Below are positions 1-60,024 of a stretch of 60,024 nucleotides of DNA, in pieces. Where the stretch lies: positions 1-60,024 of IMG/VR virus record IMGVR_UViG_3300025940_000009; one strand, given 5' to 3'. A model generated the notes under the pieces. The model searched no databases, had not been told where the DNA came from, and was given only the letters and a program-made list of their open reading frames with translations. How positions within the stretch are numbered: position 1 is the stretch's first letter; the number at the start of each line of letters is the position of its first letter. The position numbers and the translations under genes were made by a program. This DNA comes from a virus.

Positions 1-347
1 TGACCGCTGATCAGCAGGTCACCCTCTCGGTTGGCGCCGAGGATCGCTATGACAACCCGGTCGATCTCTCAGGTGTTGCCATCGCCTGGGAGTCATCGGA
101 CGACTCGATCATCGCCGTCGAGGTTGATGCCAATGACAACGCCTCGTGCAAGGCCGTTGCTGTTGGTCCGGTGGGTACTGCCTCTGTCACTGCTTCCGGT
201 GGCATTTACCAGGGCTCGCTGGCGATCGATGTCGTGGCGGGGCAGGTGACTGAGGTCATCATCACGGCGGGTACGCCGGAGGACAAGCCTGCGCCGGGCG
301 CCACAGCCAAGGGCACCCTCACCGCTGAGGGCCGTCGAGGCGAGTAG
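1..347 (+). CDS. Ig-like (BIG2-type) phage structural protein, 3' part
   Basis: The reading frame is open from base 3 to a TAG at 345-347 and has no start inside the window, so the 5' end is missing. The translated part reads as a bacterial Ig-like fold: a beta-rich stretch with TLSVGAEDRYDNPV, then WESSDDSI, a VGPVGTASVTAS strand and a charged PAP-rich tail. Small free-standing Ig-like proteins of this kind are common near phage head and tail genes, where they are thought to decorate the virion. The next gene starts with GTG inside this stop codon, so the two are probably translationally coupled. Confidence 0.7.
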   Translation, partial: TADQQVTLSVGAEDRYDNPVDLSGVAIAWESSDDSIIAVEVDANDNASCKAVAVGPVGTASVTASGGIYQGSLAIDVVAGQVTEVIITAGTPEDKPAPGATAKGTLTAEGRRGE

Positions 348-1075
348 TGGTCACGCAGCCGCGACTGCCGGGACTCAGCGTCCCCAAGGGCGACTACGGG
401 CCGGTGGCGAGCCTGGCTCACGCAGCCAAGCACTTTGCCAAGGCCCGTGGTTACGGCTACAGCAGTCGCGGCTTGCACGGCCTTCGGGCCGACCCGAACC
501 TGACGATGAACGTGGGCAAGGCATATGACGAGGCCATTGGAACCGAGGCCAGCCCGTCGTTACGCCAGTCCTATGAGTCGATGCGGGGAGAGGTGGGCGA
601 GCAGTATCGCTATCTCACAACCCCCAAGGAGCAGGGCGGGCTCGGCATCAAGCACGAGGTCACCCACGAGGACCCGTACGCCACGCCGGATGCACTGAAG
701 GCTGATGTCACCCAGCACGGCAGGATCAAGACCTTTGCTTCCAGAACCACCGGCCCGCATTCGGTGTTCTCCTATGAGGAGAACGACCAGTTCCGTGCTG
801 TGCACGATGCCTTCGGGCATCTGGCAATCGGTCGGGACTTTGGCCGACATGGCGAAGAGGCTGCCGCTCGGCACCACGCCATGATGTTCAGCCCGGCATC
901 TCACGAGGCATTGTTCACGGAAACAAGAGGGCAGAACTCGTACTACCACTCCCGAGGTGGACAGTTCCCGGACCAGAGCCTGGTGAGCATCCCGTCGTGG
1001 GCCTCCAAGGCCAACCCGACGTTCCCCGGCAAGCGAGTGAAGAAGTCGGGAACCCAACAGATGAGGTTGTTCTGA
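347..1075 (+). CDS. Conserved phage protein with HDxFGH and ETRGQN motifs
   Basis: 242 residues, GTG start overlapping the previous stop. The C-terminal half carries a striking pattern: FRAVHDAFGH (about 149-158), RHGEEAA, then TETRGQN (191-197) and a YYH. The fixed His/Asp/Glu residues look like a small metal-binding or catalytic site. I have seen the same pattern in other phage and polyvalent proteins but know no assigned function. It ends in a basic tail and its stop overlaps the ATG of the next gene. Its position in the structural/late block suggests a virion-associated or co-injected protein; this is inference. Confidence 0.6.
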   Translation: MVTQPRLPGLSVPKGDYGPVASLAHAAKHFAKARGYGYSSRGLHGLRADPNLTMNVGKAYDEAIGTEASPSLRQSYESMRGEVGEQYRYLTTPKEQGGLGIKHEVTHEDPYATPDALKADVTQHGRIKTFASRTTGPHSVFSYEENDQFRAVHDAFGHLAIGRDFGRHGEEAAARHHAMMFSPASHEALFTETRGQNSYYHSRGGQFPDQSLVSIPSWASKANPTFPGKRVKKSGTQQMRLF

Positions 1076-2583
1076 TGGCACGTCGCCCGCGTTCGATGCC
1101 CGTTGACCGACCACTGCGGATGGGTGACATCAGCCGTGCCGGGCAGGCCAACCTCAATGCCCAGATGCGCAACCTCGGCTATGCCAAGCGCGACCAGCCC
1201 GGGTTGATGTCAGCACTGAGCGAGACCATCACCGATCCCAGCCGTCCGGAGAAGACCCGCAACGCTGCTCAGCGCCGCATCATCACCCATGAGGCGATGG
1301 CGGAAGCAAACGTCTTCACCAACAAGCCGATCACCATGGCCGGAGCGGTGCACAGTCAGCACGGCATGGTCGTGAGCGCGCAGGCCCGTGCTCGTCGGGA
1401 TGCTCCGATGGTCGGGGGTGGCTCCCAAGGCGCCGGGCTCGGACACCTTGGAGCCGACTGGTACTTCCAGCATCACGCCAAGTTGGCGGCGGTGGCCGAG
1501 GCCACCGGCCACACCCGGCAGCAGGTGATCGCAGCATCGGCGGTGATGTCACCTCAGAACAACCCGGACCAGGAGTACGCCGCAGTTCACGCCCTGGCCC
1601 ATGCGCACGCCGACCCCAACGCCCGGGTCAGGGTCAGCCCGGAGGCTGTGGCTGCCAGTGGCAACGCCGCCCTCGGTGACTACGTGGGCAAGTGGGTCCA
1701 TCCGTCGAAGATGTCGGCAGCAGCGTTCGCTTCGGTCAAGGACCCCACCGTCCGGGAGCACGTGCAGACCCGGGGCAACGTGGACCTGGAGGCGATGGCC
1801 AAGGGAGGCACGAGCGAGAATGTGATCAAGGCGGTCAACGTCCTGCGCGGCAAGACCCACCCGGGCCAGGCCATCGATCCCTCCACCAGTCCCAAGGTGT
1901 GGTCATATCACGAGGCCATCAAGAACAGCGAACCCGGCACCGACCAACACGCCGAGTTCATGAACCGCATGGACGTGGCGCTGCGCCAGACCAAGGGCCA
2001 GCAGCGCATGGACCTGTGGGGCTTGAAGTCGTCAACAGAGGGCATCCTGTCCCCCACGCACCCGATCGCCAACGACACCTGGATGCAGGCTCTCCAGAGC
2101 GGTCAGCAGATCGAGGCGGTGTCGACGGGGCGCAGCGGCAAGGCCAAGTTCCAGAGCCCGGCCAAGTTCGGTGTCGGGGAGGCCGGTGCGGCCAGCGAGA
2201 AGCGGCTGCGGGCCGGTGGTGTGCTACCAGGATCGAGCCCGCCGACGCTGCGCCATGCCTGGGGCCAGGAGTCCGTGGAGCGCCTGGCCCGGCACATGTC
2301 GGCCGAGTCTGGTGAGATCATCCCCTCGGTTGGTGCCCAGGCGGTGCCTTGGACCGAGGCGCGACGTCGGGCCGGAGGTGGCAAGGATCTCCCCTACGAG
2401 CGCATGGTGGCCCAGCACCAGGCGGCGACGTCGGACACGCTCCCGATCCATCCGGGGCAGGGTTCGATGTTCAAGTTCGAGGGTGATGACATCAACGTCA
2501 ATCCGCAGGCGGTGGCCAAGCGCTCGCAGATCCGCTCAGCCCAGCGCCGTGTCGGCCAACTCCGACAGGGCTCGCTGTTCTAG
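1075..2583 (+). CDS. Conserved phage protein, possibly DUF7178-like
   Basis: 502 residues from the ATG that overlaps the preceding TGA; an upstream in-frame start at 997 would overlap the previous gene heavily and is less likely. The middle has a helical region with ADWYFQHH, then VIAASAVMSPQNNPD, and later PIANDTWMQAL. The WY ... AASAVMSP ... N layout recalls the DUF7178 family of actinophages, whose function is unknown; this match is from memory and weak. The stretch QSIRSAQRR-like at the end is basic, as in many virion proteins. No signal peptide or membrane segment is visible. Confidence 0.55.
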   Translation: MARRPRSMPVDRPLRMGDISRAGQANLNAQMRNLGYAKRDQPGLMSALSETITDPSRPEKTRNAAQRRIITHEAMAEANVFTNKPITMAGAVHSQHGMVVSAQARARRDAPMVGGGSQGAGLGHLGADWYFQHHAKLAAVAEATGHTRQQVIAASAVMSPQNNPDQEYAAVHALAHAHADPNARVRVSPEAVAASGNAALGDYVGKWVHPSKMSAAAFASVKDPTVREHVQTRGNVDLEAMAKGGTSENVIKAVNVLRGKTHPGQAIDPSTSPKVWSYHEAIKNSEPGTDQHAEFMNRMDVALRQTKGQQRMDLWGLKSSTEGILSPTHPIANDTWMQALQSGQQIEAVSTGRSGKAKFQSPAKFGVGEAGAASEKRLRAGGVLPGSSPPTLRHAWGQESVERLARHMSAESGEIIPSVGAQAVPWTEARRRAGGGKDLPYERMVAQHQAATSDTLPIHPGQGSMFKFEGDDINVNPQAVAKRSQIRSAQRRVGQLRQGSLF

Positions 2584-2592
2584 GCTGCGCCG

Positions 2593-3189
2593 ATGCCCCG
2601 CCTTGCGCTGTGTCATCAGTGCGCCACGCTGACCCGCCTGCCCGACCCTCCCACTGGTGTGCGCATGGTCCCTGCTCGCATTGCTTGGATGGAGGACGGC
2701 CGCGAGGTCGAGTACGTCTACCGGGACGACGAGGGCGACCCGGTGATGGTGGCTGAGTACGACCCGGCCTTGGAGGACTGGGTGCGACGGCACGATCATC
2801 CGCATCCCGAGACGATGCGGATCCACGACATCTGGGCCTCGGACCAGTTGACCTGGGACACCGCCGACGTCGTGCACACCGTCCAGAAGGAGATGCTGGA
2901 CTCAACGGGCAAGATGTACGAGGAGCGGGAGGAGTTGAAGGCCGACGCCATCGCCTGCTTCAACAAGCACAATCGCCCGGAGTTCTCGTGCCCTGATGCA
3001 TTCAGCAAAGAGAAGATCATCGGCGGACACGAGTCGAACCGCAACATCCCGGACAACCAGAAGATGTACCTCTGCCATGCCTGTCCGTTTGTTCACGGTT
3101 ACATCGTGCCCAAGGTGCGGGCTCAGAAGGGCTACTACTCCGGCAAGATCGGCAAGCGGGTCGGTCTGCCAGTGAGGAGGCGCAAGTGA
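2593..3189 (+). CDS. Hypothetical protein with N- and C-terminal CxxC pairs
   Basis: 198 residues. CHQC lies at residues 8-11 and CHAC near residue 160, with two further cysteines between (ACF, FSC), suggesting structural zinc. The C-terminus is basic (GKRVGLPVRRRK). It starts 10 bases after the previous stop, and its own TGA is overlapped by the GTG of the next gene. I do not recognise the family. Confidence 0.55.
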   Translation: MPRLALCHQCATLTRLPDPPTGVRMVPARIAWMEDGREVEYVYRDDEGDPVMVAEYDPALEDWVRRHDHPHPETMRIHDIWASDQLTWDTADVVHTVQKEMLDSTGKMYEEREELKADAIACFNKHNRPEFSCPDAFSKEKIIGGHESNRNIPDNQKMYLCHACPFVHGYIVPKVRAQKGYYSGKIGKRVGLPVRRRK

Positions 3190-4286
3190 GGATCCACGGG
3201 ATCATCTCAGCCTATCTGGGTGATGGCGACTTCGACATCGGCACGGTCTCGCCCTGGCTCAACAACTTCGTGGAGACGCTGTTCTTCTACGACGGCGGCG
3301 CTACGGAGACCAACCGCTTCTACCAGGTGGACTACGCCAAGACGTTTCCGACAGCAAAGTTCGCCTACCACTCCACGTCGCGCCCGTCGTTCTTCGAGGA
3401 TAGTGCGTCCTTCCGGCAGGCTTCGTTTGAGGCAGCCGACGCGGCCTGGCACTATGCCGACGAGGACTGGGTGATCTTCCTCGATGCCACCGAGGCCCTT
3501 GGAACCTCCTTGCTGGCCACGGACATGCCGCTGTCACCGGACGGGGACTTCCTGATGCTGCGCAGCGTGGCGGCGACGGCGGTCGGCCAGGACATCGAGG
3601 TGGTCAACCTCCCGTTCTACGTGTTCCTGAACCAGGGCACCGTGGTCGAGGAGACCTACGTCATCGATCCGGACCTGGAGCCCTTGCCACCAGCAGAGCA
3701 GGCCTTGAACCGGGCCATCTACTGGTCGTGCACGCCGCACTACCTCTCGGCGGGCGAGAGCCTGGCCCGGTTCTTCCAGGTCTCACACCTTCGGGGCACG
3801 CCGGACTGGTCTGACCTGGACGTCTTGGACAGCATCCCTGATGACAACAGCATTGCCGTGGTGTCATACGCCTACGCCCGCTGGCAGCAGCAGGACTACC
3901 ACGATCCTTCGTTGTGGACGGAAGCAACTGATCTCGGCTTCGCCAACCGTGTGCTGATGGAAGCAGTGCGTTCGGTCGGGCTGCCTGTGGACTATGACAC
4001 GACAGATCCGGCTGGTACCGTCCCGACCTTCCCGGGCACGGAACCGGTGCTCTCGGTGCCGTACTGCTACTACCAGGACGAGTTGGCTGGTGATGCCATC
4101 GACAAGTTCGTGGCACTGTTTCGCCGCAATCCGCGTGACGGCGTGTGGTACCGGAACCGGGACATCGGTGCTGCACCAACAGATCCGCTGACTGGTGATG
4201 TCAACATCCTCACGCCATACGGCGTGCCGACCGGCCAGCAGGCCTGGGACAACCAGGTCCCGAGCGGTACGGGGACCAGCCTGTGA
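3186..4286 (+). CDS. Glycosyltransferase-like protein (GT-A type, tentative)
   Basis: 366 residues, GTG start overlapping the previous stop. The first third resembles a family 2 type glycosyltransferase fold: an N-terminal strand (RIHGIISAYLG), a mid-strand FFYDGG and, near residue 95, EDWVIFLDATEAL, which fits the DxD/DxE nucleotide-sugar site (here D-A-T-E). Such genes are frequent near the tail/lysis boundary of actinophages and may modify virion or host-surface glycans. The aspartate motif is not canonical and the C-terminal half is unassigned, so the role is a proposal only. Confidence 0.5.
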   Translation: MRIHGIISAYLGDGDFDIGTVSPWLNNFVETLFFYDGGATETNRFYQVDYAKTFPTAKFAYHSTSRPSFFEDSASFRQASFEAADAAWHYADEDWVIFLDATEALGTSLLATDMPLSPDGDFLMLRSVAATAVGQDIEVVNLPFYVFLNQGTVVEETYVIDPDLEPLPPAEQALNRAIYWSCTPHYLSAGESLARFFQVSHLRGTPDWSDLDVLDSIPDDNSIAVVSYAYARWQQQDYHDPSLWTEATDLGFANRVLMEAVRSVGLPVDYDTTDPAGTVPTFPGTEPVLSVPYCYYQDELAGDAIDKFVALFRRNPRDGVWYRNRDIGAAPTDPLTGDVNILTPYGVPTGQQAWDNQVPSGTGTSL

Positions 4287-4705
4287 TCATGGTGCTGTCC
4301 TTGGAAGCCCTGTGCCGGGCAGACGGGTCGATCATCCCCGAGCGCCGGGTGCTCTTCGAGTCTCTGCGGGCGGGGAGCATCCAGACGGTGCTGCTATCTC
4401 TCATACCGTCCGAGACGGTCCACCAGGCTCTGCGCCGGGAGCGGATCGAGCATGACGTCATCGTCTGCAAGCCGACCACCTGGTACGAGTCGGACACGAT
4501 GTGGAAGATCCACGCCGTGACCAATCTGTTGGCGGCATCACATCGGATCTCGTTCTACCTGGACGTCGATCCGGTGGCGTGCCGGACACTCCGTGAGTAC
4601 GGAATCACCTCACTGCTCTTGGAAGGGCGGGTTGCCTTGCACGAACAGGCGCTGACACACCAGCACGAGATGATCCCCTGGGACGAGCGAGCAGCGCAGT
4701 CCTGA
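4283..4705 (+). CDS. HAD-like fold protein, probably without classical catalytic motif
   Basis: 140 residues from GTG 4283 (ATG 4289 is possible). The layout VLSLEALCRADG, then VLLSLIPSETV, HDVIVCKP and SFYLDVDPVACRTLREYGI recalls HAD-type phosphatase-like proteins found in phages, in which the last motif is normally YVDSDP. The first strand has LEALCR in place of the catalytic DxD, so phosphatase activity is doubtful. The start overlaps the stop of the glycosyltransferase-like gene. Confidence 0.45.
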   Translation: MIMVLSLEALCRADGSIIPERRVLFESLRAGSIQTVLLSLIPSETVHQALRRERIEHDVIVCKPTTWYESDTMWKIHAVTNLLAASHRISFYLDVDPVACRTLREYGITSLLLEGRVALHEQALTHQHEMIPWDERAAQS

Positions 4706-4710
4706 TCCCG

Positions 4711-4935
4711 ATGGGTCCCACCTGGTACCGTGTCAACATGCTGGCACGAAAGAAGCAGGACGAGTCGGCCATGATGGGCGCCAAGAAGGTTCGTCTCGTG
4801 CGCGGCGGCTCCATCTGCAACCCAGGAGACAAGACTCCGACGATGATCAAGGGCTCCATGCAGGGCGCCATGTGCGTCTCCACGCCCGGCAAGGACCCTC
4901 GGCCTCGGTACCGGGTCGTCGGGAAGGTGAGGTGA
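4711..4935 (+). CDS. Small basic hypothetical protein
   Basis: 74 residues from ATG 4711; ATG 4738 (65 residues) is an alternative and neither has an obvious ribosome site. The sequence is rich in Lys, Arg and Met and has two cysteines (SICNPGDK, AMCVSTPGK). It lies five bases before the next gene in the same direction. I do not recognise it. Confidence 0.45.
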   Translation: MGPTWYRVNMLARKKQDESAMMGAKKVRLVRGGSICNPGDKTPTMIKGSMQGAMCVSTPGKDPRPRYRVVGKVR

Positions 4936-4939
4936 CATC

Positions 4940-5305
4940 ATGGGCAACATCCCTCAGCCAGGAGGCGTCTGGGACTACGGTGGCGAGCGTGGCCGGTCGT
5001 GGTACGCCGCTGGTGGCGCTTCCCGGTACCGAGCAGACCGGATGCACACCGGCTCACCGCTTCATGGCGAGACCTTGCACGCCAGGTCCTTTGGGCACTC
5101 GGTGCCACACCTGACGCCGTACTTCGCCAAGGTGCAGCAAGCAATCGGGCATACGGTCAATGCCATCGGATCTGCTTCCGGAATCAGGCAGAAGGTCGGG
5201 CAGCCGGTGAAGATGGCCTCAACCGGACCCAAGTCTCGCAAGCAGGCCTTCGGTCGCATCCCTCAGGTCAAGACCCCGGCCTTGGACGACGATCTTCCCG
5301 TCTGA
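4940..5305 (+). CDS. Hypothetical Gly/Tyr/His-rich protein
   Basis: 121 residues. The N-terminal half is rich in Gly, Tyr, Arg and His (GVWDYGGERGRSWYAAGG), which looks disordered or virion-associated. The C-terminal half is basic and ends in an acidic tip. It sits in the run of small genes between the glycosyltransferase-like gene and the endolysin. No family recognised. Confidence 0.5.
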   Translation: MGNIPQPGGVWDYGGERGRSWYAAGGASRYRADRMHTGSPLHGETLHARSFGHSVPHLTPYFAKVQQAIGHTVNAIGSASGIRQKVGQPVKMASTGPKSRKQAFGRIPQVKTPALDDDLPV

Positions 5306-5333
5306 GTCCATCAACAGCACCAAGGAGCATCCC

Positions 5334-5498
5334 ATGACCGACTACGACGAGGAGTACGACGACGTGGAGGTCGAGACCGAAGAAGAGGAGTGGGCTGACG
5401 AGCCCGATCCCGAGGGCATGGCGGCGGCACCGCACTACGTGGACATGAACGGACTCTTGGAGGAGGAAGACGATGCCGTGGCCCCAACCTCCGATTGA
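5334..5498 (+). CDS. Very acidic 54-residue protein
   Basis: ATG at 5334 follows AAGGAGCATCCC, a good ribosome site. The product is dominated by Asp, Glu and Tyr (DYDEEYDDVEVETEEEEW) and ends in EEEDDAVAPTSD. It overlaps the start of the endolysin gene by 26 bases in another frame, suggesting coupled translation. Small acidic proteins can be DNA mimics or chaperone-like, but nothing here proves that. Confidence 0.6.
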   Translation: MTDYDEEYDDVEVETEEEEWADEPDPEGMAAAPHYVDMNGLLEEEDDAVAPTSD

Positions 5499-6336
5499 GT
5501 ACCGCGCTGACTGGGGCGCCATCCCGCCCAAGTCCAACCCAGGCGGCTTCACCGATCTCGTGGCCACGGTCTGCCACTACACCGCAGCCAACCGTGGCTA
5601 CATGGTTCCGGAATCAGCAGACCATGAGCGTTGCCGAAGCCAGGTCCGATCCATCCAGCGCCAGCATCAGTCGATCAGCAACCAGTCCGACATCGAGTAC
5701 AACGCCCTGGCCTGTTCGCACGGTTGTCTGTTCGAGGGCCGCGTGCTCGGCTACAAGGGTGGGGCCAATGGCAGCGCTGACAGCAACAAGACGATGCCCT
5801 CGGTGTGCTGCCTCGTCGGTGTGGACGACGTCCCGACCGATGCAATGCTGGCGGCGGTTGGCTGGTTCCATCAACGGGTAGAGGAGCGGGCCGGGCGCAC
5901 GCTCGACATGAAGAAGCACAAGGAGATCACGTCGACCTCCTGCCCCGGCGTGCTGCTGTCAACATGGGTTGACAATGACAAGTTCCACGACTCACCGCAG
6001 CCCGAGCCCGAGCCGCCGCAACCGCAACCGCATCCCCCGCAGCCCACACCGCCAGGAGGCGACATGGCCCGCATCGGCCCCTACCTGATCCAGGCCACCG
6101 GCAAGGACGGAACCCCCAACGGCCGCGTCTACGCCACCGATGGCAATTTCATGACCCTCCGCTGGCTGGAGACGACCGAGGCCTTGGAGGGCTACCGCTG
6201 GCAGTTGACCCAGTACGGCTGCTCGGCGCCGGAACTGGCACCCGGGGCGCCCATCGAGCCCATTGACACCATCTCGGCCTTTGGTGTCGTCATCAGTGAC
6301 GAGGGTGGCACGAAGAGCGGGAAGAAGAACGACTAG
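5473..6336 (+). CDS. Endolysin, N-acetylmuramoyl-L-alanine amidase (Amidase_2/PGRP type)
   Basis: 287 residues. Residues 1-170 form an amidase_2 domain that cleaves the bond between muramic acid and L-alanine in peptidoglycan. Zinc ligands fit H35 (VCHYTA), H149 (KKHKEIT) and C157 (TSCPG). A Pro/Glu/Gln-rich linker follows (about 175-200), then a C-terminal domain of about 85 residues that may bind the cell wall. No signal peptide is present, so export should depend on the holin-like protein 24 bases downstream. RBS: GGAGGAAGACG before the ATG. Confidence 0.9.
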   Translation: MPWPQPPIEYRADWGAIPPKSNPGGFTDLVATVCHYTAANRGYMVPESADHERCRSQVRSIQRQHQSISNQSDIEYNALACSHGCLFEGRVLGYKGGANGSADSNKTMPSVCCLVGVDDVPTDAMLAAVGWFHQRVEERAGRTLDMKKHKEITSTSCPGVLLSTWVDNDKFHDSPQPEPEPPQPQPHPPQPTPPGGDMARIGPYLIQATGKDGTPNGRVYATDGNFMTLRWLETTEALEGYRWQLTQYGCSAPELAPGAPIEPIDTISAFGVVISDEGGTKSGKKND

Positions 6337-6359
6337 GCGAGTATTCGCCATGAGCCACC

Positions 6360-6656
6360 ATGTTCAGGGGACGCTCGGTCATCGAGATCATGGTGCTGAC
6401 GTTCACGTTTGTCGTCGGGTTCGCCATCGTTGGCCTCGGCATCCTCATCGTGATCGTGGAGTTCAAGAATCCCGAGGCCGACACCGGCGTCATCGCCAAC
6501 ACGCTGTCGACTCTCGTCAGCGGGATCCTTGGAGCCCTACTCGGGCTTCTAGCGGGCAAGGCATCGACCGGGTCATCGTTGTCAGATCGTCCGGGGGGCA
6601 AGAAAGACGAGGTCGAGGCCGACGACGTCGAGGCCGACAAGGGTGAGCCGCTGTGA
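6360..6656 (+). CDS. Holin-like membrane protein
   Basis: 98 residues with two predicted membrane segments, about residues 8-35 ([20 protein letters not shown]) and 44-66 (a Gly/Leu-rich stretch), followed by a charged C-terminal tail rich in Asp, Glu and Lys. This architecture next to an endolysin fits a two-segment holin. It overlaps the next gene by four bases. A second short two-segment membrane protein at 8583 is a rival or partner candidate. Confidence 0.75.
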
Positions 6657-7234
6657 CACCGATCTACCTCCTGTCGGGCATCTCGGTGGGGGTGATCGCC
6701 GTTGTCACCGCTGTCGGCGGATGGTCGGATCTTGCTGAGCCAACAACGCCGACCACCACGACGACGGTGCCAGCAGTGACGGTGGTCATCCAGGGATCAG
6801 ACGGTGCTAACGGAACCAACGGTGTGAGCGGTGTCGGTCCACCTGGGCCTCCAGGGCCAGCAGGGCCTCCGGGTGAGAGCGTGACAGGGCCTCCGGGACC
6901 CGCCGGGCCTCCTGGATCCTCTGTTGTCGGGCCTGCCGGGCCTCCGGGCTCATCGGTGGTTGGACCTGTTGGAGCGACGGGTGCCACAGGGCCTCCTGGT
7001 TCATCTGTCACAGGTCCGCCGGGGCCAGCGGGACCACCAGGCTCGTCCGTCGTCGGTCTGCCGGGACCAGCGGGGCCATCCGGTGAGTCGATCACCGGTC
7101 CGCCGGGACCACCTGGGCCAGCGGGACCACCGGGACCACCGGGGGTGATCTGTCCTGATGGGTATACATTTCAGCCGCTGAAACTCAACTCCCCTGGAGG
7201 GCAGGTCGACTTGTTCGTCTGCATGTTGCCATGA
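6653..7234 (+). CDS. Membrane-anchored collagen-like protein
   Basis: 193 residues, GTG start overlapping the previous stop. Residues 1-25 form a hydrophobic segment (signal anchor), then a Thr/Pro linker, then about 110 residues of Gly-X-Y repeats ([13 protein letters not shown]) with interspersed GSSV breaks, then a globular end with two cysteines (VICPDGY, LFVCMLP). Collagen-like repeats trimerise and are common in phage fibres; with an N-terminal membrane segment this one may instead be displayed by the infected cell or take part in lysis. Confidence 0.75.
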
Positions 7235-8568
7235 CAACGCTCTACTTCGCTGGTGCCGAGATCAAGACCCACCTGGAACTGCTCCGGGAGTGCGGGATCA
7301 CGCGCTACGCCCTCAATGGTTCTGTACTCATGCGTCGGACCAAGAAGGTGTGGGATGCCTCCACGCTCCCTGAGGGCGCCGAGTGGGTGTTGTTCACCAA
7401 CCGGGGTGAGGATCTGAACCTCATCAGGCCGCTCATCGAGCAGAAGCCCACGATCCTCGTCGGGCCGCTGTCGTGGGTCGATGATCCGCTGGTGGCTGAT
7501 GCCATTGACACGTTCGCCCCGTTGTGGACGCCGGACGCCGCTTTCGAGCCCGGCTACACGGCGCCGATGGTCTCGTTGGCCGAGCCGGTGGTGAAGGATC
7601 CCGTCCAGTTCCGCAAGGCCCTCGGACGGTTCCCGGACACCAACGTTATGGCTGTCACCGGCATCACCAAGGGCGTGGAGCGCCTGGACTCCCTGGCCAC
7701 TACGGCTTGGTACTCGGTGCTGAAGTCGGGCGAGACGCAGGTGTGGGCCAACAACCGGCTCCGGCGGTACCCCAACACGCAGCAGATCGAGGCCCGTGCC
7801 AAGCACCTGGACGATTTCGCCGCGCTCGGCTGCAACCCCACCGAGATCGCCAATGGCTCCAGCGCCGAGGCGGCGAGAGGCGCCATCAAGTCGTGGCTGG
7901 CGTGGGAGGAGCGGCACAACGACGCTCCGAGCCTGGTTCTATTGTCAAACATGGCGCCGATGCAGGACGCCGTGATGCCAGCATCTCCGGTGACGAGCAT
8001 TGCCAATCACCCCTCCGTGATGCGGCACGTGCACGAGCAGCAGCCGCTGCCGGTGTTCGGCTTCGACTCGCTGGTGAGCACCTACAAGGACGGCGAGGGC
8101 CGCGACGTCCACGAGGAGACGGTCATCGTCACCTCGCCCAACCACTCGCAGCGGATGTGCAGCACGTGCGTGCTGGCCAACAACTGCCCCGCTTGGAACC
8201 CGGGCTCGGCGTGCGCCTTCAACATCCCCTTGGAGATCCGGACCAAGGACCAGTTGCAGGCGACCATGCGGGCCATGGTCGAGATCCAGGGCCAGCGGGT
8301 GGCCTTCGCCCGGTTCGCTGAGGAGGCCTCCGGCGAGGTCTTGGACGTCGGCGTGTCGATGGAGATGGACCGCTTCTTCCGGCTCATCAAGGACATGCGC
8401 GACATCAGCGACACCCGGGACGTGGTGCGGCTGGAGATGGAAGCACGAGGCAACGCTGGGATGTTGTCCCGCATCTTCGGGTCTGGCGTCGGGGCCGCAG
8501 CGAGGGCTGTGACCATCCCGATGTCCGGCGACGAGGTGATCACGACGTTGGATGACCACGACACCTGA
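7231..8568 (+). CDS. Conserved actinophage protein with C-terminal four-cysteine motif
   Basis: 445 residues, ATG overlapping the previous stop. The N-terminal strand [15 protein letters not shown] looks like the start of a Rossmann or TIM-type fold. Near residue 308 is a tight cluster [10 protein letters not shown] with a further C nine residues on, followed by [13 protein letters not shown] and [16 protein letters not shown] recall the same C-terminal signature in other actinophage proteins of unknown function. The cysteines suggest zinc or Fe-S binding. A link to transglycosylase-like base modification enzymes was considered but is not supported by a clear motif. Confidence 0.6.
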
Positions 8569-8582
8569 GAAAGGACCCAACG

Positions 8583-8783
8583 ATGACACTGGCAACACTC
8601 TTCGCCGTCGATGACGGCCTCATGAGCGGCAACGCCAACCTGGCCGACATCTTGTTCCTGGCGGCGTTCGTCGTGGCGATCGTGGCCGCGATCGTCGCGT
8701 GGATCGTGCTGCCCCGCAGCATCGTCCTGACGTTGATCTCGGTGGCCATCGCCCTGGTTGCACTGGCCTGGCTGGTCCTCTGA
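8583..8783 (+). CDS. Small two-segment membrane protein (second holin candidate)
   Basis: 66 residues, preceded by AAAGGA. Two hydrophobic segments (about 22-42 and 46-66) are separated only by PRS, leaving almost no cytoplasmic tail. It is the last gene before a strong terminator-like hairpin, so it closes the lysis block. It could be a holin, antiholin or other membrane protein. Confidence 0.6.
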   Translation: MTLATLFAVDDGLMSGNANLADILFLAAFVVAIVAAIVAWIVLPRSIVLTLISVAIALVALAWLVL

Positions 8784-8802
8784 CCCCGGGAGGAGGCGCT
8801 GT

Positions 8803-8830
8803 GAGACCCCAGGATCGCCTCTGGGGTCTC
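8803..8830 (+). terminator. Hairpin terminator after lysis block
   Basis: Perfect 10-bp arms GAGACCCCAG and CTGGGGTCTC with an 8-base loop, extended by an outer GGAGGCG/CGCCTCC pairing. There is no T run, as is usual for GC-rich phages. The next 180 bases have no gene; TTGTCA at 8895 followed 16 bases later by TACCTA is a weak promoter candidate for the small genes at 9012. Confidence 0.75.
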
Positions 8831-9011
8831 CCCCGCCTCCTGGTACCGGAAGTGGGTCTGCGTCGCTCACAGGGCCTTATAGAGCCTCTCCGATTGTCAA
8901 TCATCTGACCTGCCATACCTATGGATCGAGGTGTGTTAGCACCGAGCCCGCGACGATCGGGCCATCCGGGCACCTATAAGGGGGCAGGGGGCGAGGGGGT
9001 ACGATCCCGCT

Positions 9012-9251
9012 ATGCCGGACGACTACGAGCAGCGAGCACGGGTCCAGAAGGCGAACCGGTTGATGGAGCACCTGTGGGCCCGCGGTCACCGGTCCAAGGA
9101 CCTGGACCGCATGCACCCCACCGTGCTGGCGCACCACGCCTCCAGCGCCGGAGTCCGAGCCCCGTCCGAGGAGACCTGGAACATGGTTGGGTCGATGATG
9201 CGGATCCGGGAGCGGGAGCAGAGCCGTGAAGATCCGTTCGAGGGACTGTAG
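9012..9251 (+). CDS. Hypothetical 79-residue protein
   Basis: Highly charged helical protein (MPDDYEQRARVQKANRLMEHL ... REREQSREDPF). The start follows GGGGGTACGATCCCGCT, with a weak ribosome site. It shares a short transcript with the 25-residue membrane peptide downstream. No family recognised. Confidence 0.5.
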   Translation: MPDDYEQRARVQKANRLMEHLWARGHRSKDLDRMHPTVLAHHASSAGVRAPSEETWNMVGSMMRIREREQSREDPFEGL

Positions 9252-9260
9252 GGAGAGACC

Positions 9261-9338
9261 ATGACGTACGGCATCGTCGGGATTCTGATCGTCGTGCTCC
9301 TGGTGGTCCTCGTGATCTTCCTCATCCGCCGTCTGTAG
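9261..9338 (+). CDS. Tiny single-span membrane peptide, 25 residues
   Basis: ATG after GGGAGAGACC. The product starts MTYGIVG, continues as an Ile/Val/Leu membrane segment and ends LIRRL, so nearly the whole peptide spans the membrane with a basic end inside. Peptides of this type occur in other actinophages. Good ribosome site and clean hydrophobic periodicity support it despite its size. Confidence 0.6.
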   Translation: MTYGIVGILIVVLLVVLVIFLIRRL

Positions 9339-9339
9339 T

Positions 9340-9351
9340 CATTGACATTGA
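9340..9351. repeat. CATTGACATTGA motif at convergent junction
   Basis: One of seven exact copies of the 12-mer CATTGACATTGA / TCAATGTCAATG in the window. It sits between the end of the rightward block (9338) and the end of the leftward DUF3987 gene (9368). A 20-base context TGTAGTCATTGACATTGACG is shared with the copy at 36530. Confidence 0.7.
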
Positions 9352-9367
9352 CGGCCCTGGTCGAGGA

Positions 9368-10735
9368 TCACGGCTTCTTCCAGCCGCGACCCTCGATCAG
9401 GAGCAGGCCTTGCTCGACCGCCTGGCTGAGTGCGTCAGCCGCCCGGTCGGGCTGGCTCATGAAGCGGTTGGACCGCCGCATGATGTCCCGCTTGGAGAAG
9501 GTGTCGCTCGGCAACTTGGCGACCAGAGCCATGAGGTGGATCAGGTCGTCGGCCGAGGAGGCGCCCATCTCCCCGAACGCCCGCAGGGCGTGGAGGGTGT
9601 AGAGGCGCAGGATGTTGGCGGCATCATCGGCGTCCTGCACGGTGACCTCGGTCCGGCCGTCAGCGATGGTGAGGATCGAGGCCATCCGGATGAAGTGCCC
9701 GCCCCGGACCTTCGATGCCCAGGCCGAGATGGGAGCCAGCAGGCCGTCCGTGGCCATCTGGGGCTCGATCTCGTCCCGCCACTGGCCGATGCGCCGACGA
9801 GCAGCCGGTGACCAGGTGATGGTCTTGATGTCGTTGGAAGCGAACATCTCCACGATGGAGGCGATGTTCTCGGTGTAGGCCTTGATGATGCCAGCAGGCA
9901 CCAGCCGGGGCCGAGCCGCCCGGTGGCCGACCATGGTGTCGGGGTAGGCGATCATGAACCGGGGCATGAGGCCGCGGTTCACCATGTCCGAGCCGAGCGA
10001 GGTGAGCACGGTCGGCTGCATGGCGAGCATCATCGTGACGATGGGCCGCTCGATGGTGATCTCCCCGGTGGTGCGCCGGGCCTGCGTCAGGCGCTCGCCG
10101 TCGTAGCCCTTCAACACGGCCTCCTTGGAGCCGCCACGGAAGTTCAGCAGCGCCTCGGCCTCCGGGCTGGCGACGATGATCCGGCCGTCGTTGGCCTCCA
10201 GGGCGTCGATGACCGCCGCTGGTGTGACATCAGTGAGGATGCGCAGCGTCGGGCCGGTGGTCGACCGAGCCGACGTCTTCAACTGCTGCTCCTCGTAGGC
10301 GAGGCGGATGATGGCGTCATCAAGGGTGATGTCGCCGTCCTTGACCTGCTTCATCAGCGACGTCTCGGTGGAGCGGAGGTACTTCTTGTGCATCCGGTTG
10401 CGGGCCTGCTGCTGGCGGACGTCGGACTTGATGACGCCGTGCACCTCCTCGGCAGCCTTGGTCACCGGGTCGAGGAGGCGGGCGAACGCCGGGCTCTTGC
10501 CCTCACCCGAGGCGAGCAGCGCCATGGTGTACATGTTGACGGGCTCGATCCAGCCCTCCACGACCTCGCTCTGAGCGGAGCCGTTGATGGCAGCAGAGAT
10601 GGCGCCGAGCGCCAGCGTGCTGACGGCATCAGCAGGCACCTGCAACTCGATGGCGACGGCCTCGGCGTAGTCGCCAAGCCATTCGGGGAGGAAGTCGTGG
10701 ATGGAGAGGTCGGGTGAGGAATCGGGCGATGACAC
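9368..10735 (-). CDS. DUF3987 (YfjI-like) protein
   Basis: 455 residues from GTG 10735, chosen because CAGGAGAAG lies upstream at good spacing and the predicted transcript begins just before; a TTG at 10777 would add 14 residues. The sequence fits DUF3987: FLPEWLGDYAEAVA near the start, a Walker-like GEGKSPAFARLLDPV, and ASPEAEALLNFRGG with EITIERPIVTMMLAMQP. Members are often next to primase or helicase genes and resemble the ATPase part of replicative helicase-primases. It is the only replication-type gene of this strand block; no primase domain is visible. Confidence 0.8.
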   Translation of the reverse strand: MSSPDSSPDLSIHDFLPEWLGDYAEAVAIELQVPADAVSTLALGAISAAINGSAQSEVVEGWIEPVNMYTMALLASGEGKSPAFARLLDPVTKAAEEVHGVIKSDVRQQQARNRMHKKYLRSTETSLMKQVKDGDITLDDAIIRLAYEEQQLKTSARSTTGPTLRILTDVTPAAVIDALEANDGRIIVASPEAEALLNFRGGSKEAVLKGYDGERLTQARRTTGEITIERPIVTMMLAMQPTVLTSLGSDMVNRGLMPRFMIAYPDTMVGHRAARPRLVPAGIIKAYTENIASIVEMFASNDIKTITWSPAARRRIGQWRDEIEPQMATDGLLAPISAWASKVRGGHFIRMASILTIADGRTEVTVQDADDAANILRLYTLHALRAFGEMGASSADDLIHLMALVAKLPSDTFSKRDIMRRSNRFMSQPDRAADALSQAVEQGLLLIEGRGWKKP

Positions 10736-10775
10736 TGGGGTTGGCTTCTCCTGCGTGGTGGGTGGGAGTGATGAC

Positions 10776-10830
10776 AATTTACTCGATCGGGCATTGACAT
10801 TGCCAATCGGAATCCTGTGACATTTGTCAC
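10776..10830 (-). promoter_or_regulatory. Promoter with GTGACA-TT-TGTCAC operator, for DUF3987 gene
   Basis: Read on the minus strand: palindrome GTGACAAATGTCAC, then 10 bases, then TTGGCA, a 19-base spacer and TAAATT at 10781-10776. The palindrome-to-35 distance matches the rightward promoters that carry the same operator, which is the main support for this call. Confidence 0.6.
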
Positions 10831-10838
10831 CAACTACA

Positions 10839-10866
10839 AGACCCCCAGGGCGAACCCTGGGGGTCT
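10839..10866 (-). terminator. Hairpin terminator of the histone-like gene
   Basis: Perfect 12-bp arms AGACCCCCAGGG and CCCTGGGGGTCT with loop CGAA. It lies 36 bases beyond the stop of the leftward H1-like gene and before the promoter of the DUF3987 gene, separating the two transcripts. Confidence 0.8.
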
Positions 10867-10902
10867 CGGACTCTCCTCACCCGAGAAGGAGCCGTGTAGA
10901 GA

Positions 10903-11469
10903 CTACACCGCTGCGGCGGTGGCCTTCTTCGTCGCCACCCGCTTGCTGGGGGCCGACGCCTTCGGAGCCGTCGCCTTCTTGGCGGGAGCAGGCTTCGCAG
11001 CCTTGGCCGGGGCGGGCTTCGCAGCCTTGGCAGCCGGGGCCTTCGCAGCCTTGGCAGCCTTGGCAGCCTTGGCAGCCTTGGCAGCCTTGGCAGCCGGGAC
11101 CTTCTTGGCCGGAGCCTTCGTGGACTTGGCCGCGGTCTTGGCGGGCGCCTTGCCGTTCTTGGCCGGAGCCTTGGTGGTCGGGGCCTTCGCCGTCTCGGCG
11201 GTCCTGCCGTTGGTGTAGGCCTCGTTCGACTGCACGACGACGTTGCCGTCAGCAAGCGTGCGGATCTTCACGCTCAGGCCCTTGCGGGTGGCCGAGGTGC
11301 GGATGACGCGCTCGATCGAGGACGTGGGGCCGTCGAAGTCGATCCCGTTCTCCAGGAGGACGATCTTGCCCGAGAACCACTTGGGCCACGGGTACGCAGC
11401 CGACCGGGGCTTGGTCGGACGCTTGTCGATGTTCTTGGTACTCCAGTCGTAGGACTTCAGGGTCTGCAT
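10903..11469 (-). CDS. Histone-H1-like DNA-binding protein
   Basis: 188 residues. Residues 1-95 form a small globular part with no clear family. The rest is a Lys/Ala/Pro tail with AAK repeats (AKAAKAAKAAKAAK) of the kind found in eukaryotic H1 and in bacterial H1-like proteins such as actinobacterial HupB tails. Such tails bind DNA without sequence specificity and compact it. Good RBS (AAGGAGCAAGAGACC) and its own promoter upstream. It may compact phage DNA or replace host nucleoid proteins. Confidence 0.75.
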   Translation of the reverse strand: MQTLKSYDWSTKNIDKRPTKPRSAAYPWPKWFSGKIVLLENGIDFDGPTSSIERVIRTSATRKGLSVKIRTLADGNVVVQSNEAYTNGRTAETAKAPTTKAPAKNGKAPAKTAAKSTKAPAKKVPAAKAAKAAKAAKAAKAAKAPAAKAAKPAPAKAAKPAPAKKATAPKASAPSKRVATKKATAAAV

Positions 11470-11509
11470 GGTCTCTTGCTCCTTCAGGGCGGTTGTTGAC
11501 AGTGACTTG

Positions 11510-11539
11510 ATGCTACATCATCTGCTGGTGTTGATGCAA
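11510..11539 (-). promoter_or_regulatory. Promoter of the histone-like gene
   Basis: Minus strand TTGCAT, 18-base spacer ending in TG, TAGCAT. The short gap between the VWA gene stop (11541) and this gene contains the whole promoter and a leader of about 35 bases with the RBS. Confidence 0.65.
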
Positions 11540-11540
11540 C

Positions 11541-13310
11541 TCACCCCCGGGAGAGATATCGGATGAGGAACTGGGGCATCTCCTCCAGCGACGTGATCTC
11601 GTGGAAGGCATCGATGGCGTCGAGGCCTTTGATCACCGTGCGCTCGTTCCGGTAGAAGAACAGCACGATGTCCCGGTAGGGCGCGGTGTACTCGGCCAGC
11701 GAGTGGTGGGCGTTGAAGTCACCGTCAAACTCGCCATCGGTCATGATGATCACGAGGTGCCGCTGACGCTCGAAGCGCTGGCCGTGGAGGGTGGCGAGCA
11801 CGGGGGTTGGGTCGGTGCCCGACATCTCGGCAAAGTCCCGCGGCGGGAACAGTGGGGAGTCGTCCGGCTCCCACAGGATCGTGCCGTTGTCCGAGAAGGT
11901 GGTCACGGTGCAAGGCACCTCGGCTACCTCGCAAGCCTTCTTCATGGCGTAGGCCGCGATGCCCAGTGCCTCGATGTCGGCATCCATCGAGCCCGAGCCG
12001 TCGAGCACGACTGACACGGCCAGGTTGGGGTACTGGAAGTCGCCACCGGCAGCGTAGGTGCGGCGGTACTCCTGGTCGCCCGGCTGGCGGGTCTTGTAGC
12101 GCATGACGTTGATGACACCATGGCGCTGCCCCTCGTGCCACGTGGGAGCGATGCGCTCCCGGCCCTGGCGGATCATGTTGGCGAAGGCCCGGTACAGCGC
12201 CTCACCCTGGGCCAAGCCCTTCGGGTTGGGCAGGCCCGGCTTCAACTCCAGTGGCAGGCCTTCGTCCTGGGCCTTCTGCTTGGCTCGGTTGTAGGCCTTG
12301 CGGTCCTGGATGACGCCGTCATCCTTGTTCCGCTCGGCCTCGGCGTTCTTGAAGGCGTCAGCAGCAGCCGTGCGTGCGTCCTTCGCTGCCTCGGACAGCG
12401 TGCCGGGCTGCGGATTGGCGTTCTCCCGAGTCTCCTTGATGGCGTCACGAATGTCGTCCTTGTCGCATGCACCAGCAGCCACGAGATCATCCACGCCGAC
12501 GTTGTTGTCGAGCATCGGGCTCGGAAGGATGGTGTGCTGGCCGACTGCCTTCTGTGTGGTGTCGGCAACATGACTGCTCAGCATGTCGACCATGCGGAGC
12601 ACCTCGGTCATCATGCTGTGTGCATCAGTGGCGCCCATGTAGCGGGTCACGATGCCCTCGTACTCCTTCACCAAGTCCTCGCCGTGGTGCAGTGCCGCCA
12701 CCTCACGGGAGGTGGAGCGCACGTCGACCGGGAGGTACAGCCGTCCAGCCAGGAGCCAGTAGTCGTCGGCCTTGCCGTAGATGTACCGCAGCACGAGCGG
12801 TGTGTAGTACTTGATCAGGTTCGGGGAGCGGCCGACCATGGTCGCTTCCATGCGCTGGTCCTCCAGCACGTTCCACGCCCACTGGACATCCCCGGTGTTC
12901 CGCCCGGCTGTGATGGGCGTGGGCGCGTGCTTCTCAGCCTCAGCGATGAGGTCGGGCAGCGGCACCGTGACCAACAGGTGGCCCGCCTCGTGGTACGTCA
13001 GGCCGCGGATGATGCCGAAGTAGTCGGCCTCGTTCGCCACGTTCTCGGAGACCCGGATGTTGATCGACTTGAAGTCGGTGAAGGCCACAGGGTCGGGGCC
13101 ATGTCCGGTCGTGAGGTAGAACGGCACCCGGCGGCGGACCCACGTGTCGACGGAAGCAGACAGCCGAGGGTGGAGTCCGCGGAGGATGGCGTGCGAGTGG
13201 GCGGGCGTCAAGTCCTTTCTCCACGAGCGCCACGAGTCGAAGCGCCGGAGGTCTTCCAGGATCTCGACGGCGTACCGCTTCTGCTGTCGGTTGCGGCGGG
13301 TGGCTGGCAT
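11541..13310 (-). CDS. Zincin-like plus VWA domain protein (CobT-like partner of MoxR ATPase)
   Basis: 589 residues from ATG 13310, seven bases after a -10, so probably leaderless. Residues 107-111 are HEAGH, a zinc-peptidase type helix, with a Glu-rich LEDQRME at about 149-155 as likely third ligand. The C-terminal third is a von Willebrand A domain with intact MIDAS DGSGS at 437-441, a Thr/Asp loop (SGTDPTP) and IIMTDGEFD. The layout matches CobT-type VWA proteins that work with a MoxR/CobS AAA+ ring, and exactly such an ATPase is encoded divergently at 13669. The substrate is unknown. Confidence 0.85.
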   Translation of the reverse strand: MPATRRNRQQKRYAVEILEDLRRFDSWRSWRKDLTPAHSHAILRGLHPRLSASVDTWVRRRVPFYLTTGHGPDPVAFTDFKSINIRVSENVANEADYFGIIRGLTYHEAGHLLVTVPLPDLIAEAEKHAPTPITAGRNTGDVQWAWNVLEDQRMEATMVGRSPNLIKYYTPLVLRYIYGKADDYWLLAGRLYLPVDVRSTSREVAALHHGEDLVKEYEGIVTRYMGATDAHSMMTEVLRMVDMLSSHVADTTQKAVGQHTILPSPMLDNNVGVDDLVAAGACDKDDIRDAIKETRENANPQPGTLSEAAKDARTAAADAFKNAEAERNKDDGVIQDRKAYNRAKQKAQDEGLPLELKPGLPNPKGLAQGEALYRAFANMIRQGRERIAPTWHEGQRHGVINVMRYKTRQPGDQEYRRTYAAGGDFQYPNLAVSVVLDGSGSMDADIEALGIAAYAMKKACEVAEVPCTVTTFSDNGTILWEPDDSPLFPPRDFAEMSGTDPTPVLATLHGQRFERQRHLVIIMTDGEFDGDFNAHHSLAEYTAPYRDIVLFFYRNERTVIKGLDAIDAFHEITSLEEMPQFLIRYLSRG

Positions 13311-13317
13311 GAGGGAC

Positions 13318-13347
13318 AGCGTACACGGGTTCGGAACCCTTGCACAA
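13318..13347 (-). promoter_or_regulatory. Promoter with GGGTTCCGAACCC operator in spacer, for VWA gene
   Basis: Minus strand TTGTGC, 18-base spacer AAGGGTTCCGAACCCGTG, TACGCT, then seven bases to the ATG. A repressor bound to the palindrome would block polymerase. The mRNA is predicted to be leaderless. Confidence 0.7.
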
Positions 13348-13385
13348 GTCACCGGAACCAACGTCTTCTCAGAGGCTCCAGGATG

Positions 13386-13577
13386 CCCCAGGATCGATGA
13401 GACCCCACTTCCGCACCCAGCACCCCACCCGGCCTCTGTTGTCTCAACAGAGACGAATCGGGTGTTGTCAAGTTGTAGCCGGAAACAGCCTCTGACCTGC
13501 GTCAATGTCAATGCTGCTACATGAAACCCGCTTGCGACCAGGGTTTCAGAGATTTCCCTGCATTCATGCGGGTTTCA
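13386..13577. repeat. Duplicated intergenic element, copy A
   Basis: An ungapped core of 128 bp (13386-13513) matches 26895-27022 at about 72 percent by manual count, from CCCCAGGATCGA to GCGTCAATGTCAATG, with TTGTCAAGT and CCGGAAACA conserved inside. The colinear match continues to GCATTCATGCGGGTTT at 13560. Copy A also holds a perfect CTCTGTTG/CAACAGAG hairpin. The whole 358-base gap 13311-13668 has no gene; besides this element it holds the two divergent promoters. Confidence 0.75.
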
Positions 13578-13597
13578 GCGAAAGTGGCCGATATGAC

Positions 13598-13638
13598 TTG
13601 CATATGACCCCTCCATATCTGATATGGTTCCGAACCAT
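13598..13638 (+). promoter_or_regulatory. Promoter and downstream operator of MoxR gene
   Basis: TTGCAT at 13598, then TGATATGGT with -10 TATGGT at 13623 (19-base spacer; shifted -10 readings give 17-18). The 15-bp palindrome ATGGTTCCGAACCAT (13624-13638) covers the -10 and start region. It is the same core as the operators that lie in promoter spacers elsewhere. Confidence 0.55.
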
Positions 13639-13668
13639 GCGATCCCCCTCCACCACGGCGGCTGACCG

Positions 13669-14838
13669 ATGAAGGCCTCAGACCTTCTCCCTGGCCGTGA
13701 CTACCTGCTGGACGACAGCCGTGAGGCGACGGTGGTCAATGCGACCCCGGTGCCCGATGGCAGGCCGAACCAGCGCAAGGTGCTCGTCACCATCGACGGC
13801 GAGGAGGAGTACATCCTTCCCCGCCAGATCGCCACGGCCAAGCCGATTGTGACCAAGACGGTCAAGCCGCTCCCGACCAAGAAGGTCGTCCGCCGCTCGC
13901 TGGCGCTGGATGACCCCCGGCTCGACATGTTCCGCCCCGACCCCTCGGTGGTCGAGACCTACGTCAGCCGCAAGATGGCCAACGGCCAGCGCGACATCGA
14001 CTACTTCCTGGAGTGCTGGAGGCGGAAGGAGAACGTCCTTCTCGTCGGTGACACGCAGGCGGGCAAGTCGCTGCTCGTGCGGGTGCTGGCCGTCCTTGCT
14101 GGCAACGTCATGGGCCTCGGCAAGCCGCTGCCCGTGTTCACCCTGTCGGGCTCGTCGGGCATCACCGACTTCGACCTGTTCGGCCAGCCGCAGTCGTGGA
14201 CCGACGATGACGGCAAGGAGCGTCTGGTGTGGCTGCCCGGCGTCGTTGACCTTGCCTCCCGTGTCGGAGGGATCCTCGACCTGGACGAGATCGGCATGAT
14301 GGGCGAGCGCGTCACGTCCTCGCTGCACCCGGTGTGCGATTGGCGGCGCATGTTCGTCAACCGCAACAAGCCGGTGCTCGTGCCCGGCGACGGCTTCATG
14401 CCCGAGCAGGTCAAGGTCTCCGATGACCTGTGGATCGTGGCCACCACGAACCCGAGCACGTACCGTGGTTCCGGAACCCTGAACGAGGCGTTCGCCAACC
14501 GGTTCCGCCACATCATGTGGGACTACGACGAGAGCGTGGAGAAGGTGCTGATCCGCAACGAGGGCGTGTTGGCCCTCGGTGAGGCGCTGCGCAACGCCCG
14601 AGCCGTCAACCACGTCCGCACGCCGATCGGCACCGCCGCCCTCATCCGCTGCGCCCAGGACGTCGAGCGCGATGGTGTGGACATGGCATTGTTCTGCCTC
14701 GTGTCCATGTTCACCTCCGACGAGCGGCCGGTGGTCAACGAGATCATCGAGTCCCGGTCGTACCGCGGCCTCATCTCCAAGGCGGCATCCGATGGTGGGT
14801 CGATCTTTGACCTGCCCGACGAGGACCAGCCGTTCTGA
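13669..14838 (+). CDS. MoxR-type AAA+ ATPase
   Basis: 389 residues. Residues 1-90 form an extra N-terminal part; the AAA+ core has Walker A GDTQAGKS (127-134), Walker B GILDLDEIG (about 201-209), sensor 1 VATTNPS and an arginine finger in EAFANRFRH. These are the marks of the MoxR/CobS group, hexameric ATPases that pair with VWA proteins to remodel or insert metal into targets. The VWA/zincin gene is divergent 358 bases away. The operator over the transcription start suggests co-control of the pair. Confidence 0.88.
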   Translation: MKASDLLPGRDYLLDDSREATVVNATPVPDGRPNQRKVLVTIDGEEEYILPRQIATAKPIVTKTVKPLPTKKVVRRSLALDDPRLDMFRPDPSVVETYVSRKMANGQRDIDYFLECWRRKENVLLVGDTQAGKSLLVRVLAVLAGNVMGLGKPLPVFTLSGSSGITDFDLFGQPQSWTDDDGKERLVWLPGVVDLASRVGGILDLDEIGMMGERVTSSLHPVCDWRRMFVNRNKPVLVPGDGFMPEQVKVSDDLWIVATTNPSTYRGSGTLNEAFANRFRHIMWDYDESVEKVLIRNEGVLALGEALRNARAVNHVRTPIGTAALIRCAQDVERDGVDMALFCLVSMFTSDERPVVNEIIESRSYRGLISKAASDGGSIFDLPDEDQPF

Positions 14839-15026
14839 TGCACAAGGCATCCGCATCCAGCGCATCAGTCGCCCGGCCTGATGACAAGATGGGCCGTCCC
14901 AAGCGCTCGTGGTACCAGTACATCGATCACGAGCGCGGCCCATACCCGACCAGCACGCAGCGCAAAGGCCAGCAGAAGAACGCCAACGCCAAGCGGCGGC
15001 GCCGTGACCGTCAGGTGGAGGACTGA
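14838..15026 (+). CDS. Small basic protein
   Basis: 62 residues, ATG inside the stop of the MoxR gene. Starts Ser/Ala-rich, then MGRPKRSWYQYIDHERG and a C-terminal KGQQKNANAKRRRRDRQ cluster, so it may bind nucleic acid. Part of a four-gene overlapping run with the MoxR gene. Confidence 0.55.
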   Translation: MHKASASSASVARPDDKMGRPKRSWYQYIDHERGPYPTSTQRKGQQKNANAKRRRRDRQVED

Positions 15027-15208
15027 TGCGCGCCCGAGGTGTAGTCGGACACAAGATCGTCGCCATCAAGCAGGAGCGCTTCTACAACACGATGACCCAG
15101 CAGTGGACCTACGAGTTGCAGTCGATCACCCTGGACAACGGCCTGAGGATCATCCTCATGGCCCACGAGACAGAACAGGAGCCGTACGTGGAAGGTGTGG
15201 TGGCGTGA
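15026..15208 (+). CDS. Small beta-rich hypothetical protein
   Basis: 60 residues, ATG overlapping the previous stop and its own TGA overlapping the next ATG. Alternating strands (VGHKIVAIKQERFYN, WTYELQSITLDNG, RIILMAHETE) suggest a single small beta domain. Function unknown. Confidence 0.55.
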   Translation: MRARGVVGHKIVAIKQERFYNTMTQQWTYELQSITLDNGLRIILMAHETEQEPYVEGVVA

Positions 15209-15480
15209 TGCTCGGCCTTGCTGTCATCATCATCGTCTGTGGGCTTGTCGTCGTCGGCCTGCTGGTGTGGGTCACGGCGATCCTCGCCTACGACAAGGGG
15301 CGGCGGGACCGGGAGGCCGAGTTCGACACCTGGATCAAGCACCGCCCGTGGGTCCAGGTGGCGGAGAAGATGCTGGAATCAGACTACAAGGCCAGGGTCG
15401 TGACGGCCCGAGCCTTCAACCGCCAGCCGCCTCGGCCCTATGACTGGATGCACGAGGAAGGCCCGCTCAACTCGGTGTGA
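15208..15480 (+). CDS. Single-span membrane protein
   Basis: 90 residues. Residues 1-30 form one long hydrophobic segment (LAVIIIVCGLVVVGLLVWVT) followed by YDKGRRDRE and a soluble helical tail, so the tail should be cytoplasmic. It ends the MoxR operon; the operator of the Ku promoter overlaps its last codons. Confidence 0.6.
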   Translation: MLGLAVIIIVCGLVVVGLLVWVTAILAYDKGRRDREAEFDTWIKHRPWVQVAEKMLESDYKARVVTARAFNRQPPRPYDWMHEEGPLNSV

Positions 15481-15530
15481 CAACTGCCACACCACCTGAC
15501 TTGCTTACACGCCAGTCGACCTGATAGACC
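15477..15530 (+). promoter_or_regulatory. Promoter with GTGAC-type operator, for Ku gene
   Basis: Near-palindrome GTGACAACTGCCAC (15477-15490, one mismatch), 10-base gap, TTGCTT (15501), 18-base spacer ending in TGA, TAGACC (15525-15530). A leader of about 25 bases carries the RBS GGAAGGAACC. Confidence 0.75.
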
Positions 15531-15563
15531 AGCAGTGATCCCTCACCCACCACGGAAGGAACC

Positions 15564-16385
15564 ATGGAAACCGCAGCCTCTGCGCCTGGCAAGGCGATGA
15601 ACAGCATCACGCTCCAGTGGGGCCTGATCAGCCTGCCCCTCTCGATCTACAAGGCGACCGAGGACATCGCCATCGCCCGCAAGGAGTTCTACGGCGACGA
15701 GCCCGTGGGGCGTCAGTACATCGTCAAGCGCACCGGCGACGTCATCGAGTACTCCGACGTCGAGAAGCGGGCGCTCGCCAGCAATGGCACGTGGGTCGCG
15801 CTGTCGGACGATGAGATTGCCCAGGCGACCGGCAACCGTGAGCGCTGCGAGGTGATCACGTTCATCCCGATGTCGGCCATCGGCACGCAGTACGCCGCCG
15901 AGGGCATCGACTATGTCCGCCCCAAGCGCTACAAGGGTCGCAGCCTGTGCGACGAGCCCTTCGCCCTGCTGATGGCAGCAATGGCTCAGACCGGTACGGC
16001 GGCGCTTCTCCGGTTGGCCCTGCGTGGTCCGGCCCGCTTCGCTGCGCTCACCTCTGAGGGCACGCTGATCTACCTGGCGCCTGTCCAGGCGCTCCGGGAG
16101 GCCCCGCCCCTGCCGAGCGTTGCTGCCGACAGCAAGGTGCTGGCCGTCGCTGTCACCTTCATCGAGACGACGGGCATCACCACGCCGACGCTGAGCAACG
16201 ACAACCCGGCCAAGGTCCAGGACTTCATCGACGCCAAGGCCGCTGGCAAGGCTCCCAGCGCTCTGGAGAAGGCTGCTCCTGTCAACAACGGTGCCGACAT
16301 CATGGAGAGCCTGATGGCCTCCATCGCCCAGCAGGAAGCCAAGAAGATCGTCCGCAAGCGGACCACGAAGAAGGGAGCAGCGTGA
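15564..16385 (+). CDS. ku: Ku homologue (DNA end-binding protein)
   Basis: 273 residues. After about ten extra residues it follows bacterial Ku closely in order: TLQWGLISLPLSIYKATED, YIVKRTGDVIEYSDVEK, GTWVALSDDEIAQ, EVITFIP, then FALLMAAMAQTGTAALLRLALRG and FAALTSEGTLIYLAPV. The C-terminal part is a shorter extension ending in KIVRKRTTKK. Ku forms a ring on DNA ends and recruits LigD for end joining. Phages Omega and Corndog carry Ku and use it for genome circularisation with host ligase. No LigD is visible here. Confidence 0.85.
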   Translation: METAASAPGKAMNSITLQWGLISLPLSIYKATEDIAIARKEFYGDEPVGRQYIVKRTGDVIEYSDVEKRALASNGTWVALSDDEIAQATGNRERCEVITFIPMSAIGTQYAAEGIDYVRPKRYKGRSLCDEPFALLMAAMAQTGTAALLRLALRGPARFAALTSEGTLIYLAPVQALREAPPLPSVAADSKVLAVAVTFIETTGITTPTLSNDNPAKVQDFIDAKAAGKAPSALEKAAPVNNGADIMESLMASIAQQEAKKIVRKRTTKKGAA

Positions 16386-16591
16386 TGGCCAAGACACTCA
16401 TCATCGACGCCAGCAACATCATCATCGACGGCATCTACGAGTTGGGGGACGGCCCTCATTCGATTGAGGTGACGTCGACACCGGATGGGCTCCACGCCTA
16501 CGTCTACGACCTGCTGGACGAGGACGAGGAGAAGGAGCCGCTGTATGTCATCGACATCAGCGGCGACCGGCTCACACTGGACAAGCCCTGA
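16385..16591 (+). CDS. Small acidic hypothetical protein
   Basis: 68 residues from ATG 16385; GTG 16382 would add one residue. N-terminal strand TLIIDASNIIIDGIYEL, then an acidic helix DLLDEDEEKE and a C-terminal strand. It overlaps the Ku stop and the next start by single bases. No family recognised. Confidence 0.55.
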   Translation: MAKTLIIDASNIIIDGIYELGDGPHSIEVTSTPDGLHAYVYDLLDEDEEKEPLYVIDISGDRLTLDKP

Positions 16592-16827
16592 TGGCGTACC
16601 GAGGCCAGAAGTACATGACCTGTCCCTCCTGTGGCAAGCGCAGCGTCTACCTCAAACTCAGTAGGGAGGACGCCTACAAGTGCCGCACGACGGACTGCAA
16701 CTGGTACGCCTTCTGCGACGGCAACGATCCTCAGGACGTCGAGGCGAGGGCTGCGCTGGAAGCCCTCAACCCCGGCCACGACATGGCTCCCCAAGTCGGT
16801 GGCCGGACCTACGGAGGCGAGGACTGA
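16591..16827 (+). CDS. Zinc-ribbon protein
   Basis: 78 residues. CPSCGKRSVYLKL, then KCRTTDCNWY give a four-cysteine zinc ribbon in residues 10-36. Such small ribbons bind nucleic acid or proteins. One-base overlaps on both sides place it in the Ku operon. Confidence 0.65.
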   Translation: MAYRGQKYMTCPSCGKRSVYLKLSREDAYKCRTTDCNWYAFCDGNDPQDVEARAALEALNPGHDMAPQVGGRTYGGED

Positions 16828-16858
16828 TGGCCAGACCATCGTGCAAGAGGCTCGACGC

Positions 16859-17185
16859 ATGAGCGAGCCCAGGATCACCCGGTACACGCTCGACGCCTTC
16901 CCGTACGGGGTGAACGCTGGCTTGTGGTGCATCAACGTCGAGGAGACCAGTGAGGGCATGTGGGCTGTTCGCTGGCACAGCATGTGCCTCAACCGGCGCA
17001 CCAAGCAGTGGGACTACGAGCCCACGTCGTCCAACCGGAGCAAGCGGTTCCTCAGCACGCATCGCTTCCCGCTCGACCAGGCGCTGGCGTTGGCCAAGAA
17101 CGCCTTTCCCAAGATCAAGGTCAACGGCCGCACCGCCGAGGAGGTGATGTCATGGGCACCCTCATCGAGGACATCCAAGAGGTGA
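16859..17185 (+). CDS. Hypothetical protein
   Basis: 108 residues from ATG 16859. An 11-codon frame starting at ATG 16827 ends in a TGA overlapping this ATG, so translation may be coupled through a leader peptide. Sequence features include WCINVEETSEGMWAVRWHS and NRRTKQWDYEPTSSNRSKRF. The last ten codons overlap the next gene. No family recognised. Confidence 0.55.
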   Translation: MSEPRITRYTLDAFPYGVNAGLWCINVEETSEGMWAVRWHSMCLNRRTKQWDYEPTSSNRSKRFLSTHRFPLDQALALAKNAFPKIKVNGRTAEEVMSWAPSSRTSKR

Positions 17186-17742
17186 TGGAACCATGGGATC
17201 TGTGGGCACATCAGTGCCACGGAGCCTCGTTGCACCTGGTGCGCTCCGGCGTGCTCGGTGTGCCCGGCGAGGAGGCCCGCGTGGTGCGTGGCACCTGCCA
17301 TGGCGTGGGTGGTCAGCACTCGTGGTGCATCGTGGGCGACATCGTGGAGCCCCGGATGATCGTGGATTCCACGTACTGGTCCTACATGAAGAGCGAGCGC
17401 CTGCCGCCGCGCCCCAAGGCGCGCATCATCAAAGGTGACTCCTCGGACTACGAGCCGAAGGGTGCCGGAAGCATCTTCTCCTACGGCAGGCCACCGGAGC
17501 CCTTTGGTGACATCATCGACCCGCCTGAGGGCCTGAGCGCCAGCGCCAAGGCGTTCCTCAGGCTCTGTGGCCCGCTCGATCAGAGGGGTTGGCACTTCCT
17601 GTTCCATGCACCATGTCAGGGCTGGCCGTCGAAGGAGATCCTGACGGCGTGGTATGAGTCCACGTCCTGGGCACGGGCGATGATCCCCATCGATCACGTC
17701 GGCAACTGGACCGACCTCAACCCACAGGAGTTGTACTGGTAA
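17152..17742 (+). CDS. Hypothetical protein with N-terminal Cys/His segment
   Basis: 196 residues; ATG after GAGGAGGTG. The N-terminal 60 residues hold scattered His and Cys (WAHQCHGASLHL, GTCHGVGGQHSWCIVGD) that recall phage proteins handling small peptidase-like folds, but no catalytic set is certain. The middle is Pro/Lys/Arg-rich. Unknown role in the Ku operon. Confidence 0.55.
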   Translation: MGTLIEDIQEVMEPWDLWAHQCHGASLHLVRSGVLGVPGEEARVVRGTCHGVGGQHSWCIVGDIVEPRMIVDSTYWSYMKSERLPPRPKARIIKGDSSDYEPKGAGSIFSYGRPPEPFGDIIDPPEGLSASAKAFLRLCGPLDQRGWHFLFHAPCQGWPSKEILTAWYESTSWARAMIPIDHVGNWTDLNPQELYW

Positions 17743-18065
17743 TGGCAACAAGAGACGGTTGGTATCACATGTCGTGCTTCAACGGCCTGTCGCCAACACA
17801 GCAGGTGCGCGTGGTCGAGTGGGGCAACCTGCCGATTGGCTACATCCCCGAGGGCGAGTGCGAGAACGGCGCTGCTGTGGCCATCGAAGTATGGGGCGAC
17901 GAGAAGCCCGGTCCCCGCTTCTACTGCTTGGGCTGCGCGGTGTCCTACCTCCAGAGCAACGAGGTGCGCGTGCAGGTACGCAACATCATCGACATGTACA
18001 AGGTGGCGCTGGAGGAAGTGCGCCAGAAGATGGAACGTGATGTGACAACTGTCACACCTGACTGA
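17742..18065 (+). CDS. Small zinc-binding-like protein
   Basis: 107 residues. C12, a C in GECENG and the pair FYCLGCAVSYL suggest zinc. The gene reads through the downstream operator: GTGACAACTGTCAC encodes its C-terminal VTTVT. It ends the Ku operon. Confidence 0.6.
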   Translation: MATRDGWYHMSCFNGLSPTQQVRVVEWGNLPIGYIPEGECENGAAVAIEVWGDEKPGPRFYCLGCAVSYLQSNEVRVQVRNIIDMYKVALEEVRQKMERDVTTVTPD

Positions 18066-18096
18066 CTGGATCTCAGGATACCGAACCTGATAGACC
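18042..18096 (+). promoter_or_regulatory. Promoter with GTGAC-type operator before structured leader
   Basis: Perfect GTGACAACTGTCAC (18042-18055), 11-base gap, weak -35 TGGATC (18067), 18-base spacer with ATACCGAAC, -10 TAGACC (18091-18096) in TGATAGACC. Position and phasing match the other members of this class. Confidence 0.7.
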
Positions 18097-18102
18097 ATGA
18101 GT

Positions 18103-18306
18103 ACTCGCCCGGTGGAGTGTGCACCGGGGGCTCCCGGGGTCAGCCAACTCCCGGGCTCATCTGGGAGAGCAGGTCCCAGGGCTCACCGGAACAGGGCGTG
18201 ATGTCCGGGGTAGGCAGTCCACCCTCACCATGGCGGGGTGGAGGGTCTGGTGGGTACCTCAGCCTCAAACGCACAACCCACCACCCAACGATCGAGAAGG
18301 GTGTCA
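18103..18306 (+). other. Long GC-rich structured leader or small RNA
   Basis: About 200 transcribed bases between the promoter and the next start. Several foldbacks are visible: CTCCCGGG repeats, CTGGGA/TCCCAG, CCACCC/GGGTGG and GGTGGGT/ACCCACC. This is unusual in a region where most leaders are 0-40 bases. It could be a regulatory 5' UTR or a separate RNA. Confidence 0.45.
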
Positions 18307-18766
18307 ATGTCAACAGCCAAGAACATCAACTTCACCGACGAGGACGTGTACCAGGCGCTCGGTCCCCATCAGCGCCATCCTCTCCAGCCTCTACTGGAAC
18401 AAGACGGACGGCAAGTCCCTGTCCACCCAGTACGTCGCCATCAAGACCGCCGCCAGTCGAGGCGGGCTGAGCCCCACCGCCGTCGAGAAGGCGCTGGAGC
18501 GGCTGGTGGAAGCAGGCCGGGTGCACCTCATGCTCGGCAAGGATCTGCAAGCCAACGGCGTCAGTGCCTATGGCATGCAGAGCAACCACAAGGCCTACGT
18601 CCGGGACGACACCCTCAAAGAGGGACAGGCCAGGAAGGCGATCCAGGACAAGCAGTACCGCGAGGGGAGCGCACGGCTGGAGGCCGAGCGGCTGGTGCTG
18701 GGCAAGTACGCCGCCGAGGTGACCAGCGAGTACAACCGCTTGCTGGCCGAGACCGGGACCGAGTAG
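18307..18766 (+). CDS. Winged-helix-like protein requiring a +1 frameshift
   Basis: ATG 18307 follows GAGAAGGG and reads MSTAKNINFTDEDVYQALGP; the natural continuation (ISAILSSLYWNKTDGKSL, then a helix-turn-helix-like AVEKALERLVEAGRV) lies one base forward. The switch falls on GGT CCC CAT at 18361-18369, where a tRNA on CCC could slip to the next CCC. The fused product would be about 152 residues. Either programmed +1 frameshifting, a real lesion or a sequencing error explains this. The second frame has no convincing start of its own. Confidence 0.55.
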
Positions 18767-18777
18767 GGTTCCGAACC

Positions 18778-19065
18778 ATGCGACAGATCACCCTCACCGA
18801 GGAGCAGACCGAGGCCATCGAAGCGTGGTGTGATGACAACGACGTCACACTGCGTCTCGGCTACAGCGGCCGTGGCATGAACGGCGAATCCTGCATCGGC
18901 ATCGTCACCGACGAGGATCCTGTGCAGGCGTCGGTCAACCTCTCTACCTACCTGGCCAAGGCGTTCCCCGATGACGAGGCCTTCCTGGCCGAGATGCGGC
19001 GCATGGGCCGGGACAACATGGGCCAGTCCACCATCATCTACTGGCCGAGCGTCAAGGCGCCCTGA
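18778..19065 (+). CDS. Hypothetical protein
   Basis: 95 residues, ATG immediately after a GGTTCCGAACC palindrome and 11 bases after the previous stop, with no RBS visible. MRQITLTEEQTEAIEAWCDDND then a beta region and a C-terminal helix EAFLAEMRRMGRDN. Translation may depend on coupling to the preceding gene. Function unknown. Confidence 0.55.
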   Translation: MRQITLTEEQTEAIEAWCDDNDVTLRLGYSGRGMNGESCIGIVTDEDPVQASVNLSTYLAKAFPDDEAFLAEMRRMGRDNMGQSTIIYWPSVKAP

Positions 19066-19211
19066 TGTCAGAACGAGCATGCTCGTGGCGCTGGCAGGCG
19101 TCGCGCATCGATGTGTCCGAGCCCACCGTGCCCGTCAACCATGTGTGCGGCCTGGTGCTCGGCCACAGCGGTGACCACGTGTGCTCCTGTGGAGCCGTGA
19201 GAGGAGAGTGA
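19065..19211 (+). CDS. 48-residue zinc-binding-like protein
   Basis: ATG overlaps the previous stop and the TGA overlaps the next ATG. Cysteines at 6 and in VCGLVLGHSGDHVCSCG give a C-x-H-x-H-C-x-C cluster, a layout common in tiny actinophage proteins. Unknown function. Confidence 0.6.
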   Translation: MSERACSWRWQASRIDVSEPTVPVNHVCGLVLGHSGDHVCSCGAVRGE

Positions 19212-19480
19212 TGAGCGGCTACTACCACACCGACCCCACCGACCCCGAGGCGCCGGTCGAGTTGACCGAGTACAACGGCCTGCGTCCTGGCATGCGGGTC
19301 ATCTACACCAACCCCGCCTTCCAGCAGCCTGATGGCACCTACAAGACGGCTGGCATGGACCCGCCTCTCATCCTCACGGCGCTCTACCGCATGGGTGACA
19401 GCGGCTACACCGAGGCCATCGTCAACGGCGGTGAGTGGGAGGTCAATGCTGACAACCTCAGCATCGACCCCGATGCCTGA
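19211..19480 (+). CDS. Hypothetical protein
   Basis: 89 residues starting MSGYYHTDPTDPEAP at the ATG that overlaps the previous stop; RBS GAGAGGAGA. Beta-rich with VIYTNPAFQQ, LILTALYR and EAIVNGGEWEV, resembling a small barrel. Function unknown. Confidence 0.55.
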   Translation: MSGYYHTDPTDPEAPVELTEYNGLRPGMRVIYTNPAFQQPDGTYKTAGMDPPLILTALYRMGDSGYTEAIVNGGEWEVNADNLSIDPDA

Positions 19481-19481
19481 C

Positions 19482-19510
19482 TTGTAGTCAGCATCACCAT
19501 CTGCTAGACT
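19482..19510 (+). promoter_or_regulatory. Promoter
   Basis: TTGTAG, 17-base spacer ending TGC, TAGACT. This is the member of the set whose -10 best fits the TAnnnT consensus. No GTGAC palindrome upstream. Leader of about 25 bases with RBS GAAAGGA. Confidence 0.7.
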
Positions 19511-19539
19511 GGCTTTCCCGACCGAAAGGACACCACAAG

Positions 19540-19776
19540 ATGGGTACCCGTATGAGTGTTTCCACCACCAAGTTCAAGGTGGAGGGCGTCGGTCCGTTCC
19601 CGCTGGACATGCTGCGCTACGACCAGTGCTGGCCCAAGGCGCAGGACGACGTGCACGAGATGGGCACCAACACGGCTCACCCCAAGCGCACGGTCACCCT
19701 GCTGACGCACACCAGGGTCACCGAGAAGCGCTGGGCCTCGTTCGGGTGGACCGTGACCAGCAAGGAGACGTTCTGA
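19540..19776 (+). CDS. Small basic hypothetical protein
   Basis: 78 residues from ATG 19540, nine bases after AAAGGA; ATG 19552 is an alternative. Beta-rich, ends in a strand-rich stretch KRWASFGWTVTSK. Contains one Cys. Overlaps the next start by one base. Confidence 0.55.
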   Translation: MGTRMSVSTTKFKVEGVGPFPLDMLRYDQCWPKAQDDVHEMGTNTAHPKRTVTLLTHTRVTEKRWASFGWTVTSKETF

Positions 19777-20126
19777 TGGGCTTCAACGCGGTCGTCGGCA
19801 TGCTGGAGATGTTGGACGAGGACACCACGCTCCGCTGGCACCTGGCCAACAACCTCTACCCGCCCGTTGGTGACGCCTTCAACCTTGCCAAGGCTGCCAT
19901 CGAGGCCTGCGCGGACGAGGATGTTGACAGGATCATCGAGGACGGCGAGTTGCAGGCTCGGGCGTTCAAGATCGTGGAGTTGTTCCACTTGGAGGCCTTC
20001 GTGATGGCTCGCATCGCCAAGGCCTTGGAAGCCTTGGAAGGCTCGGAGCCCTGCAACTGCGGTGCGGCGTGGGCCGATGGTGTGCACGAGGCCGACTGCC
20101 CGCAGGCAACGGCGGCGGATCTCTGA
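19776..20126 (+). CDS. Helical protein with C-terminal zinc-like motif
   Basis: 116 residues. Mostly helical (VVGMLEMLDEDTTLRWHLAN, IVELFHLEAFVMARIAKAL) and ends EPCNCGAAW ... HEADCPQ, a likely C-C-H-C metal site. Single-base overlaps with both neighbours. No family recognised. Confidence 0.55.
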   Translation: MGFNAVVGMLEMLDEDTTLRWHLANNLYPPVGDAFNLAKAAIEACADEDVDRIIEDGELQARAFKIVELFHLEAFVMARIAKALEALEGSEPCNCGAAWADGVHEADCPQATAADL

Positions 20127-20260
20127 TGGCCAAGTACGCCGTGCGATCCACGGATGCGACGTTCGGGGAGGTGGAGGTGCCTGATGATGCCATCATCATC
20201 GACTACAAGTACCCTCGCATCACCTACCTCGTACCCTTGGAGACCGATGAGCAGCGCTGA
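20126..20260 (+). CDS. 44-residue hypothetical protein
   Basis: ATG overlaps the previous stop. Beta-rich peptide (MAKYAVRSTDATFGEVEV, ITYLVPLETDEQR). It overlaps the next gene by 14 bases in another frame. Small but in a tight operon. Confidence 0.5.
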   Translation: MAKYAVRSTDATFGEVEVPDDAIIIDYKYPRITYLVPLETDEQR

Positions 20261-20456
20261 GACGCCGCCCAAGTGCGACGTGCGTATCTTGGAGGACAAC
20301 GGCAAGCCCACGATCTACCGCTGCCTGTGCGGCTGGAACGGCTCGGGGCGGCTGAGCGAGATCCTGCGGGTGGTCGAGGCGCATCTGGCCAGCAATCCAC
20401 AGGGCGGGTACTACCGCTTCGGCAACGGTCGCAAGATCAGAGTCGAGGCCGAGTAG
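20247..20456 (+). CDS. 69-residue protein with CLCG motif
   Basis: ATG 20247 within the end of the previous gene. C10, then YRCLCGWNG, then a helix LSEILRVVEAHLA, suggesting a small zinc finger of three cysteines plus His. Last gene before a strong terminator. Confidence 0.55.
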   Translation: MSSAETPPKCDVRILEDNGKPTIYRCLCGWNGSGRLSEILRVVEAHLASNPQGGYYRFGNGRKIRVEAE

Positions 20457-20493
20457 TGTTTCCCTGTGCGGAGGCGTGCCACTCCGTACGGGT

Positions 20494-20531
20494 GTGAGGG
20501 GAGTCCGGTTCCAGCCCCGGACTCCCCTCAC
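20494..20531 (+). terminator. Strong hairpin terminator
   Basis: Perfect 15-bp arms GTGAGGGGAGTCCGG and CCGGACTCCCCTCAC, loop TTCCAGCC. It lies between the rightward operon ending at 20456 and the leftward CsbD-like gene ending at 20558, and could serve both. Confidence 0.85.
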
Positions 20532-20542
20532 TGCTTCCAGCG

Positions 20543-20554
20543 TCAATGTCAATG
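20543..20554. repeat. TCAATGTCAATG motif at convergent junction
   Basis: Exact copy flanked by GCG and ACGC, so GCGTCAATGTCAATGACGC also has short inverted ends. It lies three bases beyond the stop of the CsbD-like gene, after the terminator. Confidence 0.7.
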
Positions 20555-20557
20555 ACG

Positions 20558-20764
20558 CTATGCCGTGAACTGCTGGGCTACCTCGCGGATCTTGGCTTCC
20601 ACCTTGTCACGGGCCTCGCCCGTGCGCTGGGCGATGCGGTCGGACACCGAGGTGGAGTCCTGGAGGTCGTCGTCGGTCAGGCCCTGGAACTTGGCCTTGA
20701 TCTGGCCCTTGGCCTGGTCCCAGTTCTGTTGGAGCGCATAGCGCTCCTGCTGTGTCATGGTCAT
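20558..20764 (-). CDS. CsbD-like small protein
   Basis: 68 residues (ATG 20779 would add five). It matches the CsbD/YjbJ pattern: QNWDQAKGQIKAKFQGLTDDDL, then DRIAQRTGEARDKVEAKI. These are small helical proteins induced by general stress in bacteria, with no settled biochemical role. It is the only leftward gene in the 15-30 kb block. The region upstream has three CTTGGAA copies (20793, 20805, 20814) and shares the GTGACA operator at 20825 with the divergent gene. Confidence 0.7.
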   Translation of the reverse strand: MTMTQQERYALQQNWDQAKGQIKAKFQGLTDDDLQDSTSVSDRIAQRTGEARDKVEAKIREVAQQFTA

Positions 20765-20824
20765 GCGCGCTTCCATACCCCGCCGCGAACCCCTTGGAAC
20801 ACTTCTTGGAAGCCTTGGAACGAT

Positions 20825-20878
20825 GTGACAACTGTCACGCTGATATGATTGGTTCCGACTACAACAGTGTGCTAGACC
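20825..20878 (+). promoter_or_regulatory. Promoter with perfect GTGAC-type operator
   Basis: GTGACAACTGTCAC (20825-20838), 10-base gap, TTGGTT (20849), 18-base spacer with TTCCGACTACA, TAGACC (20873-20878), then six bases to the ATG: predicted leaderless mRNA. The palindrome may also affect the divergent CsbD-like gene. Confidence 0.78.
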
Positions 20879-20884
20879 AGTGTC

Positions 20885-21154
20885 ATGCCCTCCACCAACC
20901 AGGTCACGATGGCGACGGTGCTCAACACGCTGCCCTCGTATGTTGATGTCACCATCACCACTGAGCGCAACGGCAAGACCAGCGAGTACAAGTGCCTCAC
21001 CCGTGACTTCCCGACCAACGATCCCAACCGCGAGCGCCGTCTGACCTGCCTCACCACCGGCTTCGAGTGGTTCATCACCGCTGAGGCCTTGGAACGGATG
21101 GACGTCGTCACGATGGTCATCGCTCCGCAGACGATCACGATGGTGGTCGGGTGA
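20885..21154 (+). CDS. Hypothetical protein, leaderless start
   Basis: 89 residues. ATG six bases after the -10, no RBS. Beta-rich (YVDVTITTERNGKTSEYKC, WFITAEALERMDVVTMVI) with two cysteines. It reads like a small single-domain protein of unknown function. Its stop overlaps the next ATG. Confidence 0.55.
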   Translation: MPSTNQVTMATVLNTLPSYVDVTITTERNGKTSEYKCLTRDFPTNDPNRERRLTCLTTGFEWFITAEALERMDVVTMVIAPQTITMVVG

Positions 21155-21486
21155 TGGCAACACTCACCCGTCACCAGCGCATGGTCCTGCTCGACGTCTG
21201 CCGGGTGCTCACCCGTGACCGCTATCGGCCCCGAGCGGTCACGGCCAAGAACCTGCGCAACGCCGTCGCCTACGATCCCTCGCCCAGCGAGACCAAGGAC
21301 TACCGGACGCTCCAGGTGTGGCCGGTGGGTGCTGCCATGGCGCTGGAGCACCTGGCCGACAAGGGCTACCTGCGTCGCATCAAGGGCCTGTCATCCCGGT
21401 CCACGTTCACGGCCTACGTCCTCACCGACCTGGGCTGGGGCTGGTGGAACGACCGTACTGATGTGACAACAGACACACCCGGGTGA
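21154..21486 (+). CDS. Winged-helix-like DNA-binding protein (tentative)
   Basis: 110 residues. TLTRHQRMVLLDVCRVL, a middle LEHLADKGYLRRIKG helix and a wing-like STFTAYVLTDLGW are in the order expected of a winged helix. No ligand domain. It could regulate one of the operator families in this block; this is inference. Its C-terminal DVTTDTPG is encoded by the degenerate operator of the next promoter. Confidence 0.5.
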   Translation: MATLTRHQRMVLLDVCRVLTRDRYRPRAVTAKNLRNAVAYDPSPSETKDYRTLQVWPVGAAMALEHLADKGYLRRIKGLSSRSTFTAYVLTDLGWGWWNDRTDVTTDTPG

Positions 21487-21516
21487 CTTGGTTCCGACTA
21501 CAGGACCTGATAGACC
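21463..21516 (+). promoter_or_regulatory. Promoter with degenerate GTGAC-type operator
   Basis: GTGACAACAGACAC (half site kept), 11-base gap, TTGGTT (21488), 17-base spacer CCGACTACAGGACCTGA, TAGACC (21511-21516), six bases to the ATG. Predicted leaderless. Confidence 0.72.
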
Positions 21517-21522
21517 AGTGTC

Positions 21523-21744
21523 ATGGCAACGAACGTCATCCGCATCACCGAGTGCCCGGTCTGTGACATGGACGTCAAGGTGCTGATGCTCAACCTCCCA
21601 GGCCTCGATGGCATGGTGAGCCTGACGGGCGGGCCGATCGCGGAGATGACCAAGGTGTCGTTCATCCGCGACGGCGGCGCTGCCTGCCCCGGCTGCGGTG
21701 TCGGCCTGCTCGTCAGCACTGACGGCAGGCTGGCGCTGCGGTGA
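21523..21744 (+). CDS. Zinc-ribbon protein, leaderless start
   Basis: 73 residues. CPVC (residues 11-14) and CPGCGVG (about 54-60) give a classical four-cysteine ribbon with a long insert. Likely nucleic-acid or protein binding. The last codons overlap the next operator. Confidence 0.65.
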   Translation: MATNVIRITECPVCDMDVKVLMLNLPGLDGMVSLTGGPIAEMTKVSFIRDGGAACPGCGVGLLVSTDGRLALR

Positions 21745-21795
21745 CTGATGTCACAACAGCCTGACTGGCATCAGGGTACCGAACCCTGATAGACC
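21741..21795 (+). promoter_or_regulatory. Promoter with both operator types
   Basis: GTGACTGATGTCAC (21741-21754), 11-base gap, weak -35 TGGCAT (21766), 18-base spacer CAGGGTACCGAACCCTGA, TAGACC (21790-21795). It combines the upstream GTGAC palindrome with a GGGTaCCGAACCC variant between -35 and -10. Leader of about 30 bases with RBS GAAAGGGAA. Confidence 0.75.
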
Positions 21796-21829
21796 AGTGT
21801 CCTCCCCACCACCACGAAAGGGAACCGCA

Positions 21830-22075
21830 GTGAGCATCCAAGACTTCGTCATCACCGTTCCGGACACCACCGGCGCCGAGGGCGGGCACTTCATCGAAGG
21901 CCTCGACCTCGTGAGCAAGCCGGGTCTCGGCTTCCGGGTGTGGCATTCCAGCCCCACCTCCGACGCCGAGGTGATGGTCCACTTCAACCTCACCGCCGAC
22001 CAGGCCAGGTTCCTGGCCGAGCGTCTGGTGCAGGCCGCTGATGCCAACGACAAGCGTCACCAGGTGACGGCATGA
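21830..22075 (+). CDS. Hypothetical protein
   Basis: 81 residues from GTG 21830, seven bases after the RBS. An N-terminal strand-rich part (IQDFVITVPDTTGAEG) and a helical end (ADQARFLAERLVQAADAN). Resembles no family I know. ATGA overlap with the next gene. Confidence 0.55.
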   Translation: MSIQDFVITVPDTTGAEGGHFIEGLDLVSKPGLGFRVWHSSPTSDAEVMVHFNLTADQARFLAERLVQAADANDKRHQVTA

Positions 22076-22440
22076 GCAGCAAGCGTGCAGCAGCCCGCTG
22101 GCTCGACGCTCACGTCGGCCAGGTCATCAACACGGTGCAGACCGTGCGGGGCGAGGTGACGTGGGCTCCGGGCCCGCGCACCCTCGCCAAGGCCGGGAAG
22201 TCCCGCTGGACGCTCGATGGCTCCAGCGTGGTCATCACCGACTCGCACGGGATCGTCGCTATCACCGACGACATGTTCATGGTCGACTGGCTGGACGAGT
22301 CCGACGACCTGATCCACACCACGACCTACTCCGTGGTCCGACCACTGCCCATCGACAGCCACGAGTACGAGCCCGGTGAGCGCACGCACGCCATGCACAC
22401 CGACCCCGATTGCCGCATCTGCGGCGGGAGGAAGCACTGA
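22072..22440 (+). CDS. Hypothetical protein with C-terminal CxxC
   Basis: 122 residues. N-terminal basic helix (SKRAAARWLDAHVG), a beta-rich middle (SSVVITDSHGIVAITDD) and a C-terminal HTDPDCRICGG. One-base overlap with the next gene. Unknown function. Confidence 0.55.
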   Translation: MSSKRAAARWLDAHVGQVINTVQTVRGEVTWAPGPRTLAKAGKSRWTLDGSSVVITDSHGIVAITDDMFMVDWLDESDDLIHTTTYSVVRPLPIDSHEYEPGERTHAMHTDPDCRICGGRKH

Positions 22441-22724
22441 TGAGCACCCGCTACGTCATCGAGGGCGCCTGGCGCACGGTCTCGGCCGTCCAGGTGGTCC
22501 GCAACTCGGACGGTGCCGTGCAGCGTGTCATCCGGGAGGTGGCCGACCTGCGGGACAGCCACTCCGGCCACACGTACGACAGCGGCGCCTACCGGGTGCG
22601 TGTCGACGGCACCAAGCCGGTGCCCCGCGCCAAGGTCTTCAAGGGCGAGACGGCCTGGTACAAGGCCGAGTCCTACGAGCGCGACGTCATCCACTCCATC
22701 CGCTTCGCAGTCAGGGTGATGTGA
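22440..22724 (+). CDS. Hypothetical protein
   Basis: 94 residues, beta-rich (TRYVIEGAWRTVSAVQVVR, YRVRVDGTKPVPRAKVF). Its TGA is the TGA of the next GTGACA operator, so regulation and termination of translation share bases. No family recognised. Confidence 0.55.
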   Translation: MSTRYVIEGAWRTVSAVQVVRNSDGAVQRVIREVADLRDSHSGHTYDSGAYRVRVDGTKPVPRAKVFKGETAWYKAESYERDVIHSIRFAVRVM

Positions 22725-22774
22725 CAACAGTCACGTCATCCTGATCTGTTTCCGGAACCACGACCTGATAGAAC
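22721..22774 (+). promoter_or_regulatory. Promoter with GTGAC-type operator
   Basis: GTGACAACAGTCAC (22721-22734), 11-base gap, CTGTTT (22746), 17-base spacer CCGGAACCACGACCTGA, TAGAAC (22769-22774), seven bases to the ATG. The spacer has GTTTCCGGAACC, a one-base-longer relative of the GTTCCGAAC core. Confidence 0.75.
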
Positions 22775-22781
22775 GGACACC

Positions 22782-23153
22782 ATGCCTCTCACCACCGCAG
22801 ACAAGCCCACTGACCTGATCCGCTACCGCATGCAGGACACCGAGGACGCGCTGCTGTTCGGACTTCCTCTCGCCAAGGGCGACGGCATCCGCACGGGCGG
22901 CTTCCTCGTGTCCTTCCGGCTCGCCATCGAGACCCTGATCGCTCAGTCCAAGGTTGTCAGCCAGGCTGCCGACGAAGGTGACCTGGTGCTCGTGCGAACC
23001 GTCCTCAACGGCATGACCCGCTCGATGCGTGAACTGCTCGACCAGCAGTCCAGCAAGCGCGCCCGCTACGAGTGGACACGAGCGCTCCAGGCCATCGAGC
23101 GCGCCGAGGGTGGCGCCGCCATGCTGGAGTGGGTCAACACGCCCCGAGTCTGA
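22782..23153 (+). CDS. Helical hypothetical protein, leaderless start
   Basis: 123 residues. Mostly helical: LIRYRMQDTEDALLFGL, FRLAIETLIAQSKVVSQAAD, MTRSMRELLDQQSSKRARYEW. No cysteines or recognisable motif. Monocistronic between two promoters. Confidence 0.55.
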   Translation: MPLTTADKPTDLIRYRMQDTEDALLFGLPLAKGDGIRTGGFLVSFRLAIETLIAQSKVVSQAADEGDLVLVRTVLNGMTRSMRELLDQQSSKRARYEWTRALQAIERAEGGAAMLEWVNTPRV

Positions 23154-23172
23154 TGTCAGCATCAGGTGGGTT

Positions 23173-23227
23173 GTGACATCAGTCACGCCCACCTGACTGG
23201 CGCCAAGGTTCCGAACCCTGATAGAAC
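23173..23227 (+). promoter_or_regulatory. Promoter with both operator types
   Basis: GTGACATCAGTCAC (23173-23186), 11-base gap, weak -35 TGGCGC (23198), 18-base spacer CAAGGTTCCGAACCCTGA, TAGAAC (23222-23227), eight bases to the ATG. GGTTCCGAACC sits between -35 and -10. Confidence 0.75.
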
Positions 23228-23235
23228 AGAGAGCG

Positions 23236-23643
23236 ATGACCACCACACACGAGATCCTGAACGAGACGGCCCACACCCTGTGGAACACGGGCGGCTCGCA
23301 CCGAGGCTTCATCCAGATCAGCCGCAGCGGCCGGGTCCAGATCCGAGGCGAGCAGCACCAGGAGGCCGAGGTGGTCCAGTTCACCGATTCGGTGCTGACC
23401 ATCAAGATCGCCGGAGGCAAGTACTGGTCCGGTCGTGGCTCGCAGGGCTACTCCGGCGCCGAGGTGCGCACGTACCTCGTCCACGAGGTGGCGGTTGTCA
23501 CCGGTGACAACGACAACTTCGACAACATCACGGTGAGCGGCGTGCAGATCAACTGGCACTACGTCACCGCCCAGTACACCAAGGCCGAGCGCGCCTCCCA
23601 GGCCATCGACCGCGCCATCGCCAACCAGGAGGCCAGCAAGTGA
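23236..23643 (+). CDS. Hypothetical protein, leaderless start
   Basis: 135 residues. A beta-rich core (GFIQISRSGRVQIRGEQHQ, VLTIKIAGGKYW) and a helical end (KAERASQAIDRAIANQEASK). First of four overlapping genes. No family recognised. Confidence 0.55.
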   Translation: MTTTHEILNETAHTLWNTGGSHRGFIQISRSGRVQIRGEQHQEAEVVQFTDSVLTIKIAGGKYWSGRGSQGYSGAEVRTYLVHEVAVVTGDNDNFDNITVSGVQINWHYVTAQYTKAERASQAIDRAIANQEASK

Positions 23644-23789
23644 CCACGTACAAGATCATCCGCTTCCGCTTCAACGGCAACAGCAAGGTCATCAAGCGTG
23701 GCCTGACGCTGGAGCAGGCGCAGGCGCACTGCCAGCGTGAGGACACGCACGGCGAGGGTTGGTTCGACGGCTACGAGGAGGAGAAGTGA
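23640..23789 (+). CDS. 49-residue hypothetical protein
   Basis: GTG overlapping the previous stop. Basic beta-hairpin YKIIRFRFNGNSKVIKRG, then a helix with one Cys and an acidic end. The layout is common among tiny phage proteins. Unknown role. Confidence 0.55.
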   Translation: MTTYKIIRFRFNGNSKVIKRGLTLEQAQAHCQREDTHGEGWFDGYEEEK

Positions 23790-24136
23790 CCATCACCCTG
23801 ACCACCCGCCCGAGCCGTGGCCAGTCGTACGTCGACTGGCGTGGCATCTGGGAGAACGCCCTGAACGCCCGCGTGGACTTCAACGCTGGCGCCCTCGCCG
23901 GTCGCCAGGAGTGGCACGACATCGGGCAACTTCCCGGTGACTGGGCTCGCACGTTCACCACCCGCACGAACGTCGGCGCCATCGTCTTCGTGGTGTGCTC
24001 GTACCGCACGCCCATCGCCTGGTTCGACGCCGAGGCTGGCCATTGGGTGATGCCCGAGGTCAAGTACTCCAACACGACCAGCAAGCACCAGTCCCTCGTG
24101 CGCTCGGCGCTCGGTGACCGTGAGGTGCTGTCATGA
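23786..24136 (+). CDS. Hypothetical protein
   Basis: 116 residues from GTG 23786 overlapping the previous stop. SYVDWRGIWENALNARVDF and a beta-rich TNVGAIVFVVCSYRTP. ATGA overlap with the next gene. No family recognised. Confidence 0.5.
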   Translation: MTITLTTRPSRGQSYVDWRGIWENALNARVDFNAGALAGRQEWHDIGQLPGDWARTFTTRTNVGAIVFVVCSYRTPIAWFDAEAGHWVMPEVKYSNTTSKHQSLVRSALGDREVLS

Positions 24137-24483
24137 GCATCTTCGACGGTGAGCCTCCGCGCAAGCATCTCCCCATGCCTTCGGCCAAGGGCGCCGTGGC
24201 TGGTGGTCTCTTCGCCGTGGTGTTCATCCTCACCCTGCGCTGGCTCACCGATCCGTACGCGCCCAAGGGTGCGCTCACCAAGCGCTTCTTCATCGTCTGC
24301 GGTGTGCTCACCCTCTTCGTGGCGTTGTTCATCGGCACGTTGGCCGCAGTGTTCGGTCCGGCCTCGGCCTCGGTCGAGGCTGACCGGCGGGAGCACAACG
24401 AGGGCATGTACCAGTACTGCGTGGTCCAGAAGATCGACCTGCCCGGCTGCCAGCAGTGGATCGAGGAGCACCCCAACTGGTGA
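24133..24483 (+). CDS. Two-span membrane protein
   Basis: 116 residues. Predicted spans at about 20-37 (AVAGGLFAVVFILTLRW) and 52-76 (IVCGVLTLFVALFIGTLAAV), with two cysteines (YCVV, GCQQ) in the C-terminal soluble part. Ends the four-gene operon. Confidence 0.6.
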   Translation: MSIFDGEPPRKHLPMPSAKGAVAGGLFAVVFILTLRWLTDPYAPKGALTKRFFIVCGVLTLFVALFIGTLAAVFGPASASVEADRREHNEGMYQYCVVQKIDLPGCQQWIEEHPNW

Positions 24484-24484
24484 T

Positions 24485-24539
24485 GTGACAACTGTCACGC
24501 TCACCTGACGTGTTTACACATCAACCGACCTGATAGAAC
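24485..24539 (+). promoter_or_regulatory. Promoter with perfect GTGAC-type operator
   Basis: GTGACAACTGTCAC (24485-24498), 11-base gap, GTGTTT (24510), 18-base spacer ACACATCAACCGACCTGA, TAGAAC (24534-24539), six bases to the ATG. Predicted leaderless. Confidence 0.78.
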
Positions 24540-24545
24540 GGAACC

Positions 24546-24911
24546 ATGACCACCACCACCGTCGAGGACGCCAAGCGCCTCGCCGCCATCCTGGAGCGCA
24601 TCGAGGTGCTGACCGCCAAGTTCGTGGCCGACGGCCAGGCGCAGCATCCCATCCTCTCGCCGGACCGGTACGAGACCGAGGTCGGCGCCAAGTTCATCCG
24701 CATCGTCTGCGTCCACGGTGGCAACGGCCAGCGCATGGTCCACGCCTTCGTTGACGTCAGCAACGGCAACCTCATCAAGGCCGCTGGCTGGAAGGCTCCG
24801 GCCAAGCGCAAGAACGGCCTGGCCGTGTGCTGCTCGCTTCTCGATGACGACAAGTTCGCCTGGCTGATGGCCGAGGCCGACCGCTTCGGCCACTACCTGT
24901 ACGTCCGATGA
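24546..24911 (+). CDS. Hypothetical protein, leaderless start
   Basis: 121 residues. N-terminal helix (TVEDAKRLAAILERIEVLTAK), a beta core (FIRIVCVHGGNGQRMVHAFV) and a basic loop KAPAKRKNG. I do not recognise the fold. ATGA overlap with the next gene. Confidence 0.55.
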   Translation: MTTTTVEDAKRLAAILERIEVLTAKFVADGQAQHPILSPDRYETEVGAKFIRIVCVHGGNGQRMVHAFVDVSNGNLIKAAGWKAPAKRKNGLAVCCSLLDDDKFAWLMAEADRFGHYLYVR

Positions 24912-25201
24912 GTCGGGCACGCGTCATGGTGACGCTGGACACACGCCACTCCTCCGACTGGGAGGACTTCCAGTCGGTGGTGGCGGTGCTGGCCGAGTAC
25001 GGCGAGCCCGAGGAGGACCGCTCCGATCACTGGCAGTCGGTCGAGGTGGTTGTTGATGGTGACAGCCTGCCCGACATCTACGCCCATTTCGAGCGGCTGC
25101 ACGTCCTGGGCCATGCGTTCGTGGAGTACATCTCTGCGGACCAGGACGCCGCACGGTTCGGGGGCATCCTCTACCTGGACGAGCACGACGACAAGGGGTG
25201 A
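24908..25201 (+). CDS. Hypothetical protein
   Basis: 97 residues, acidic, alpha/beta ferredoxin-like pattern (ARVMVTLDTRHSSDWEDF, VEVVVDGDSLPDIYAHF). No cysteines. Ends just before the next promoter. Confidence 0.5.
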   Translation: MSRARVMVTLDTRHSSDWEDFQSVVAVLAEYGEPEEDRSDHWQSVEVVVDGDSLPDIYAHFERLHVLGHAFVEYISADQDAARFGGILYLDEHDDKG

Positions 25202-25212
25202 ACGGGTGTCAC

Positions 25213-25262
25213 GTGTATCCAGGTACACCTGACTTGCTTCCGACTACACGACGTGATAGACC
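25213..25262 (+). promoter_or_regulatory. Promoter with a different short inverted repeat
   Basis: TTGCTT (25234), 17-base spacer CCGACTACACGACGTGA, TAGACC (25257-25262). Upstream is GTGTA-N6-TACAC (25213-25228) in place of the GTGAC palindrome. Leader of about 37 bases with RBS ACGGGAA. Confidence 0.72.
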
Positions 25263-25305
25263 AGTGTCCTCCCCACTCCACCACCACGAAACGGGAACCA
25301 CCACC

Positions 25306-26049
25306 ATGGCCAAGCCAGCCTCCGACAAGCAGATCGCACTGATCAAGCGCCTCTTCAACGAGTTGTCCGCCCACAAGGGCGTGCCCGAGGTCGAGCGCAC
25401 CCTGGCGCCGCACGCCGACATCCTGCGCAGCATCCTGGTCAACGGGACCGGCGACTCGTACTCGGCCAGCAAGGCCATCGATGCCATGATCAACCTCGTC
25501 CGCCGCATCGAGTCCGGCCTGGTCGACGGCGCCAAGCCCGTCTTCCGCGCTGCCAGCCCGGCTCAGCAGTCCTTCATCGCCAGCCTGCTGGCCGACCGCG
25601 TGGTGCCTGCCGACCTGGTCGGCACCGACCCGGCCAAGGTGCCCGCTGCCGATGCTTCCAGCATCATCACCCGCTTGAAGGCTGCGCCCAAGGTGTCCGG
25701 CAAGGCTGCTGTCAGCAACAACAACGGCGCCGAGCACGGTGACGTCTTCGTCACGGCTGACAAGGACCTGCTCCTCGTCCGCATGTCGCGGTCGAGCGGC
25801 AACCTCTACGCCTCCATCGCCCCGTGGCCGACGAGCCCCGGACGCATCCGGTGGGACTACTTGAAGAACGGCATGCCGCTCGTGCGCAAGGCCACCAAGA
25901 TCACGGCCGAGGAGGCCGCGGCGCTCGGTCACGTGACGCATCACTGCTGCTTCTGCGGCATCGAGTTGAGTGACGAGGGCGAGGGCCGCTCGGTCGAGGT
26001 GGGCTACGGCCCGGTGTGCGCATCGAACCGAGGCCTGCCGTGGGGGTGA
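25306..26049 (+). CDS. Protein with C-terminal DUF6011-type zinc motif
   Basis: 247 residues from ATG 25306. Two helical repeats begin ASDKQIALIKRLFNEL and SPAQQSFIASLLADR, a pattern seen in actinobacterial and phage proteins. The C-terminus HHCCFCGIELSDEGEGRSVE and GYGPVCA fits DUF6011, a small zinc-binding domain. Function unknown; probably nucleic-acid related. Confidence 0.65.
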   Translation: MAKPASDKQIALIKRLFNELSAHKGVPEVERTLAPHADILRSILVNGTGDSYSASKAIDAMINLVRRIESGLVDGAKPVFRAASPAQQSFIASLLADRVVPADLVGTDPAKVPAADASSIITRLKAAPKVSGKAAVSNNNGAEHGDVFVTADKDLLLVRMSRSSGNLYASIAPWPTSPGRIRWDYLKNGMPLVRKATKITAEEAAALGHVTHHCCFCGIELSDEGEGRSVEVGYGPVCASNRGLPWG

Positions 26050-26210
26050 CCTGGAGCAGCGGCCGCGATCGGGCGTGGAATCACGCCGATCGCCAGGCCT
26101 TCCGGGACGGTGTGAGGCTGCGAGCCTCCACCGTCCCCCGCAAGCACAAGCCAGACCCCAGCCCCAGCGAGTGGGCTGATGACGACGACAACGAGGAGAC
26201 CGAGCAATGA
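26046..26210 (+). CDS. 54-residue charged hypothetical protein
   Basis: GTG overlapping the previous stop. N-terminal basic half (WSSGRDRAWNHADRQAF) and C-terminal acidic tail (ADDDDNEETEQ). ATGA overlap with the next gene. Confidence 0.5.
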   Translation: MTWSSGRDRAWNHADRQAFRDGVRLRASTVPRKHKPDPSPSEWADDDDNEETEQ

Positions 26211-26767
26211 CCACACCCACCGTCCCAGAGCACACCAGCGAGACCCGCGTGCAGATCACGTTCGTCTTCGACCTGAGCGAGAACGACGAGGGTGGCGTCA
26301 TCATCAAGCCTCGCCAGCGGGGGACCGGCTTCCTGGTCACCAGTGTCCATGTCACTGCCTCCTACGGCAGCGACTACGAGGGCAACGAGCCCATGGTGAG
26401 CGTCCGTGAGTACGGCTACAACCTGACCGCCAAGGGCACCGTCGACAAGCGCCGCACCCGCGCCGACTGGCTGGCTGCGTACGGCATCGTGGCAACCGGC
26501 GAGTGGGCTGGCTTCGACTGGCACGACGTCGAGCGAGCGTTTGAGGCGAACGCGGTCAAGCACTTCGGTGACCTGACCAACATCATCGAGGAGCCCGAGG
26601 CTCACGCATGCCCGGCCTGTGGCTCAACCGACACCTACGACACGTCAACCACGTACCAGTGGCGCTGCAACGCTTGCGGTGAGTACTTCACGGTCGGACA
26701 GGACCCTACCTTCCGACCTGCCGTCGAGACGTTCCTCGATGACGTGATGCCACACATCGAGGGCTGA
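26207..26767 (+). CDS. Protein with C-terminal zinc ribbon
   Basis: 186 residues. A beta-rich N-terminal domain (VQITFVFDLSENDEGGVII, FLVTSVHVTASYG), then ACPACGSTD and WRCNACGEYF, a clear four-cysteine ribbon near 133-160. Last gene before a large hairpin. Confidence 0.6.
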   Translation: MTTPTVPEHTSETRVQITFVFDLSENDEGGVIIKPRQRGTGFLVTSVHVTASYGSDYEGNEPMVSVREYGYNLTAKGTVDKRRTRADWLAAYGIVATGEWAGFDWHDVERAFEANAVKHFGDLTNIIEEPEAHACPACGSTDTYDTSTTYQWRCNACGEYFTVGQDPTFRPAVETFLDDVMPHIEG

Positions 26768-26770
26768 CAA

Positions 26771-26858
26771 CAGCGGGGGTCACCTCAGGGTGCTGCGCCG
26801 CCCCACCGTCGTGGTGGTCGGTGGTGCTGGCAGCAGCGCTCTGAGGTGGCCCCTGCTG
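26771..26858 (+). terminator. Long imperfect hairpin, probable terminator
   Basis: 18-base arms CAGCGGGGGTCACCTCAG and CTGAGGTGGCCCCTGCTG with two mismatches and a 52-base loop that folds further (CCACC/GGTGG). It closes the operon ending at 26767. Confidence 0.6.
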
Positions 26859-26894
26859 CATGCAGCACAGATCCCCGGATTGGCCTCTGTACGG

Positions 26895-27086
26895 CCCCAG
26901 GATCGACGGAAACTGTTTCCGGCACCAAGCACCCCACCCTGACCGTTCTGTCGCAGCCTGAGCGAATCGGCACTTGTCAAGTCGCTTCCGGAAACAAGGG
27001 CTGACCAGCGTCAATGTCAATGGTGACAACTCAGACCCGCATGACAACTGGCTCAATCACGAAACCCAGCATCCATGCGGGTTTGC
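26895..27086. repeat. Duplicated intergenic element, copy B
   Basis: Second copy of the element at 13386-13577: same 128-bp ungapped core, same offset to CATGCGGGTTT (27073-27084). The gap 26768-27164 (397 bases) holds only the hairpin, this element and the next promoter; no gene is seen. Confidence 0.75.
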
Positions 27087-27104
27087 GGGCATCGAGCCTC
27101 TGGT

Positions 27105-27158
27105 GTGACGACAGACACACCTTCCTGATGTGTCAACACACCACCGACCTGATAGACC
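27105..27158 (+). promoter_or_regulatory. Promoter with degenerate GTGAC-type operator
   Basis: GTGACGACAGACAC (27105-27118), 11-base gap, GTGTCA (27130), 17-base spacer ACACACCACCGACCTGA, TAGACC (27153-27158), six bases to the ATG. Predicted leaderless. Confidence 0.7.
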
Positions 27159-27164
27159 AGCGGG

Positions 27165-27392
27165 ATGACCTGCTTCGCCCTCCACTGCGACGCTGCGCCC
27201 ACCGGCACCTCGGTGCACGGCAAGCCTGCGTGTGACCTCCACCTCACTGGTGGGCGGCGGTTCGTGCCCTCGCCCCGCCTGGCCAAGGCGCTCGCCATGC
27301 ACGCTCGCACCACCACGCCCTTCCCCCCTGTCACGCTCGTGGCCGGTGGTGTGCTGGTCGACGGCGTGTTCCTCCGGACCGCGACTGCCTGA
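27165..27392 (+). CDS. Small zinc-binding-like protein, leaderless start
   Basis: 75 residues. C3, C8 and PACDLHLTGG place C-x4-C-x14-C-x2-H in the first 27 residues, a short zinc finger. The rest is Ala/Thr/Pro-rich. No family recognised. Confidence 0.55.
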   Translation: MTCFALHCDAAPTGTSVHGKPACDLHLTGGRRFVPSPRLAKALAMHARTTTPFPPVTLVAGGVLVDGVFLRTATA

Positions 27393-27403
27393 AAGGACCA
27401 GCC

Positions 27404-27547
27404 ATGCCTGCACCTCATGACCTCGATCCCCTCGCCATGACCGATGACGAGCGGCGCGCCAAGCGTCGGTTTGAGGCGTTCTTCGCTTTCGAGACGATGC
27501 CTGACTTGCTTACACATCACCAGTCTGCTAGACCGGAGCACTCATGA
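27404..27547 (+). CDS. 47-residue protein with embedded promoter
   Basis: ATG after GAAAGGACCAGCC. A helical MTDDERRAKRRFEAFFAFE core. The last 14 codons coincide with the next promoter (CTTGCTTAC ... CTAGACC), and its TGA overlaps the next ATG. The C-terminal residues may be set by the promoter and not by protein function. Confidence 0.5.
   Translation: MPAPHDLDPLAMTDDERRAKRRFEAFFAFETMPDLLTHHQSARPEHS
27506..27534 (+). promoter_or_regulatory. Promoter inside the preceding gene
   Basis: TTGCTT, 17-base spacer ACACATCACCAGTCTGC, TAGACC, nine bases to the ATG at 27544. No GTGAC palindrome. Confidence 0.72.
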
Positions 27548-27933
27548 CCACCACACCCCAAGCCCAGCGCGTGATCGACGGCCTGCTGGCCATCGGCCTG
27601 CCCCGTGACACGTTCAAGGTGCAGACTGAGCGCACGCGCCGCAACGACCACGGCGTGCGCTACACCGAGTACGGCGACGCCTCCTCGTACTTCCGCGACC
27701 GGGCGGCGCATGCCACGACGCTGGCCGCTCGTGAGGTGCTGGCTGCTCGTGGCCTCACGCTGCGCTGCATCTGGCTGACCCACACCAACGCCTGGCATGT
27801 CTACGTCACCAGTGAGTACAACCCTCACGGCCTGGTGTTCTACACCGTAGGTGATGCCTACTACAGGCTGCCCGCCAGCGAGCCCACGCCGCTGGAGGTC
27901 ATCGGCCTGGGCAAGCCCGAGGTGCAGGCATGA
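27544..27933 (+). CDS. Hypothetical protein
   Basis: 129 residues. Helix-rich N-terminus (QAQRVIDGLLAIGLP), a polar middle (YGDASSYFRDRAAHATTLAA) and a beta region (HVYVTSEYNPHGLVFY). Resembles small phage acetyltransferase-size proteins only in length. Unknown. Confidence 0.5.
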   Translation: MTTTPQAQRVIDGLLAIGLPRDTFKVQTERTRRNDHGVRYTEYGDASSYFRDRAAHATTLAAREVLAARGLTLRCIWLTHTNAWHVYVTSEYNPHGLVFYTVGDAYYRLPASEPTPLEVIGLGKPEVQA

Positions 27934-28088
27934 CCCACTTCGCTGATGACAACACACCTGGTCGCACCCTGTGCGGCCAGGTGTGGGAGGGCTACGTCGG
28001 CAGCCCCAAGGCTCGCTGCACCGCGTGCGAGAACATCTGGGCCAAGCGCACCGGCTGGTCCTTCCCGCTGCCCGAGGTGGTGGCATGA
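27930..28088 (+). CDS. 52-residue zinc-binding-like protein
   Basis: ATG overlapping the previous stop. C15 and RCTACENIWAK supply three cysteines, with an N-terminal HFAD that may give a fourth ligand. Common layout among tiny actinophage proteins. Confidence 0.55.
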   Translation: MTHFADDNTPGRTLCGQVWEGYVGSPKARCTACENIWAKRTGWSFPLPEVVA

Positions 28089-28089
28089 C

Positions 28090-28119
28090 TTGCTTCCAGC
28101 ATCACGGGTGTGCTAGCAC
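28090..28119 (+). promoter_or_regulatory. Promoter
   Basis: TTGCTT, 18-base spacer CCAGCATCACGGGTGTGC, TAGCAC, seven bases to the ATG. It begins one base after the preceding stop. Predicted leaderless. Confidence 0.7.
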
Positions 28120-28126
28120 TGTGTCC

Positions 28127-28318
28127 ATGACCACCACGCCCACCCGCAACCTCAGCGATCGCGAGGTCACCGCTCTCGGTGCTTCCGTCGTCAACATGGA
28201 CGTCCTCGACTGGACGGCCATCGAGGACGCCACGCCCGCTGACCGTGCAGCGCTCGCTGCTCGCGTGGCCGAGCGCTCGGCGTTCTTCATCGCTCGCCTG
28301 CTGGAGGTGGCCCGATGA
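28127..28318 (+). CDS. 63-residue helical protein, leaderless start
   Basis: MTTTPTRNLSDREVTALGA then IEDATPADRAALAARVAER. No cysteines. ATGA overlap with the next gene. Unknown function. Confidence 0.5.
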   Translation: MTTTPTRNLSDREVTALGASVVNMDVLDWTAIEDATPADRAALAARVAERSAFFIARLLEVAR

Positions 28319-28470
28319 GTGATGCCATCTACACCAAGGACGAGGCCACCCGCCTGCTCGACGCCGAGGGCCTCGACTGGACGTCGGCTGCTGCCGACGT
28401 CTCCGACACGCTGATCCTCGCTGGCTGGCCCGAGCACGTGGTCGACCACGCCATGCGGTGGCTGGCATGA
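28315..28470 (+). CDS. 51-residue helical protein
   Basis: Begins MSDAIYTKDEATRLLDAEGL and ends VVDHAMRWLA; shares the (G/V)LDWT phrase with the preceding protein (VLDWTAIED versus GLDWTSAAA), so the two may be related by duplication. ATGA overlaps on both sides. Confidence 0.5.
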   Translation: MSDAIYTKDEATRLLDAEGLDWTSAAADVSDTLILAGWPEHVVDHAMRWLA

Positions 28471-28607
28471 GCGGCACGTGCCCCGTGTGCAAGCGCACCG
28501 TCGAGGTCCACCGTGAGGGGTGGTCCTATGACCACACCGCCACGGGCAGCCTCGATGACGATCTCTGCCCCGGTTCAGGCCAGCCCGTCGAGCACCCATC
28601 AGCCTGA
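28467..28607 (+). CDS. 46-residue zinc-binding-like protein
   Basis: CPVCKRTVEVHREGW then DDDLCPGSG: C-x2-C-H-C arrangement. Ends two bases before the -35 of the helicase promoter. Confidence 0.55.
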   Translation: MSGTCPVCKRTVEVHREGWSYDHTATGSLDDDLCPGSGQPVEHPSA

Positions 28608-28608
28608 C

Positions 28609-28637
28609 TTGCTTACACGCCACGGGCGTGCTAGACC
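28609..28637 (+). promoter_or_regulatory. Promoter of SNF2-type helicase gene
   Basis: TTGCTT, 17-base spacer ACACGCCACGGGCGTGC, TAGACC. The spacer has a small GCCAC/GGGC foldback. Leader of about 27 bases with RBS AGGAGAATCC. Confidence 0.75.
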
Positions 28638-28670
28638 AGTGTCCTCCCCTCCACCACCACAGGAGAATCC

Positions 28671-30206
28671 GTGAGCATCTTCGATCTGCTGAACGAGCCC
28701 GAGCGCCCCGCACACACCGCCACCGTCATGGGTGGCGCTGTGGTGGCCGCTGGCGCGTTCGAGTCCGCCCGCACCGAGCCCACGCCCGGCTTCGTGCTCC
28801 CGGTCGAGCCCGCCACCAAGACGCTGTTCGGCTACCAGGTGGCAGCGGCCGAGACGGCGCTGGTGCACGGCCGGGTGGTGCTCGGCTTCGCTCCGGGCAT
28901 GGGCAAGACGGCCATCGCCCAGGCGGTCGTGGCTGCCAAGGCTGCCCAGGGCATCCGCTCCATCGTGGTGGTGCCGCCCACGCTGCGCCTCACCCCGTGG
29001 GCGCAGGACTTCGCCGCCGACTACCCGCACCTGCGGGTCGAGGTTGTCACCGGCACCAAGGCTGGCCTGATCCCGGCTGCTGACGTCGTCATCGTCGGTG
29101 ACTCCACCATCCACGCCCGCCAGGGCGACCTGATCGCCTTCGGCGCCGGGCTCGTGATCGGTGACGAGGCCCACCGCTACAAGAGCCGCACGGCCAAGCG
29201 CTCGGTGGCCTTCACCAACATCGCTGACGCGGCTGCTGATGTCATCACCATGACCGGCACGCTCGCCGTCAACCGCCCCGACGAGGTGTACCAGCCCCTC
29301 CGGGCCACGGGCACCCGCCGCGCCACACAGGTCAGCGGTGGCGCCTCGTGGACGGCGTTCCGTTCGGCGTGGTGCATCACCGAGCCCCTCTACATTCCCT
29401 CGCTCGGCCGGACCATCGAGAAGGTCGTGGGCTGCAAGGACGCCCAGGGCCTGAACCGCAAGATGGCCGAGACGTGCTACGTGCGCATCGAGCGCGAGGA
29501 CGTGCTGGACCTGCCCAACAAGGGCTGGTCCGTGCGCTCGCTGGTGCTGAACGGCGCCATGAAGGACTACCGCCGGGCTGAGCGTGACTTCATCGCCCAC
29601 ATCCGCGACACCAAGGGCGGCGCCGCTGCCCGCAAGGCTGCCAAGGCCGAGGCCATCGTGGAGATGATGGGCCTGTGGAAGATGGCGGGCGAGGCCAAGG
29701 TCGCCGCCACGGTCGAGTACGTGGTCGACTTCACTGACCAGGGCGAGCAGGTCGTCGTGATGGCCTGGCACACCGAGGTCATCGATGCCATCGTGGCCGG
29801 GCTCACCAAGGAGGGCGTGTCGTCGGTAGCAGTCAAGGGCGGCATGGGCGACGTCAAGAAGGCCGCAGCGCAGGCTGCCTTCCAGTCCGGACAGGTGCCC
29901 GTGCTCGTCGGCCAGATCGAGGCGGCTGGTGTCGGCATCACCCTCCACAAGGCAGCCAACCTGGTGTTCGCCCAGTTGCCCTGGTCGCCTGGTTCCCTCC
30001 AGCAGGCCGCTGACCGGATCTACCGCATCGGCCAGCACCGGGACGTGGTGCTCCACGTGCTCAACGCCGACGCCTCGATCGATGAGGTGATGTGGGCGGT
30101 GCTCATCGAGAAGGCCAAGGTCGTTGATGCCATCAACGCCGGTCAGCCCGTGACCATCGATGAGGAGACCGTGACCGAGGCGGTGCTGGCCCACTATGGC
30201 TGGTAG
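28671..30206 (+). CDS. SNF2-family DNA helicase/translocase
   Basis: 511 residues from GTG 28671. Motif I GFAPGMGKT (72-80), motif II GDEAHRYK (164-171), motif III MTGTLAVNRPDEVY, and in the second RecA domain GVGITLHKAANLVFAQ and QQAADRIYRIGQH, the SNF2 signature. These ATPases move along duplex DNA without necessarily unwinding it, in replication, recombination or gene control. The catalytic set is complete. The next gene overlaps its last ten bases. Confidence 0.88.
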   Translation: MSIFDLLNEPERPAHTATVMGGAVVAAGAFESARTEPTPGFVLPVEPATKTLFGYQVAAAETALVHGRVVLGFAPGMGKTAIAQAVVAAKAAQGIRSIVVVPPTLRLTPWAQDFAADYPHLRVEVVTGTKAGLIPAADVVIVGDSTIHARQGDLIAFGAGLVIGDEAHRYKSRTAKRSVAFTNIADAAADVITMTGTLAVNRPDEVYQPLRATGTRRATQVSGGASWTAFRSAWCITEPLYIPSLGRTIEKVVGCKDAQGLNRKMAETCYVRIEREDVLDLPNKGWSVRSLVLNGAMKDYRRAERDFIAHIRDTKGGAAARKAAKAEAIVEMMGLWKMAGEAKVAATVEYVVDFTDQGEQVVVMAWHTEVIDAIVAGLTKEGVSSVAVKGGMGDVKKAAAQAAFQSGQVPVLVGQIEAAGVGITLHKAANLVFAQLPWSPGSLQQAADRIYRIGQHRDVVLHVLNADASIDEVMWAVLIEKAKVVDAINAGQPVTIDEETVTEAVLAHYGW

Positions 30207-30540
30207 GCGCAAGGCCCTGCGGGTGGGCGCCCTGGTGCGCCCACTCGCCACCGACGCAGGCTTCGAGGTAGCGCTGGAGCGCATCGCTGCTGCTGGTGAC
30301 AATCGGCGGCGCAAGGGCAAGCCGTACACCGACGCCGAGCGCCTGACGCTGGTGACAGAGGCGGCGTACTGGGCACGCTGGCTGCCCAACGAGGTCGGCG
30401 TGGTGACCGAGGTGTACCCCCGCACTGAGAAGTACCAGGCGCTGGTGCGGTTCGGCGCCCAGTGCAGCATCGAGCACGGCGACCGCTGGATCTGGACCCG
30501 TGAGTACCTGTTCGCCCGGGACGAGTTGAGCGTCCTGTAA
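30196..30540 (+). CDS. Hypothetical basic protein
   Basis: 114 residues; ATG lies inside the end of the helicase gene. RRKALRVGALVRPLATDAG, a helical AERLTLVTEAAYWARWL and a beta-rich EVGVVTEVYPRTEKYQALV. May act with the helicase. Last gene of the rightward block. Confidence 0.5.
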   Translation: MAGRRKALRVGALVRPLATDAGFEVALERIAAAGDNRRRKGKPYTDAERLTLVTEAAYWARWLPNEVGVVTEVYPRTEKYQALVRFGAQCSIEHGDRWIWTREYLFARDELSVL

Positions 30541-30565
30541 CCGCAGGTCAGACATGATGTGTCAC

Positions 30566-30589
30566 CAGAGGCCCCTACGGGGGCCTCTG
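30566..30589 (+). terminator. Strong terminator after helicase operon
   Basis: Perfect 10-bp arms CAGAGGCCCC and GGGGCCTCTG, loop TACG, followed by TTGCGTC. Classic intrinsic terminator shape. Confidence 0.85.
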
Positions 30590-30783
30590 TTGCGTCAACA
30601 GGTGCTTCCGCCATCACCCTAGCCAACCCCTCCCCCTAGCCCCACACAGAGCCATACAGGGCCATATCCGGGCCTGTTGAGACAACAGACGCAGGAAGAC
30701 CCGGCCCCCGTGATGTCCTGAGAGGACAGCACTGAGTAGTAGCAGCCCATAGCACAGTGAGTGGTGTGTAAGCAAGTCATGGT

Positions 30784-30871
30784 GTGCGTGGGTACAGTGC
30801 GTGGGTACATGTGGGCGTGCGTGTGGATTGACAACACACTGCACCCCCAGCCCTGTGGTTTGACAACACAC
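30784..30871. repeat. Tandem and direct repeats
   Basis: GTGCGTGGGTACA occurs twice head to tail (30784-30796, 30797-30809), followed by TTGACAACACAC at 30828 and 30860. Iteron-like spacing, but only two copies each. Confidence 0.6.
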
Positions 30872-30910
30872 ACCACACCTCCACACGCAGCCTACCCACC
30901 CTCTCGACGC

Positions 30911-31096
30911 ATGCGGTGCTGCGCGCCGCATCATACAGGCAAATGCCCTGGTCACAGGGCATGTTACATGCAGCAAATCACGTGCCACGGGCACGTGATT
31001 TGACTACAAATACGGGCGCTGCGCACCCGTGATTTGTCAACATAAAGGGCCGGACCCCCGGCCCTTTATCAGAGCAAAGCCCCCCACCGGGGGGCT
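30911..31096. other. Cluster of hairpins
   Basis: Successive foldbacks: ATGCGG/CCGCAT (30911), ATGCCCTG/CAGGGCAT (30943-30962), CAAATCACGTGCC/GGCACGTGATTTG with a three-base loop (30974-31002), ACAAATACGGG/CCCGTGATTTGT with one bulge (31006-31037), ATAAAGGGCCGG/CCGGCCCTTTAT (31042-31069) and AGCCCCCC/GGGGGGCT (31078-31096). The last two look like bidirectional terminators. Confidence 0.75.
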
Positions 31097-31502
31097 AATC
31101 CATGAGTGTGGAGACGTGTTTGTCACCGCTAACATCTCACAGATTTCCACTGATTTGTAAGCACTTGCTGTATCAACAGTTCGCGCAAAGTGCCACCGAG
31201 TCCTCACCACCACTGATGTGGAAGCAATGTTGCACCTGTCACACCTGTTGTCACAACACAAGAAGGTGGGAAAGCGACCGGGAGGGGACACAGGGGACAC
31301 TTCAGAGTATTCGGTGTACTGGGGGGACTTCGGGGACACCTCGGATATGACCCCCTATACCTCCTCAGGTCCGGCCAGATGTCACACCTGGTTCCACATC
31401 ACTTACCCCGAACCTGTCATCGGTGCCACCTACGGAGATCCGCATCCCCTCGCTATGCCCAGGTATGGCTTCCACAGGCCCGGAAACGCCCCTGGAACGC
31501 CG

Positions 31503-31528
31503 CAGGACGGCCCCGGAGGGCCGTCCTG
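31503..31528 (-). terminator. Terminator of the nuclease gene
   Basis: Perfect 11-bp arms CAGGACGGCCC and GGGCCGTCCTG, loop CGGA, about 50 bases beyond the stop of the leftward nuclease gene. Confidence 0.8.
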
Positions 31529-31578
31529 GGTCCTGGGAGGCCGGAGGTGGGTGTACGGCGTCTCAGGCGGTCTTGGGG

Positions 31579-32337
31579 CTACTCGCAGCCGATGCCGTCC
31601 CGGTCCCGGTCGAGTTTGGTCGAGTAGCCCGGGTCTCCGATGTGGATCGGGGCCGCTCCGGCCGCTCGAACGGCGTCGCAGTTGGCGTAGGAGACACTGG
31701 GTGCAGGGGCCGGTGTCACAACAGGGGCCGGTGCAGCGGTAGGAGCCGGAGTGGGGACCGGACGGGGCGCTGCTGTGACGACAGGGGCCGGGGTGGTCGG
31801 CGGAGCGCACTCGTAGTTCGGAGTGGCCTCGTCCAGGGCCACGTAGTCGGCTTCCCTCGGATGTCCGCCATAGCCGTCGCGGCTGTCGTAGCGGGCGATG
31901 GCGTAGCCCTCACCGATCAGGTAGCGCCCGGCGTCCCCGGCTGATGTGTCGACATAGCGCAGGATGCGCCCGTAGCGGTCGACGTCGTCCCGTGCACCGC
32001 CTGTCACGACAACAGGCTGGTTGAGGACGAGTTCGGTCAGGCGGGCTGCTGCCACATCAGCGCCGCAGTCGCCCACCTCGGGGGTGTCGATGCCGATGAT
32101 GCGGACACGCTCTCCCGTTGAGAGGTCGACGGTGTCGCCGTCGATCACGTTGATGACGGTGACAGTGGCGACGGTGGGCACCGGGAGGGTGACGGATTCG
32201 GGCTTGGCCAGCGTTGTCGTCACCTCAGTCACGGGAGCCGCCGTTGTTGCAGGAACGGTTGTGTCAGATGTCACAGCCTCGCTGCTTTCACAGGCAGCCA
32301 GGGCTATGAGTGGGAGGAGCAGGAGCGCCTTGTTCAT
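31579..32337 (-). CDS. Secreted thermonuclease lipoprotein with excalibur domain
   Basis: 252 residues. Signal peptide with lipobox ALAAC (Cys16), a Thr/Val/Pro linker, then a staphylococcal-nuclease domain: IDGDTVDL, VRIIGIDTPE and DRYGRILRYV supply the calcium Asp residues and the catalytic Arg79, Glu87 and Arg124 equivalents. A Pro/Ala linker leads to an excalibur domain (DRDRDGIGCE). All active-site residues are present. It may degrade DNA at the cell surface, recycling nucleotides or blocking other phages. ATG six bases after the -10. Confidence 0.88.
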   Translation of the reverse strand: MNKALLLLPLIALAACESSEAVTSDTTVPATTAAPVTEVTTTLAKPESVTLPVPTVATVTVINVIDGDTVDLSTGERVRIIGIDTPEVGDCGADVAAARLTELVLNQPVVVTGGARDDVDRYGRILRYVDTSAGDAGRYLIGEGYAIARYDSRDGYGGHPREADYVALDEATPNYECAPPTTPAPVVTAAPRPVPTPAPTAAPAPVVTPAPAPSVSYANCDAVRAAGAAPIHIGDPGYSTKLDRDRDGIGCE

Positions 32338-32343
32338 CCTGAC

Positions 32344-32372
32344 AGTTTAGCAGGGTTCGGAACCCTTGTCAG
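32344..32372 (-). promoter_or_regulatory. Promoter with GGGTTCCGAACCC operator in spacer
   Basis: Minus strand CTGACA, 17-base spacer AGGGTTCCGAACCCTGC, TAAACT, six bases to the ATG. It overlaps the last codons of the upstream gene, whose C-terminal GSEPC is encoded by the operator. Confidence 0.8.
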
Positions 32373-32583
32373 ATCGACCCGGGCAGTAGGGCCACTCGCA
32401 CCTGTCGGTCTGGGTGCGGCAGCCGTCCCAGCGCCACCACTCGCAGCCGAGCACCGGCCCGATGAACCCGGCGCAGGAGCCGACGTAGTCGTAGCGGCCG
32501 TAGGTGAAGAGATGCGGGAGGTGAGGTCCTGTGAAGACGGGCGTGCCGTTGTGGCGGGAGGCGAGGCAGATCCGTTGTGCCAT
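32347..32583 (-). CDS. Cys/Trp-rich small protein
   Basis: 78 residues from ATG 32583, which overlaps the previous stop. The C-terminal half has six cysteines (SCAGFIGPVLGCEWWRWDGC, then C, C, C), suggesting metal or disulphides. No signal peptide. Unknown function. Confidence 0.55.
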   Translation of the reverse strand: MAQRICLASRHNGTPVFTGPHLPHLFTYGRYDYVGSCAGFIGPVLGCEWWRWDGCRTQTDRCEWPYCPGRSDKGSEPC

Positions 32584-33047
32584 CAGATCTTCCCGGTGCC
32601 GTAGCAGGTACGGCACTCGTGGGGCGAGCGGAACTGGTAGCCGTCAGGGGTGACGCCCTTGCCGTGACAGACCGGGCAGGTGTTGACATCACGCTCCAGC
32701 ACCTCGTTGAGGTTGCGGACGGCGGCTGCGGTCAGGTCGGTGTTCCAGGTGACGACCCGTGGTGTGTAGTCGGGATGCTCTGTACTGACGACAGGGCGGC
32801 GCTTGGGCTTGCCGCCGTCCTCCAGGTCGGCCGGTGTCATGTCAACAGACTCCAGGAGGTGCACCAGGCGGCGGTGGAGGGTCTCGACCATGCGCTCCTG
32901 GGCATTGCCATTGCCATCGGCCGGGACGAATGTTGACTTGGCAAGGCGCCGCTCCTCCTTGCGGAGACGGTTGCGGACCGTGCGGGCGATGGAGATCACC
33001 TCGGCCACGGTGAGGGTGACGGTGACCTCTTGATGGAGCGGCTTCAC
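32583..33047 (-). CDS. Protein with DnaJ-type CxxCxGxG zinc motif
   Basis: 154 residues from GTG 33047 with RBS TGGAGGCAGA. An N-terminal helical part (VAEVISIARTVRNRLRKEER) and a C-terminal CPVCHGKG ... CRTCYGTG, half of the DnaJ cysteine-rich domain. Probably a zinc-binding adaptor; chaperone activity is not implied since no J domain is present. Confidence 0.65.
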   Translation of the reverse strand: MKPLHQEVTVTLTVAEVISIARTVRNRLRKEERRLAKSTFVPADGNGNAQERMVETLHRRLVHLLESVDMTPADLEDGGKPKRRPVVSTEHPDYTPRVVTWNTDLTAAAVRNLNEVLERDVNTCPVCHGKGVTPDGYQFRSPHECRTCYGTGKI

Positions 33048-33214
33048 TCTGCCTCCAGGTGGACTTGGCCGTTCAGGATGCCGAACGACCAGCGGAGGAC
33101 ACGCCGCTCTTCCTCTTCGATGTCGTGCAGGCACTCCAGGAGGTTGTAGCCCTTGTAGTCACAACTGTGGCTGGTGGTGACCCGGCCGTCGTCTTGGACG
33201 TAGACGTAGATCAC
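33044..33214 (-). CDS. 56-residue hypothetical protein
   Basis: GTG 33214 after AAGGGGATCAA; overlaps both neighbours by four bases. IYVYVQDDGRVTTSHSCDY then a helix LLECLHDIEEEERRVL. Unknown function. Confidence 0.5.
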   Translation of the reverse strand: MIYVYVQDDGRVTTSHSCDYKGYNLLECLHDIEEEERRVLRWSFGILNGQVHLEAE

Positions 33215-33414
33215 TTGATCCCCTTGTTGGCTTCGTTGGCAGCGCGCCAGATGGTCATGGCCTTGCGGACATCGAGAGGAGGAGTACCAGGTGCGGGAGT
33301 GGGCACGGGATGGCAGGGGCAGGCGCACCACCAGTGCCAGCCTGTTGCCGTCAGCAGGGTGCCGTCGCAACGCTCGTGCTCGCCCCGCTCGCAGTGGCCG
33401 GTTGCGTCAGTCAT
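33211..33414 (-). CDS. 67-residue Cys/His-rich protein
   Basis: MTDATGHCERGEHERCDG then WHWWCACPCHPVP: two metal-ligand clusters in the first 35 residues. C-terminal helix. In an overlapping leftward operon. Confidence 0.55.
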   Translation of the reverse strand: MTDATGHCERGEHERCDGTLLTATGWHWWCACPCHPVPTPAPGTPPLDVRKAMTIWRAANEANKGIK

Positions 33415-33562
33415 CTTCCACCAGTTCCATCTCGACGTCGTCAAGATAGACGTTGGACTGCATGAAGGCCTTCCAGTAGCCCTCGGTGAGGGGACCGTTG
33501 GGGCCGGGGTCGTAGTCGTGGTCCTCGATGTCCATGTAGCCGGTGACACGGATGCGCTTCAC
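33407..33562 (-). CDS. 51-residue acidic protein
   Basis: GTG 33562; KRIRVTGYMDIEDHDYDPG then a helix WKAFMQSNVYLDDVEMELVEDD. Overlaps the next gene by eight bases and the previous by four. Unknown function. Confidence 0.5.
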   Translation of the reverse strand: MKRIRVTGYMDIEDHDYDPGPNGPLTEGYWKAFMQSNVYLDDVEMELVEDD

Positions 33563-33894
33563 GACTCCACCTTGAAGAAGGCGAGGACGAGGGTGGCCAG
33601 CACCTGACCGCCGATGTAGTTGTCATCACCGTCGTACTGGATGACCGTGCGGGCCTCGCTGATGAGATCATCAGCGGTGACCTGGTGAGGCTTCTGGCGC
33701 CGCTCGGCCTGGCAGTCCCGGCACTCGGTGCCGCGGTGCCAGCGGTGGTCGGTGGGGTCCTGGGAGTGCCCTCCAGCGTTGGTGACGGTGGGGAAGGCCT
33801 GCACGTTCTTGGACTTGCGGCAGGTCCGGCAGACCATGGTGGTCGTGTCGAGATCGAGGTGCTCGTTGAGGTGCAGGACGTACGCTCCAGGCAT
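33559..33894 (-). CDS. Zinc-finger protein, leaderless start
   Basis: 111 residues. CRTCRKSKNVQAF (22-34) and GTECRDCQAERRQ (about 56-68) form a four-cysteine site with intervening His, like HNH-type zinc scaffolds but without the nuclease motif. First gene of a six-gene overlapping operon. Confidence 0.6.
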   Translation of the reverse strand: MPGAYVLHLNEHLDLDTTTMVCRTCRKSKNVQAFPTVTNAGGHSQDPTDHRWHRGTECRDCQAERRQKPHQVTADDLISEARTVIQYDGDDNYIGGQVLATLVLAFFKVES

Positions 33895-33901
33895 GGCGAC
33901 A

Positions 33902-33930
33902 AGTGTAGCAGGGTTCGGAACAACAAGAAA
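33902..33930 (-). promoter_or_regulatory. Promoter with partial operator in spacer
   Basis: Minus strand TTTCTT, 17-base spacer GTTGTTCCGAACCCTGC, TACACT, seven bases to the ATG. The palindrome keeps the GTTCCGAAC core. The -35 lies in the T-rich tail of the terminator next to it. Confidence 0.7.
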
Positions 33931-33948
33931 GCCGCCCGAAGGGCGGCT
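33930..33948 (-). terminator. Intrinsic terminator of the 34 kb operon
   Basis: Arms AGCCGCCC and GGGCGGCT, three-base loop; on the minus strand it is followed by TTTCTTGTTG, a usable U tract. It ends the operon of the secreted protein and directly abuts the next promoter. Confidence 0.8.
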
Positions 33949-33970
33949 CCTTGCCTCCTGGTTGTTGCCA

Positions 33971-34177
33971 CTACTCCCAGGAGAGTTCCCGGCCGACGAT
34001 CCGAGGCATGCCCTCGGGGTTGGCGACCCCCAGTTCGGTCAGGAGCCGGTTGAGGGCGTTGATGGTCTCCAGGATGATCGCTCGGGCCTCGCCGTCTTCC
34101 GTGCTGACGTAGTCGTCCCGCAGGAGGACGGCGCCTGCCAGCGCAGCGTGGAGGTCCTTGGTAATGGAAGTGTCCAT
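33971..34177 (-). CDS. 68-residue helical protein
   Basis: ATG 34177 overlaps the previous stop (GTG 34180 possible). HAALAGAVLLRDDYVSTEDGEARAI and ILETINALNRLLTELG suggest a helical hairpin. Co-transcribed with the secreted protein upstream. Confidence 0.5.
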   Translation of the reverse strand: MDTSITKDLHAALAGAVLLRDDYVSTEDGEARAIILETINALNRLLTELGVANPEGMPRIVGRELSWE

Positions 34178-34620
34178 CACGGGATCCAGACTTGTGATGA
34201 CGGTTGCACGTTGCTATAGGCCTTCCAGGTATGCCCGACGACGGTCACGGCGTAGGAGCAGTCCCAGAACCCGCCGATCGAGACGCTCTGCCCGGAGTAG
34301 GAGACGTAGCGGCTGGTCCGGTAGTGGCCTACCAGGGCCATGTTCGAGGCCGAGTAGATGTGTGCTTCCAGCCACACCGTCGAGCCTGCTGGGTAGTTCA
34401 TGCCGATGACACGCCAGTCGATGTCGCCCTCGGAGTTGATGAGACGGGCGCCGGTCTGCGTGCAGACCTGGCGGGATGATGTCAGCCACCCACAGCGGGT
34501 GTTGTTGACCCACACACCAATGGATGCCTTCGGCATCGCTCCCACGGTGGACGCTTGGCTCGGTGCTGCCATGAACAACACCGCCAAGGACGCGGCAAGG
34601 ACGAATAGGACTTTCCTCAA
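34177..34620 (-). CDS. Secreted protein of unknown function
   Basis: 147 residues from a TTG start with RBS GGGAGGGG. Signal peptide MRKVLFVLAASLAVLFMAAPSQA with an Ala cleavage site, then a beta-rich domain with an even number of cysteines (RCGW, VCTQ, DCSY). Expression from a phage early-type block suggests modification of the cell surface or superinfection control; this is inference. Confidence 0.65.
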   Translation of the reverse strand: MRKVLFVLAASLAVLFMAAPSQASTVGAMPKASIGVWVNNTRCGWLTSSRQVCTQTGARLINSEGDIDWRVIGMNYPAGSTVWLEAHIYSASNMALVGHYRTSRYVSYSGQSVSIGGFWDCSYAVTVVGHTWKAYSNVQPSSQVWIP

Positions 34621-34653
34621 TGGACCCCTCCCCGTTCAGGCTTCGGTACCCGA

Positions 34654-34683
34654 AGACTAGAGGGACGGAGAGTGGTCTGTCAA
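34654..34683 (-). promoter_or_regulatory. Promoter of secreted-protein gene
   Basis: Minus strand TTGACA (consensus), 18-base spacer GACCACTCTCCGTCCCTC, TAGTCT. Leader of about 27 bases with an RBS. TTCGGGTACCGAA lies in the leader. No GTTCCGAAC operator. Confidence 0.75.
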
Positions 34684-34701
34684 CTACGGTACCGTTTCAT
34701 A

Positions 34702-35064
34702 TCAGCCACGGCAGGCCTCTCGCTGGTTATCGACGTGGACCCAATGGGGGATGTCAGTGGTCTTGATGTCAGGGACATAGGCGACGGTACGGCCACAGTG
34801 AGCGCAGAGGGAGAGCCCGGAGGAGTTGCGCTCCGTCGGTGTGGCGATGTTCTGGATCTCTAGCACGGTGCGGGGCTGGTCCCAGAAGTTGAATGGATTG
34901 TAGTCAGCATCAGTAGGTGACCCGATGACCAGGATGCCAAGAGGTTCCAGGGCCTCGGCTAGGGCGGCGATGCGGTCCTCCCACTCGTCTGGTTCCACAT
35001 CAAGGAAACCACGGAGTTCGACCTGCTGCGGCGGGTCGCTGCGGAGGGTGATGCGCCACCTCAT
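34702..35064 (-). CDS. Hypothetical protein with C-terminal zinc motif
   Basis: 120 residues from ATG 35064 overlapping the previous stop. MRWRITLRSDPPQQVELRGF, a helix ALAEALEPLGILVIG, then LCAHCGRTV and HVDNQREAC as a C-C-H-C site. Ends a leftward operon. Confidence 0.55.
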   Translation of the reverse strand: MRWRITLRSDPPQQVELRGFLDVEPDEWEDRIAALAEALEPLGILVIGSPTDADYNPFNFWDQPRTVLEIQNIATPTERNSSGLSLCAHCGRTVAYVPDIKTTDIPHWVHVDNQREACRG

Positions 35065-35405
35065 CAGTGCACCTGTCCCGGGAACCACTCACGCTGGATC
35101 TTCCAGCCCACGCTGATCAACTTCTTCCGCTCGGTGCCCGCGGGCATCAGCGAGGGGAACTTCTTGGTGTCGAACTTCTCGGCGTAGGAGTAGTTGGTCG
35201 TCCCCAGGACGTGGTAGCCCCACTTGCTGCCCACGTGGTCGTAGGGCAGGTAGCACAGGTCTTCCGGGCACAGCGGGTTGACGAAGGTGCACAGTGGTTC
35301 CGGAAACGGAGGCATTTGGTACGCCGCGGTGACGCCGTGCTCGGCCATGTGGTTCTCGACCAGGCGCTCGATCGAGCGCTGGATCCTGTTCTGGTCCTTG
35401 CTCAC
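35064..35405 (-). CDS. Hypothetical protein
   Basis: 113 residues from GTG 35405. An N-terminal helix (NRIQRSIERLVENHMAEHG), then a Cys-containing part PLCTFVNPLCPEDLCYL and a basic end. GTGA overlap with its neighbour. Confidence 0.5.
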   Translation of the reverse strand: MSKDQNRIQRSIERLVENHMAEHGVTAAYQMPPFPEPLCTFVNPLCPEDLCYLPYDHVGSKWGYHVLGTTNYSYAEKFDTKKFPSLMPAGTERKKLISVGWKIQREWFPGQVH

Positions 35406-35626
35406 AGGTTGACCGGCTTTCCTCGGTGGGTGACGAAGTAGGTGGTGAGGGCGCCCAGGAACAACCCGGCCAGGAAGGCGGCGAATCCGAGGGGCACCAG
35501 ACGGAGATCATGGCTGGTAGCAGCAACAAGAACAACGCCAGCAGCCAGAATGTTGATAGATACAACAATGCCGATGCCGAGAATGATGGCCAAGGCACCG
35601 CGCCAGTCAGTGGGCCAGAAACTCAT
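35402..35626 (-). CDS. Two-span membrane protein
   Basis: 74 residues. Spans at about 10-35 (LAIILGIGIVVSINILAAGVV) and 45-65 (LGFAAFLAGLFLGALTTYFV), short ends. Holin-like size but far from the endolysin. Overlaps both neighbours. Confidence 0.6.
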   Translation of the reverse strand: MSFWPTDWRGALAIILGIGIVVSINILAAGVVLVAATSHDLRLVPLGFAAFLAGLFLGALTTYFVTHRGKPVNL

Positions 35627-35817
35627 GATGTCACCAGCAGATCGAGCACGACGTCGAGGCTGAAGCGGTGGACCGCACCGGGCAGCCGGACTTGGAGCCC
35701 GGGATCCATGTCGAGCATTGTGCTGTCGCTGATCCAGCGGACCGACTCCACGTGGTCGAAGGTCTGGGTGAACGGTTCGGGATGCTCCGGTGTTGAGACG
35801 ACCAGGGTGACGTTCAT
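35623..35817 (-). CDS. 64-residue hypothetical protein
   Basis: ATG 35817 overlapping the previous stop. Beta-rich (VTLVVSTPEHPEPFTQTF) with a helical end. Unknown function. Confidence 0.5.
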   Translation of the reverse strand: MNVTLVVSTPEHPEPFTQTFDHVESVRWISDSTMLDMDPGLQVRLPGAVHRFSLDVVLDLLVTS

Positions 35818-36332
35818 CGCTGGGGTTCCCAGGGCCATGCGGGCTCGGTGGCGCCGTACTTGGCCTTCAGGCGCTCGTACTCGGCCCGCTCCTTCATCTC
35901 CTCGGTCGCCTTGCGCTGGCGCTTGTCCTCGGCCTCCTGGCGCTTCATCTCGGCCTGGACTGCCTTGTGCTTCTCTTCTGCTTCCGCTACCAGCACATCG
36001 GTCCGGGCCTTGTAGGCCTCGGGATCGAACGGCCACTCCTCGTAGCCGACCCACATCTCCCACGAGTCACGCTCGTAGTCCTCGACGCTCCAGTAGACGC
36101 CGTCCCCGCTGATGACCACCTCGGGCTCGCAGAAGTCGTTCCTGCCGCGGGTCTTCGGGAACCTTTCGGAGAGGTTGGCGGGCTTCCCGTACAGGGCGAG
36201 GTGGGTCCGAGCATGGCGGTCGTTGTACGCAGCGGCGATGTCACTGATCAGCGTTGGGTCGAGTAGGTGCTGCTCGATCTGCTGGCGGGCGTCGTAGAAG
36301 TGCTTCAGTTCGAGCACGGTGGGGAGCGGCAT
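35814..36332 (-). CDS. Coiled-coil protein, leaderless start
   Basis: 172 residues. The N-terminal half is globular (VLELKHFYDARQQIEQHL ... VYWSVEDYERDSWEMW); residues 115-165 form a long charged coiled coil (AEAEEKHKAVQAEMKRQEAE). First gene of the 35 kb leftward operon. Unknown function. Confidence 0.6.
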   Translation of the reverse strand: MPLPTVLELKHFYDARQQIEQHLLDPTLISDIAAAYNDRHARTHLALYGKPANLSERFPKTRGRNDFCEPEVVISGDGVYWSVEDYERDSWEMWVGYEEWPFDPEAYKARTDVLVAEAEEKHKAVQAEMKRQEAEDKRQRKATEEMKERAEYERLKAKYGATEPAWPWEPQR

Positions 36333-36339
36333 GCCCGGA

Positions 36340-36368
36340 AGTGTAGCAGGGTTCCGAACCCTTGTCAT
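36340..36368 (-). promoter_or_regulatory. Promoter with GGGTTCCGAACCC-type operator in spacer
   Basis: Minus strand ATGACA, 17-base spacer AGGGTTCGGAACCCTGC, TACACT, seven bases to the ATG. Same arrangement as at 32344. Confidence 0.8.
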
Positions 36369-36374
36369 CTCACG

Positions 36375-36455
36375 TCAACGGAACGTCCAGAGGAGGATCA
36401 GCATTGTTGCTATTATCAATGCCATGGTGCCCATCAGCCGACCATACCCAGCCAT
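36375..36455 (-). CDS. Tiny membrane peptide, 26 residues
   Basis: ATG after TTGAGGGCCTGAT. MAGYGRLMGT then a hydrophobic MALIIATMLILLW and a basic end. Similar in size and design to the peptide at 9261. Foldbacks GTGAG/CTCAC and GCGGT/ACCGC lie between it and the next gene. Confidence 0.5.
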   Translation of the reverse strand: MAGYGRLMGTMALIIATMLILLWTFR

Positions 36456-36529
36456 ATCAGGCCCTCAAACCGCCACGCTGTGTGAGCGGTCTCACGCCGC
36501 GGTGAAACCGCTTTATCCACATTTGTAGT

Positions 36530-36541
36530 CATTGACATTGA
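36530..36541. repeat. CATTGACATTGA motif
   Basis: Exact copy four bases beyond the stop of the leftward 44-residue gene, in the same 20-base context as the copy at 9340. Confidence 0.7.
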
Positions 36542-36545
36542 CGTG

Positions 36546-36680
36546 CTACGGGGTGATCCCCTTGCACGGGTGGCACCATGGCTTCGGGTTGCGGGTGGCG
36601 CTGGCGCCCTCGGCAGTACCGACGACGCAGGCGGCAGTCAGGGCCAGGATGCTGAGTGCAGCACACAGACGCTTCTTCAT
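36546..36680 (-). CDS. 44-residue secreted peptide with CxxC
   Basis: ATG 36680 with RBS AGGAGACCTC (an in-frame ATG eight codons upstream is less well placed). Signal peptide MKKRLCAALSILALTAACVV, a likely AxA site at GASA, and a mature end of about 18 residues containing WCHPCKG. A lipobox-like TAAC is also present. Possibly exported redox or metal-binding peptide. Confidence 0.55.
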   Translation of the reverse strand: MKKRLCAALSILALTAACVVGTAEGASATRNPKPWCHPCKGITP

Positions 36681-36809
36681 GAGGTCTCCTATCGGGTTGG
36701 GCATTCCGGGTGTACCGGAGAGCGGTCGGCTTGCGGCTGTCGTTCCCCACAGCGGTAGGGCGGTTGCGATCCGCCTCTCCGACTACGGGCCGATCGTCTC
36801 CCCCGGAGG

Positions 36810-36962
36810 TCATGGCTGCGCCGCCAGTAGGTCACACAGTTCATCCATCAGGTCCCTCGCCTTGTTGCGTACAGCAGCGTCCAGTTCGTGCCACTCGGTG
36901 AGGCCATCCCACGACAGTCGGATCTCGGCCTTGTGGGTAGCGCGCCGGATCTCGTTCCTCAC
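36810..36962 (-). CDS. 50-residue hypothetical protein
   Basis: GTG 36962 overlaps the stop of the upstream gene. RNEIRRATHKAEIRLSWDG, then a helix LDAAVRNKARDLMDELCDLL. The 129 bases downstream to 36681 have no gene apart from the leader of the secreted peptide. Confidence 0.5.
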   Translation of the reverse strand: MRNEIRRATHKAEIRLSWDGLTEWHELDAAVRNKARDLMDELCDLLAAQP

Positions 36963-37240
36963 AGGATCTCCCCCAAGATGTCGGGCAGCCGCTTCTCCCA
37001 GCCGTCTGTCATCTCGATGATGTGCTTTGCCACTCGCACGAGGTTGTCGGATACAACAGTGCCGGGGGTCACGCAGAGGATGATCGGCTTGTCGAGCAGT
37101 AGGGAGGCTCCCAACTCGACGGCCAACTTCACGTCGACCTTGCCGGTGTAGATGCCGATGACCATCTTGGAGTCTGACATCGGCTTGACGACCTGCTCCT
37201 CGACCCACTTCGCGAAGGCCTCGTCATCCTTCTTGCTCAT
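36959..37240 (-). CDS. TIR / deoxyribosyltransferase-like protein
   Basis: 93 residues. SDSKMVIGIYTGKVDVKLAVELGASLLLDKPIIL as alternating strands and helices, then VTPGTVVSDNLVRVA, resembles the small Rossmann-like families that include nucleoside 2-deoxyribosyltransferases and TIR-like proteins (ELGAALLLDKPI pattern). The catalytic residues of those enzymes are not all evident. Could bind nucleotides; role uncertain. Confidence 0.5.
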   Translation of the reverse strand: MSKKDDEAFAKWVEEQVVKPMSDSKMVIGIYTGKVDVKLAVELGASLLLDKPIILCVTPGTVVSDNLVRVAKHIIEMTDGWEKRLPDILGEIL

Positions 37241-37443
37241 GACGACAAGCCGATCTGCTTGGCGCGCAGGATCGTCATGACTGCTTCACCGATGGCGTTG
37301 GCCTGCTCGGCGTCGAAGATCCCGGCCCGCTCGGGATGCTCCCAGCACATCGAAGCGGCACCGAGCGCCTCGTAGATCAACTCGTGCAGTGGTGTGTCAA
37401 CAGTCCACTCCGAGTAGGGGGCGGTGGGAATCACGGGCGGCAT
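37237..37443 (-). CDS. 68-residue hypothetical protein
   Basis: ATG 37443 within the previous TAA (TAATG). Helical (LHELIYEALGAASMCWEH, ANAIGEAVMTILRAKQ). Overlaps the next gene by four bases. Unknown function. Confidence 0.5.
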   Translation of the reverse strand: MPPVIPTAPYSEWTVDTPLHELIYEALGAASMCWEHPERAGIFDAEQANAIGEAVMTILRAKQIGLSS

Positions 37444-37700
37444 TACTGGGCTTCTCTCTTCTCGACCCATGCTGTGAGGGTGTCAACAAGACGCTGAGCG
37501 GTCTCGGCATCTTTGGAGTAGGCGAAGAAGCAGGACTCCTCGCAGTCGAACTCTACGTCGGGGAACTGCGACTTGAACGTGTCTTGCGCCTCGTAGTTTG
37601 CATCGTCACTGAAGCCAGAGCCGGGCTTCCGCAGATCGCTGGAGACTGTCCAGTGATCGAAGTCGTCGTCGGGTGGGTCGATGCCCAGGATGGCTCGCAT
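37443..37700 (-). CDS. 85-residue hypothetical protein
   Basis: ATG 37700 preceded by AAAGAG. MRAILGIDPPDDDFDHWTV, then CEESCFFAYSKDAETAQRLVDTL in a ferredoxin-like order. It lies in a 38.9-36.8 kb leftward operon of small genes. Confidence 0.5.
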   Translation of the reverse strand: MRAILGIDPPDDDFDHWTVSSDLRKPGSGFSDDANYEAQDTFKSQFPDVEFDCEESCFFAYSKDAETAQRLVDTLTAWVEKREAQ

Positions 37701-37720
37701 CTCTTTATGATACCGTACCT

Positions 37721-38062
37721 TTACTCGGATTCCAACTCGGCGCCAGGGTATCGGCCTTCCAGGGCAGCCAGCAGGCGGCAGCGATCCTGGGCGCTCAGGT
37801 GCTCCCACGGCACGTACTCCTCTACGTCCTCGGGAAAGGTGATCATGAGTTGCTTGTAGCAATGGGCAGCCAGGCACCGGTCACCGTGCTCTGTCAACAG
37901 AACACGGTGTGACACGTGGCCCTTGGTGCAGCGGAAGTACGGTCCGGGCTCCTCGAACCAGCGGTCCGGGTAGCCCAGGAAGAAGGCGCCGCCGCACAGC
38001 ATCTCGATGAAGGATGCCTGGCGCTGGCGTGTAACCAGAGCGGCGTACTCATGTGTGATCAT
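37721..38062 (-). CDS. Hypothetical Cys/His-containing protein
   Basis: 113 residues. N-terminal helix, then FRCTKGHVSHRVL, GDRCLAAHCY giving C-H-C-C zinc-type ligands. Overlaps the upstream gene by 14 bases. Unknown function. Confidence 0.5.
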   Translation of the reverse strand: MITHEYAALVTRQRQASFIEMLCGGAFFLGYPDRWFEEPGPYFRCTKGHVSHRVLLTEHGDRCLAAHCYKQLMITFPEDVEEYVPWEHLSAQDRCRLLAALEGRYPGAELESE

Positions 38063-38498
38063 CGTGCGCCTTCCGGATCTCGGCCAGCATGACGTCCTTC
38101 TCGTCCAGGAACTTGTTGTAGTCGATATCGAAGTACACAGCGATCAACTTGGCCAGGCCAGTCTCGCCCAAGGCTTTCCACTCCGACCCGCTCCAATGGC
38201 AGATGGAGTGTGTGTCACTGTCATCAAGGAACGAGACGAACGAGACGATGGCCTCGTGCTCGTCCCGATGGCGGGCGATCTTGGCGTGCTCGGGGTAGGT
38301 CCCGGCCTCGTTTCGCAATGCCACGGTGATCTCGTGTGCCTTCGCCCCGTAGTTGGCGATGTTGAACAACTCCTCGTCGGTGAGGGAGATGAACATCTCC
38401 GGCGAGAGCCGGGAGCGCCGGATCAAGGCCATGTAGCGGTTCGCCATGTTCTCCTTCACCCCGACGATCCGCTGGATGCTGGCACTGTTGATGGTCAC
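38049..38498 (-). CDS. Hypothetical helical protein, HTH-like N-terminus
   Basis: 149 residues from GTG 38498 with RBS AAGGAGCC. INSASIQRIVGVKENMANRY looks like a short DNA-binding helix pair; LTDEELFNIANYGAKAHEI and a C-terminal helical part follow. Overlaps both neighbours. Confidence 0.5.
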   Translation of the reverse strand: MTINSASIQRIVGVKENMANRYMALIRRSRLSPEMFISLTDEELFNIANYGAKAHEITVALRNEAGTYPEHAKIARHRDEHEAIVSFVSFLDDSDTHSICHWSGSEWKALGETGLAKLIAVYFDIDYNKFLDEKDVMLAEIRKAHDDHT

Positions 38499-38914
38499 AC
38501 CGGCTCCTTGTCGAGGTAGGTGAAGTACGGCATTCCGCCGGGAGCGACGTCCCACAGTTCGCGGGGTAGGGGGTACTCTCCGAGACCCAGCCCGATGGCC
38601 ATCGTGATCAGTTGTTCACACGCTAAGTGTAAGCCGGTCCACTGGGTGCCGTTGCGGTCCTCGCAGAGGTTGAGGAACGACCACCCGCCTCCGCTGCTGG
38701 CTCGGAACTTCACGGGAAGGTCATCGAGCCAGCCCTTGACCTCGGCCCGGTGAGACTCCAGGCGCTGCGGGTGGAAGCCGAAGGTGTGCATCACGCCCTG
38801 CACGATGACGGCATCCTCGGGCGACTTCTTGTCGACCGACACTTCCTCGGGCTGGTACAGGCAGTCGTGGAACACGTGGTCCACGGCGATTTGGTCGATC
38901 AGTGGTGCAGGCAT
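38495..38914 (-). CDS. Hypothetical protein
   Basis: 139 residues. An acidic N-terminus, VMHTFGFHPQRLESHRAEVK, GGGWSFLNLCEDRNG and GLGLGEYPLPRELWDVAPGG. The GGGWSFLN ... DRNG ... W-G phrase looks conserved, as in phage proteins of unknown function. First gene of its operon; TAGGGT nine bases before the ATG is a weak -10. Confidence 0.5.
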   Translation of the reverse strand: MPAPLIDQIAVDHVFHDCLYQPEEVSVDKKSPEDAVIVQGVMHTFGFHPQRLESHRAEVKGWLDDLPVKFRASSGGGWSFLNLCEDRNGTQWTGLHLACEQLITMAIGLGLGEYPLPRELWDVAPGGMPYFTYLDKEPV

Positions 38915-38972
38915 GGGAACGGTACCCTAACAGGTTCTCGACCAAGGTGCTACCAGGACGTACGCTGGTGCG

Positions 38973-39749
38973 GTGGACATGGGCAGGCAGTTCCCCAAGG
39001 TGCAGGTCACTCGGAAATCCGGTGGCCTCATCGGTGGTCCCACGACTGACTACACGGCCTACACCGATCTGGAGCAGAGCGATCGGGGGGACGTGTTCGG
39101 CATGCGGGCGGCGCATCTTCAGGTGCACCATGGTGATGACGTCACACAGATCCAGTACCCCCAGCACCAGGCCGAGGAGATCTACGGATACGGCGGTCGT
39201 CGCTCGAAGGAGCATCCGATGGGGAGCAACGTCTATCGTTCGCACACCCATCAGGATCCGCACGAGAGCGGCCGGTTGTTCAACCTGGAGCACACCCAGG
39301 GGAACGATGTGGTGTACTCGCTGTTCTCCACCAAGGAGGGGCGCATCCACGCGCCGACGTTGCTCGGTGTTGCTGCCAACGACTCACGCATGCGCGGGCG
39401 GGAACTCCAGCCACCGGACGATCTCAGTGAACACTCGTCCCGGATGGTGCAGCACTTCCAACGCAAGGGTGTGGTTCCGGCATCAGCACCTACTGCTGTC
39501 ACCAACGAGCACGAGTTTGTGAAGTCGGAGTACCAACGGCCGGAGGCGCTGTACGTCTGGGGTGCTACCGACATCACGCCGCACGAGCACAAGGCTGGGC
39601 GGAACCTCGTGCGCTCTGTGCTCCGTGGCAAGCAGACGACCAGGTACGTCGACCAGATCGAGCAGCCGCACCTGCCGGGGATGGAGCCGCCACAGCGCTC
39701 ACGGTCGCAGTGGTTGTCCGATTGGGGTGCCCGACAGGTGCGGCATTGA
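38973..39749 (+). CDS. Lone rightward hypothetical protein
   Basis: 258 residues from GTG 38973 (ATG 38979 possible). A TACGCT element six bases upstream may give a leaderless mRNA. Gly/His/Gln-rich with FNLEHTQGNDVVYSLFSTK and a basic C-terminus (RSRSQWLSDWGARQ). Composition resembles the hypothetical proteins near the head genes (for example 50370). It is the only rightward gene between 31.6 and 42.1 kb. Confidence 0.55.
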   Translation: MDMGRQFPKVQVTRKSGGLIGGPTTDYTAYTDLEQSDRGDVFGMRAAHLQVHHGDDVTQIQYPQHQAEEIYGYGGRRSKEHPMGSNVYRSHTHQDPHESGRLFNLEHTQGNDVVYSLFSTKEGRIHAPTLLGVAANDSRMRGRELQPPDDLSEHSSRMVQHFQRKGVVPASAPTAVTNEHEFVKSEYQRPEALYVWGATDITPHEHKAGRNLVRSVLRGKQTTRYVDQIEQPHLPGMEPPQRSRSQWLSDWGARQVRH

Positions 39750-39811
39750 CACTCTTCATGGTCGAGATGGATATGGTGTTGCTTCCGACAACATCACCTT
39801 GTTTCCGGACG

Positions 39812-39863
39812 CATTGACATTGACAGCAGGCTCTGGTGCTGGCTCAAATCGTCAATGTCAATG
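39812..39863. repeat. Inverted pair of the 12-mer motif
   Basis: CATTGACATTGA (39812-39823) and TCAATGTCAATG (39852-39863) face each other across 28 bases, with 13-bp complementary arms. They lie between the ends of converging genes (39749 and 39876) and could form a hairpin. Confidence 0.75.
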
Positions 39864-39875
39864 ATGTTAGCGGAA

Positions 39876-40232
39876 TCAATCACGGGTGTCCCAGTCCCGT
39901 GGAGGATGGCGCACGAGGGCGCGGGCCGGGTAGGTGAGGGACCGGAAGACGTCCCCTCGGGAGAGCATGCGGCTCTTCCCCTTGGTGAGTACTACACCGC
40001 CCCACAGGCCGTTCTCACCATGGAGGACGGCCCATGACAGGCATGGGTTGACAGATGCCTGTGTCCAGTAGCACGTGGCACAGGCGCTGAAGGCGGCGGG
40101 ATCCGGCATGATCCCGCGACCGTCAGTCTCGTCAGGGAAGTCTGGGATGAAGAGGACTGGATCCATGCCGATGCAAGCGGCCTTCTCGGTCCACTCCCGC
40201 TTCTCCAGGTCGAACGGTGGCTTGACATACAT
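39876..40232 (-). CDS. whiB: WhiB-family transcription factor
   Basis: 118 residues. Four Fe-S cysteines fit C20 (KAACIG), C51 and C54 (CATC) and C64, followed by the turn GLWGG at 75-79 and a basic C-terminal tail (TYPARALVRHPPRDW). WhiB proteins carry a 4Fe-4S cluster and bind the primary sigma factor to change promoter choice; the phage TM4 protein WhiBTM4 blocks host WhiB2. RBS AAGGTTGC. A candidate regulator of the promoter families seen here. Confidence 0.9.
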   Translation of the reverse strand: MYVKPPFDLEKREWTEKAACIGMDPVLFIPDFPDETDGRGIMPDPAAFSACATCYWTQASVNPCLSWAVLHGENGLWGGVVLTKGKSRMLSRGDVFRSLTYPARALVRHPPRDWDTRD

Positions 40233-40293
40233 GCAACCTTCTACGAAAGGTCATGGAGGCCGGGGTCTGGAGCCGCCGGGTGGGTTGGGTCCT

Positions 40294-40599
40294 TCAGCGA
40301 CCCTCATCGAATCCTTCCTCGAACGGGAGTCGCAACTGCTCTGCTGATACAGCAACTGGCTCCCCGAAGCACGCTTGCAGGGCTGCCTGCACGAGAGCGC
40401 GCAGTTGGCCACTGGCCTCGGGGTTGGTGAGCACGATCCGCCTGGCCTCGTACGTGGGGATGCCACGTACCTGGGCGAGGATGTCGGTCAAGGCATCTTC
40501 CAGGCGCTGTTGGGTGACCTCCAGGAAGTAGTCGATGTTGATACCGGCAGCACGGGCTGCGACGGCGATGTTGTGCCAGGTGGGATCTTGCTTGCTCAT
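40294..40599 (-). CDS. Helical hypothetical protein
   Basis: 101 residues from ATG 40599 overlapping the previous stop. WHNIAVAARAAGINIDYF, a helix VTQQRLEDALTDILAQV and QLRALVQAALQACFGE. Acidic end. Unknown function. Confidence 0.5.
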   Translation of the reverse strand: MSKQDPTWHNIAVAARAAGINIDYFLEVTQQRLEDALTDILAQVRGIPTYEARRIVLTNPEASGQLRALVQAALQACFGEPVAVSAEQLRLPFEEGFDEGR

Positions 40600-41360
40600 G
40601 AGTTGGTGATGTCCTTCAGGCTGATGGGCTTGTCGAGGCTCTTCTTGGCGACCATCTTCTTCAGGTTCTCCAGCACCTGTGGGTCCAGCGTTGCCAACTC
40701 GTCGTACATGATGGTGATGGGCTCGTTGTTGACGACACCACCGCCACCACCGCCTATCGGTCCGAACTTGACAGGAGCGCCGTTCCACACGAAGCCGTTG
40801 GCACTACCACCGCTGGCCGCGAAGGAGTAGCCACTGCCACCGCCTCCGGCTCGAACACCACTGTGGCCGACACCACCACTCGCCATCCCACGAGGCGGCG
40901 GTACGGAACGGTCCACCCAGGGCGGGGTACCTGTTGCGTTCCTCGTGGTGTAGTACCAGAGATCCTTGGCCTGTCGTAGGTAGCAGTCTGGGATACGGCT
41001 CGTCTCAGCGATGTGGAGTGCTCTGGCCACAAAGTCACGTCCCGGCTTCTCCGGCGGCAGTATCGGGACGATGACGTAGTTGGCTGTTGCTGGAACCAAT
41101 CTCGGGATGTCGGGCTGGGGACGGCTGGAGTAGATCATCCGTGACCCGGTCGAGGTGCGGATGGACATGGTCTCGTACTCGATGGTGGCGAAGAGGGTGC
41201 TCTCTTCGTACAGGTGGCTGTTGGCGTAGACAAACGAGGCGATCAGGTTGGGCTCGCCCAAGAAGCACCATTGCGTGGTGACCTCAGGCTCGCAGATGCA
41301 GTTGATGTTGTGGTTGCCACAGGTCTTACAGCGGGCCAGTGGATCAGGTGTGTTGGGCAA
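40596..41360 (-). CDS. Gly-rich protein with N-terminal zinc motif
   Basis: 254 residues. CKTCGNHNINCIC at 11-23 is a probable zinc site. The middle is alpha/beta, and residues 165-215 are very rich in Gly and Ser (RAGGGGSGYSFAASGG, GPIGGGGGGVV), likely flexible. Helical C-terminus. Overlaps both neighbours. Function unknown. Confidence 0.55.
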   Translation of the reverse strand: MPNTPDPLARCKTCGNHNINCICEPEVTTQWCFLGEPNLIASFVYANSHLYEESTLFATIEYETMSIRTSTGSRMIYSSRPQPDIPRLVPATANYVIVPILPPEKPGRDFVARALHIAETSRIPDCYLRQAKDLWYYTTRNATGTPPWVDRSVPPPRGMASGGVGHSGVRAGGGGSGYSFAASGGSANGFVWNGAPVKFGPIGGGGGGVVNNEPITIMYDELATLDPQVLENLKKMVAKKSLDKPISLKDITNS

Positions 41361-41826
41361 GAGCGATCTCCTTCAGGAAGTCACTGACGGCTGTCTCCAG
41401 GTGCATGATGGCCCGGAGGTGCTTGATCGGGAAATCGCCGTCGAACAATGAGCGGACGATGGCGATGGTGACGTCTTCTGATGTCGGAATCACGTCATGC
41501 TGCACCTTGGGAGGTGCGGGGGTCTTGGCCGGTGCCGCCACCTTGGCCGGAGGGGCCTTGCGGGGGCCATCCTTGTAGGCGTCCTGCTCTTTGATCCAGT
41601 TCGCCGCCCACTCGTGAGCGTCGCGCTGGCGGGCGGGCACCGGGATCTTGTGAACCTGCCGGAGGTGGTTGCCCATGTCCCGGGTGTACTGCGGCTTCTT
41701 GCAGACCGGGCACCGGGCCTTCTTGGTCTGCGAGGGGTACGTCTTCTTGGGCTGGGAGATCTGCTCAGCCATCTCCTGTGCCCTGGTTGGTTCCGTCAAC
41801 ACACCGTTGTCACTGGTATCTGTCAT
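41344..41826 (-). CDS. C2H2 zinc-finger protein
   Basis: 160 residues from ATG 41826. CPVCKKPQYTRDMGNHLRQVH fits C-x2-C-x12-H-x4-H, a C2H2-like finger rare in bacteria but known in the Ros/MucR group and in phages. A Lys/Ala/Pro linker and a helical C-terminus follow. Likely DNA binding; may be a regulator. Confidence 0.6.
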   Translation of the reverse strand: MTDTSDNGVLTEPTRAQEMAEQISQPKKTYPSQTKKARCPVCKKPQYTRDMGNHLRQVHKIPVPARQRDAHEWAANWIKEQDAYKDGPRKAPPAKVAAPAKTPAPPKVQHDVIPTSEDVTIAIVRSLFDGDFPIKHLRAIMHLETAVSDFLKEIALAQHT

Positions 41827-42113
41827 GATGCCGCCCGTCGCTTGTTCCTGCGTGTGAGCGCAGCCATCTCCTGCTCCAGAAGCCACAGCCGGTACTGGGG
41901 CTTCTTCATGCCGACGTGGTCACCACGCCATTCCTTGTAGCCGTCCGGATAGATGTAGCGACGGCTTGACAGGTTGCCCTGGGCATCGATGATGTCCCGG
42001 CGCTCGGCGCTGCAACGCATGCAGCGCACGGTTAGCGGTATGCCCCATCGTGGCGTCCAGTCGCTGGGCACGTGGTCCATGGCGTGGCCGATGGCTTTGC
42101 ACTCGTCGTACAT
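41823..42113 (-). CDS. Zinc-binding-like protein, leaderless start
   Basis: 96 residues. C5, H9, H13 and RCMRC (31-35 region) suggest a metal site, followed by YIYPDGYKEWRG and a basic helical end. The ATG is eight bases after a -10. First gene of the leftward 42 kb operon. Confidence 0.55.
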   Translation of the reverse strand: MYDECKAIGHAMDHVPSDWTPRWGIPLTVRCMRCSAERRDIIDAQGNLSSRRYIYPDGYKEWRGDHVGMKKPQYRLWLLEQEMAALTRRNKRRAAS

Positions 42114-42121
42114 TGCCGCAC

Positions 42122-42170
42122 ATCGTAGGGTTCCGATGCCTTGCGTTGCAAGTCACAACATTGGTAATCT
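42122..42170. promoter_or_regulatory. Face-to-face overlapping promoters
   Basis: Leftward: TTGCAA (42146-42151), 18-base spacer, TACGAT (42122-42127), eight bases to ATG 42113. Rightward: TTGCGT (42141-42146), 18-base spacer, TAATCT (42165-42170), six bases to GTG 42177. The two -35 elements overlap, so polymerases should exclude each other. Confidence 0.65.
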
Positions 42171-42176
42171 TTGTCG

Positions 42177-43361
42177 GTGCCCGAAGAAGACTTCCACACC
42201 CGGCTGGATGTGGTAGGAGACAACCTCGTCATCTACCCCATTCCTGATCGGGACCCGTTGGTCATCGATCTGGACCGGCCGCGGCCCAAGCCCATCCGAT
42301 CGCCGGGGCAGGCGCTGGAAGCGCACCTGAAGATGTACAACTGGCTGCTCTCACCCCACGGCGAGGACCACGTGGCTCGGTTGTACCGGGCCTACACGGA
42401 TCCTGAGCGCAACCCTCGGAAGTCATACAACGAAGAGGAGCGCATGGCGGTCCGGGCGACTCAGATCTCCCTCTTTGCCCACAACTCCACCACCTATGTT
42501 TCCAGCGACATGCTGCACATCGTGGACAACCTCTCCAAGACGGAGTTCGGCGCCGACTTCTTCCACCTGACGGACGTGCCGGACAACGGCGGCGTCATCC
42601 TGTTCGAGCACACCCTTCAGGACGACCTGTTCGAGGTGGGTGACCCGATGCGCGAGATGATGCAGATCGCCGGGTTCGCCTATGCGTTCATGGGTCGGGA
42701 TGGCACCTATGTCACCGACTACAAGAAGATTGTTGCCGAATACAAACTGGTTGATGACAGTCCGGAGAAAGTCGAGACGGTCACCAAGCAGACCAAGGAG
42801 CACGGTGCTCTGGTAGTTGTGCCGCTCTATGACGCTGGGATGTACTTGGTCGAGGAAGGCGCTTGGCTCAATCGGGGCAGGCCGCAGGTGCTTCCCATGG
42901 CGCTCATGGCGGTCCCATTCGGGCCGATGTTGCATTACACCGAGGGCACCAATGCTGAGCGGGTCCGGCGCATCCTGCTGTCGCTGTTCCGGTTGATGTG
43001 GCAGCGGATCCTCCCCCGTGACCCGTGGATCCCCAAGCGGCACGAGCGGCGCCAGTTCGACCGCTTACGGAAGCACCCGCTGGAGGGCGAGCAGTACAAG
43101 GTCATCCACGTCCGCCGTTACGAGGGGCGCCAGCGCTTCGATGACCGTCATCCCATGGAGTCGGACGGCCTCCGCTGGAGCCGCCCGGCCGTGATCGTGC
43201 GGGGACACCCGAAGATGCAGTGGTACTCGTCCCTCGGTCCCGCCTATAACGAGGACGGGTCCTGGAACCTGGAGAGCCACCGGAAGATCTGGGTTGATGC
43301 CTACATCCGGGGTGATGGTGAGCCGGTGTGGAAGCACAACGTGACGGCCGTGATAAGGTAG
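42177..43361 (+). CDS. Large conserved hypothetical protein
   Basis: 394 residues from GTG 42177, six bases after a -10 (TTG 42171 possible). Alpha/beta protein with IVDNLSKTEFGADFFHLTD, VILFEHTLQDDL and a C-terminal part ending GHPKMQWYSSLGPAYN and HRKIWVDAYIRGDGEPVW, then TAVIR. The ending recalls phage proteins of unknown function that finish with a (W)V.P.I.GD pattern. No catalytic motif identified. Confidence 0.6.
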   Translation: MPEEDFHTRLDVVGDNLVIYPIPDRDPLVIDLDRPRPKPIRSPGQALEAHLKMYNWLLSPHGEDHVARLYRAYTDPERNPRKSYNEEERMAVRATQISLFAHNSTTYVSSDMLHIVDNLSKTEFGADFFHLTDVPDNGGVILFEHTLQDDLFEVGDPMREMMQIAGFAYAFMGRDGTYVTDYKKIVAEYKLVDDSPEKVETVTKQTKEHGALVVVPLYDAGMYLVEEGAWLNRGRPQVLPMALMAVPFGPMLHYTEGTNAERVRRILLSLFRLMWQRILPRDPWIPKRHERRQFDRLRKHPLEGEQYKVIHVRRYEGRQRFDDRHPMESDGLRWSRPAVIVRGHPKMQWYSSLGPAYNEDGSWNLESHRKIWVDAYIRGDGEPVWKHNVTAVIR

Positions 43362-43365
43362 TGCG

Positions 43366-43845
43366 ATGGCACCACCTGTAAGGCCGGTTGAAGACCGAAT
43401 CATCAAAGGACGGGGTTGCTGGCTTTGGGATGGTGCTAAGTCTGTTACTGGTTACAGCATGTGCTACGTCGGGCGTGGTCCGAACAAGGAGAACCTGTAC
43501 CGAATGGCACATCGTGTGGTGTATGAACATCTGGTGGGACCGATCCCTGAAGGACAAGATCTCCACCACACCTGCGGCAACAAGTGGTGTGTAAACCTAA
43601 GACATCTGGTACCGGTTACAGATTCTGAGCACCGGACGATTCATCATGCTGCCAATGCGCTGTGTGCCAATGGACTGCACCCGAAGGTCCCAGGAGAGAT
43701 GTGCAGCGCTTGTCGTCAAGCGAAGTACCGCCGGAACAATCAGCAGCGGCCATCGAGGGCAAGAGTGACAACACCTTGTCCTCGTTGTGGCCGCTCTGTG
43801 GGGGTTGGGTATCTGAGTCGGCATCTCCGCGGATGCCTGAGGTGA
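43366..43845 (+). CDS. HNH homing-type endonuclease
   Basis: 159 residues. CWLWDGAKSVTGYSMCYVG, AHRVVYEHLVGPIPEG, then DLHHTCGNKWCVNLRHL supply the HNH fold (H-H, then N and the CxxC-type structural residues). A C-terminal TPCPRCGRSV ... HLRGC finger may add DNA specificity. Base composition is visibly less GC-rich than its neighbours, suggesting recent acquisition. Confidence 0.85.
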   Translation: MAPPVRPVEDRIIKGRGCWLWDGAKSVTGYSMCYVGRGPNKENLYRMAHRVVYEHLVGPIPEGQDLHHTCGNKWCVNLRHLVPVTDSEHRTIHHAANALCANGLHPKVPGEMCSACRQAKYRRNNQQRPSRARVTTPCPRCGRSVGVGYLSRHLRGCLR

Positions 43846-44132
43846 CGCGCAAGAAGAAGCACCAGATCTTCGACGGCACCAAGGTCCACGTTCGGCGCAA
43901 GCAGTGTGCTACATGCATCTTTGGTAACAAGAGTCCAGTCGATGCTGAGCGAGTTGCTTCCATGATCAAGGAGTGTGGAGATATGGGTGCCATCCCTTGT
44001 CACCATCATCTTGGTGAGAAGATCAACCCGGTGTGCTTCGGCTTCTACTCGCTGGGCAACAACGTCTTGCTGCGGCTTGCTACGGCGATGGACGTCATCG
44101 AGTGGCACGGTGAAGATCCGCTCGTGACTTGA
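43842..44132 (+). CDS. Conserved small protein with CxxC and CH ligands
   Basis: 96 residues from GTG 43842. RRKQCATCIFGNKSPVDAERV, IPCHHHLG and VCFGFY provide four cysteines plus His in the order C-x2-C ... C-H ... C, a pattern I recall in several actinophage proteins. Possible zinc or Fe-S site. Confidence 0.55.
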   Translation: MTRKKKHQIFDGTKVHVRRKQCATCIFGNKSPVDAERVASMIKECGDMGAIPCHHHLGEKINPVCFGFYSLGNNVLLRLATAMDVIEWHGEDPLVT

Positions 44133-44158
44133 CCTTCAAGATTCCGAACCCGTAGAGT
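44129..44158 (+). promoter_or_regulatory. Promoter with partial operator in spacer
   Basis: TTGACC, 18-base spacer TTCAAGATTCCGAACCCG, TAGAGT. The spacer keeps TTCCGAACCC. Leader of about 45 bases contains the foldback CCCGTGACGAAACGGG and RBS AAGGAGA. Confidence 0.72.
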
Positions 44159-44209
44159 GTTGCGATCCCGTGACGAAACGGGTTTGTCAACACAACAAGG
44201 AGAACCGTC

Positions 44210-44965
44210 GTGAGGCGACTGCTAATCCTCGCTGTGCTCATGAGTGCAGCCTTTGCCGCCAATCTTGTTGACGACAGCAACCCTGCTGCCGCACAAGAGA
44301 CGTCACCTGAGCAACCGACCACGATGATCGGTGAGGCACCCCAACCACCCTCATCCGAGGCGACTCCTGTGGTCGCCGCGGCTCCGGAGGTAGCCGATCC
44401 CTTCGGGACTGGCATGCCGCTCTATGGCACACGGAACAACCCGTGGACGGCGATCATGCAGACCTGGCTCCGGGAGAACGGGTTCCGGCCCGGCCCATCG
44501 GATGCCTGGTTCGGTCTCCAGACCGAGAACGCTGTCAAGCGCTTCCAGCAGGCGGCGATCGATCAGGGTTTGTACTCTGGACCGGTCGACGGGGTCTGGT
44601 GGTGGGACGTCTCGCAGGCTCAGAAGGCCTACGTCGCTCCCGCAGCACCGGCTCCAGCGCCCGAGCCCGAGCAGGTGTCCGCTCCAACGCTGAGCGGGCG
44701 TTGCTCACAGTGGTCTGACAACGCACTCCGAGCGGGCTTCACGGCTTCTCAGTGGCCAACTGTTGATCGCCTCATGTGGCGAGAGTCCAACTGCCAGCCC
44801 GGTGCCTACAACCGTTCGGGTGCTTCCGGACTCATGCAGATCATGCCTATGTGGGCCGACGACTGTGGGGGGAGCCGGTCGGACCTGTTCGATCCGGATT
44901 TCAACCTCCGCTGTGCGGTGCACATCTACCACGTGTCGGGTTGGGGGGCCTGGAGCACCTACTGA
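44210..44965 (+). CDS. Secreted lytic transglycosylase with peptidoglycan-binding domain
   Basis: 251 residues from GTG 44210. Signal peptide (about 1-28), a Pro/Thr/Glu linker, a peptidoglycan-binding_1 domain (about 75-140, LRENGFRPGPSDAWFG ... VKRFQ), a Pro/Ala/Glu linker and a C-terminal lysozyme-like SLT domain with WRESNCQPGAYN (Glu192), SGASGLMQIMP and an YHVSGWGAW end. It should cut glycan strands outside the membrane. It is far from the lysis block, so a role in entry, exclusion or wall remodelling is possible. Confidence 0.85.
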   Translation: MRRLLILAVLMSAAFAANLVDDSNPAAAQETSPEQPTTMIGEAPQPPSSEATPVVAAAPEVADPFGTGMPLYGTRNNPWTAIMQTWLRENGFRPGPSDAWFGLQTENAVKRFQQAAIDQGLYSGPVDGVWWWDVSQAQKAYVAPAAPAPAPEPEQVSAPTLSGRCSQWSDNALRAGFTASQWPTVDRLMWRESNCQPGAYNRSGASGLMQIMPMWADDCGGSRSDLFDPDFNLRCAVHIYHVSGWGAWSTY

Positions 44966-44990
44966 TCCTACTGATTCTTCGGGTACCGTA

Positions 44991-45020
44991 TTGACAGACG
45001 GTCCGTCGACCTGTTAGCCA
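44991..45020 (+). promoter_or_regulatory. Promoter with consensus -35
   Basis: TTGACA, 18-base spacer GACGGTCCGTCGACCTGT, TAGCCA, eight bases to the ATG. GACGGTCCGTC in the spacer is palindromic. GGGTACCGT precedes it. Confidence 0.75.
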
Positions 45021-45028
45021 CTGCGCAC

Positions 45029-45235
45029 ATGGCTACTAGGCGGCGGGCCGTCGCCGCGCAACCCAAGCAACCTCCCAAGACCGCCGCTCAACCTTCCAAG
45101 ACCATCGAGCAACTGATCGAGGAGTATCAGGCGCTCGATGAGGAGTTGCGAGCACTGCGGGAGCGACATGACGGCCTGCGCCAAGAGATCGTGGCCCGTC
45201 TGAAGGACGCCGGACTGAGAGGGTTCGTACTGTGA
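45029..45235 (+). CDS. Small coiled-coil protein
   Basis: 68 residues. Basic Ala/Pro/Lys start, then a coiled coil KTIEQLIEEYQALDEELRAL. Predicted leaderless. Overlaps the next GTG. Confidence 0.55.
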   Translation: MATRRRAVAAQPKQPPKTAAQPSKTIEQLIEEYQALDEELRALRERHDGLRQEIVARLKDAGLRGFVL

Positions 45236-45567
45236 CGGTTGATGACAACACCGAAGAGAACCGTTCCTGGGCTCAGATGTTGATGGACACAGCCACCACC
45301 GTGGTGGTCCTCCAGGAGGAGTCCCAGAAGATCATCGAGATCATCATGACGCAGCACTGGGACATGCAGGCCTGCCCGTGCTGGATCTGCAAGGCTGGCC
45401 GGGATCTCGGCTTCCACCCGCGGCAGGACTACCAGGCGTGGAGTCATCCGGAGATGGCCAGGCCGAAAGTGATGGTTGACATGTGCATGTGTCGTAACAT
45501 CAAGGCGCCGGTCGTTTACACCCACGTGAAAGGCTGTCCCCATTTCCCGACTGGAGGGGCCGCTTGA
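45232..45567 (+). CDS. Cys-rich hypothetical protein
   Basis: 111 residues from GTG 45232. ACPCWICKAGRD, MCMCRN and HVKGCPH give seven cysteines/histidines in two clusters, suggesting zinc. Unknown function. Confidence 0.55.
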   Translation: MTVDDNTEENRSWAQMLMDTATTVVVLQEESQKIIEIIMTQHWDMQACPCWICKAGRDLGFHPRQDYQAWSHPEMARPKVMVDMCMCRNIKAPVVYTHVKGCPHFPTGGAA

Positions 45568-45619
45568 TGGGCACACTGGATGGGTGAGGTGGGAAGATCC
45601 GAACCGTGACGAAGGAAGC

Positions 45620-45736
45620 GTGCTCATCCGGATGGCGGCGACGCTCGGCCTTGCTGCGTACTGCCTGGTCGTCGCCCTGCTGGTGGCAGTCCTCGTCGTC
45701 ATCGGGATCTTCTGGATCGGCCTGCTGCTGGACTAG
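45620..45736 (+). CDS. 38-residue membrane peptide
   Basis: GTG 45620 after AAGGAAGC (ATG 45632 possible). Almost entirely hydrophobic: ATLGLAAYCLVVALLVAVLV then IGIFWIGLLLD. Third tiny membrane peptide in the window. Confidence 0.5.
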   Translation: MLIRMAATLGLAAYCLVVALLVAVLVVIGIFWIGLLLD

Positions 45737-45739
45737 GCC

Positions 45740-46009
45740 ATGATCCGGCCGGATGGGTTCTCCCTCACGCTGTCGTTCGCTGACGACGGCGAGATCTTCA
45801 TCGGCATCGAGATCAAGACGGCCGAGCCACACGATGTGGCCCTGCTGACTGAGGACGAGGCGCAGCACCTGGTAACGCTGCTACAGGAAACAGTAAACCG
45901 GACGGCTATCATCCGGGAGATGACCACGATGTTCCCGGAGCAGCGAGACTCCATCCTGGAGAACATCGTCTTCCGCTGGGGAGGTGGGTTCATTGGCGAG
46001 GGCACGTAA
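45740..46009 (+). CDS. Hypothetical protein
   Basis: 89 residues. A beta-sheet start (FSLTLSFADDGEIFIGIEI) and a helical end with EDEAQHLVTLLQETV. Unknown function. Overlaps the next gene by 26 bases. Confidence 0.55.
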   Translation: MIRPDGFSLTLSFADDGEIFIGIEIKTAEPHDVALLTEDEAQHLVTLLQETVNRTAIIREMTTMFPEQRDSILENIVFRWGGGFIGEGT

Positions 46010-46451
46010 CTATGCCGCTGAGTACGCCCGGCGCTCGCAGCGAGCCGTGGCGCAGGGGTATCAGGGCTATGGCCACTACCGACGCTCGGCGCACGGTGCC
46101 AAGGGGAAGTCGTCGCCCGGAGTTGTTGACATTGACAGGACGAGCACCCGCAAGCGCATCCACGAGCAGGTCGCCATCTACGATGCCGACTTCGAGGACG
46201 ACTGGCAGCGGGCTTCCTTCGGTTCCAGCCGGGTGAATGCTGCCATGTACAGCCCGAGCCGACAGGAACTGCGAGTCGAGTGGGTCAACGGCCCTGGTGG
46301 TGTGCCTTACCCGCCCTACGTCTACGACGCCGTGGGCTTCGCTGTGTGGGAGGAGTTCCGCTCGGCGGGCTCGCCGGGCCGATTTGTCAACAGCACGCTC
46401 AACTCGTTCCCGTACCGCCCGGCCCCTGAGTTCGCCAGTGAGTTCGGATGA
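45984..46451 (+). CDS. KTSC-like domain protein
   Basis: 155 residues from GTG 45984 (TTG 45993 possible). Basic N-terminal region, then SSRVNAAMYSPSRQELRVEW, YPPYVYDAVGFAVWEEF and SAGSPGRFVNSTL, which fits the KTSC pattern of small phage/bacterial domains. KTSC function is unknown. ATGA overlap with the next gene. Confidence 0.6.
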   Translation: MGSLARARNYAAEYARRSQRAVAQGYQGYGHYRRSAHGAKGKSSPGVVDIDRTSTRKRIHEQVAIYDADFEDDWQRASFGSSRVNAAMYSPSRQELRVEWVNGPGGVPYPPYVYDAVGFAVWEEFRSAGSPGRFVNSTLNSFPYRPAPEFASEFG

Positions 46452-46789
46452 GGACGCGCATCTACGGGCTCTGGCGGCTCTACATCGCCTTCGAGCGGCC
46501 CACGACCGAGAAGATGCTGCTCTCGGCGGCATGGATCCGTGAGTTGGCCCCGCCCTACCGCCGAGGCCGTGGTATCCGAATGCGCTGTGGTCACAACGCC
46601 GTGCAGGTCGGTTGGTGCAAGTCGAACCCCAACTCCGATGCTATGAAGCAGTTGGGTGGTTACAACATCAAGGCCAAGGCTGCTGAGATCGGAGGATGGG
46701 GTGCCCGACGTCATGCACCTGCTGAGGAAGACGGACGCCAAGGTGACGGTGACACGGTGCGGGCTGAGCATTCCGACGAAGACGGCTAA
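46448..46789 (+). CDS. Hypothetical basic protein
   Basis: 113 residues. MRTRIYGLWRLYIAFERP, RMRCGHNAVQVGWCK. Its last 29 codons overlap the next gene in another frame, and that part (EEDGRQGDGDTVRAEHSDEDG) looks unstructured, so the true end of selection may be earlier. Confidence 0.45.
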   Translation: MRTRIYGLWRLYIAFERPTTEKMLLSAAWIRELAPPYRRGRGIRMRCGHNAVQVGWCKSNPNSDAMKQLGGYNIKAKAAEIGGWGARRHAPAEEDGRQGDGDTVRAEHSDEDG

Positions 46790-47030
46790 GGACTGCACCA
46801 CCATCTGGTGGGATGAGCGGGTCACCTGTGACCAGTGCAACCCCTACACGTGGGTTGATGCCGAGCCGGTCGGCAAGAAGATGGTCCTGAAGTCCGAGGT
46901 CGACATGGAGGCCCGTGTCGTCATCTACGAGCCCAAGAAGGCCGAGGTCGAGGCGCCCAAGAAGATCCTCCGGCGTCGAACCACGCCTGAGCCTGAAACC
47001 AAGGTCGTCCGACGCCGGAGGATGACGTGA
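46701..47030 (+). CDS. Hypothetical protein with zinc-type cysteines
   Basis: 109 residues from GTG 46701. KVTVTRCGLSIPTKT, KDCTTIWWDERVTCDQCNP gives C-C-C-C, then a Lys/Arg-rich tail (KKILRRRTTPEPETK). Such tails often bind nucleic acid. Overlaps the next gene by four bases. Confidence 0.55.
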   Translation: MPDVMHLLRKTDAKVTVTRCGLSIPTKTAKDCTTIWWDERVTCDQCNPYTWVDAEPVGKKMVLKSEVDMEARVVIYEPKKAEVEAPKKILRRRTTPEPETKVVRRRRMT

Positions 47031-47242
47031 TCTTCAAGCGCCGTGATGTCAGTGTCAATGGCGACTTTGACAAACGTCTTCTCCGGCTGAGCGACACGGA
47101 CCTGCGAACGGCTGCTGACACTGCTCTGATGACAGCGTCGAACGGCATCTACAAGGGTGAAGTCCCCCTGGAGGAGGTGCTGCGAAACATCGAGCACGCT
47201 GGGGAGATCGTGCGGGCGCTGCTCTACCGTGCAGGCCTGTGA
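47027..47242 (+). CDS. 71-residue helical protein
   Basis: GTG overlapping the previous stop. RLLRLSDTDLRTAADTAL and EEVLRNIEHAGEIVRALL. Unknown function. Followed by a short gap with a promoter. Confidence 0.5.
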   Translation: MIFKRRDVSVNGDFDKRLLRLSDTDLRTAADTALMTASNGIYKGEVPLEEVLRNIEHAGEIVRALLYRAGL

Positions 47243-47261
47243 CAGTTTCTTAGCAACCTGC

Positions 47262-47291
47262 TTCCCCTAACGCCTTAGGATTCGCTACACT
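47262..47291 (+). promoter_or_regulatory. Promoter with weak -35
   Basis: TTCCCC, 18-base spacer, TACACT, seven bases to ATG 47299. The -10 and its distance to the ATG match the leaderless set. Confidence 0.55.
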
Positions 47292-47298
47292 GAGAATC

Positions 47299-47655
47299 AT
47301 GAGCAAGACGTTGGAACAGCGTGTGAAGGCACTGGAAGATCAGGTGAAGACCCTCAACCTGGAGCGCCCCGGCCGCAAGGCCAAGCCGATGCTGGTGCTC
47401 CGGCAGAAGGGCGTGTGCGCGATCGACCCCGAGCGCAACTCGGCCACGTGCCCCGACTCCTCGATCTTCCGGTACCAGAACGGCTGCCACGGCACGGCTT
47501 GCATGCAGGAGCAGCAGAACGCCTACCAGCGCCGCAAGGACAAGAAGGAAGCCGAAGCGGTCGCTGTCTCGGTGCGCAGCAGGCGCTCGTCCAACGGCCG
47601 CATCTCCAAGGCCCCCGTCGCTACCAAGGCTCGGAAGACCACGGCTAAGCGGTGA
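47299..47655 (+). CDS. Coiled-coil and Cys-cluster protein, leaderless start
   Basis: 118 residues. Short coiled coil (TLEQRVKALEDQVKTLNLE), then GVCAIDPERNSATCPDSS, GCHGTACMQEQ with four cysteines, and a basic tail ending KARKTTAKR. Resembles small actinophage DNA-binding-type proteins; not assigned. Confidence 0.55.
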   Translation: MSKTLEQRVKALEDQVKTLNLERPGRKAKPMLVLRQKGVCAIDPERNSATCPDSSIFRYQNGCHGTACMQEQQNAYQRRKDKKEAEAVAVSVRSRRSSNGRISKAPVATKARKTTAKR

Positions 47656-47930
47656 CGACGGAACCACGTCGGCACTGGGACAGCCCGCTGTTCCCCTACT
47701 TCGTGGTGGATCTCGACAATGGCGTGTTCGGTTTCCTGGAGGAGATCCTGGAGGCCAAGTTGGCCCACTCCAGAGGCCGCTACGGCGATGCATATGACGA
47801 CATGCTGGAGCGAGGCGTGAAGGCGTTCCGCCTGGCCAGGGAGGGTCGCACGGCCGAGATCGAGGCTGCCATCGCTCCCAAGCGGGTCATCAAGCGCAAG
47901 CCTCTTGCCAAGGCTCCCAAGAAGCGGTAA
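47652..47930 (+). CDS. Hypothetical protein upstream of terminase
   Basis: 92 residues from GTG 47652. Aromatic start (HWDSPLFPYFVVDLDNGVFG), a helix and a basic tail (KRVIKRKPLAKAPKKR). Its place just before the large terminase invites a small-terminase guess, but no helix-turn-helix is evident. Confidence 0.5.
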   Translation: MTTEPRRHWDSPLFPYFVVDLDNGVFGFLEEILEAKLAHSRGRYGDAYDDMLERGVKAFRLAREGRTAEIEAAIAPKRVIKRKPLAKAPKKR

Positions 47931-47980
47931 CCTGCGAATCAACGCCGAGAAAGTGGGATCCGCCGCCCGCCTCGGTTGTT

Positions 47981-48049
47981 GAGAAGCCCCCCGGGTCGTT
48001 GGCCTCCCCCATCTGATGAGGGTCGGTCTCCCTCCCCGGGGGGCTTCTC
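47981..48049 (+). terminator. Large hairpin before terminase
   Basis: Perfect 15-bp arms GAGAAGCCCCCCGGG and CCCGGGGGGCTTCTC around 39 bases. It may end upstream transcription, or mark a packaging-related site because it directly precedes the terminase gene. Confidence 0.7.
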
Positions 48050-48068
48050 CCATGTAGTCTCCGGCAAC

Positions 48069-49664
48069 ATGCCGCCCCCTTTGTACGAGGTCGTAGAGGA
48101 TCCGCCTGAGGAGATCTATGACGAGGATTTCGAGGGCGAAGAGAACTATGACGAAGAGCCGGTCCTTGAACTGGACGAGGAGTCGACGGCCTTCGTCCAC
48201 CAGTTGGTGACGAAGGTTCTCATCTTCAACGAGGAGTTCACCGGGATGCGGTTGCATCCCTACCAGAACGAGTTCGCCTACCGGATCGTTGAGTCCCTGA
48301 TCCTCAACGACGCTGAGGAACTGAGCGGCTTGTTGTCACGTCAGTCGGGCAAGACCGAGACGTTGGCGGACACGCTGTCGGGCTGCATGGTGCTGTTCCC
48401 CAAGTTGGCCCTGTCGTTCGAGATCATGAAGCGCTTCGCCAAGGGCCTGTGGGTGGGCTGCTTCGCGCCGAGCGATGATCAGTCAACACTGCTCCACGGG
48501 CGCATCGTGGACCGCCTCTCCAGCGAGCGGGCGCAGCAGTTCATGCTCGACCCCGAGATCGATGACAAGGTCGACGGCCGCGGCAAGATGATCCGGCTGA
48601 AGAACGGCTCCTTCGCCCGGCGGCAGACAGCCAACCCAAAGGCCAAGATCGAGGGCTCGTCGTACCACATCATCGTGGTGGATGAAGCACAGGATGTTGA
48701 TGACGTCGTGGTGCGCAAGTCGATCCACCCGATGCTCGCTGCCTACGCTGGTACCATCGTCAAGATCGGTACGCCCGGCTACGTCAAGGGCGACTTCTTC
48801 CGCTCGATCCAACTGAACAAGCGCCGGGGCACGCGACGGGGCGTCCGCCAGAACCACTTCGAGTACGACTGGAAGATCGTCGCCAAGTACAACCCGTCCT
48901 ACGGGAAGTTCGTGGCCAAGGAGAAGTTGCGCCTCGGTGAGGACTCCGACGAGTTCCAGATGTCGTACTGCATCAAGTGGCTTCTGGAGCGGGGCCAGTT
49001 CGTCACCGAGGATGTGCTGGAGTCGATGGCCGACCGATCCATGCCACTGGTCAAGTCGTGGTACCGCTCGCCGTGTGTTGCCGGAATCGACGTGGCGCGC
49101 ATCAAGGACTCCACCGTGGTCACGGTGTGCTGGGTCGACTGGGAGTATCCGGATCCCTTCGGGTTGCGGGAGCACCGGATCCTCAACTGGCTGGAGTTGA
49201 CCAATGTCCCGTGGGAGGAGCAGTACTTCACCATCGCTGAGTTCCTGAGCCACTACGCCATCGCCCGGTGCGGTGTGGACGCCCAGGGCATGGGCTCGGC
49301 GGTGGCCGAGCGCCTGGCTGCCTTGCTCGGTAGTCACATGGAAGTGGTTCCGGTACCAAGCGACCTGAAGGCCCAGGGGACTCGCTGGAAGTTCCTCCAG
49401 AACATGGTCGACCGGCGCATGCTGGTCTTCCCCGGCCACTCCAAGGCCCGCCGGACCAGGGCACATCGCCGGTTCACGCAGCAGATGACCGACGTGGTGA
49501 AGGAGTACAAGCAGGGTCACATGCTGGTTACAGCACCAGATGAGACCGAGGCGCACGATGATTTCCCCGACTCGCTGGCCATCGCCGTGTCGATGAGTCA
49601 GGTCGAAGAGGTGGATTCTGTTGAGGTATTCAACAACCCCTTCTACGCCGCTCAGCAGCGGTAG
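48069..49664 (+). CDS. terL: Terminase large subunit
   Basis: 531 residues from ATG 48069, 19 bases after the hairpin. Acidic N-terminus, ATPase domain with Walker A SRQSGKT (90-96) and Walker B VVDEAQD (about 203-209), then an RNase H-like nuclease with Asp residues in AGIDVARIKDS, GVDAQGMG and HDDFPDSLAIAV. All motor and nuclease motifs are present. It packages DNA through the portal encoded downstream. Confidence 0.92.
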   Translation: MPPPLYEVVEDPPEEIYDEDFEGEENYDEEPVLELDEESTAFVHQLVTKVLIFNEEFTGMRLHPYQNEFAYRIVESLILNDAEELSGLLSRQSGKTETLADTLSGCMVLFPKLALSFEIMKRFAKGLWVGCFAPSDDQSTLLHGRIVDRLSSERAQQFMLDPEIDDKVDGRGKMIRLKNGSFARRQTANPKAKIEGSSYHIIVVDEAQDVDDVVVRKSIHPMLAAYAGTIVKIGTPGYVKGDFFRSIQLNKRRGTRRGVRQNHFEYDWKIVAKYNPSYGKFVAKEKLRLGEDSDEFQMSYCIKWLLERGQFVTEDVLESMADRSMPLVKSWYRSPCVAGIDVARIKDSTVVTVCWVDWEYPDPFGLREHRILNWLELTNVPWEEQYFTIAEFLSHYAIARCGVDAQGMGSAVAERLAALLGSHMEVVPVPSDLKAQGTRWKFLQNMVDRRMLVFPGHSKARRTRAHRRFTQQMTDVVKEYKQGHMLVTAPDETEAHDDFPDSLAIAVSMSQVEEVDSVEVFNNPFYAAQQR

Positions 49665-49705
49665 GTGTATCATCCGCCCCGATCGGCCGAACAAGGAGAA
49701 CGCTG

Positions 49706-50071
49706 ATGGGCTACCCCGATCCTGAGGTCCAGTACGAGTACGACCTTGCTGACAACCAGCGTCGGCGCGGTCCGCTGCGTTTCGAGGAAGGCATCGCCAC
49801 CGACACCGATGTCCCCCGTGACTTCCAGCAGGGCGCCTACGGCGACACGCAGGGCACGGAGTACGGCGGCTGGGCGACGGTCACCAAGTCGCCCGCCGAG
49901 ACCATGAAGGAGCGGGCTCACCTCGGCTCCTCGACGTGGATCGAGGCACCGAGCCTCCTGGCCGAGTTCGTCCAGGGTGCTCACACCGGCATGATGCCGC
50001 CGTCGTTCGAGCGCGAGTACGGCTCCGAGGGCCGCATCCACCGCATCAACCGGGCCAACGTGCCTGACTGA
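49706..50071 (+). CDS. Hypothetical protein of head block
   Basis: 121 residues, RBS AAGGAGA. Polar, Gly/Tyr/Arg-rich, no membrane segment. Position between terminase and portal suggests a packaging or virion protein. Unknown family. Confidence 0.55.
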   Translation: MGYPDPEVQYEYDLADNQRRRGPLRFEEGIATDTDVPRDFQQGAYGDTQGTEYGGWATVTKSPAETMKERAHLGSSTWIEAPSLLAEFVQGAHTGMMPPSFEREYGSEGRIHRINRANVPD

Positions 50072-50073
50072 TC

Positions 50074-50370
50074 ATGGCAACAGCCAAGACCGGTTCGGTG
50101 GCGAAGCCCGCGACGGTCGCCAAGACAGCAGGAGGGGCGCCCGGGCCGGGGCGCCCTACTGTTGTCCCCTACAAGTTCGGGGTCCGGCGTCCGCAGCCGT
50201 ACAGCGACAACAGGTGGGTCCCGGTCAACCCGTTCATCCAGATGAAGCCCAAGCCCCAGGCGATGCAGGCGGCTGAGGCCAAGATGGACACTTTCATGCC
50301 CGCCCGGTTGATGCCGGATGCAATGCGGGCGGTGAACGCTCGCAAGCGCCAGATCGAACGGAAGGTCTGA
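50074..50370 (+). CDS. Hypothetical basic protein
   Basis: 98 residues. Lys/Ala/Pro-rich, then a helix-rich C-terminus (MRAVNARKRQIERKV). The ATG follows the previous stop by two bases; one-base overlap with the next gene. Confidence 0.5.
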   Translation: MATAKTGSVAKPATVAKTAGGAPGPGRPTVVPYKFGVRRPQPYSDNRWVPVNPFIQMKPKPQAMQAAEAKMDTFMPARLMPDAMRAVNARKRQIERKV

Positions 50371-50900
50371 TGCTCTCCGACGCGCAGTTCGAGGGCCTCG
50401 CGGCCAAACTCAACGACCCCGACATCGGCGGGTTCACGGCGAACATGCGCCGCGGCGGGGAGCAGCCCAGGAACGTCTTCATGGTCGGCCAGCGGGACGT
50501 CCAGGAGGGCACCCATGCGCTGCCGTCGACCGGGTCCTCGATCCGGACCTACGCCGAGGCGAACCAGACGACGTTGATGCAGCCTGGTCGGCACCTCGGT
50601 GGCTGGGCGGCGAACGAGGGCAACCTTGATGTGCCAGCAGCGTTCCCCCGCACACCGAGGGGTGAGGTTGCCGCCCGGCGCTCGACGCTGGCCAACGAGC
50701 AGATGGCCTACGGGGAGATCAGTCGCAAGGGCGCCTATGTCGGGGACCGCAACAACCCGTACCACCCGGGCAACCGCCGGGGCGACATCATGGCCGAGGA
50801 CACGCCGGAGCAGCGTGAGGTATGGTCTGCCATGCCCCAGTACTCGGCGCAGTTCAAGAAGAGGGGTCGGAGGATCAGCCCTCAGTCCTCGTTCTCGTGA
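50370..50900 (+). CDS. Hypothetical virion-type protein
   Basis: 176 residues. Gly/Arg/Asn-rich with QRDVQEGTHALPSTGSS and GRHLGGWAANEGNLD; low-complexity composition like the proteins at 4940 and 38973. Its last 19 bases are overlapped tail to tail by the leftward gene at 50882. Confidence 0.5.
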   Translation: MLSDAQFEGLAAKLNDPDIGGFTANMRRGGEQPRNVFMVGQRDVQEGTHALPSTGSSIRTYAEANQTTLMQPGRHLGGWAANEGNLDVPAAFPRTPRGEVAARRSTLANEQMAYGEISRKGAYVGDRNNPYHPGNRRGDIMAEDTPEQREVWSAMPQYSAQFKKRGRRISPQSSFS

Positions 50901-51103
50901 CCCAGTAGGTACTGCTCGGTCTTGCCTTGGCTGTCGGTGTCAACAACGACCAGTTCCCAGTCCGAGTGCTCGGCGCAGGTGTGGGGCGGATCACCGGGGA
51001 CCAGTGTCTTGTCGCACACGACACAGGTCTCCGAGTGCCCGGACATCAGCCGGTGCTTGCTCACGCCGACCCGCTTCAGTGCTTCGTTCTTGTACCCGAT
51101 CAT
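50882..51103 (-). CDS. Lone leftward gene in head block, zinc-type protein
   Basis: 73 residues from ATG 51103, seven bases after its -10. MIGYKNEALKRVGVSKHRL, then HSETCVVCDKTLVPGDPPHTC AEH ligands (C-x2-C-x11-C-x2-H) and a C-terminal acidic end. Its promoter has the GGGTTCCGAACCC operator, so it should be controlled with the 32-36 kb leftward genes and not with the virion genes around it. Moron-like. Confidence 0.65.
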   Translation of the reverse strand: MIGYKNEALKRVGVSKHRLMSGHSETCVVCDKTLVPGDPPHTCAEHSDWELVVVDTDSQGKTEQYLLGHENED

Positions 51104-51110
51104 GAGTGCC

Positions 51111-51141
51111 ACTGTAGCAGGGTTCGGAACCCTAGTGTCAA
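51111..51141 (-). promoter_or_regulatory. Promoter with GGGTTCCGAACCC operator in spacer
   Basis: Minus strand TTGACA, 19-base spacer CTAGGGTTCCGAACCCTGC, TACAGT, seven bases to the ATG. The -35 is in a TGACATTGACA context related to the 12-mer repeat. Confidence 0.75.
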
Positions 51142-51258
51142 TGTCAGTGGTTTGGGGCGCGTTGTCGCTGGGGTAGCGTGTCGGAGACGTGAGCAGGTAG
51201 ATGGAACACGCTACGGTTGTAGTCATCGACTTCCAGTCGAACTACCAGGAGGAATGAC

Positions 51259-51675
51259 ATGGCCGACAGCGAGGATCGCACTCCCGCTCAACGCAAGAAG
51301 GACCTCGAAGCGGACGCCACCGTCGCTCAGGCCGTCAACTCTGGCGACAAGCGCTCGCTGGCTGATGTGGAGGCCGAGGTCGAGGCGAGGGTCTGGCAGG
51401 CGCAGACCGGTGGGGCGGCGTTCCCGCCCAACCCGATGCCCAACCAGCCGGAGCCGACGCCGGAAGCGGCGAAGGAGAAGTACCTGGAGTCCCAGGCTGA
51501 GCACATGAGCGACCGCCAGCGCAAGGCGCAGGAGCAGCGCGACAAGGAGGCTCAGCAGGTTCGGGAGGCCGGAGAACGCGAGATCGAAGAGTGGAAGAAG
51601 GCCAACCCCGACAAGGTGAAGGAAGCCGAGGAGCGGCAGGCCGAGCGCCAGCAGACCCAGACGGCTCGTCGGTAG
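51259..51675 (+). CDS. Charged coiled-coil protein of head block
   Basis: 138 residues with RBS AGGAGGAATGAC. Residues 75-135 are an uninterrupted charged helix (QRKAQEQRDKEAQQVREAGE). Could be a packaging or scaffold accessory protein. The 155 bases upstream hold only the leftward promoter and no clear rightward one. Confidence 0.55.
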   Translation: MADSEDRTPAQRKKDLEADATVAQAVNSGDKRSLADVEAEVEARVWQAQTGGAAFPPNPMPNQPEPTPEAAKEKYLESQAEHMSDRQRKAQEQRDKEAQQVREAGEREIEEWKKANPDKVKEAEERQAERQQTQTARR

Positions 51676-51717
51676 GCACTACTCTGGTTGCGGCCCGGAC
51701 CGCACGAGGATGGTGTC

Positions 51718-53364
51718 ATGAGCATGATCAGTTTCGCACCAGCCTCGTACCGGGCCGCAGCCAGCGATCTCACTGTTGCCGTAAGCCCCCTGGGGCTCGT
51801 GGAGTTGGCCGATGAGGAGTTCGAGGTCCATGGGCCTCGTCTGACCCGCTACGCCAGCAACTGGGCGTGGTACCTCGGTCACCACTGGGCCTACCGGCGG
51901 GAGATCGGTGACTCGCAGTTGACGTTCAACTACGTCAAGGCGTTCGCTGATTACATCAACAACTTCTGCTTTGGCCAAGGGGTCGAGTTCGCCTCCCCCG
52001 AGGCCACGTCGGCCATCCTGCCCCCGCTGCTGAAGCGGGTCTGGGAGGTCGACAACAACAAGCACAACATCCTGTGGGAGATGGCGCAGCAGGGTGGTGT
52101 CTCCGGCGACGTGTTCGTCAAGACCGCCTATGAGGAACCCTTCGTGGACGCCGCGGGCCTGCCGCATCCCGGCCGGGTGCGCATCCTGCCGCTGAACCCG
52201 GCGTTCTGCTTCCCGGAGTTCCACCCGCACGACCGGGAGCGGATGATCCGCTTCAAGTTGAAGTACAAGTTCTGGGCGACCGCTGCTGATGGAACCAGGG
52301 CGGTCAACACCTACGTCGAGTTGATCACGGACTCCATGATCGAGGAGTACGTCAACGACGAGTTGATCGACCGGCGCCCGAACCCCCTGGGCGAGATCCC
52401 GGTGGCGTTCATCCCGAACTACCCGGTGGCATCGAGCCCGTGGGGCCTCTCGGACATCCAGGACATCATCAGCCTGAACCGGGAGTACAACGAGAAGGCC
52501 ACCGAGATCTCCGACATCATCAACTACCATGGCTCGCCTGTCACCGTCATCATCGGGGCCAAGGCTTCGGGCCTGGAGAAGGGCGCCAAGAAGGTCTGGG
52601 CCATCGGCAACAAGGACGCCCAGATCCAGAACCTGGAGATGCGGACGGACTTCACCGGGATGCTCGGCTTCCTGGAGGTGCTGAAGCAGGCGATGCACGA
52701 GTCGACTGGTGTGCCTGCCGGTGCGCTCGGCCAGCAGCAGCCGATCTCCAACACCACCGGCACGGCGCTCACCATCCAGTACCAGCCGCTGATGATGCGT
52801 CGTCACATCAAGGTGGTGCAGTACACCCGGGGCCTGAAGGACATCAACCGCCATGTGATCAAGACGCTCGCCATCTTCGAGCCCGAGGCGCTGGTGTTCA
52901 ACCCGATCCTGTCGGGCGTGCCGCCCAAGCCGGATCAGATGCTGGAACTGGATCCGACCGACGCGCTGACCTACAAGACCGAGGTCAACTGGATCTCGCC
53001 GCTGCCGATGGATCTCTTGGTCAAGATCAACGAGATCCAGGCGAAGATGGCGCTCGGCCTGGAGTCCAAGCGTGGCGCTCTGCGGGACCTGGGTGAGCAG
53101 TTCCCCGACCAGAAGGTCCAGGAGATCTTTGAGGAACTGCTGGAGGACACCAAGGAGCAGGCGGCGCTTGATCTCATCCGGGCGCAACTGACCCAGTTCC
53201 AGATCGCTGCTACCGGCATCATGCCGGACGGCACGCCGATGATGATGGAGGACGGTTCGATGCCGGGTGGACCGGTCGACCCGGTCCTGGCTCAGCAGAT
53301 CATGCAACTTGCTTACGGAATCGCCCCGCCGCAGACGTTGGACTATGACAACACCAACAAGTGA
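51718..53364 (+). CDS. Portal protein
   Basis: 548 residues from ATG 51718 with RBS GAGGA. Typical siphovirus portal order: an N-terminal helical part (NYVKAFADYINNFCFG), a clip/stem with VAFIPNYPVASSPWGLSDI, long helix LNREYNEKATEISDIINYHG and a wing containing GVPAGALGQQQPISNTTGTAL. Charged helical C-terminus. Dodecameric DNA channel that binds terminase and scaffold. Confidence 0.9.
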   Translation: MSMISFAPASYRAAASDLTVAVSPLGLVELADEEFEVHGPRLTRYASNWAWYLGHHWAYRREIGDSQLTFNYVKAFADYINNFCFGQGVEFASPEATSAILPPLLKRVWEVDNNKHNILWEMAQQGGVSGDVFVKTAYEEPFVDAAGLPHPGRVRILPLNPAFCFPEFHPHDRERMIRFKLKYKFWATAADGTRAVNTYVELITDSMIEEYVNDELIDRRPNPLGEIPVAFIPNYPVASSPWGLSDIQDIISLNREYNEKATEISDIINYHGSPVTVIIGAKASGLEKGAKKVWAIGNKDAQIQNLEMRTDFTGMLGFLEVLKQAMHESTGVPAGALGQQQPISNTTGTALTIQYQPLMMRRHIKVVQYTRGLKDINRHVIKTLAIFEPEALVFNPILSGVPPKPDQMLELDPTDALTYKTEVNWISPLPMDLLVKINEIQAKMALGLESKRGALRDLGEQFPDQKVQEIFEELLEDTKEQAALDLIRAQLTQFQIAATGIMPDGTPMMMEDGSMPGGPVDPVLAQQIMQLAYGIAPPQTLDYDNTNK

Positions 53365-53430
53365 CGGGGTATAGCCCTCATCAGCGACGTTGTGGCATCC
53401 TTCGCGTATACGGACAACTCGACGGAGGAC

Positions 53431-54294
53431 ATGATGTCAGGTACTGCTGCGGAAGGCGCCGGTGGCTTGCCCCCTGAAACCCCTGCTCAGGGCGTACTTG
53501 TGGGCACGGATCCCCGCCAGCCACCGGTCACCTATGCCGATCTCCAGCCAGGCCAAGTTGCAAATAGTAACAGCGGCCTGATCAACCCTGGGCAGGGCGT
53601 TGGGGCCGGGACGGCTGCTGGTGGCGGTTACACCGCCGGAGGTCAGCGTCTCTTCACCGAGGAGGATGTGGCTCGCATCCGCCGGGAGGAGAAGGACAAG
53701 TTGTACGGGCGCATCGATGAGATGGACACCCAACTGAAGACCCTCCAGCAGGAGCGGGAGGCCCGGGAAGCCGCCATCGCTGACGAACTTCGAGCCCGCG
53801 AGGAGGCTGATCGCAAGAAGCGTGAGGAGGAGATGGACGTCCGCTCGCTCCTGGAGACCAAGGAGCATGAGTGGTCGCAACGCTTCCAGTCGTTGGAAGC
53901 AGAGCGTGAGCGTGACCGGGCCGTGCTGGAGCAGGAGCGCCGCTTCAACGAGTTGGTGAACTACCAGCGGGCTCGGGTCGACCAGGAAGCCGAGTGGATC
54001 ATGCCCGAACTGCGGGATCTGATCACCGGCAACAACGAAGCGGAGATCGACGCCAGCATCGAGTTGATGAAGGCGCGGACGGCGCAGATCCTCGCGTCCG
54101 TTCAAGGTGCTGTAACCTCGCAGCGCCAGCAGTACCGGGGGACCGCCGTCACGGCGCCACCTTCGGGGCCTATGGAGCAACAGACGACGTTCGAGACGTT
54201 GACGCCGGATGACATCCGGTCGATGGATATGGCGACGTACACGAAGTACCGGGACCGGCTGATGCAGTCAGCGTCGCAAGCGCGACGCCGGTAG
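53431..54294 (+). CDS. Capsid scaffolding protein
   Basis: 287 residues from ATG 53431 (RBS GGAGGA; GTG 53392 would add 13). Pro/Gly-rich start, then a long charged coiled coil (about residues 75-190, IRREEKDKLYGRIDEMDTQL ...) and a C-terminal part ending SASQARRR. Position between portal and capsid and the helical make-up fit a scaffold. Confidence 0.8.
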   Translation: MMSGTAAEGAGGLPPETPAQGVLVGTDPRQPPVTYADLQPGQVANSNSGLINPGQGVGAGTAAGGGYTAGGQRLFTEEDVARIRREEKDKLYGRIDEMDTQLKTLQQEREAREAAIADELRAREEADRKKREEEMDVRSLLETKEHEWSQRFQSLEAERERDRAVLEQERRFNELVNYQRARVDQEAEWIMPELRDLITGNNEAEIDASIELMKARTAQILASVQGAVTSQRQQYRGTAVTAPPSGPMEQQTTFETLTPDDIRSMDMATYTKYRDRLMQSASQARRR

Positions 54295-54330
54295 TAACCG
54301 TCAACAACGAACGTCCCTTAGGAGGGCTCC

Positions 54331-55653
54331 ATGGCCGGACCGGCCCCGCTCGGTTCCCCATTCCCGCAGAACACTGCGATCACCGGTACCCCGCAGGTGG
54401 CAGCCGGTGCGACCAACTCCATCTACCAGCCTGCTGCTGGCTACGACGCAGCCGCGGCGGTTGGTGCCAACCAGACGGGCCTTGGGTACGGCGTCGCTCC
54501 GGCGACTGGTGCCACCAACCCTTCGACCATGCTCGGGCCAGCGATCCAGACGATCTGGAGCAAGGAGATCTTGTTCCAGGCGATGCCGGTGCTGCGGTTC
54601 GAGCAGTTCGCGGTGAAGAAGACTGAACTCGGCGTCATGCCGGGTCTGACCGTCAACTTCATGCGTTACAACAACCTCCCGGTCCCGGCGGGACCGCTGG
54701 TGGAGGGTGTGCGCATGCGGACCCACGGTCTGTCCGCCCAGCAGTACAACATCAAGGTGGCCGAGCAGGGCTTCGCTGTTGCCGTCAGCGAACTGCTCCT
54801 CAACGCTTCCTTCGATGATGTGATGGCATCAGCATCTCGGCTCCTCGGGCGCAACATGGCGCTCTACCTCGACACGCAGGCGCGCACGACGCTCCAGCGG
54901 TCGACGTCGGAGGTCTACGGCTACGCCAAGCCTGCTGCCATCAACGCCGGGTACGGCGTGTACGAGCCCGGCACGGTCGGCACGTGGGCCACGGTGGCCG
55001 GGACGGCGCCCTCGGGTGGGCCGTTCTACCTCCACCCGCACTCGGTGAAGGATGCCGTGGAGGCCCTGGCCTCCAAGAACATCCCTCGCCTCGGTGAGAC
55101 CTACGTCTGCTTCGTGCACCCGCACCAGGCACGGCGCCTTCGGGACACCCCGGAGTGGATCGAGGTCACCAAGTACGCGGCGCCGGGCAACTTCATGCTG
55201 GGCGAGATCGGCCGGATCAACGACGTGGTCTTCATCGAGACCACCCAGATCGGCGCTCCGGTCGGCATCGGCACCGGCACCTCGACCAACCTCACCCCGA
55301 CCGGCGACGACCCCTCGGTGCTCCAGACCTTCTGGCGTGACACCTTCGGGAAGACCGGTGAGGGCGGGGCTGGTGACGACATCGAGCAAGTTGCCGGTTC
55401 GTCGTACCAGGATCTCGGTCCTGGTGATGTGGCAACACCGGGCTGGGGCCAGACCTGGCCGACGCCACTCCCCGGCGCCTTCGAGGCGCTGATGGTCGGT
55501 GACAACGCCTTCGGGCATGCCATCAGCCTCCCCGTCGAACTGCGTGACGGCGGCGTGCTCGACTTCGGTCGTGAGCACGCCCTGGCGTGGTACGGCATCT
55601 GGGGCTTTGGCACCGTGACCGACGCGGCGGTGGTTCGGATCATCACCAACTGA
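54331..55653 (+). CDS. Major capsid protein (N4-gp56/HK97-like)
   Basis: 440 residues, RBS TAGGAGGG. A flexible 60-residue start, then IQTIWSKEILFQAMPVLRFE, a beta-rich GLTVNFMRYNNLP and EQGFAVAVSELLLNASFDD, the pattern of the N4-gp56 family capsid proteins. Later LGETYVCFVHPHQARRL and a long P-domain-like end. Forms the icosahedral shell. Confidence 0.9.
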   Translation: MAGPAPLGSPFPQNTAITGTPQVAAGATNSIYQPAAGYDAAAAVGANQTGLGYGVAPATGATNPSTMLGPAIQTIWSKEILFQAMPVLRFEQFAVKKTELGVMPGLTVNFMRYNNLPVPAGPLVEGVRMRTHGLSAQQYNIKVAEQGFAVAVSELLLNASFDDVMASASRLLGRNMALYLDTQARTTLQRSTSEVYGYAKPAAINAGYGVYEPGTVGTWATVAGTAPSGGPFYLHPHSVKDAVEALASKNIPRLGETYVCFVHPHQARRLRDTPEWIEVTKYAAPGNFMLGEIGRINDVVFIETTQIGAPVGIGTGTSTNLTPTGDDPSVLQTFWRDTFGKTGEGGAGDDIEQVAGSSYQDLGPGDVATPGWGQTWPTPLPGAFEALMVGDNAFGHAISLPVELRDGGVLDFGREHALAWYGIWGFGTVTDAAVVRIITN

Positions 55654-55682
55654 GCGGGTACGATCCGCTCTATGGCGCATGG

Positions 55683-55710
55683 ACCGGGGAGGCTTTCGGG
55701 CCTCCCCGGT
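55683..55710 (+). terminator. Hairpin terminator after capsid gene
   Basis: Perfect 11-bp arms ACCGGGGAGGC and GCCTCCCCGGT with loop TTTCGG, followed by TCTCG. Placed 30 bases after the capsid stop; partial termination would raise capsid over downstream products. Confidence 0.8.
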
Positions 55711-55732
55711 TCTCGTAACAAGGAGAATGTTG

Positions 55733-56032
55733 ATGGCGACAGCACGGCAGCAACCGCAGCAGCAGACCGAGCCTGACGAAGAGCCCACCCTGGGCACGCT
55801 GAACGGCATCTTCGAGAAGCCGCTGATCGTGGACGAGGTGCACGAGGTGCCACTTCAGGCACCGCAGGGTGCTGTCGGCTACATCATCCGGCCGAACATC
55901 ACCATCGAGCAGATGACGATCGGTGAGGACTCGTTCGACTTCAAGGCAGGGACGCGCTACCGGGTGCCCGAGCGGGTGGCCCAGATCTTGTTCGACCGGG
56001 ATCTCCTGATGGAGATGCCCTTCAGGGGCTAG
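55733..56032 (+). CDS. Small head protein
   Basis: 99 residues from ATG 55733 with RBS AAGGAGA. Gln/Pro-rich start, then IIRPNITIEQMTIGEDSFDF and YRVPERVAQILFDRDLLMEM. Likely a head-completion or capsid-associated protein by position. Confidence 0.55.
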   Translation: MATARQQPQQQTEPDEEPTLGTLNGIFEKPLIVDEVHEVPLQAPQGAVGYIIRPNITIEQMTIGEDSFDFKAGTRYRVPERVAQILFDRDLLMEMPFRG

Positions 56033-56040
56033 GAGGCCCA

Positions 56041-56931
56041 ATGAGCATCATCGCTGTCCACGGTCCCAACACCTGGGGCTCGAAGGGCACTGTTGCCACA
56101 TCAACCGTCAATGCCGACGCCGCAGCCAACAACGGGTTGAAATGGACCTTCAGCCTCAACTCGACGTCCACACGTGCCGATCAGGACTTCTCGTGGGCGT
56201 TCCCGCCCAACGGCACGCCGACGCCCCAGACCGTGAAGGCACCGACGCAGGTCACCTACGCCACGGCGGGGTCCAAGACGGCGACGCTCACAGTCACCGA
56301 CACGCAGCGCACCATCTCCAACAAGGCGCTGACGAGCAACGTCGCCACCCTCACCACAACGGTGGCCCACGGCTTCGCCATCGGTCAGCAGGTCATCGTG
56401 GCCGGTGTTGGCGCTCCGTTCGACGGCACCTGGGTCGTTGCCAGCACGCCCTCGGGCACGACGTTCACCTTCGCTGACACGGCGGCGAACGTCACGTCGG
56501 CTGCTTCCGGTGGCACGGCGACCTCGACCGGTACTCCGGCAGCGGGTTCGTACCCGATCACCATCACCGCTGTTGCCACCACCAGCCCGATGATGGTCGA
56601 GGAAGGTGGCGGTGGCGAGGAGACCATGGCTCTTGATGAGTCAACAGGGCCGTTCGATCCTGCTGACCACACGGTGCCTGAGGTGGTGGAGTACGTCGAA
56701 GCGCATCCGGATGAGGTGGAGGACATCTATGCCGCCGAGACGGCGGGCAAGAACCGCACCACCTTGCTCAACCAACTGGAGGCGTACCGGGTCTTCGATC
56801 CGGCTGACTACACCGTGTCCGAGATCACCGACTACATCGAGGCCAACCCGGAGGAGTACGACGCCGTCCTGGAAGCCGAGGCGGCGGGTAAGAACCGTGC
56901 TGGTGTCATGAACTATCCGCGTCCGGCCTGA
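56041..56931 (+). CDS. Decoration-type protein with Ig/PKD-like domain and two C-terminal repeats
   Basis: 296 residues. Residues 20-185 are beta-rich and Thr/Ala-rich (PTQVTYATAGSKTATLTVTD), like PKD/Ig decoration domains. Two tandem repeats follow: FDPADHTVPEVVEYVEAHPD and FDPADYTVSEITDYIEANPE, each ending with an AETAGKNR-type phrase (about 45 residues). Such helical repeats occur on head or fibre proteins of phages. Confidence 0.65.
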   Translation: MSIIAVHGPNTWGSKGTVATSTVNADAAANNGLKWTFSLNSTSTRADQDFSWAFPPNGTPTPQTVKAPTQVTYATAGSKTATLTVTDTQRTISNKALTSNVATLTTTVAHGFAIGQQVIVAGVGAPFDGTWVVASTPSGTTFTFADTAANVTSAASGGTATSTGTPAAGSYPITITAVATTSPMMVEEGGGGEETMALDESTGPFDPADHTVPEVVEYVEAHPDEVEDIYAAETAGKNRTTLLNQLEAYRVFDPADYTVSEITDYIEANPEEYDAVLEAEAAGKNRAGVMNYPRPA

Positions 56932-56941
56932 AGGAGCCCCC

Positions 56942-58423
56942 GTGGTCGCCCTGCTTGGGTTCACCGTCAAGAACACACCGGACGTTGCCGGGAACCTCGA
57001 TGTTGCCGAGCCTGATTCCGGTGACTTCACCATCCTCGGCAACCATCGGTACGGTGTCATCACCGGCTGCCAGGTCACCGATGGTGGTGTGGCATCACAG
57101 GTCAATGTGACCACGGGTGTTGTCGTCGTCAACGGTGTCATCGTGCCTGTGGCGGCGACGATCGCCCTCATCGGCTCGGTGACCGCCGAGGCGCGCTTCG
57201 ACCTGGTGACGGTGAACCAGAGCGGTGTCGTGGGAGTCCTTCAGGGCACGGCCAACCCCAACCCGGTCTTCCCGGCGATCCCGGATGACCGGATGGTGTT
57301 GGCGGCAGTGTACGTCGGTGCCGGTGTGTCAGTCATCACCGACAAGCGGATCATGCTTCCGCTGAAGTTGGCCACTGCCATTGACAACGGCACGATTGTG
57401 TCCGTCTACAACACTGCCGGGACCACGTTCAAGTTCAGCATCAGCCACGATGGATCGCTCAACTGGCCTCTGGTCGGGGTGACTGCTTCCGGAACCTGGC
57501 TCACCGTGCTCGGTGATCTGGCCGTCCGGAACTTCCAGGCCGAGACGGTCGAAGCCGACAACAGCATCGTCTCCCGTGGCACTGTTGTCGGCACCAATCT
57601 GCTCCGAGGGCACACGCTCCCGATTGGCGGTGTGGCTGGAGGCCTCTTCCAGCGCAGTGATGGCACGCTCTGGCTGTGGAGCGGTACGGAATGGGGGAAC
57701 ATCGCAGCCGACCCAACGCCAGCCGGTGTTGTCGTTGCCACCATGGCGGCGGAAGCAGACCCCGGCTGGCTCATCCTCGACGGGCGAGTGGTCTCCCAGG
57801 CTGTCTCAGGAAGGCTGTGGGACAAGTTCCCGCAGTGGAGAGAAGGTTCCAACTTCAGGCTTCCTGATGCTCGTAACAGCGTGTTGATGCAAGCACCGGT
57901 AGGGAACCGTGGTGGATCCTCGACGGTCACGCTTGGCACGAACAACATGCCGCCGCATCGCCACAACGTGGCGGCAAACCCTCTCACCGGGCACACGCAC
58001 GCCGCCACGGCGATTGCCGTGCCCGACCATTCCCATGACGTCTTGTCAGGAGGTGCTCATGAGCATCACGTGGCAGACGGTGGACATGCACACGTCTGGG
58101 CAGACGGTGCCGGTGGTGGGGCGTTCATCGCCAAGTACTTCGGCGGCACACGCCGCCTCGATGGTCCATTCAACGACGCGAGTCACCCGGTGGCAGTTCA
58201 GGAGGTGGATGCAACAACACGAGCCGCCACTGGAGTAGAAGTCACATCAGGGAGGAGCGAGCACACCCATGTGACGGCGGTCGGTGGTGGCCACAGCCAC
58301 ACCGTGCACGTCGAACCAAGCACGGGTTCGCTCGTCGGTCTGACCGAGCAGGTCGTCGGCGGCGGGGCGCCCATCAGCACCCTGCCGCCGTTCCTCGGTG
58401 TGAACTGGATGATCCGTACCTAG
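56942..58423 (+). CDS. Fibre protein with tail-collar domain
   Basis: 493 residues from GTG 56942. Beta-rich stem, then a collar-type C-terminus: GWLILDGRVVSQ, LWDKFPQWREGSNFRLPDAR, TNNMPPHRHNV, many HxH pairs (GHTHAA, DHSHD, HEHHV) and the terminal LPPFLGVNWMIRT. In T4 gp12-like fibres the HxH pairs bind iron. Likely receptor binding. Confidence 0.82.
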   Translation: MVALLGFTVKNTPDVAGNLDVAEPDSGDFTILGNHRYGVITGCQVTDGGVASQVNVTTGVVVVNGVIVPVAATIALIGSVTAEARFDLVTVNQSGVVGVLQGTANPNPVFPAIPDDRMVLAAVYVGAGVSVITDKRIMLPLKLATAIDNGTIVSVYNTAGTTFKFSISHDGSLNWPLVGVTASGTWLTVLGDLAVRNFQAETVEADNSIVSRGTVVGTNLLRGHTLPIGGVAGGLFQRSDGTLWLWSGTEWGNIAADPTPAGVVVATMAAEADPGWLILDGRVVSQAVSGRLWDKFPQWREGSNFRLPDARNSVLMQAPVGNRGGSSTVTLGTNNMPPHRHNVAANPLTGHTHAATAIAVPDHSHDVLSGGAHEHHVADGGHAHVWADGAGGGAFIAKYFGGTRRLDGPFNDASHPVAVQEVDATTRAATGVEVTSGRSEHTHVTAVGGGHSHTVHVEPSTGSLVGLTEQVVGGGAPISTLPPFLGVNWMIRT

Positions 58424-58433
58424 AGGAGGGTCT

Positions 58434-59126
58434 GTGACCGACATCAACGCACTCGGAACCGGTGTTGTCACATCAGGAGAGACGACACTGATCGCACTGT
58501 CGAGCGCCGTCCAGATGGAAGGTGTCGAGCACTCCCCCTACGCCAATGCGTTCGTGACGCCCGGCATCCCGGGCAGCGGCTTCGTCGCCCCTGGAGGCTC
58601 GGGGGGTTCTTCGGGGGGCGACGGAGGCGTCTCGTCACTGCTCCCGGGCTCCCGGGACCTGGCGTATACCGCTGGTGACTGGGCCGTGTTCGCCTTCTTG
58701 TTCCAGGGCATGGCCTATGTCGAGGAGCAGCCGGTCGGTGCCGGGTGGGCTGATGACGGCAACGGACAGTGGACCTACACCGATGTTGATGACAGCGAGC
58801 CGCCTGTCACCACCCAGATCCCCTGGGTCCAAGCCACCTGGGCCTCGCAGGTCCGCACCAAGTACTGGCAGCGCTACGGCTACTGGTGGCCCCCGGTGCG
58901 GCCGATTGGCATCCTGATGACTGACTTCCTGGTGACGGCAACATTCATGCCGCGCACGGCCACCATGCCGCCGGGCACCATGGTGACGCTCTCGGGCACG
59001 ACGTTCTACCCCGGCGAGTACTTCTGGGACCTCCAGACCAACACCGACGACGGCACGCTGTACTACGCCTATCCCAGGACGATGCTCTCGGGGAAGGCTC
59101 GGGTTGGTCAGCAGGTGACGCTGTGA
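58434..59126 (+). CDS. Virion protein of unknown function
   Basis: 230 residues from GTG 58434. Begins with a Thr/Ala-rich sheet, a Gly/Ser linker (GGSGGSSGGDGG), then an aromatic-rich domain (KYWQRYGYWWPPVRP) and a beta end. Could be another fibre or decoration piece. Overlaps the next gene by four bases. Confidence 0.55.
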   Translation: MTDINALGTGVVTSGETTLIALSSAVQMEGVEHSPYANAFVTPGIPGSGFVAPGGSGGSSGGDGGVSSLLPGSRDLAYTAGDWAVFAFLFQGMAYVEEQPVGAGWADDGNGQWTYTDVDDSEPPVTTQIPWVQATWASQVRTKYWQRYGYWWPPVRPIGILMTDFLVTATFMPRTATMPPGTMVTLSGTTFYPGEYFWDLQTNTDDGTLYYAYPRTMLSGKARVGQQVTL

Positions 59127-59350
59127 TCCCCGCTCCACCGCCCACTGTTGTGGTAACAGCCATGACGCCTGCTGTTGCGCAGGTCGTGGCCAACACCGGG
59201 ACCACGCAGGTCGTGTCGGCGCCCGGTGGCATTCCCGGTCCTCCGGGGAAGCCTGGTGTCACACCAGAGTGGTGGTCTGGCACGCAGACTGAATACAACA
59301 ACCTCGACACCTACGACGCCGAAACGTTGTACGTCATCACAGCCCCATGA
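59123..59350 (+). CDS. Small protein with short collagen-like segment
   Basis: 75 residues from GTG 59123. Val/Thr-rich start, GGIPGPPGKPG, then a small folded end (SGTQTEYNNLDTYDAETL) of the kind found at tips of trimeric fibres. Acts probably with the neighbouring fibre proteins. Confidence 0.6.
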   Translation: MIPAPPPTVVVTAMTPAVAQVVANTGTTQVVSAPGGIPGPPGKPGVTPEWWSGTQTEYNNLDTYDAETLYVITAP

Positions 59351-59360
59351 GGAGCCTTCA

Positions 59361-59714
59361 ATGCCTTTGACCTCTGCTGGCCTCAACACCGCCTGCGACG
59401 CCTGGAAGAGCGCCTACACCTGGCTCGCCCTTTACAACGGCGACCCCACTGGTGCCGGGTCCGAGATCGCCGGAGGGTCACCGGCCTACGCCCGCAAGCA
59501 GGTCACCTTCGGCGCCTCGGCCAACGGTGATGCATCCATCTCGGCGGCGCAGACCTTTGACATCCCCGCCGGTGCCACGGTCTCGCACTATGCCTTCATG
59601 ACCGCCTCGACGGCGGGCACCCGTGGTGGTTCCGGAGCCTTCGCCGCCTCCGAGGGACCGTACGGCGCGCAGGGCACGTATCAGGTGACTTCCGCCACAG
59701 TCGCCTTCGACTGA
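59361..59714 (+). CDS. Small beta-rich virion-type protein
   Basis: 117 residues, RBS AGGAGCC. TWLALYNGDPTGAGSEIAGG and ARKQVTFGASANGDASISAA, then TVSHYAFMTASTAG. This is a pattern of small phage fibre/base proteins seen in many actinophages. Function unknown. Confidence 0.6.
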   Translation: MPLTSAGLNTACDAWKSAYTWLALYNGDPTGAGSEIAGGSPAYARKQVTFGASANGDASISAAQTFDIPAGATVSHYAFMTASTAGTRGGSGAFAASEGPYGAQGTYQVTSATVAFD

Positions 59715-59725
59715 TTGGTGCGACG

Positions 59726-60024
59726 GTGGCCGTCGCCTTCGTCAAGAACCACACAGCCGCCACGCCGATCAAGGCGGCGGGCACGACGATCGCCGTCAAC
59801 CTGTCAACGATCGTCCCGGCGGGGAACACGATCATCGCCGGGATCCTGTTCGACAACGCTGCCGTAGCGAGCAAGCCTGTTGTCAGCAGCATCGGTGTCG
59901 CCGCTGGTGAGACGGCCTCGTGGGTGTTCCTGGGTGCGGCCCGTTCGACGTCGACATCGGCGGGGGCGTTCGCCTCCGGTGAGTTGTGGGCCATCCGGAC
60001 GACGGTCGCCTGGCCGGTGGCTGG
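59726..60024 (+). CDS. Virion-type protein, 5' part
   Basis: GTG 59726; 99 codons to the window end, no stop. AVAFVKNHTAATPIKAAGTT, VPAGNTIIAGILFDNAAV and FLGAARSTSTSAGAFASGEL read as an Ala/Thr-rich beta domain like the preceding genes. 3' end missing. Confidence 0.55.
   Translation, partial: MAVAFVKNHTAATPIKAAGTTIAVNLSTIVPAGNTIIAGILFDNAAVASKPVVSSIGVAAGETASWVFLGAARSTSTSAGAFASGELWAIRTTVAWPVA

Follow-up and report, generated by a model that had tools for sequence, protein, structure and literature searches.

A phage MoxR ATPase and VWA protein pair with an invariant peptidase-like site and palindromic promoter sites

The window, by which we mean the whole stretch of DNA analysed, is a virus record of 60,024 bases in which the genes for a VWA protein and a MoxR-type ATPase are divergently arranged. 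A longer, TTG-started VWA ORF is also listed and represents an upstream extension of the ORF that starts at ATG 13310. The motifs and ORFs located in the window, listed below, agree with the earlier note in its description of a VWA protein with intact MIDAS and HEAGH motifs, divergent from a complete MoxR ATPase.

11541-13310, minus strand: VWA gene, 589 amino acids, from ATG 13310 to the stop at 11541
VWA protein, about residues 36-250: predicted N-terminal zincin-like domain
VWA protein, residues 253-282: low-confidence stretch, followed by a helical linker
VWA protein, about residues 427-589: C-terminal VWA domain, with a conserved P389/W391/G398 region ahead of it
12978-12992, minus strand: HEAGH (H107-E108-x-x-H111), predicted zinc ligands and catalytic glutamate
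12846-12872, minus strand: N147-V-L-E150-D151-Q-R153-M-E155, with E150 the candidate third ligand
11988-12002, minus strand: MIDAS motif DGSGS, residues 437-441 (D437, S439, S441)
11814-11816 and 11736-11738, minus strand: T499 and D525, which complete the MIDAS
13669-14838, plus strand: MoxR-type AAA+ ATPase gene, 389 amino acids (AAA_5, PF07728, E 1.6e-9)
14047-14070, plus strand: Walker A motif GDTQAGKS (K133)
14287-14289, plus strand: E207 of the Walker B motif LDE
14449-14451, plus strand: sensor-1 N261
14500-14502, plus strand: R278, assigned as the arginine finger by position

The terminase large subunit (TerL) and capsid protein of the record share about 50% and 59% identity, respectively, with those of the nearest phages, which are Streptomyces phages such as BRock, and an actinobacterial host is therefore likely. 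Similar DNA to positions 1-25,000 of the window was not found in the phage collection. The VWA gene is followed on its own strand by genes for a lysine-rich protein and for a DUF3987 helicase/primase-like protein; small genes and one for a Ku-like protein lie downstream of the ATPase gene. The latter, a Ku-like DNA end-binding protein, is encoded at 15597-16385 (Pfam Ku, E 6.6e-15). The product of 10903-11469, directly downstream of the VWA gene, carries a lysine/alanine-rich tail (KAAKAAKAAKAA) and gave no convincing family match.

A tblastn search identified relatives in Gordonia and Brevibacterium phages, annotated as AAA-ATPase and CobT-like. The pairs of DalanDe and GMA6 (Gordonia) and of Cantare (Brevibacterium) are likewise adjacent genes with all motifs conserved, but they are arranged in tandem and their VWA proteins are 20-25% identical to that of the window. 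Protein scans of viral contigs with the window's own two proteins gave no confirmed relative. Retrieval from IMG/VR succeeded with an alignment including three Gordonia and Brevibacterium homologues and with two motif patterns, giving 93 relatives of which 80 were kept. The ATPase gene adjoins the VWA gene in all 80, and the MoxR/VWA pair is widespread. The gene order in 48 dereplicated loci is an ATPase-VWA tandem in 41, a VWA-ATPase tandem in three and divergent in four, the window included. Compared with the window, the three closest relatives are 59-64% identical over the ATPase core and 29-43% over the two VWA-protein domains, the pattern to be expected of an adaptor that changes more quickly than its motor. 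A narrow, single-pattern scan of genome contigs recovered three MAG contigs only and is too insensitive for the family to be called phage-restricted.

There is strict conservation at the key positions of both proteins. H107, E108, H111, L149, E150, D151 and R153 are invariant in all 72 VWA proteins compared, as are D437, S439 and S441 of the MIDAS, with T499 and D525 present in 71 of 72 (one gap). In the ATPase K133, E207, N261 and R278 are each conserved in 72 of 72. Loss of the MIDAS in relatives, named in the earlier note as an observation that would speak against its reading, was not seen. Might this invariance simply reflect the search? The exact YHE pattern is absent from 38 relatives and exact LEDQR from 16, and all of these keep the conserved residues, so the invariance is not the result of search selection; H111 and the MIDAS were in neither retrieval pattern. 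In addition two phages, reached through capsid kinship and a profile and not by motif, have HEGCH, LEDER or IEDER, and DESGS.

Models of the full VWA protein and of the isolated N-terminal domain have mean pLDDT values of 83.9 and 93.8, respectively. In the N-terminal model a first helix is followed by three strands, by the helix that carries HExxH and by that of E150. This places HExxH on one helix and the candidate third ligand in a later one, as judged solely from the sequence and the predicted secondary structure. Two metallopeptidase entries, 4L7A and the minigluzincin 4JIU, account for all of the three best Foldseek rows for this domain, with an E value of 0.027 at best. The top 50 VIA rows are mostly zincins, the highest Z being 6.4 (74 residues, 2.8 Å). 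Structural neighbours include M1 aminopeptidases, HtpX, abylysin, jannalysin, selecase, Ste24 and the DPC-repair protease of 6MDW. These matches are modest (Foldseek E above 0.01, Z below 8) and fall largely within the domain's first 78 residues, and no Pfam peptidase family convincingly matched the N-terminal domain (61 such domains run). The dominance of zincins among the predicted fold neighbours is support, not proof, for a peptidase-like domain. Together with HExxH and the downstream glutamate in 72 of 72 proteins it sustains the earlier proposal of a peptidase-like part joined to the VWA domain in one chain.

The VWA domain best matches NorD in NorQ complexes (E 7.3e-7) and the Rea1 MIDAS domain (Z 17.9, 3.1 Å, 194 aligned). 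The solved CobT chains 9UKA and 21VU are absent among the Foldseek matches listed, an absence that excludes nothing. By profile the ATPase is closest to midasin, then to CbbQ and NorQ (E about 1e-38 to 1e-35) and then to CobS (1e-16). No RavA entry is present in the PDB lists for the ATPase at E 1e-3, nor in the 60 matches listed at 1e-4, and the two may still be kin. Midasin (Rea1), similar in both ATPase family and VWA fold, is one giant eukaryotic chain that serves ribosome assembly and is not known to have a zincin arm.

The sequence GTTCCGAAC forms palindromic sites, with eight exact copies in the window against 0.36 expected; none of 100 shuffles reaches eight. All eight are 2-34 nt upstream of a gene start, after correction by eye of the start for the site at 32355, and positions up to 60 nt ahead of a start in our own gene calls make up only 9.6% of the window. 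The sites and associated promoter elements are as follows.

13327-13339, minus strand: palindrome GGGTTCCGAACCC in the VWA promoter spacer
13329-13337: GTTCCGAAC, 19 nt ahead of the VWA ATG
13318-13323, minus strand: candidate -10 TACGCT, 7 nt ahead of the VWA ATG, as read from the sequence
13624-13638, plus strand: palindrome ATGGTTCCGAACCAT ahead of the MoxR gene
13627-13635: GTTCCGAAC, 34 nt ahead of the MoxR ATG
18768-18776, plus strand: GTTCCGAAC, 2 nt ahead of the ATG region of gene 18778-19065
23208-23216, plus strand: GTTCCGAAC ahead of gene 23236-23643
32355-32363, minus strand: GTTCCGAAC with -10 TAAACT, ahead of a nuclease-like gene ending at 31579
33913-33921, minus strand: GTTCCGAAC with -10 TACACT and N7-ATG, gene 33559-33894
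36351-36359, minus strand: GTTCCGAAC with -10 TACACT and N7-ATG, gene 35814-36332
51122-51130, minus strand: GTTCCGAAC with -35 TTGACA, -10 TACAGT and N7-ATG, gene 50882-51103

A common layout of palindrome, -10-like hexamer and 6-7 nt to the ATG is seen at five minus-strand sites, that of the VWA gene among them, and the proximity of the candidate -10 to the VWA ATG suggests a leaderless transcript. In the closest relative, L005 (VWA protein 33% identical), the promoters of the pair carry GGGTACGGTACCC and the imperfect TGGTACGGGACCT at the same positions, followed by TGCTAGACT and TGCTAGAAT. Palindromes are thus present in both promoters with altered sequence; the architecture is kept and the operator changed. 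A scan of the 76 kb L005 contig with our own degenerate pattern gave two further low-symmetry matches with no start codon nearby. The near-palindrome GGGTACCGAACCC at 21774-21786 is a hybrid of the window and L005 operators. We also note eight IMG/VR fragments (L104-L111) identical to the window around operator sites, probably from the same or a sister phage. The earlier note envisaged shared control of the two genes. Sites do occur in both promoters, and the pair may be switched by a phage regulator through a shared palindromic operator, but the arrangement is not private to the pair since at least six more promoters carry sites.

The recurrent neighbours of the pair that could be identified are the pyrimidine dimer glycosylase family, WhiB, helicase, primase, SSB, DNA polymerase, ribonucleotide reductase (RNR) and PHROG_887. 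No structural genes are found among these identifiable families, several clusters being without a family match. In 20 of 48 loci the pair has a PHROG_887 member no more than 8 kb away, and this protein shows the motif C-x2-C ... C ... C. The PHROG_887 protein of the window, encoded at 7231-8568, has the Cys4 motif and is a candidate partner or substrate.

The arrangement described fits a kind of phage system reported by Iyer 2021 (PMC7824862), with adjacent MoxR and VWA genes and an N-terminal HExxH peptidase-like domain, represented here by the invariant HEAGH and E150 and the zincin-like prediction. The group 2.2 jumbo-phage pair of that study (ASV44729/ASV44728), likened by its described architecture, combines MoxR with a vWA protein that has an N-terminal metallopeptidase domain; the window pair differs in that it occurs in a 60 kb record, is divergent and has shared palindromic operators. 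On the basis of its motifs the pair is a member of this known, poorly characterised kind, with a well-conserved peptidase-like site.

How might such a pair work? We put at about even the chance that it constitutes one ATP-driven remodelling machine, in which a ring motor is combined with a VWA adaptor bearing a predicted, probably cleaving, zincin arm. The MoxR protein would be expected to form an ATP-driven ring, onto which the VWA protein would dock by way of its VWA domain, in the manner of NorD on NorQ. The MIDAS metal would grip an acidic residue of the target, and the zincin-like arm, with HExxH and E150, would probably bind zinc and cleave the target as it is pulled or twisted open by the motor. 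Both genes, placed among those of the replication region, would be switched by the shared palindromic operator. In this way the pair could process or inactivate a target protein, as had been suggested from the sequence, with the caveat that the invariant HExxH and E150 residues would also suit a structural metal site. A more specific proposal, which we advance tentatively and consider less probable, is that of an ATP-dependent phage metalloprotease built to a design not previously recognised. The ring and the zincin would be on separate proteins, the VWA adaptor docked in the ring to give one peptidase arm per hexamer, and the machine would act early in infection by cleaving a protein of the host or of the phage. 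A PADLOC search with the window proteins gave no match, so a known defence system is not indicated.

Other functions have to be considered alongside that of a remodelling machine with a cleaving arm. A role in virion assembly, proposed by Iyer 2021 (PMC7824862) for jumbo-phage pairs in which MoxR accompanies a vWA protein fused to an N-terminal metallopeptidase domain, would make the pair a chaperone with peptidolytic processing of structural proteins. The same authors cite a peptidase-free MoxR-vWA pair as needed for archaeal virus tail assembly. We judge this rather unlikely, although a tail role is possible. The genes sit with replication genes in the window, the Gordonia phages and Cantare, and structural genes are lacking among the recurrent neighbours identified. 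Moreover, four Streptomyces phages with TerL 49-50% and capsid 59% identical to those of the record give no ATPase match and weak, partial VWA matches (E 9e-4 to 8e-3), and the two weak VWA frames read from them are without HExxH. The pair is therefore not generally required for that capsid type; two gut phages do have it, and their capsid genes are more distant. A function in metal insertion is suggested by NorQ and NorD, the bacterial pair whose VWA fold is nearest and whose ATPase sequence is also close, with the same layout of N-terminal domain, linker and VWA domain. The ring of NorQD is plugged by the VWA domain, and mutation of the MIDAS leaves the target inactive while NorQ binding is retained (PMC9976466, PMC13036017). 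The N-terminal domain of the phage protein might similarly hold a metal without cleaving, and the pair might mature a metalloprotein of the phage, such as the Cys4 PHROG_887 protein given its frequent proximity. This we think unlikely. HExxH with a downstream glutamate is the signature of a hydrolytic zincin, whereas NorD, part of an iron-insertion chaperone with cytochrome c nitric oxide reductase as target, has no described peptidase site and its N-terminal domain is not described as a hydrolytic zincin (PMC9976466, PMC13036017). The linkage to PHROG_887 may also be plain synteny of the replication region.

A cobaltochelatase/B12 role has been proposed for archaeal tailed viruses (Liu 2021, PMC8651126), and relatives of the window pair carry the annotation 'CobT-like' in SEA-PHAGES. 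That the pair represents CobS/CobT-like cobaltochelatase subunits, which would team with host CobN to raise vitamin B12, appears to us improbable. The VWA half is indeed homologous to cellular CobT (hhalign 98.1%, E 9.6e-14), and VEQARVE of CobT resembles LEDQRME of the pair, but the N-terminal halves show no significant homology (hhalign 0.3%) and PF06213, the CobT N-terminal family, is not among the matches of any of 61 N-terminal domains. All 72 phage proteins have HExxH, against 0 of 14 typical CobTs with full frames scanned, a comparison based on 16 PF06213 loci sampled from one phylum. The equivalent stretch in typical CobTs is H-D/N-xxx-H (H-D-xxx-H in L094), then a motif such as VEQARVE. 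The divergent L103 is the only sampled PF06213 locus with HExxH. Its cellular protein (1471-3663) has HECGH, LEDPRVE and DTSGS, matches PF06213 just over the cut-off and may link CobT to the zincin-VWA family. CobT works with CobN, which is found in 0 of 48 phage records, although the host may supply it, and the ATPase scores far higher against CbbQ and NorQ than against CobS. RNR, which we take from our reading of the sequence to be of the B12-dependent class where PHROG 367 says only ribonucleotide reductase, is near the pair in 15 of 48 loci. We discounted this proximity as support for B12 synthesis because the matches belong mainly to one lineage and RNR was not detected in the window. Since typical CobTs are without HExxH, CobN is absent from all 48 records and no RNR was detected in the record, cobaltochelatase function is not supported, and the CobT name would fit the pair solely by VWA homology. 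The likeness to CobS/CobT and RavA/ViaA put forward in the earlier note thus holds in so far as a MoxR/VWA remodelling pair is concerned; equation with CobS/CobT does not, the ATPase being nearer to midasin, CbbQ and NorQ, and RavA/ViaA finds no counterpart in the ATPase PDB matches listed.

The distinction is of some consequence. Phage pairs of the same kind are catalogued in two ways, as a B12 auxiliary metabolic gene or as a chaperone-peptidase, and the data favour the second. The presence of an invariant peptidase-like site across very diverged phages bears on ecological claims of phage-driven cobalamin synthesis.
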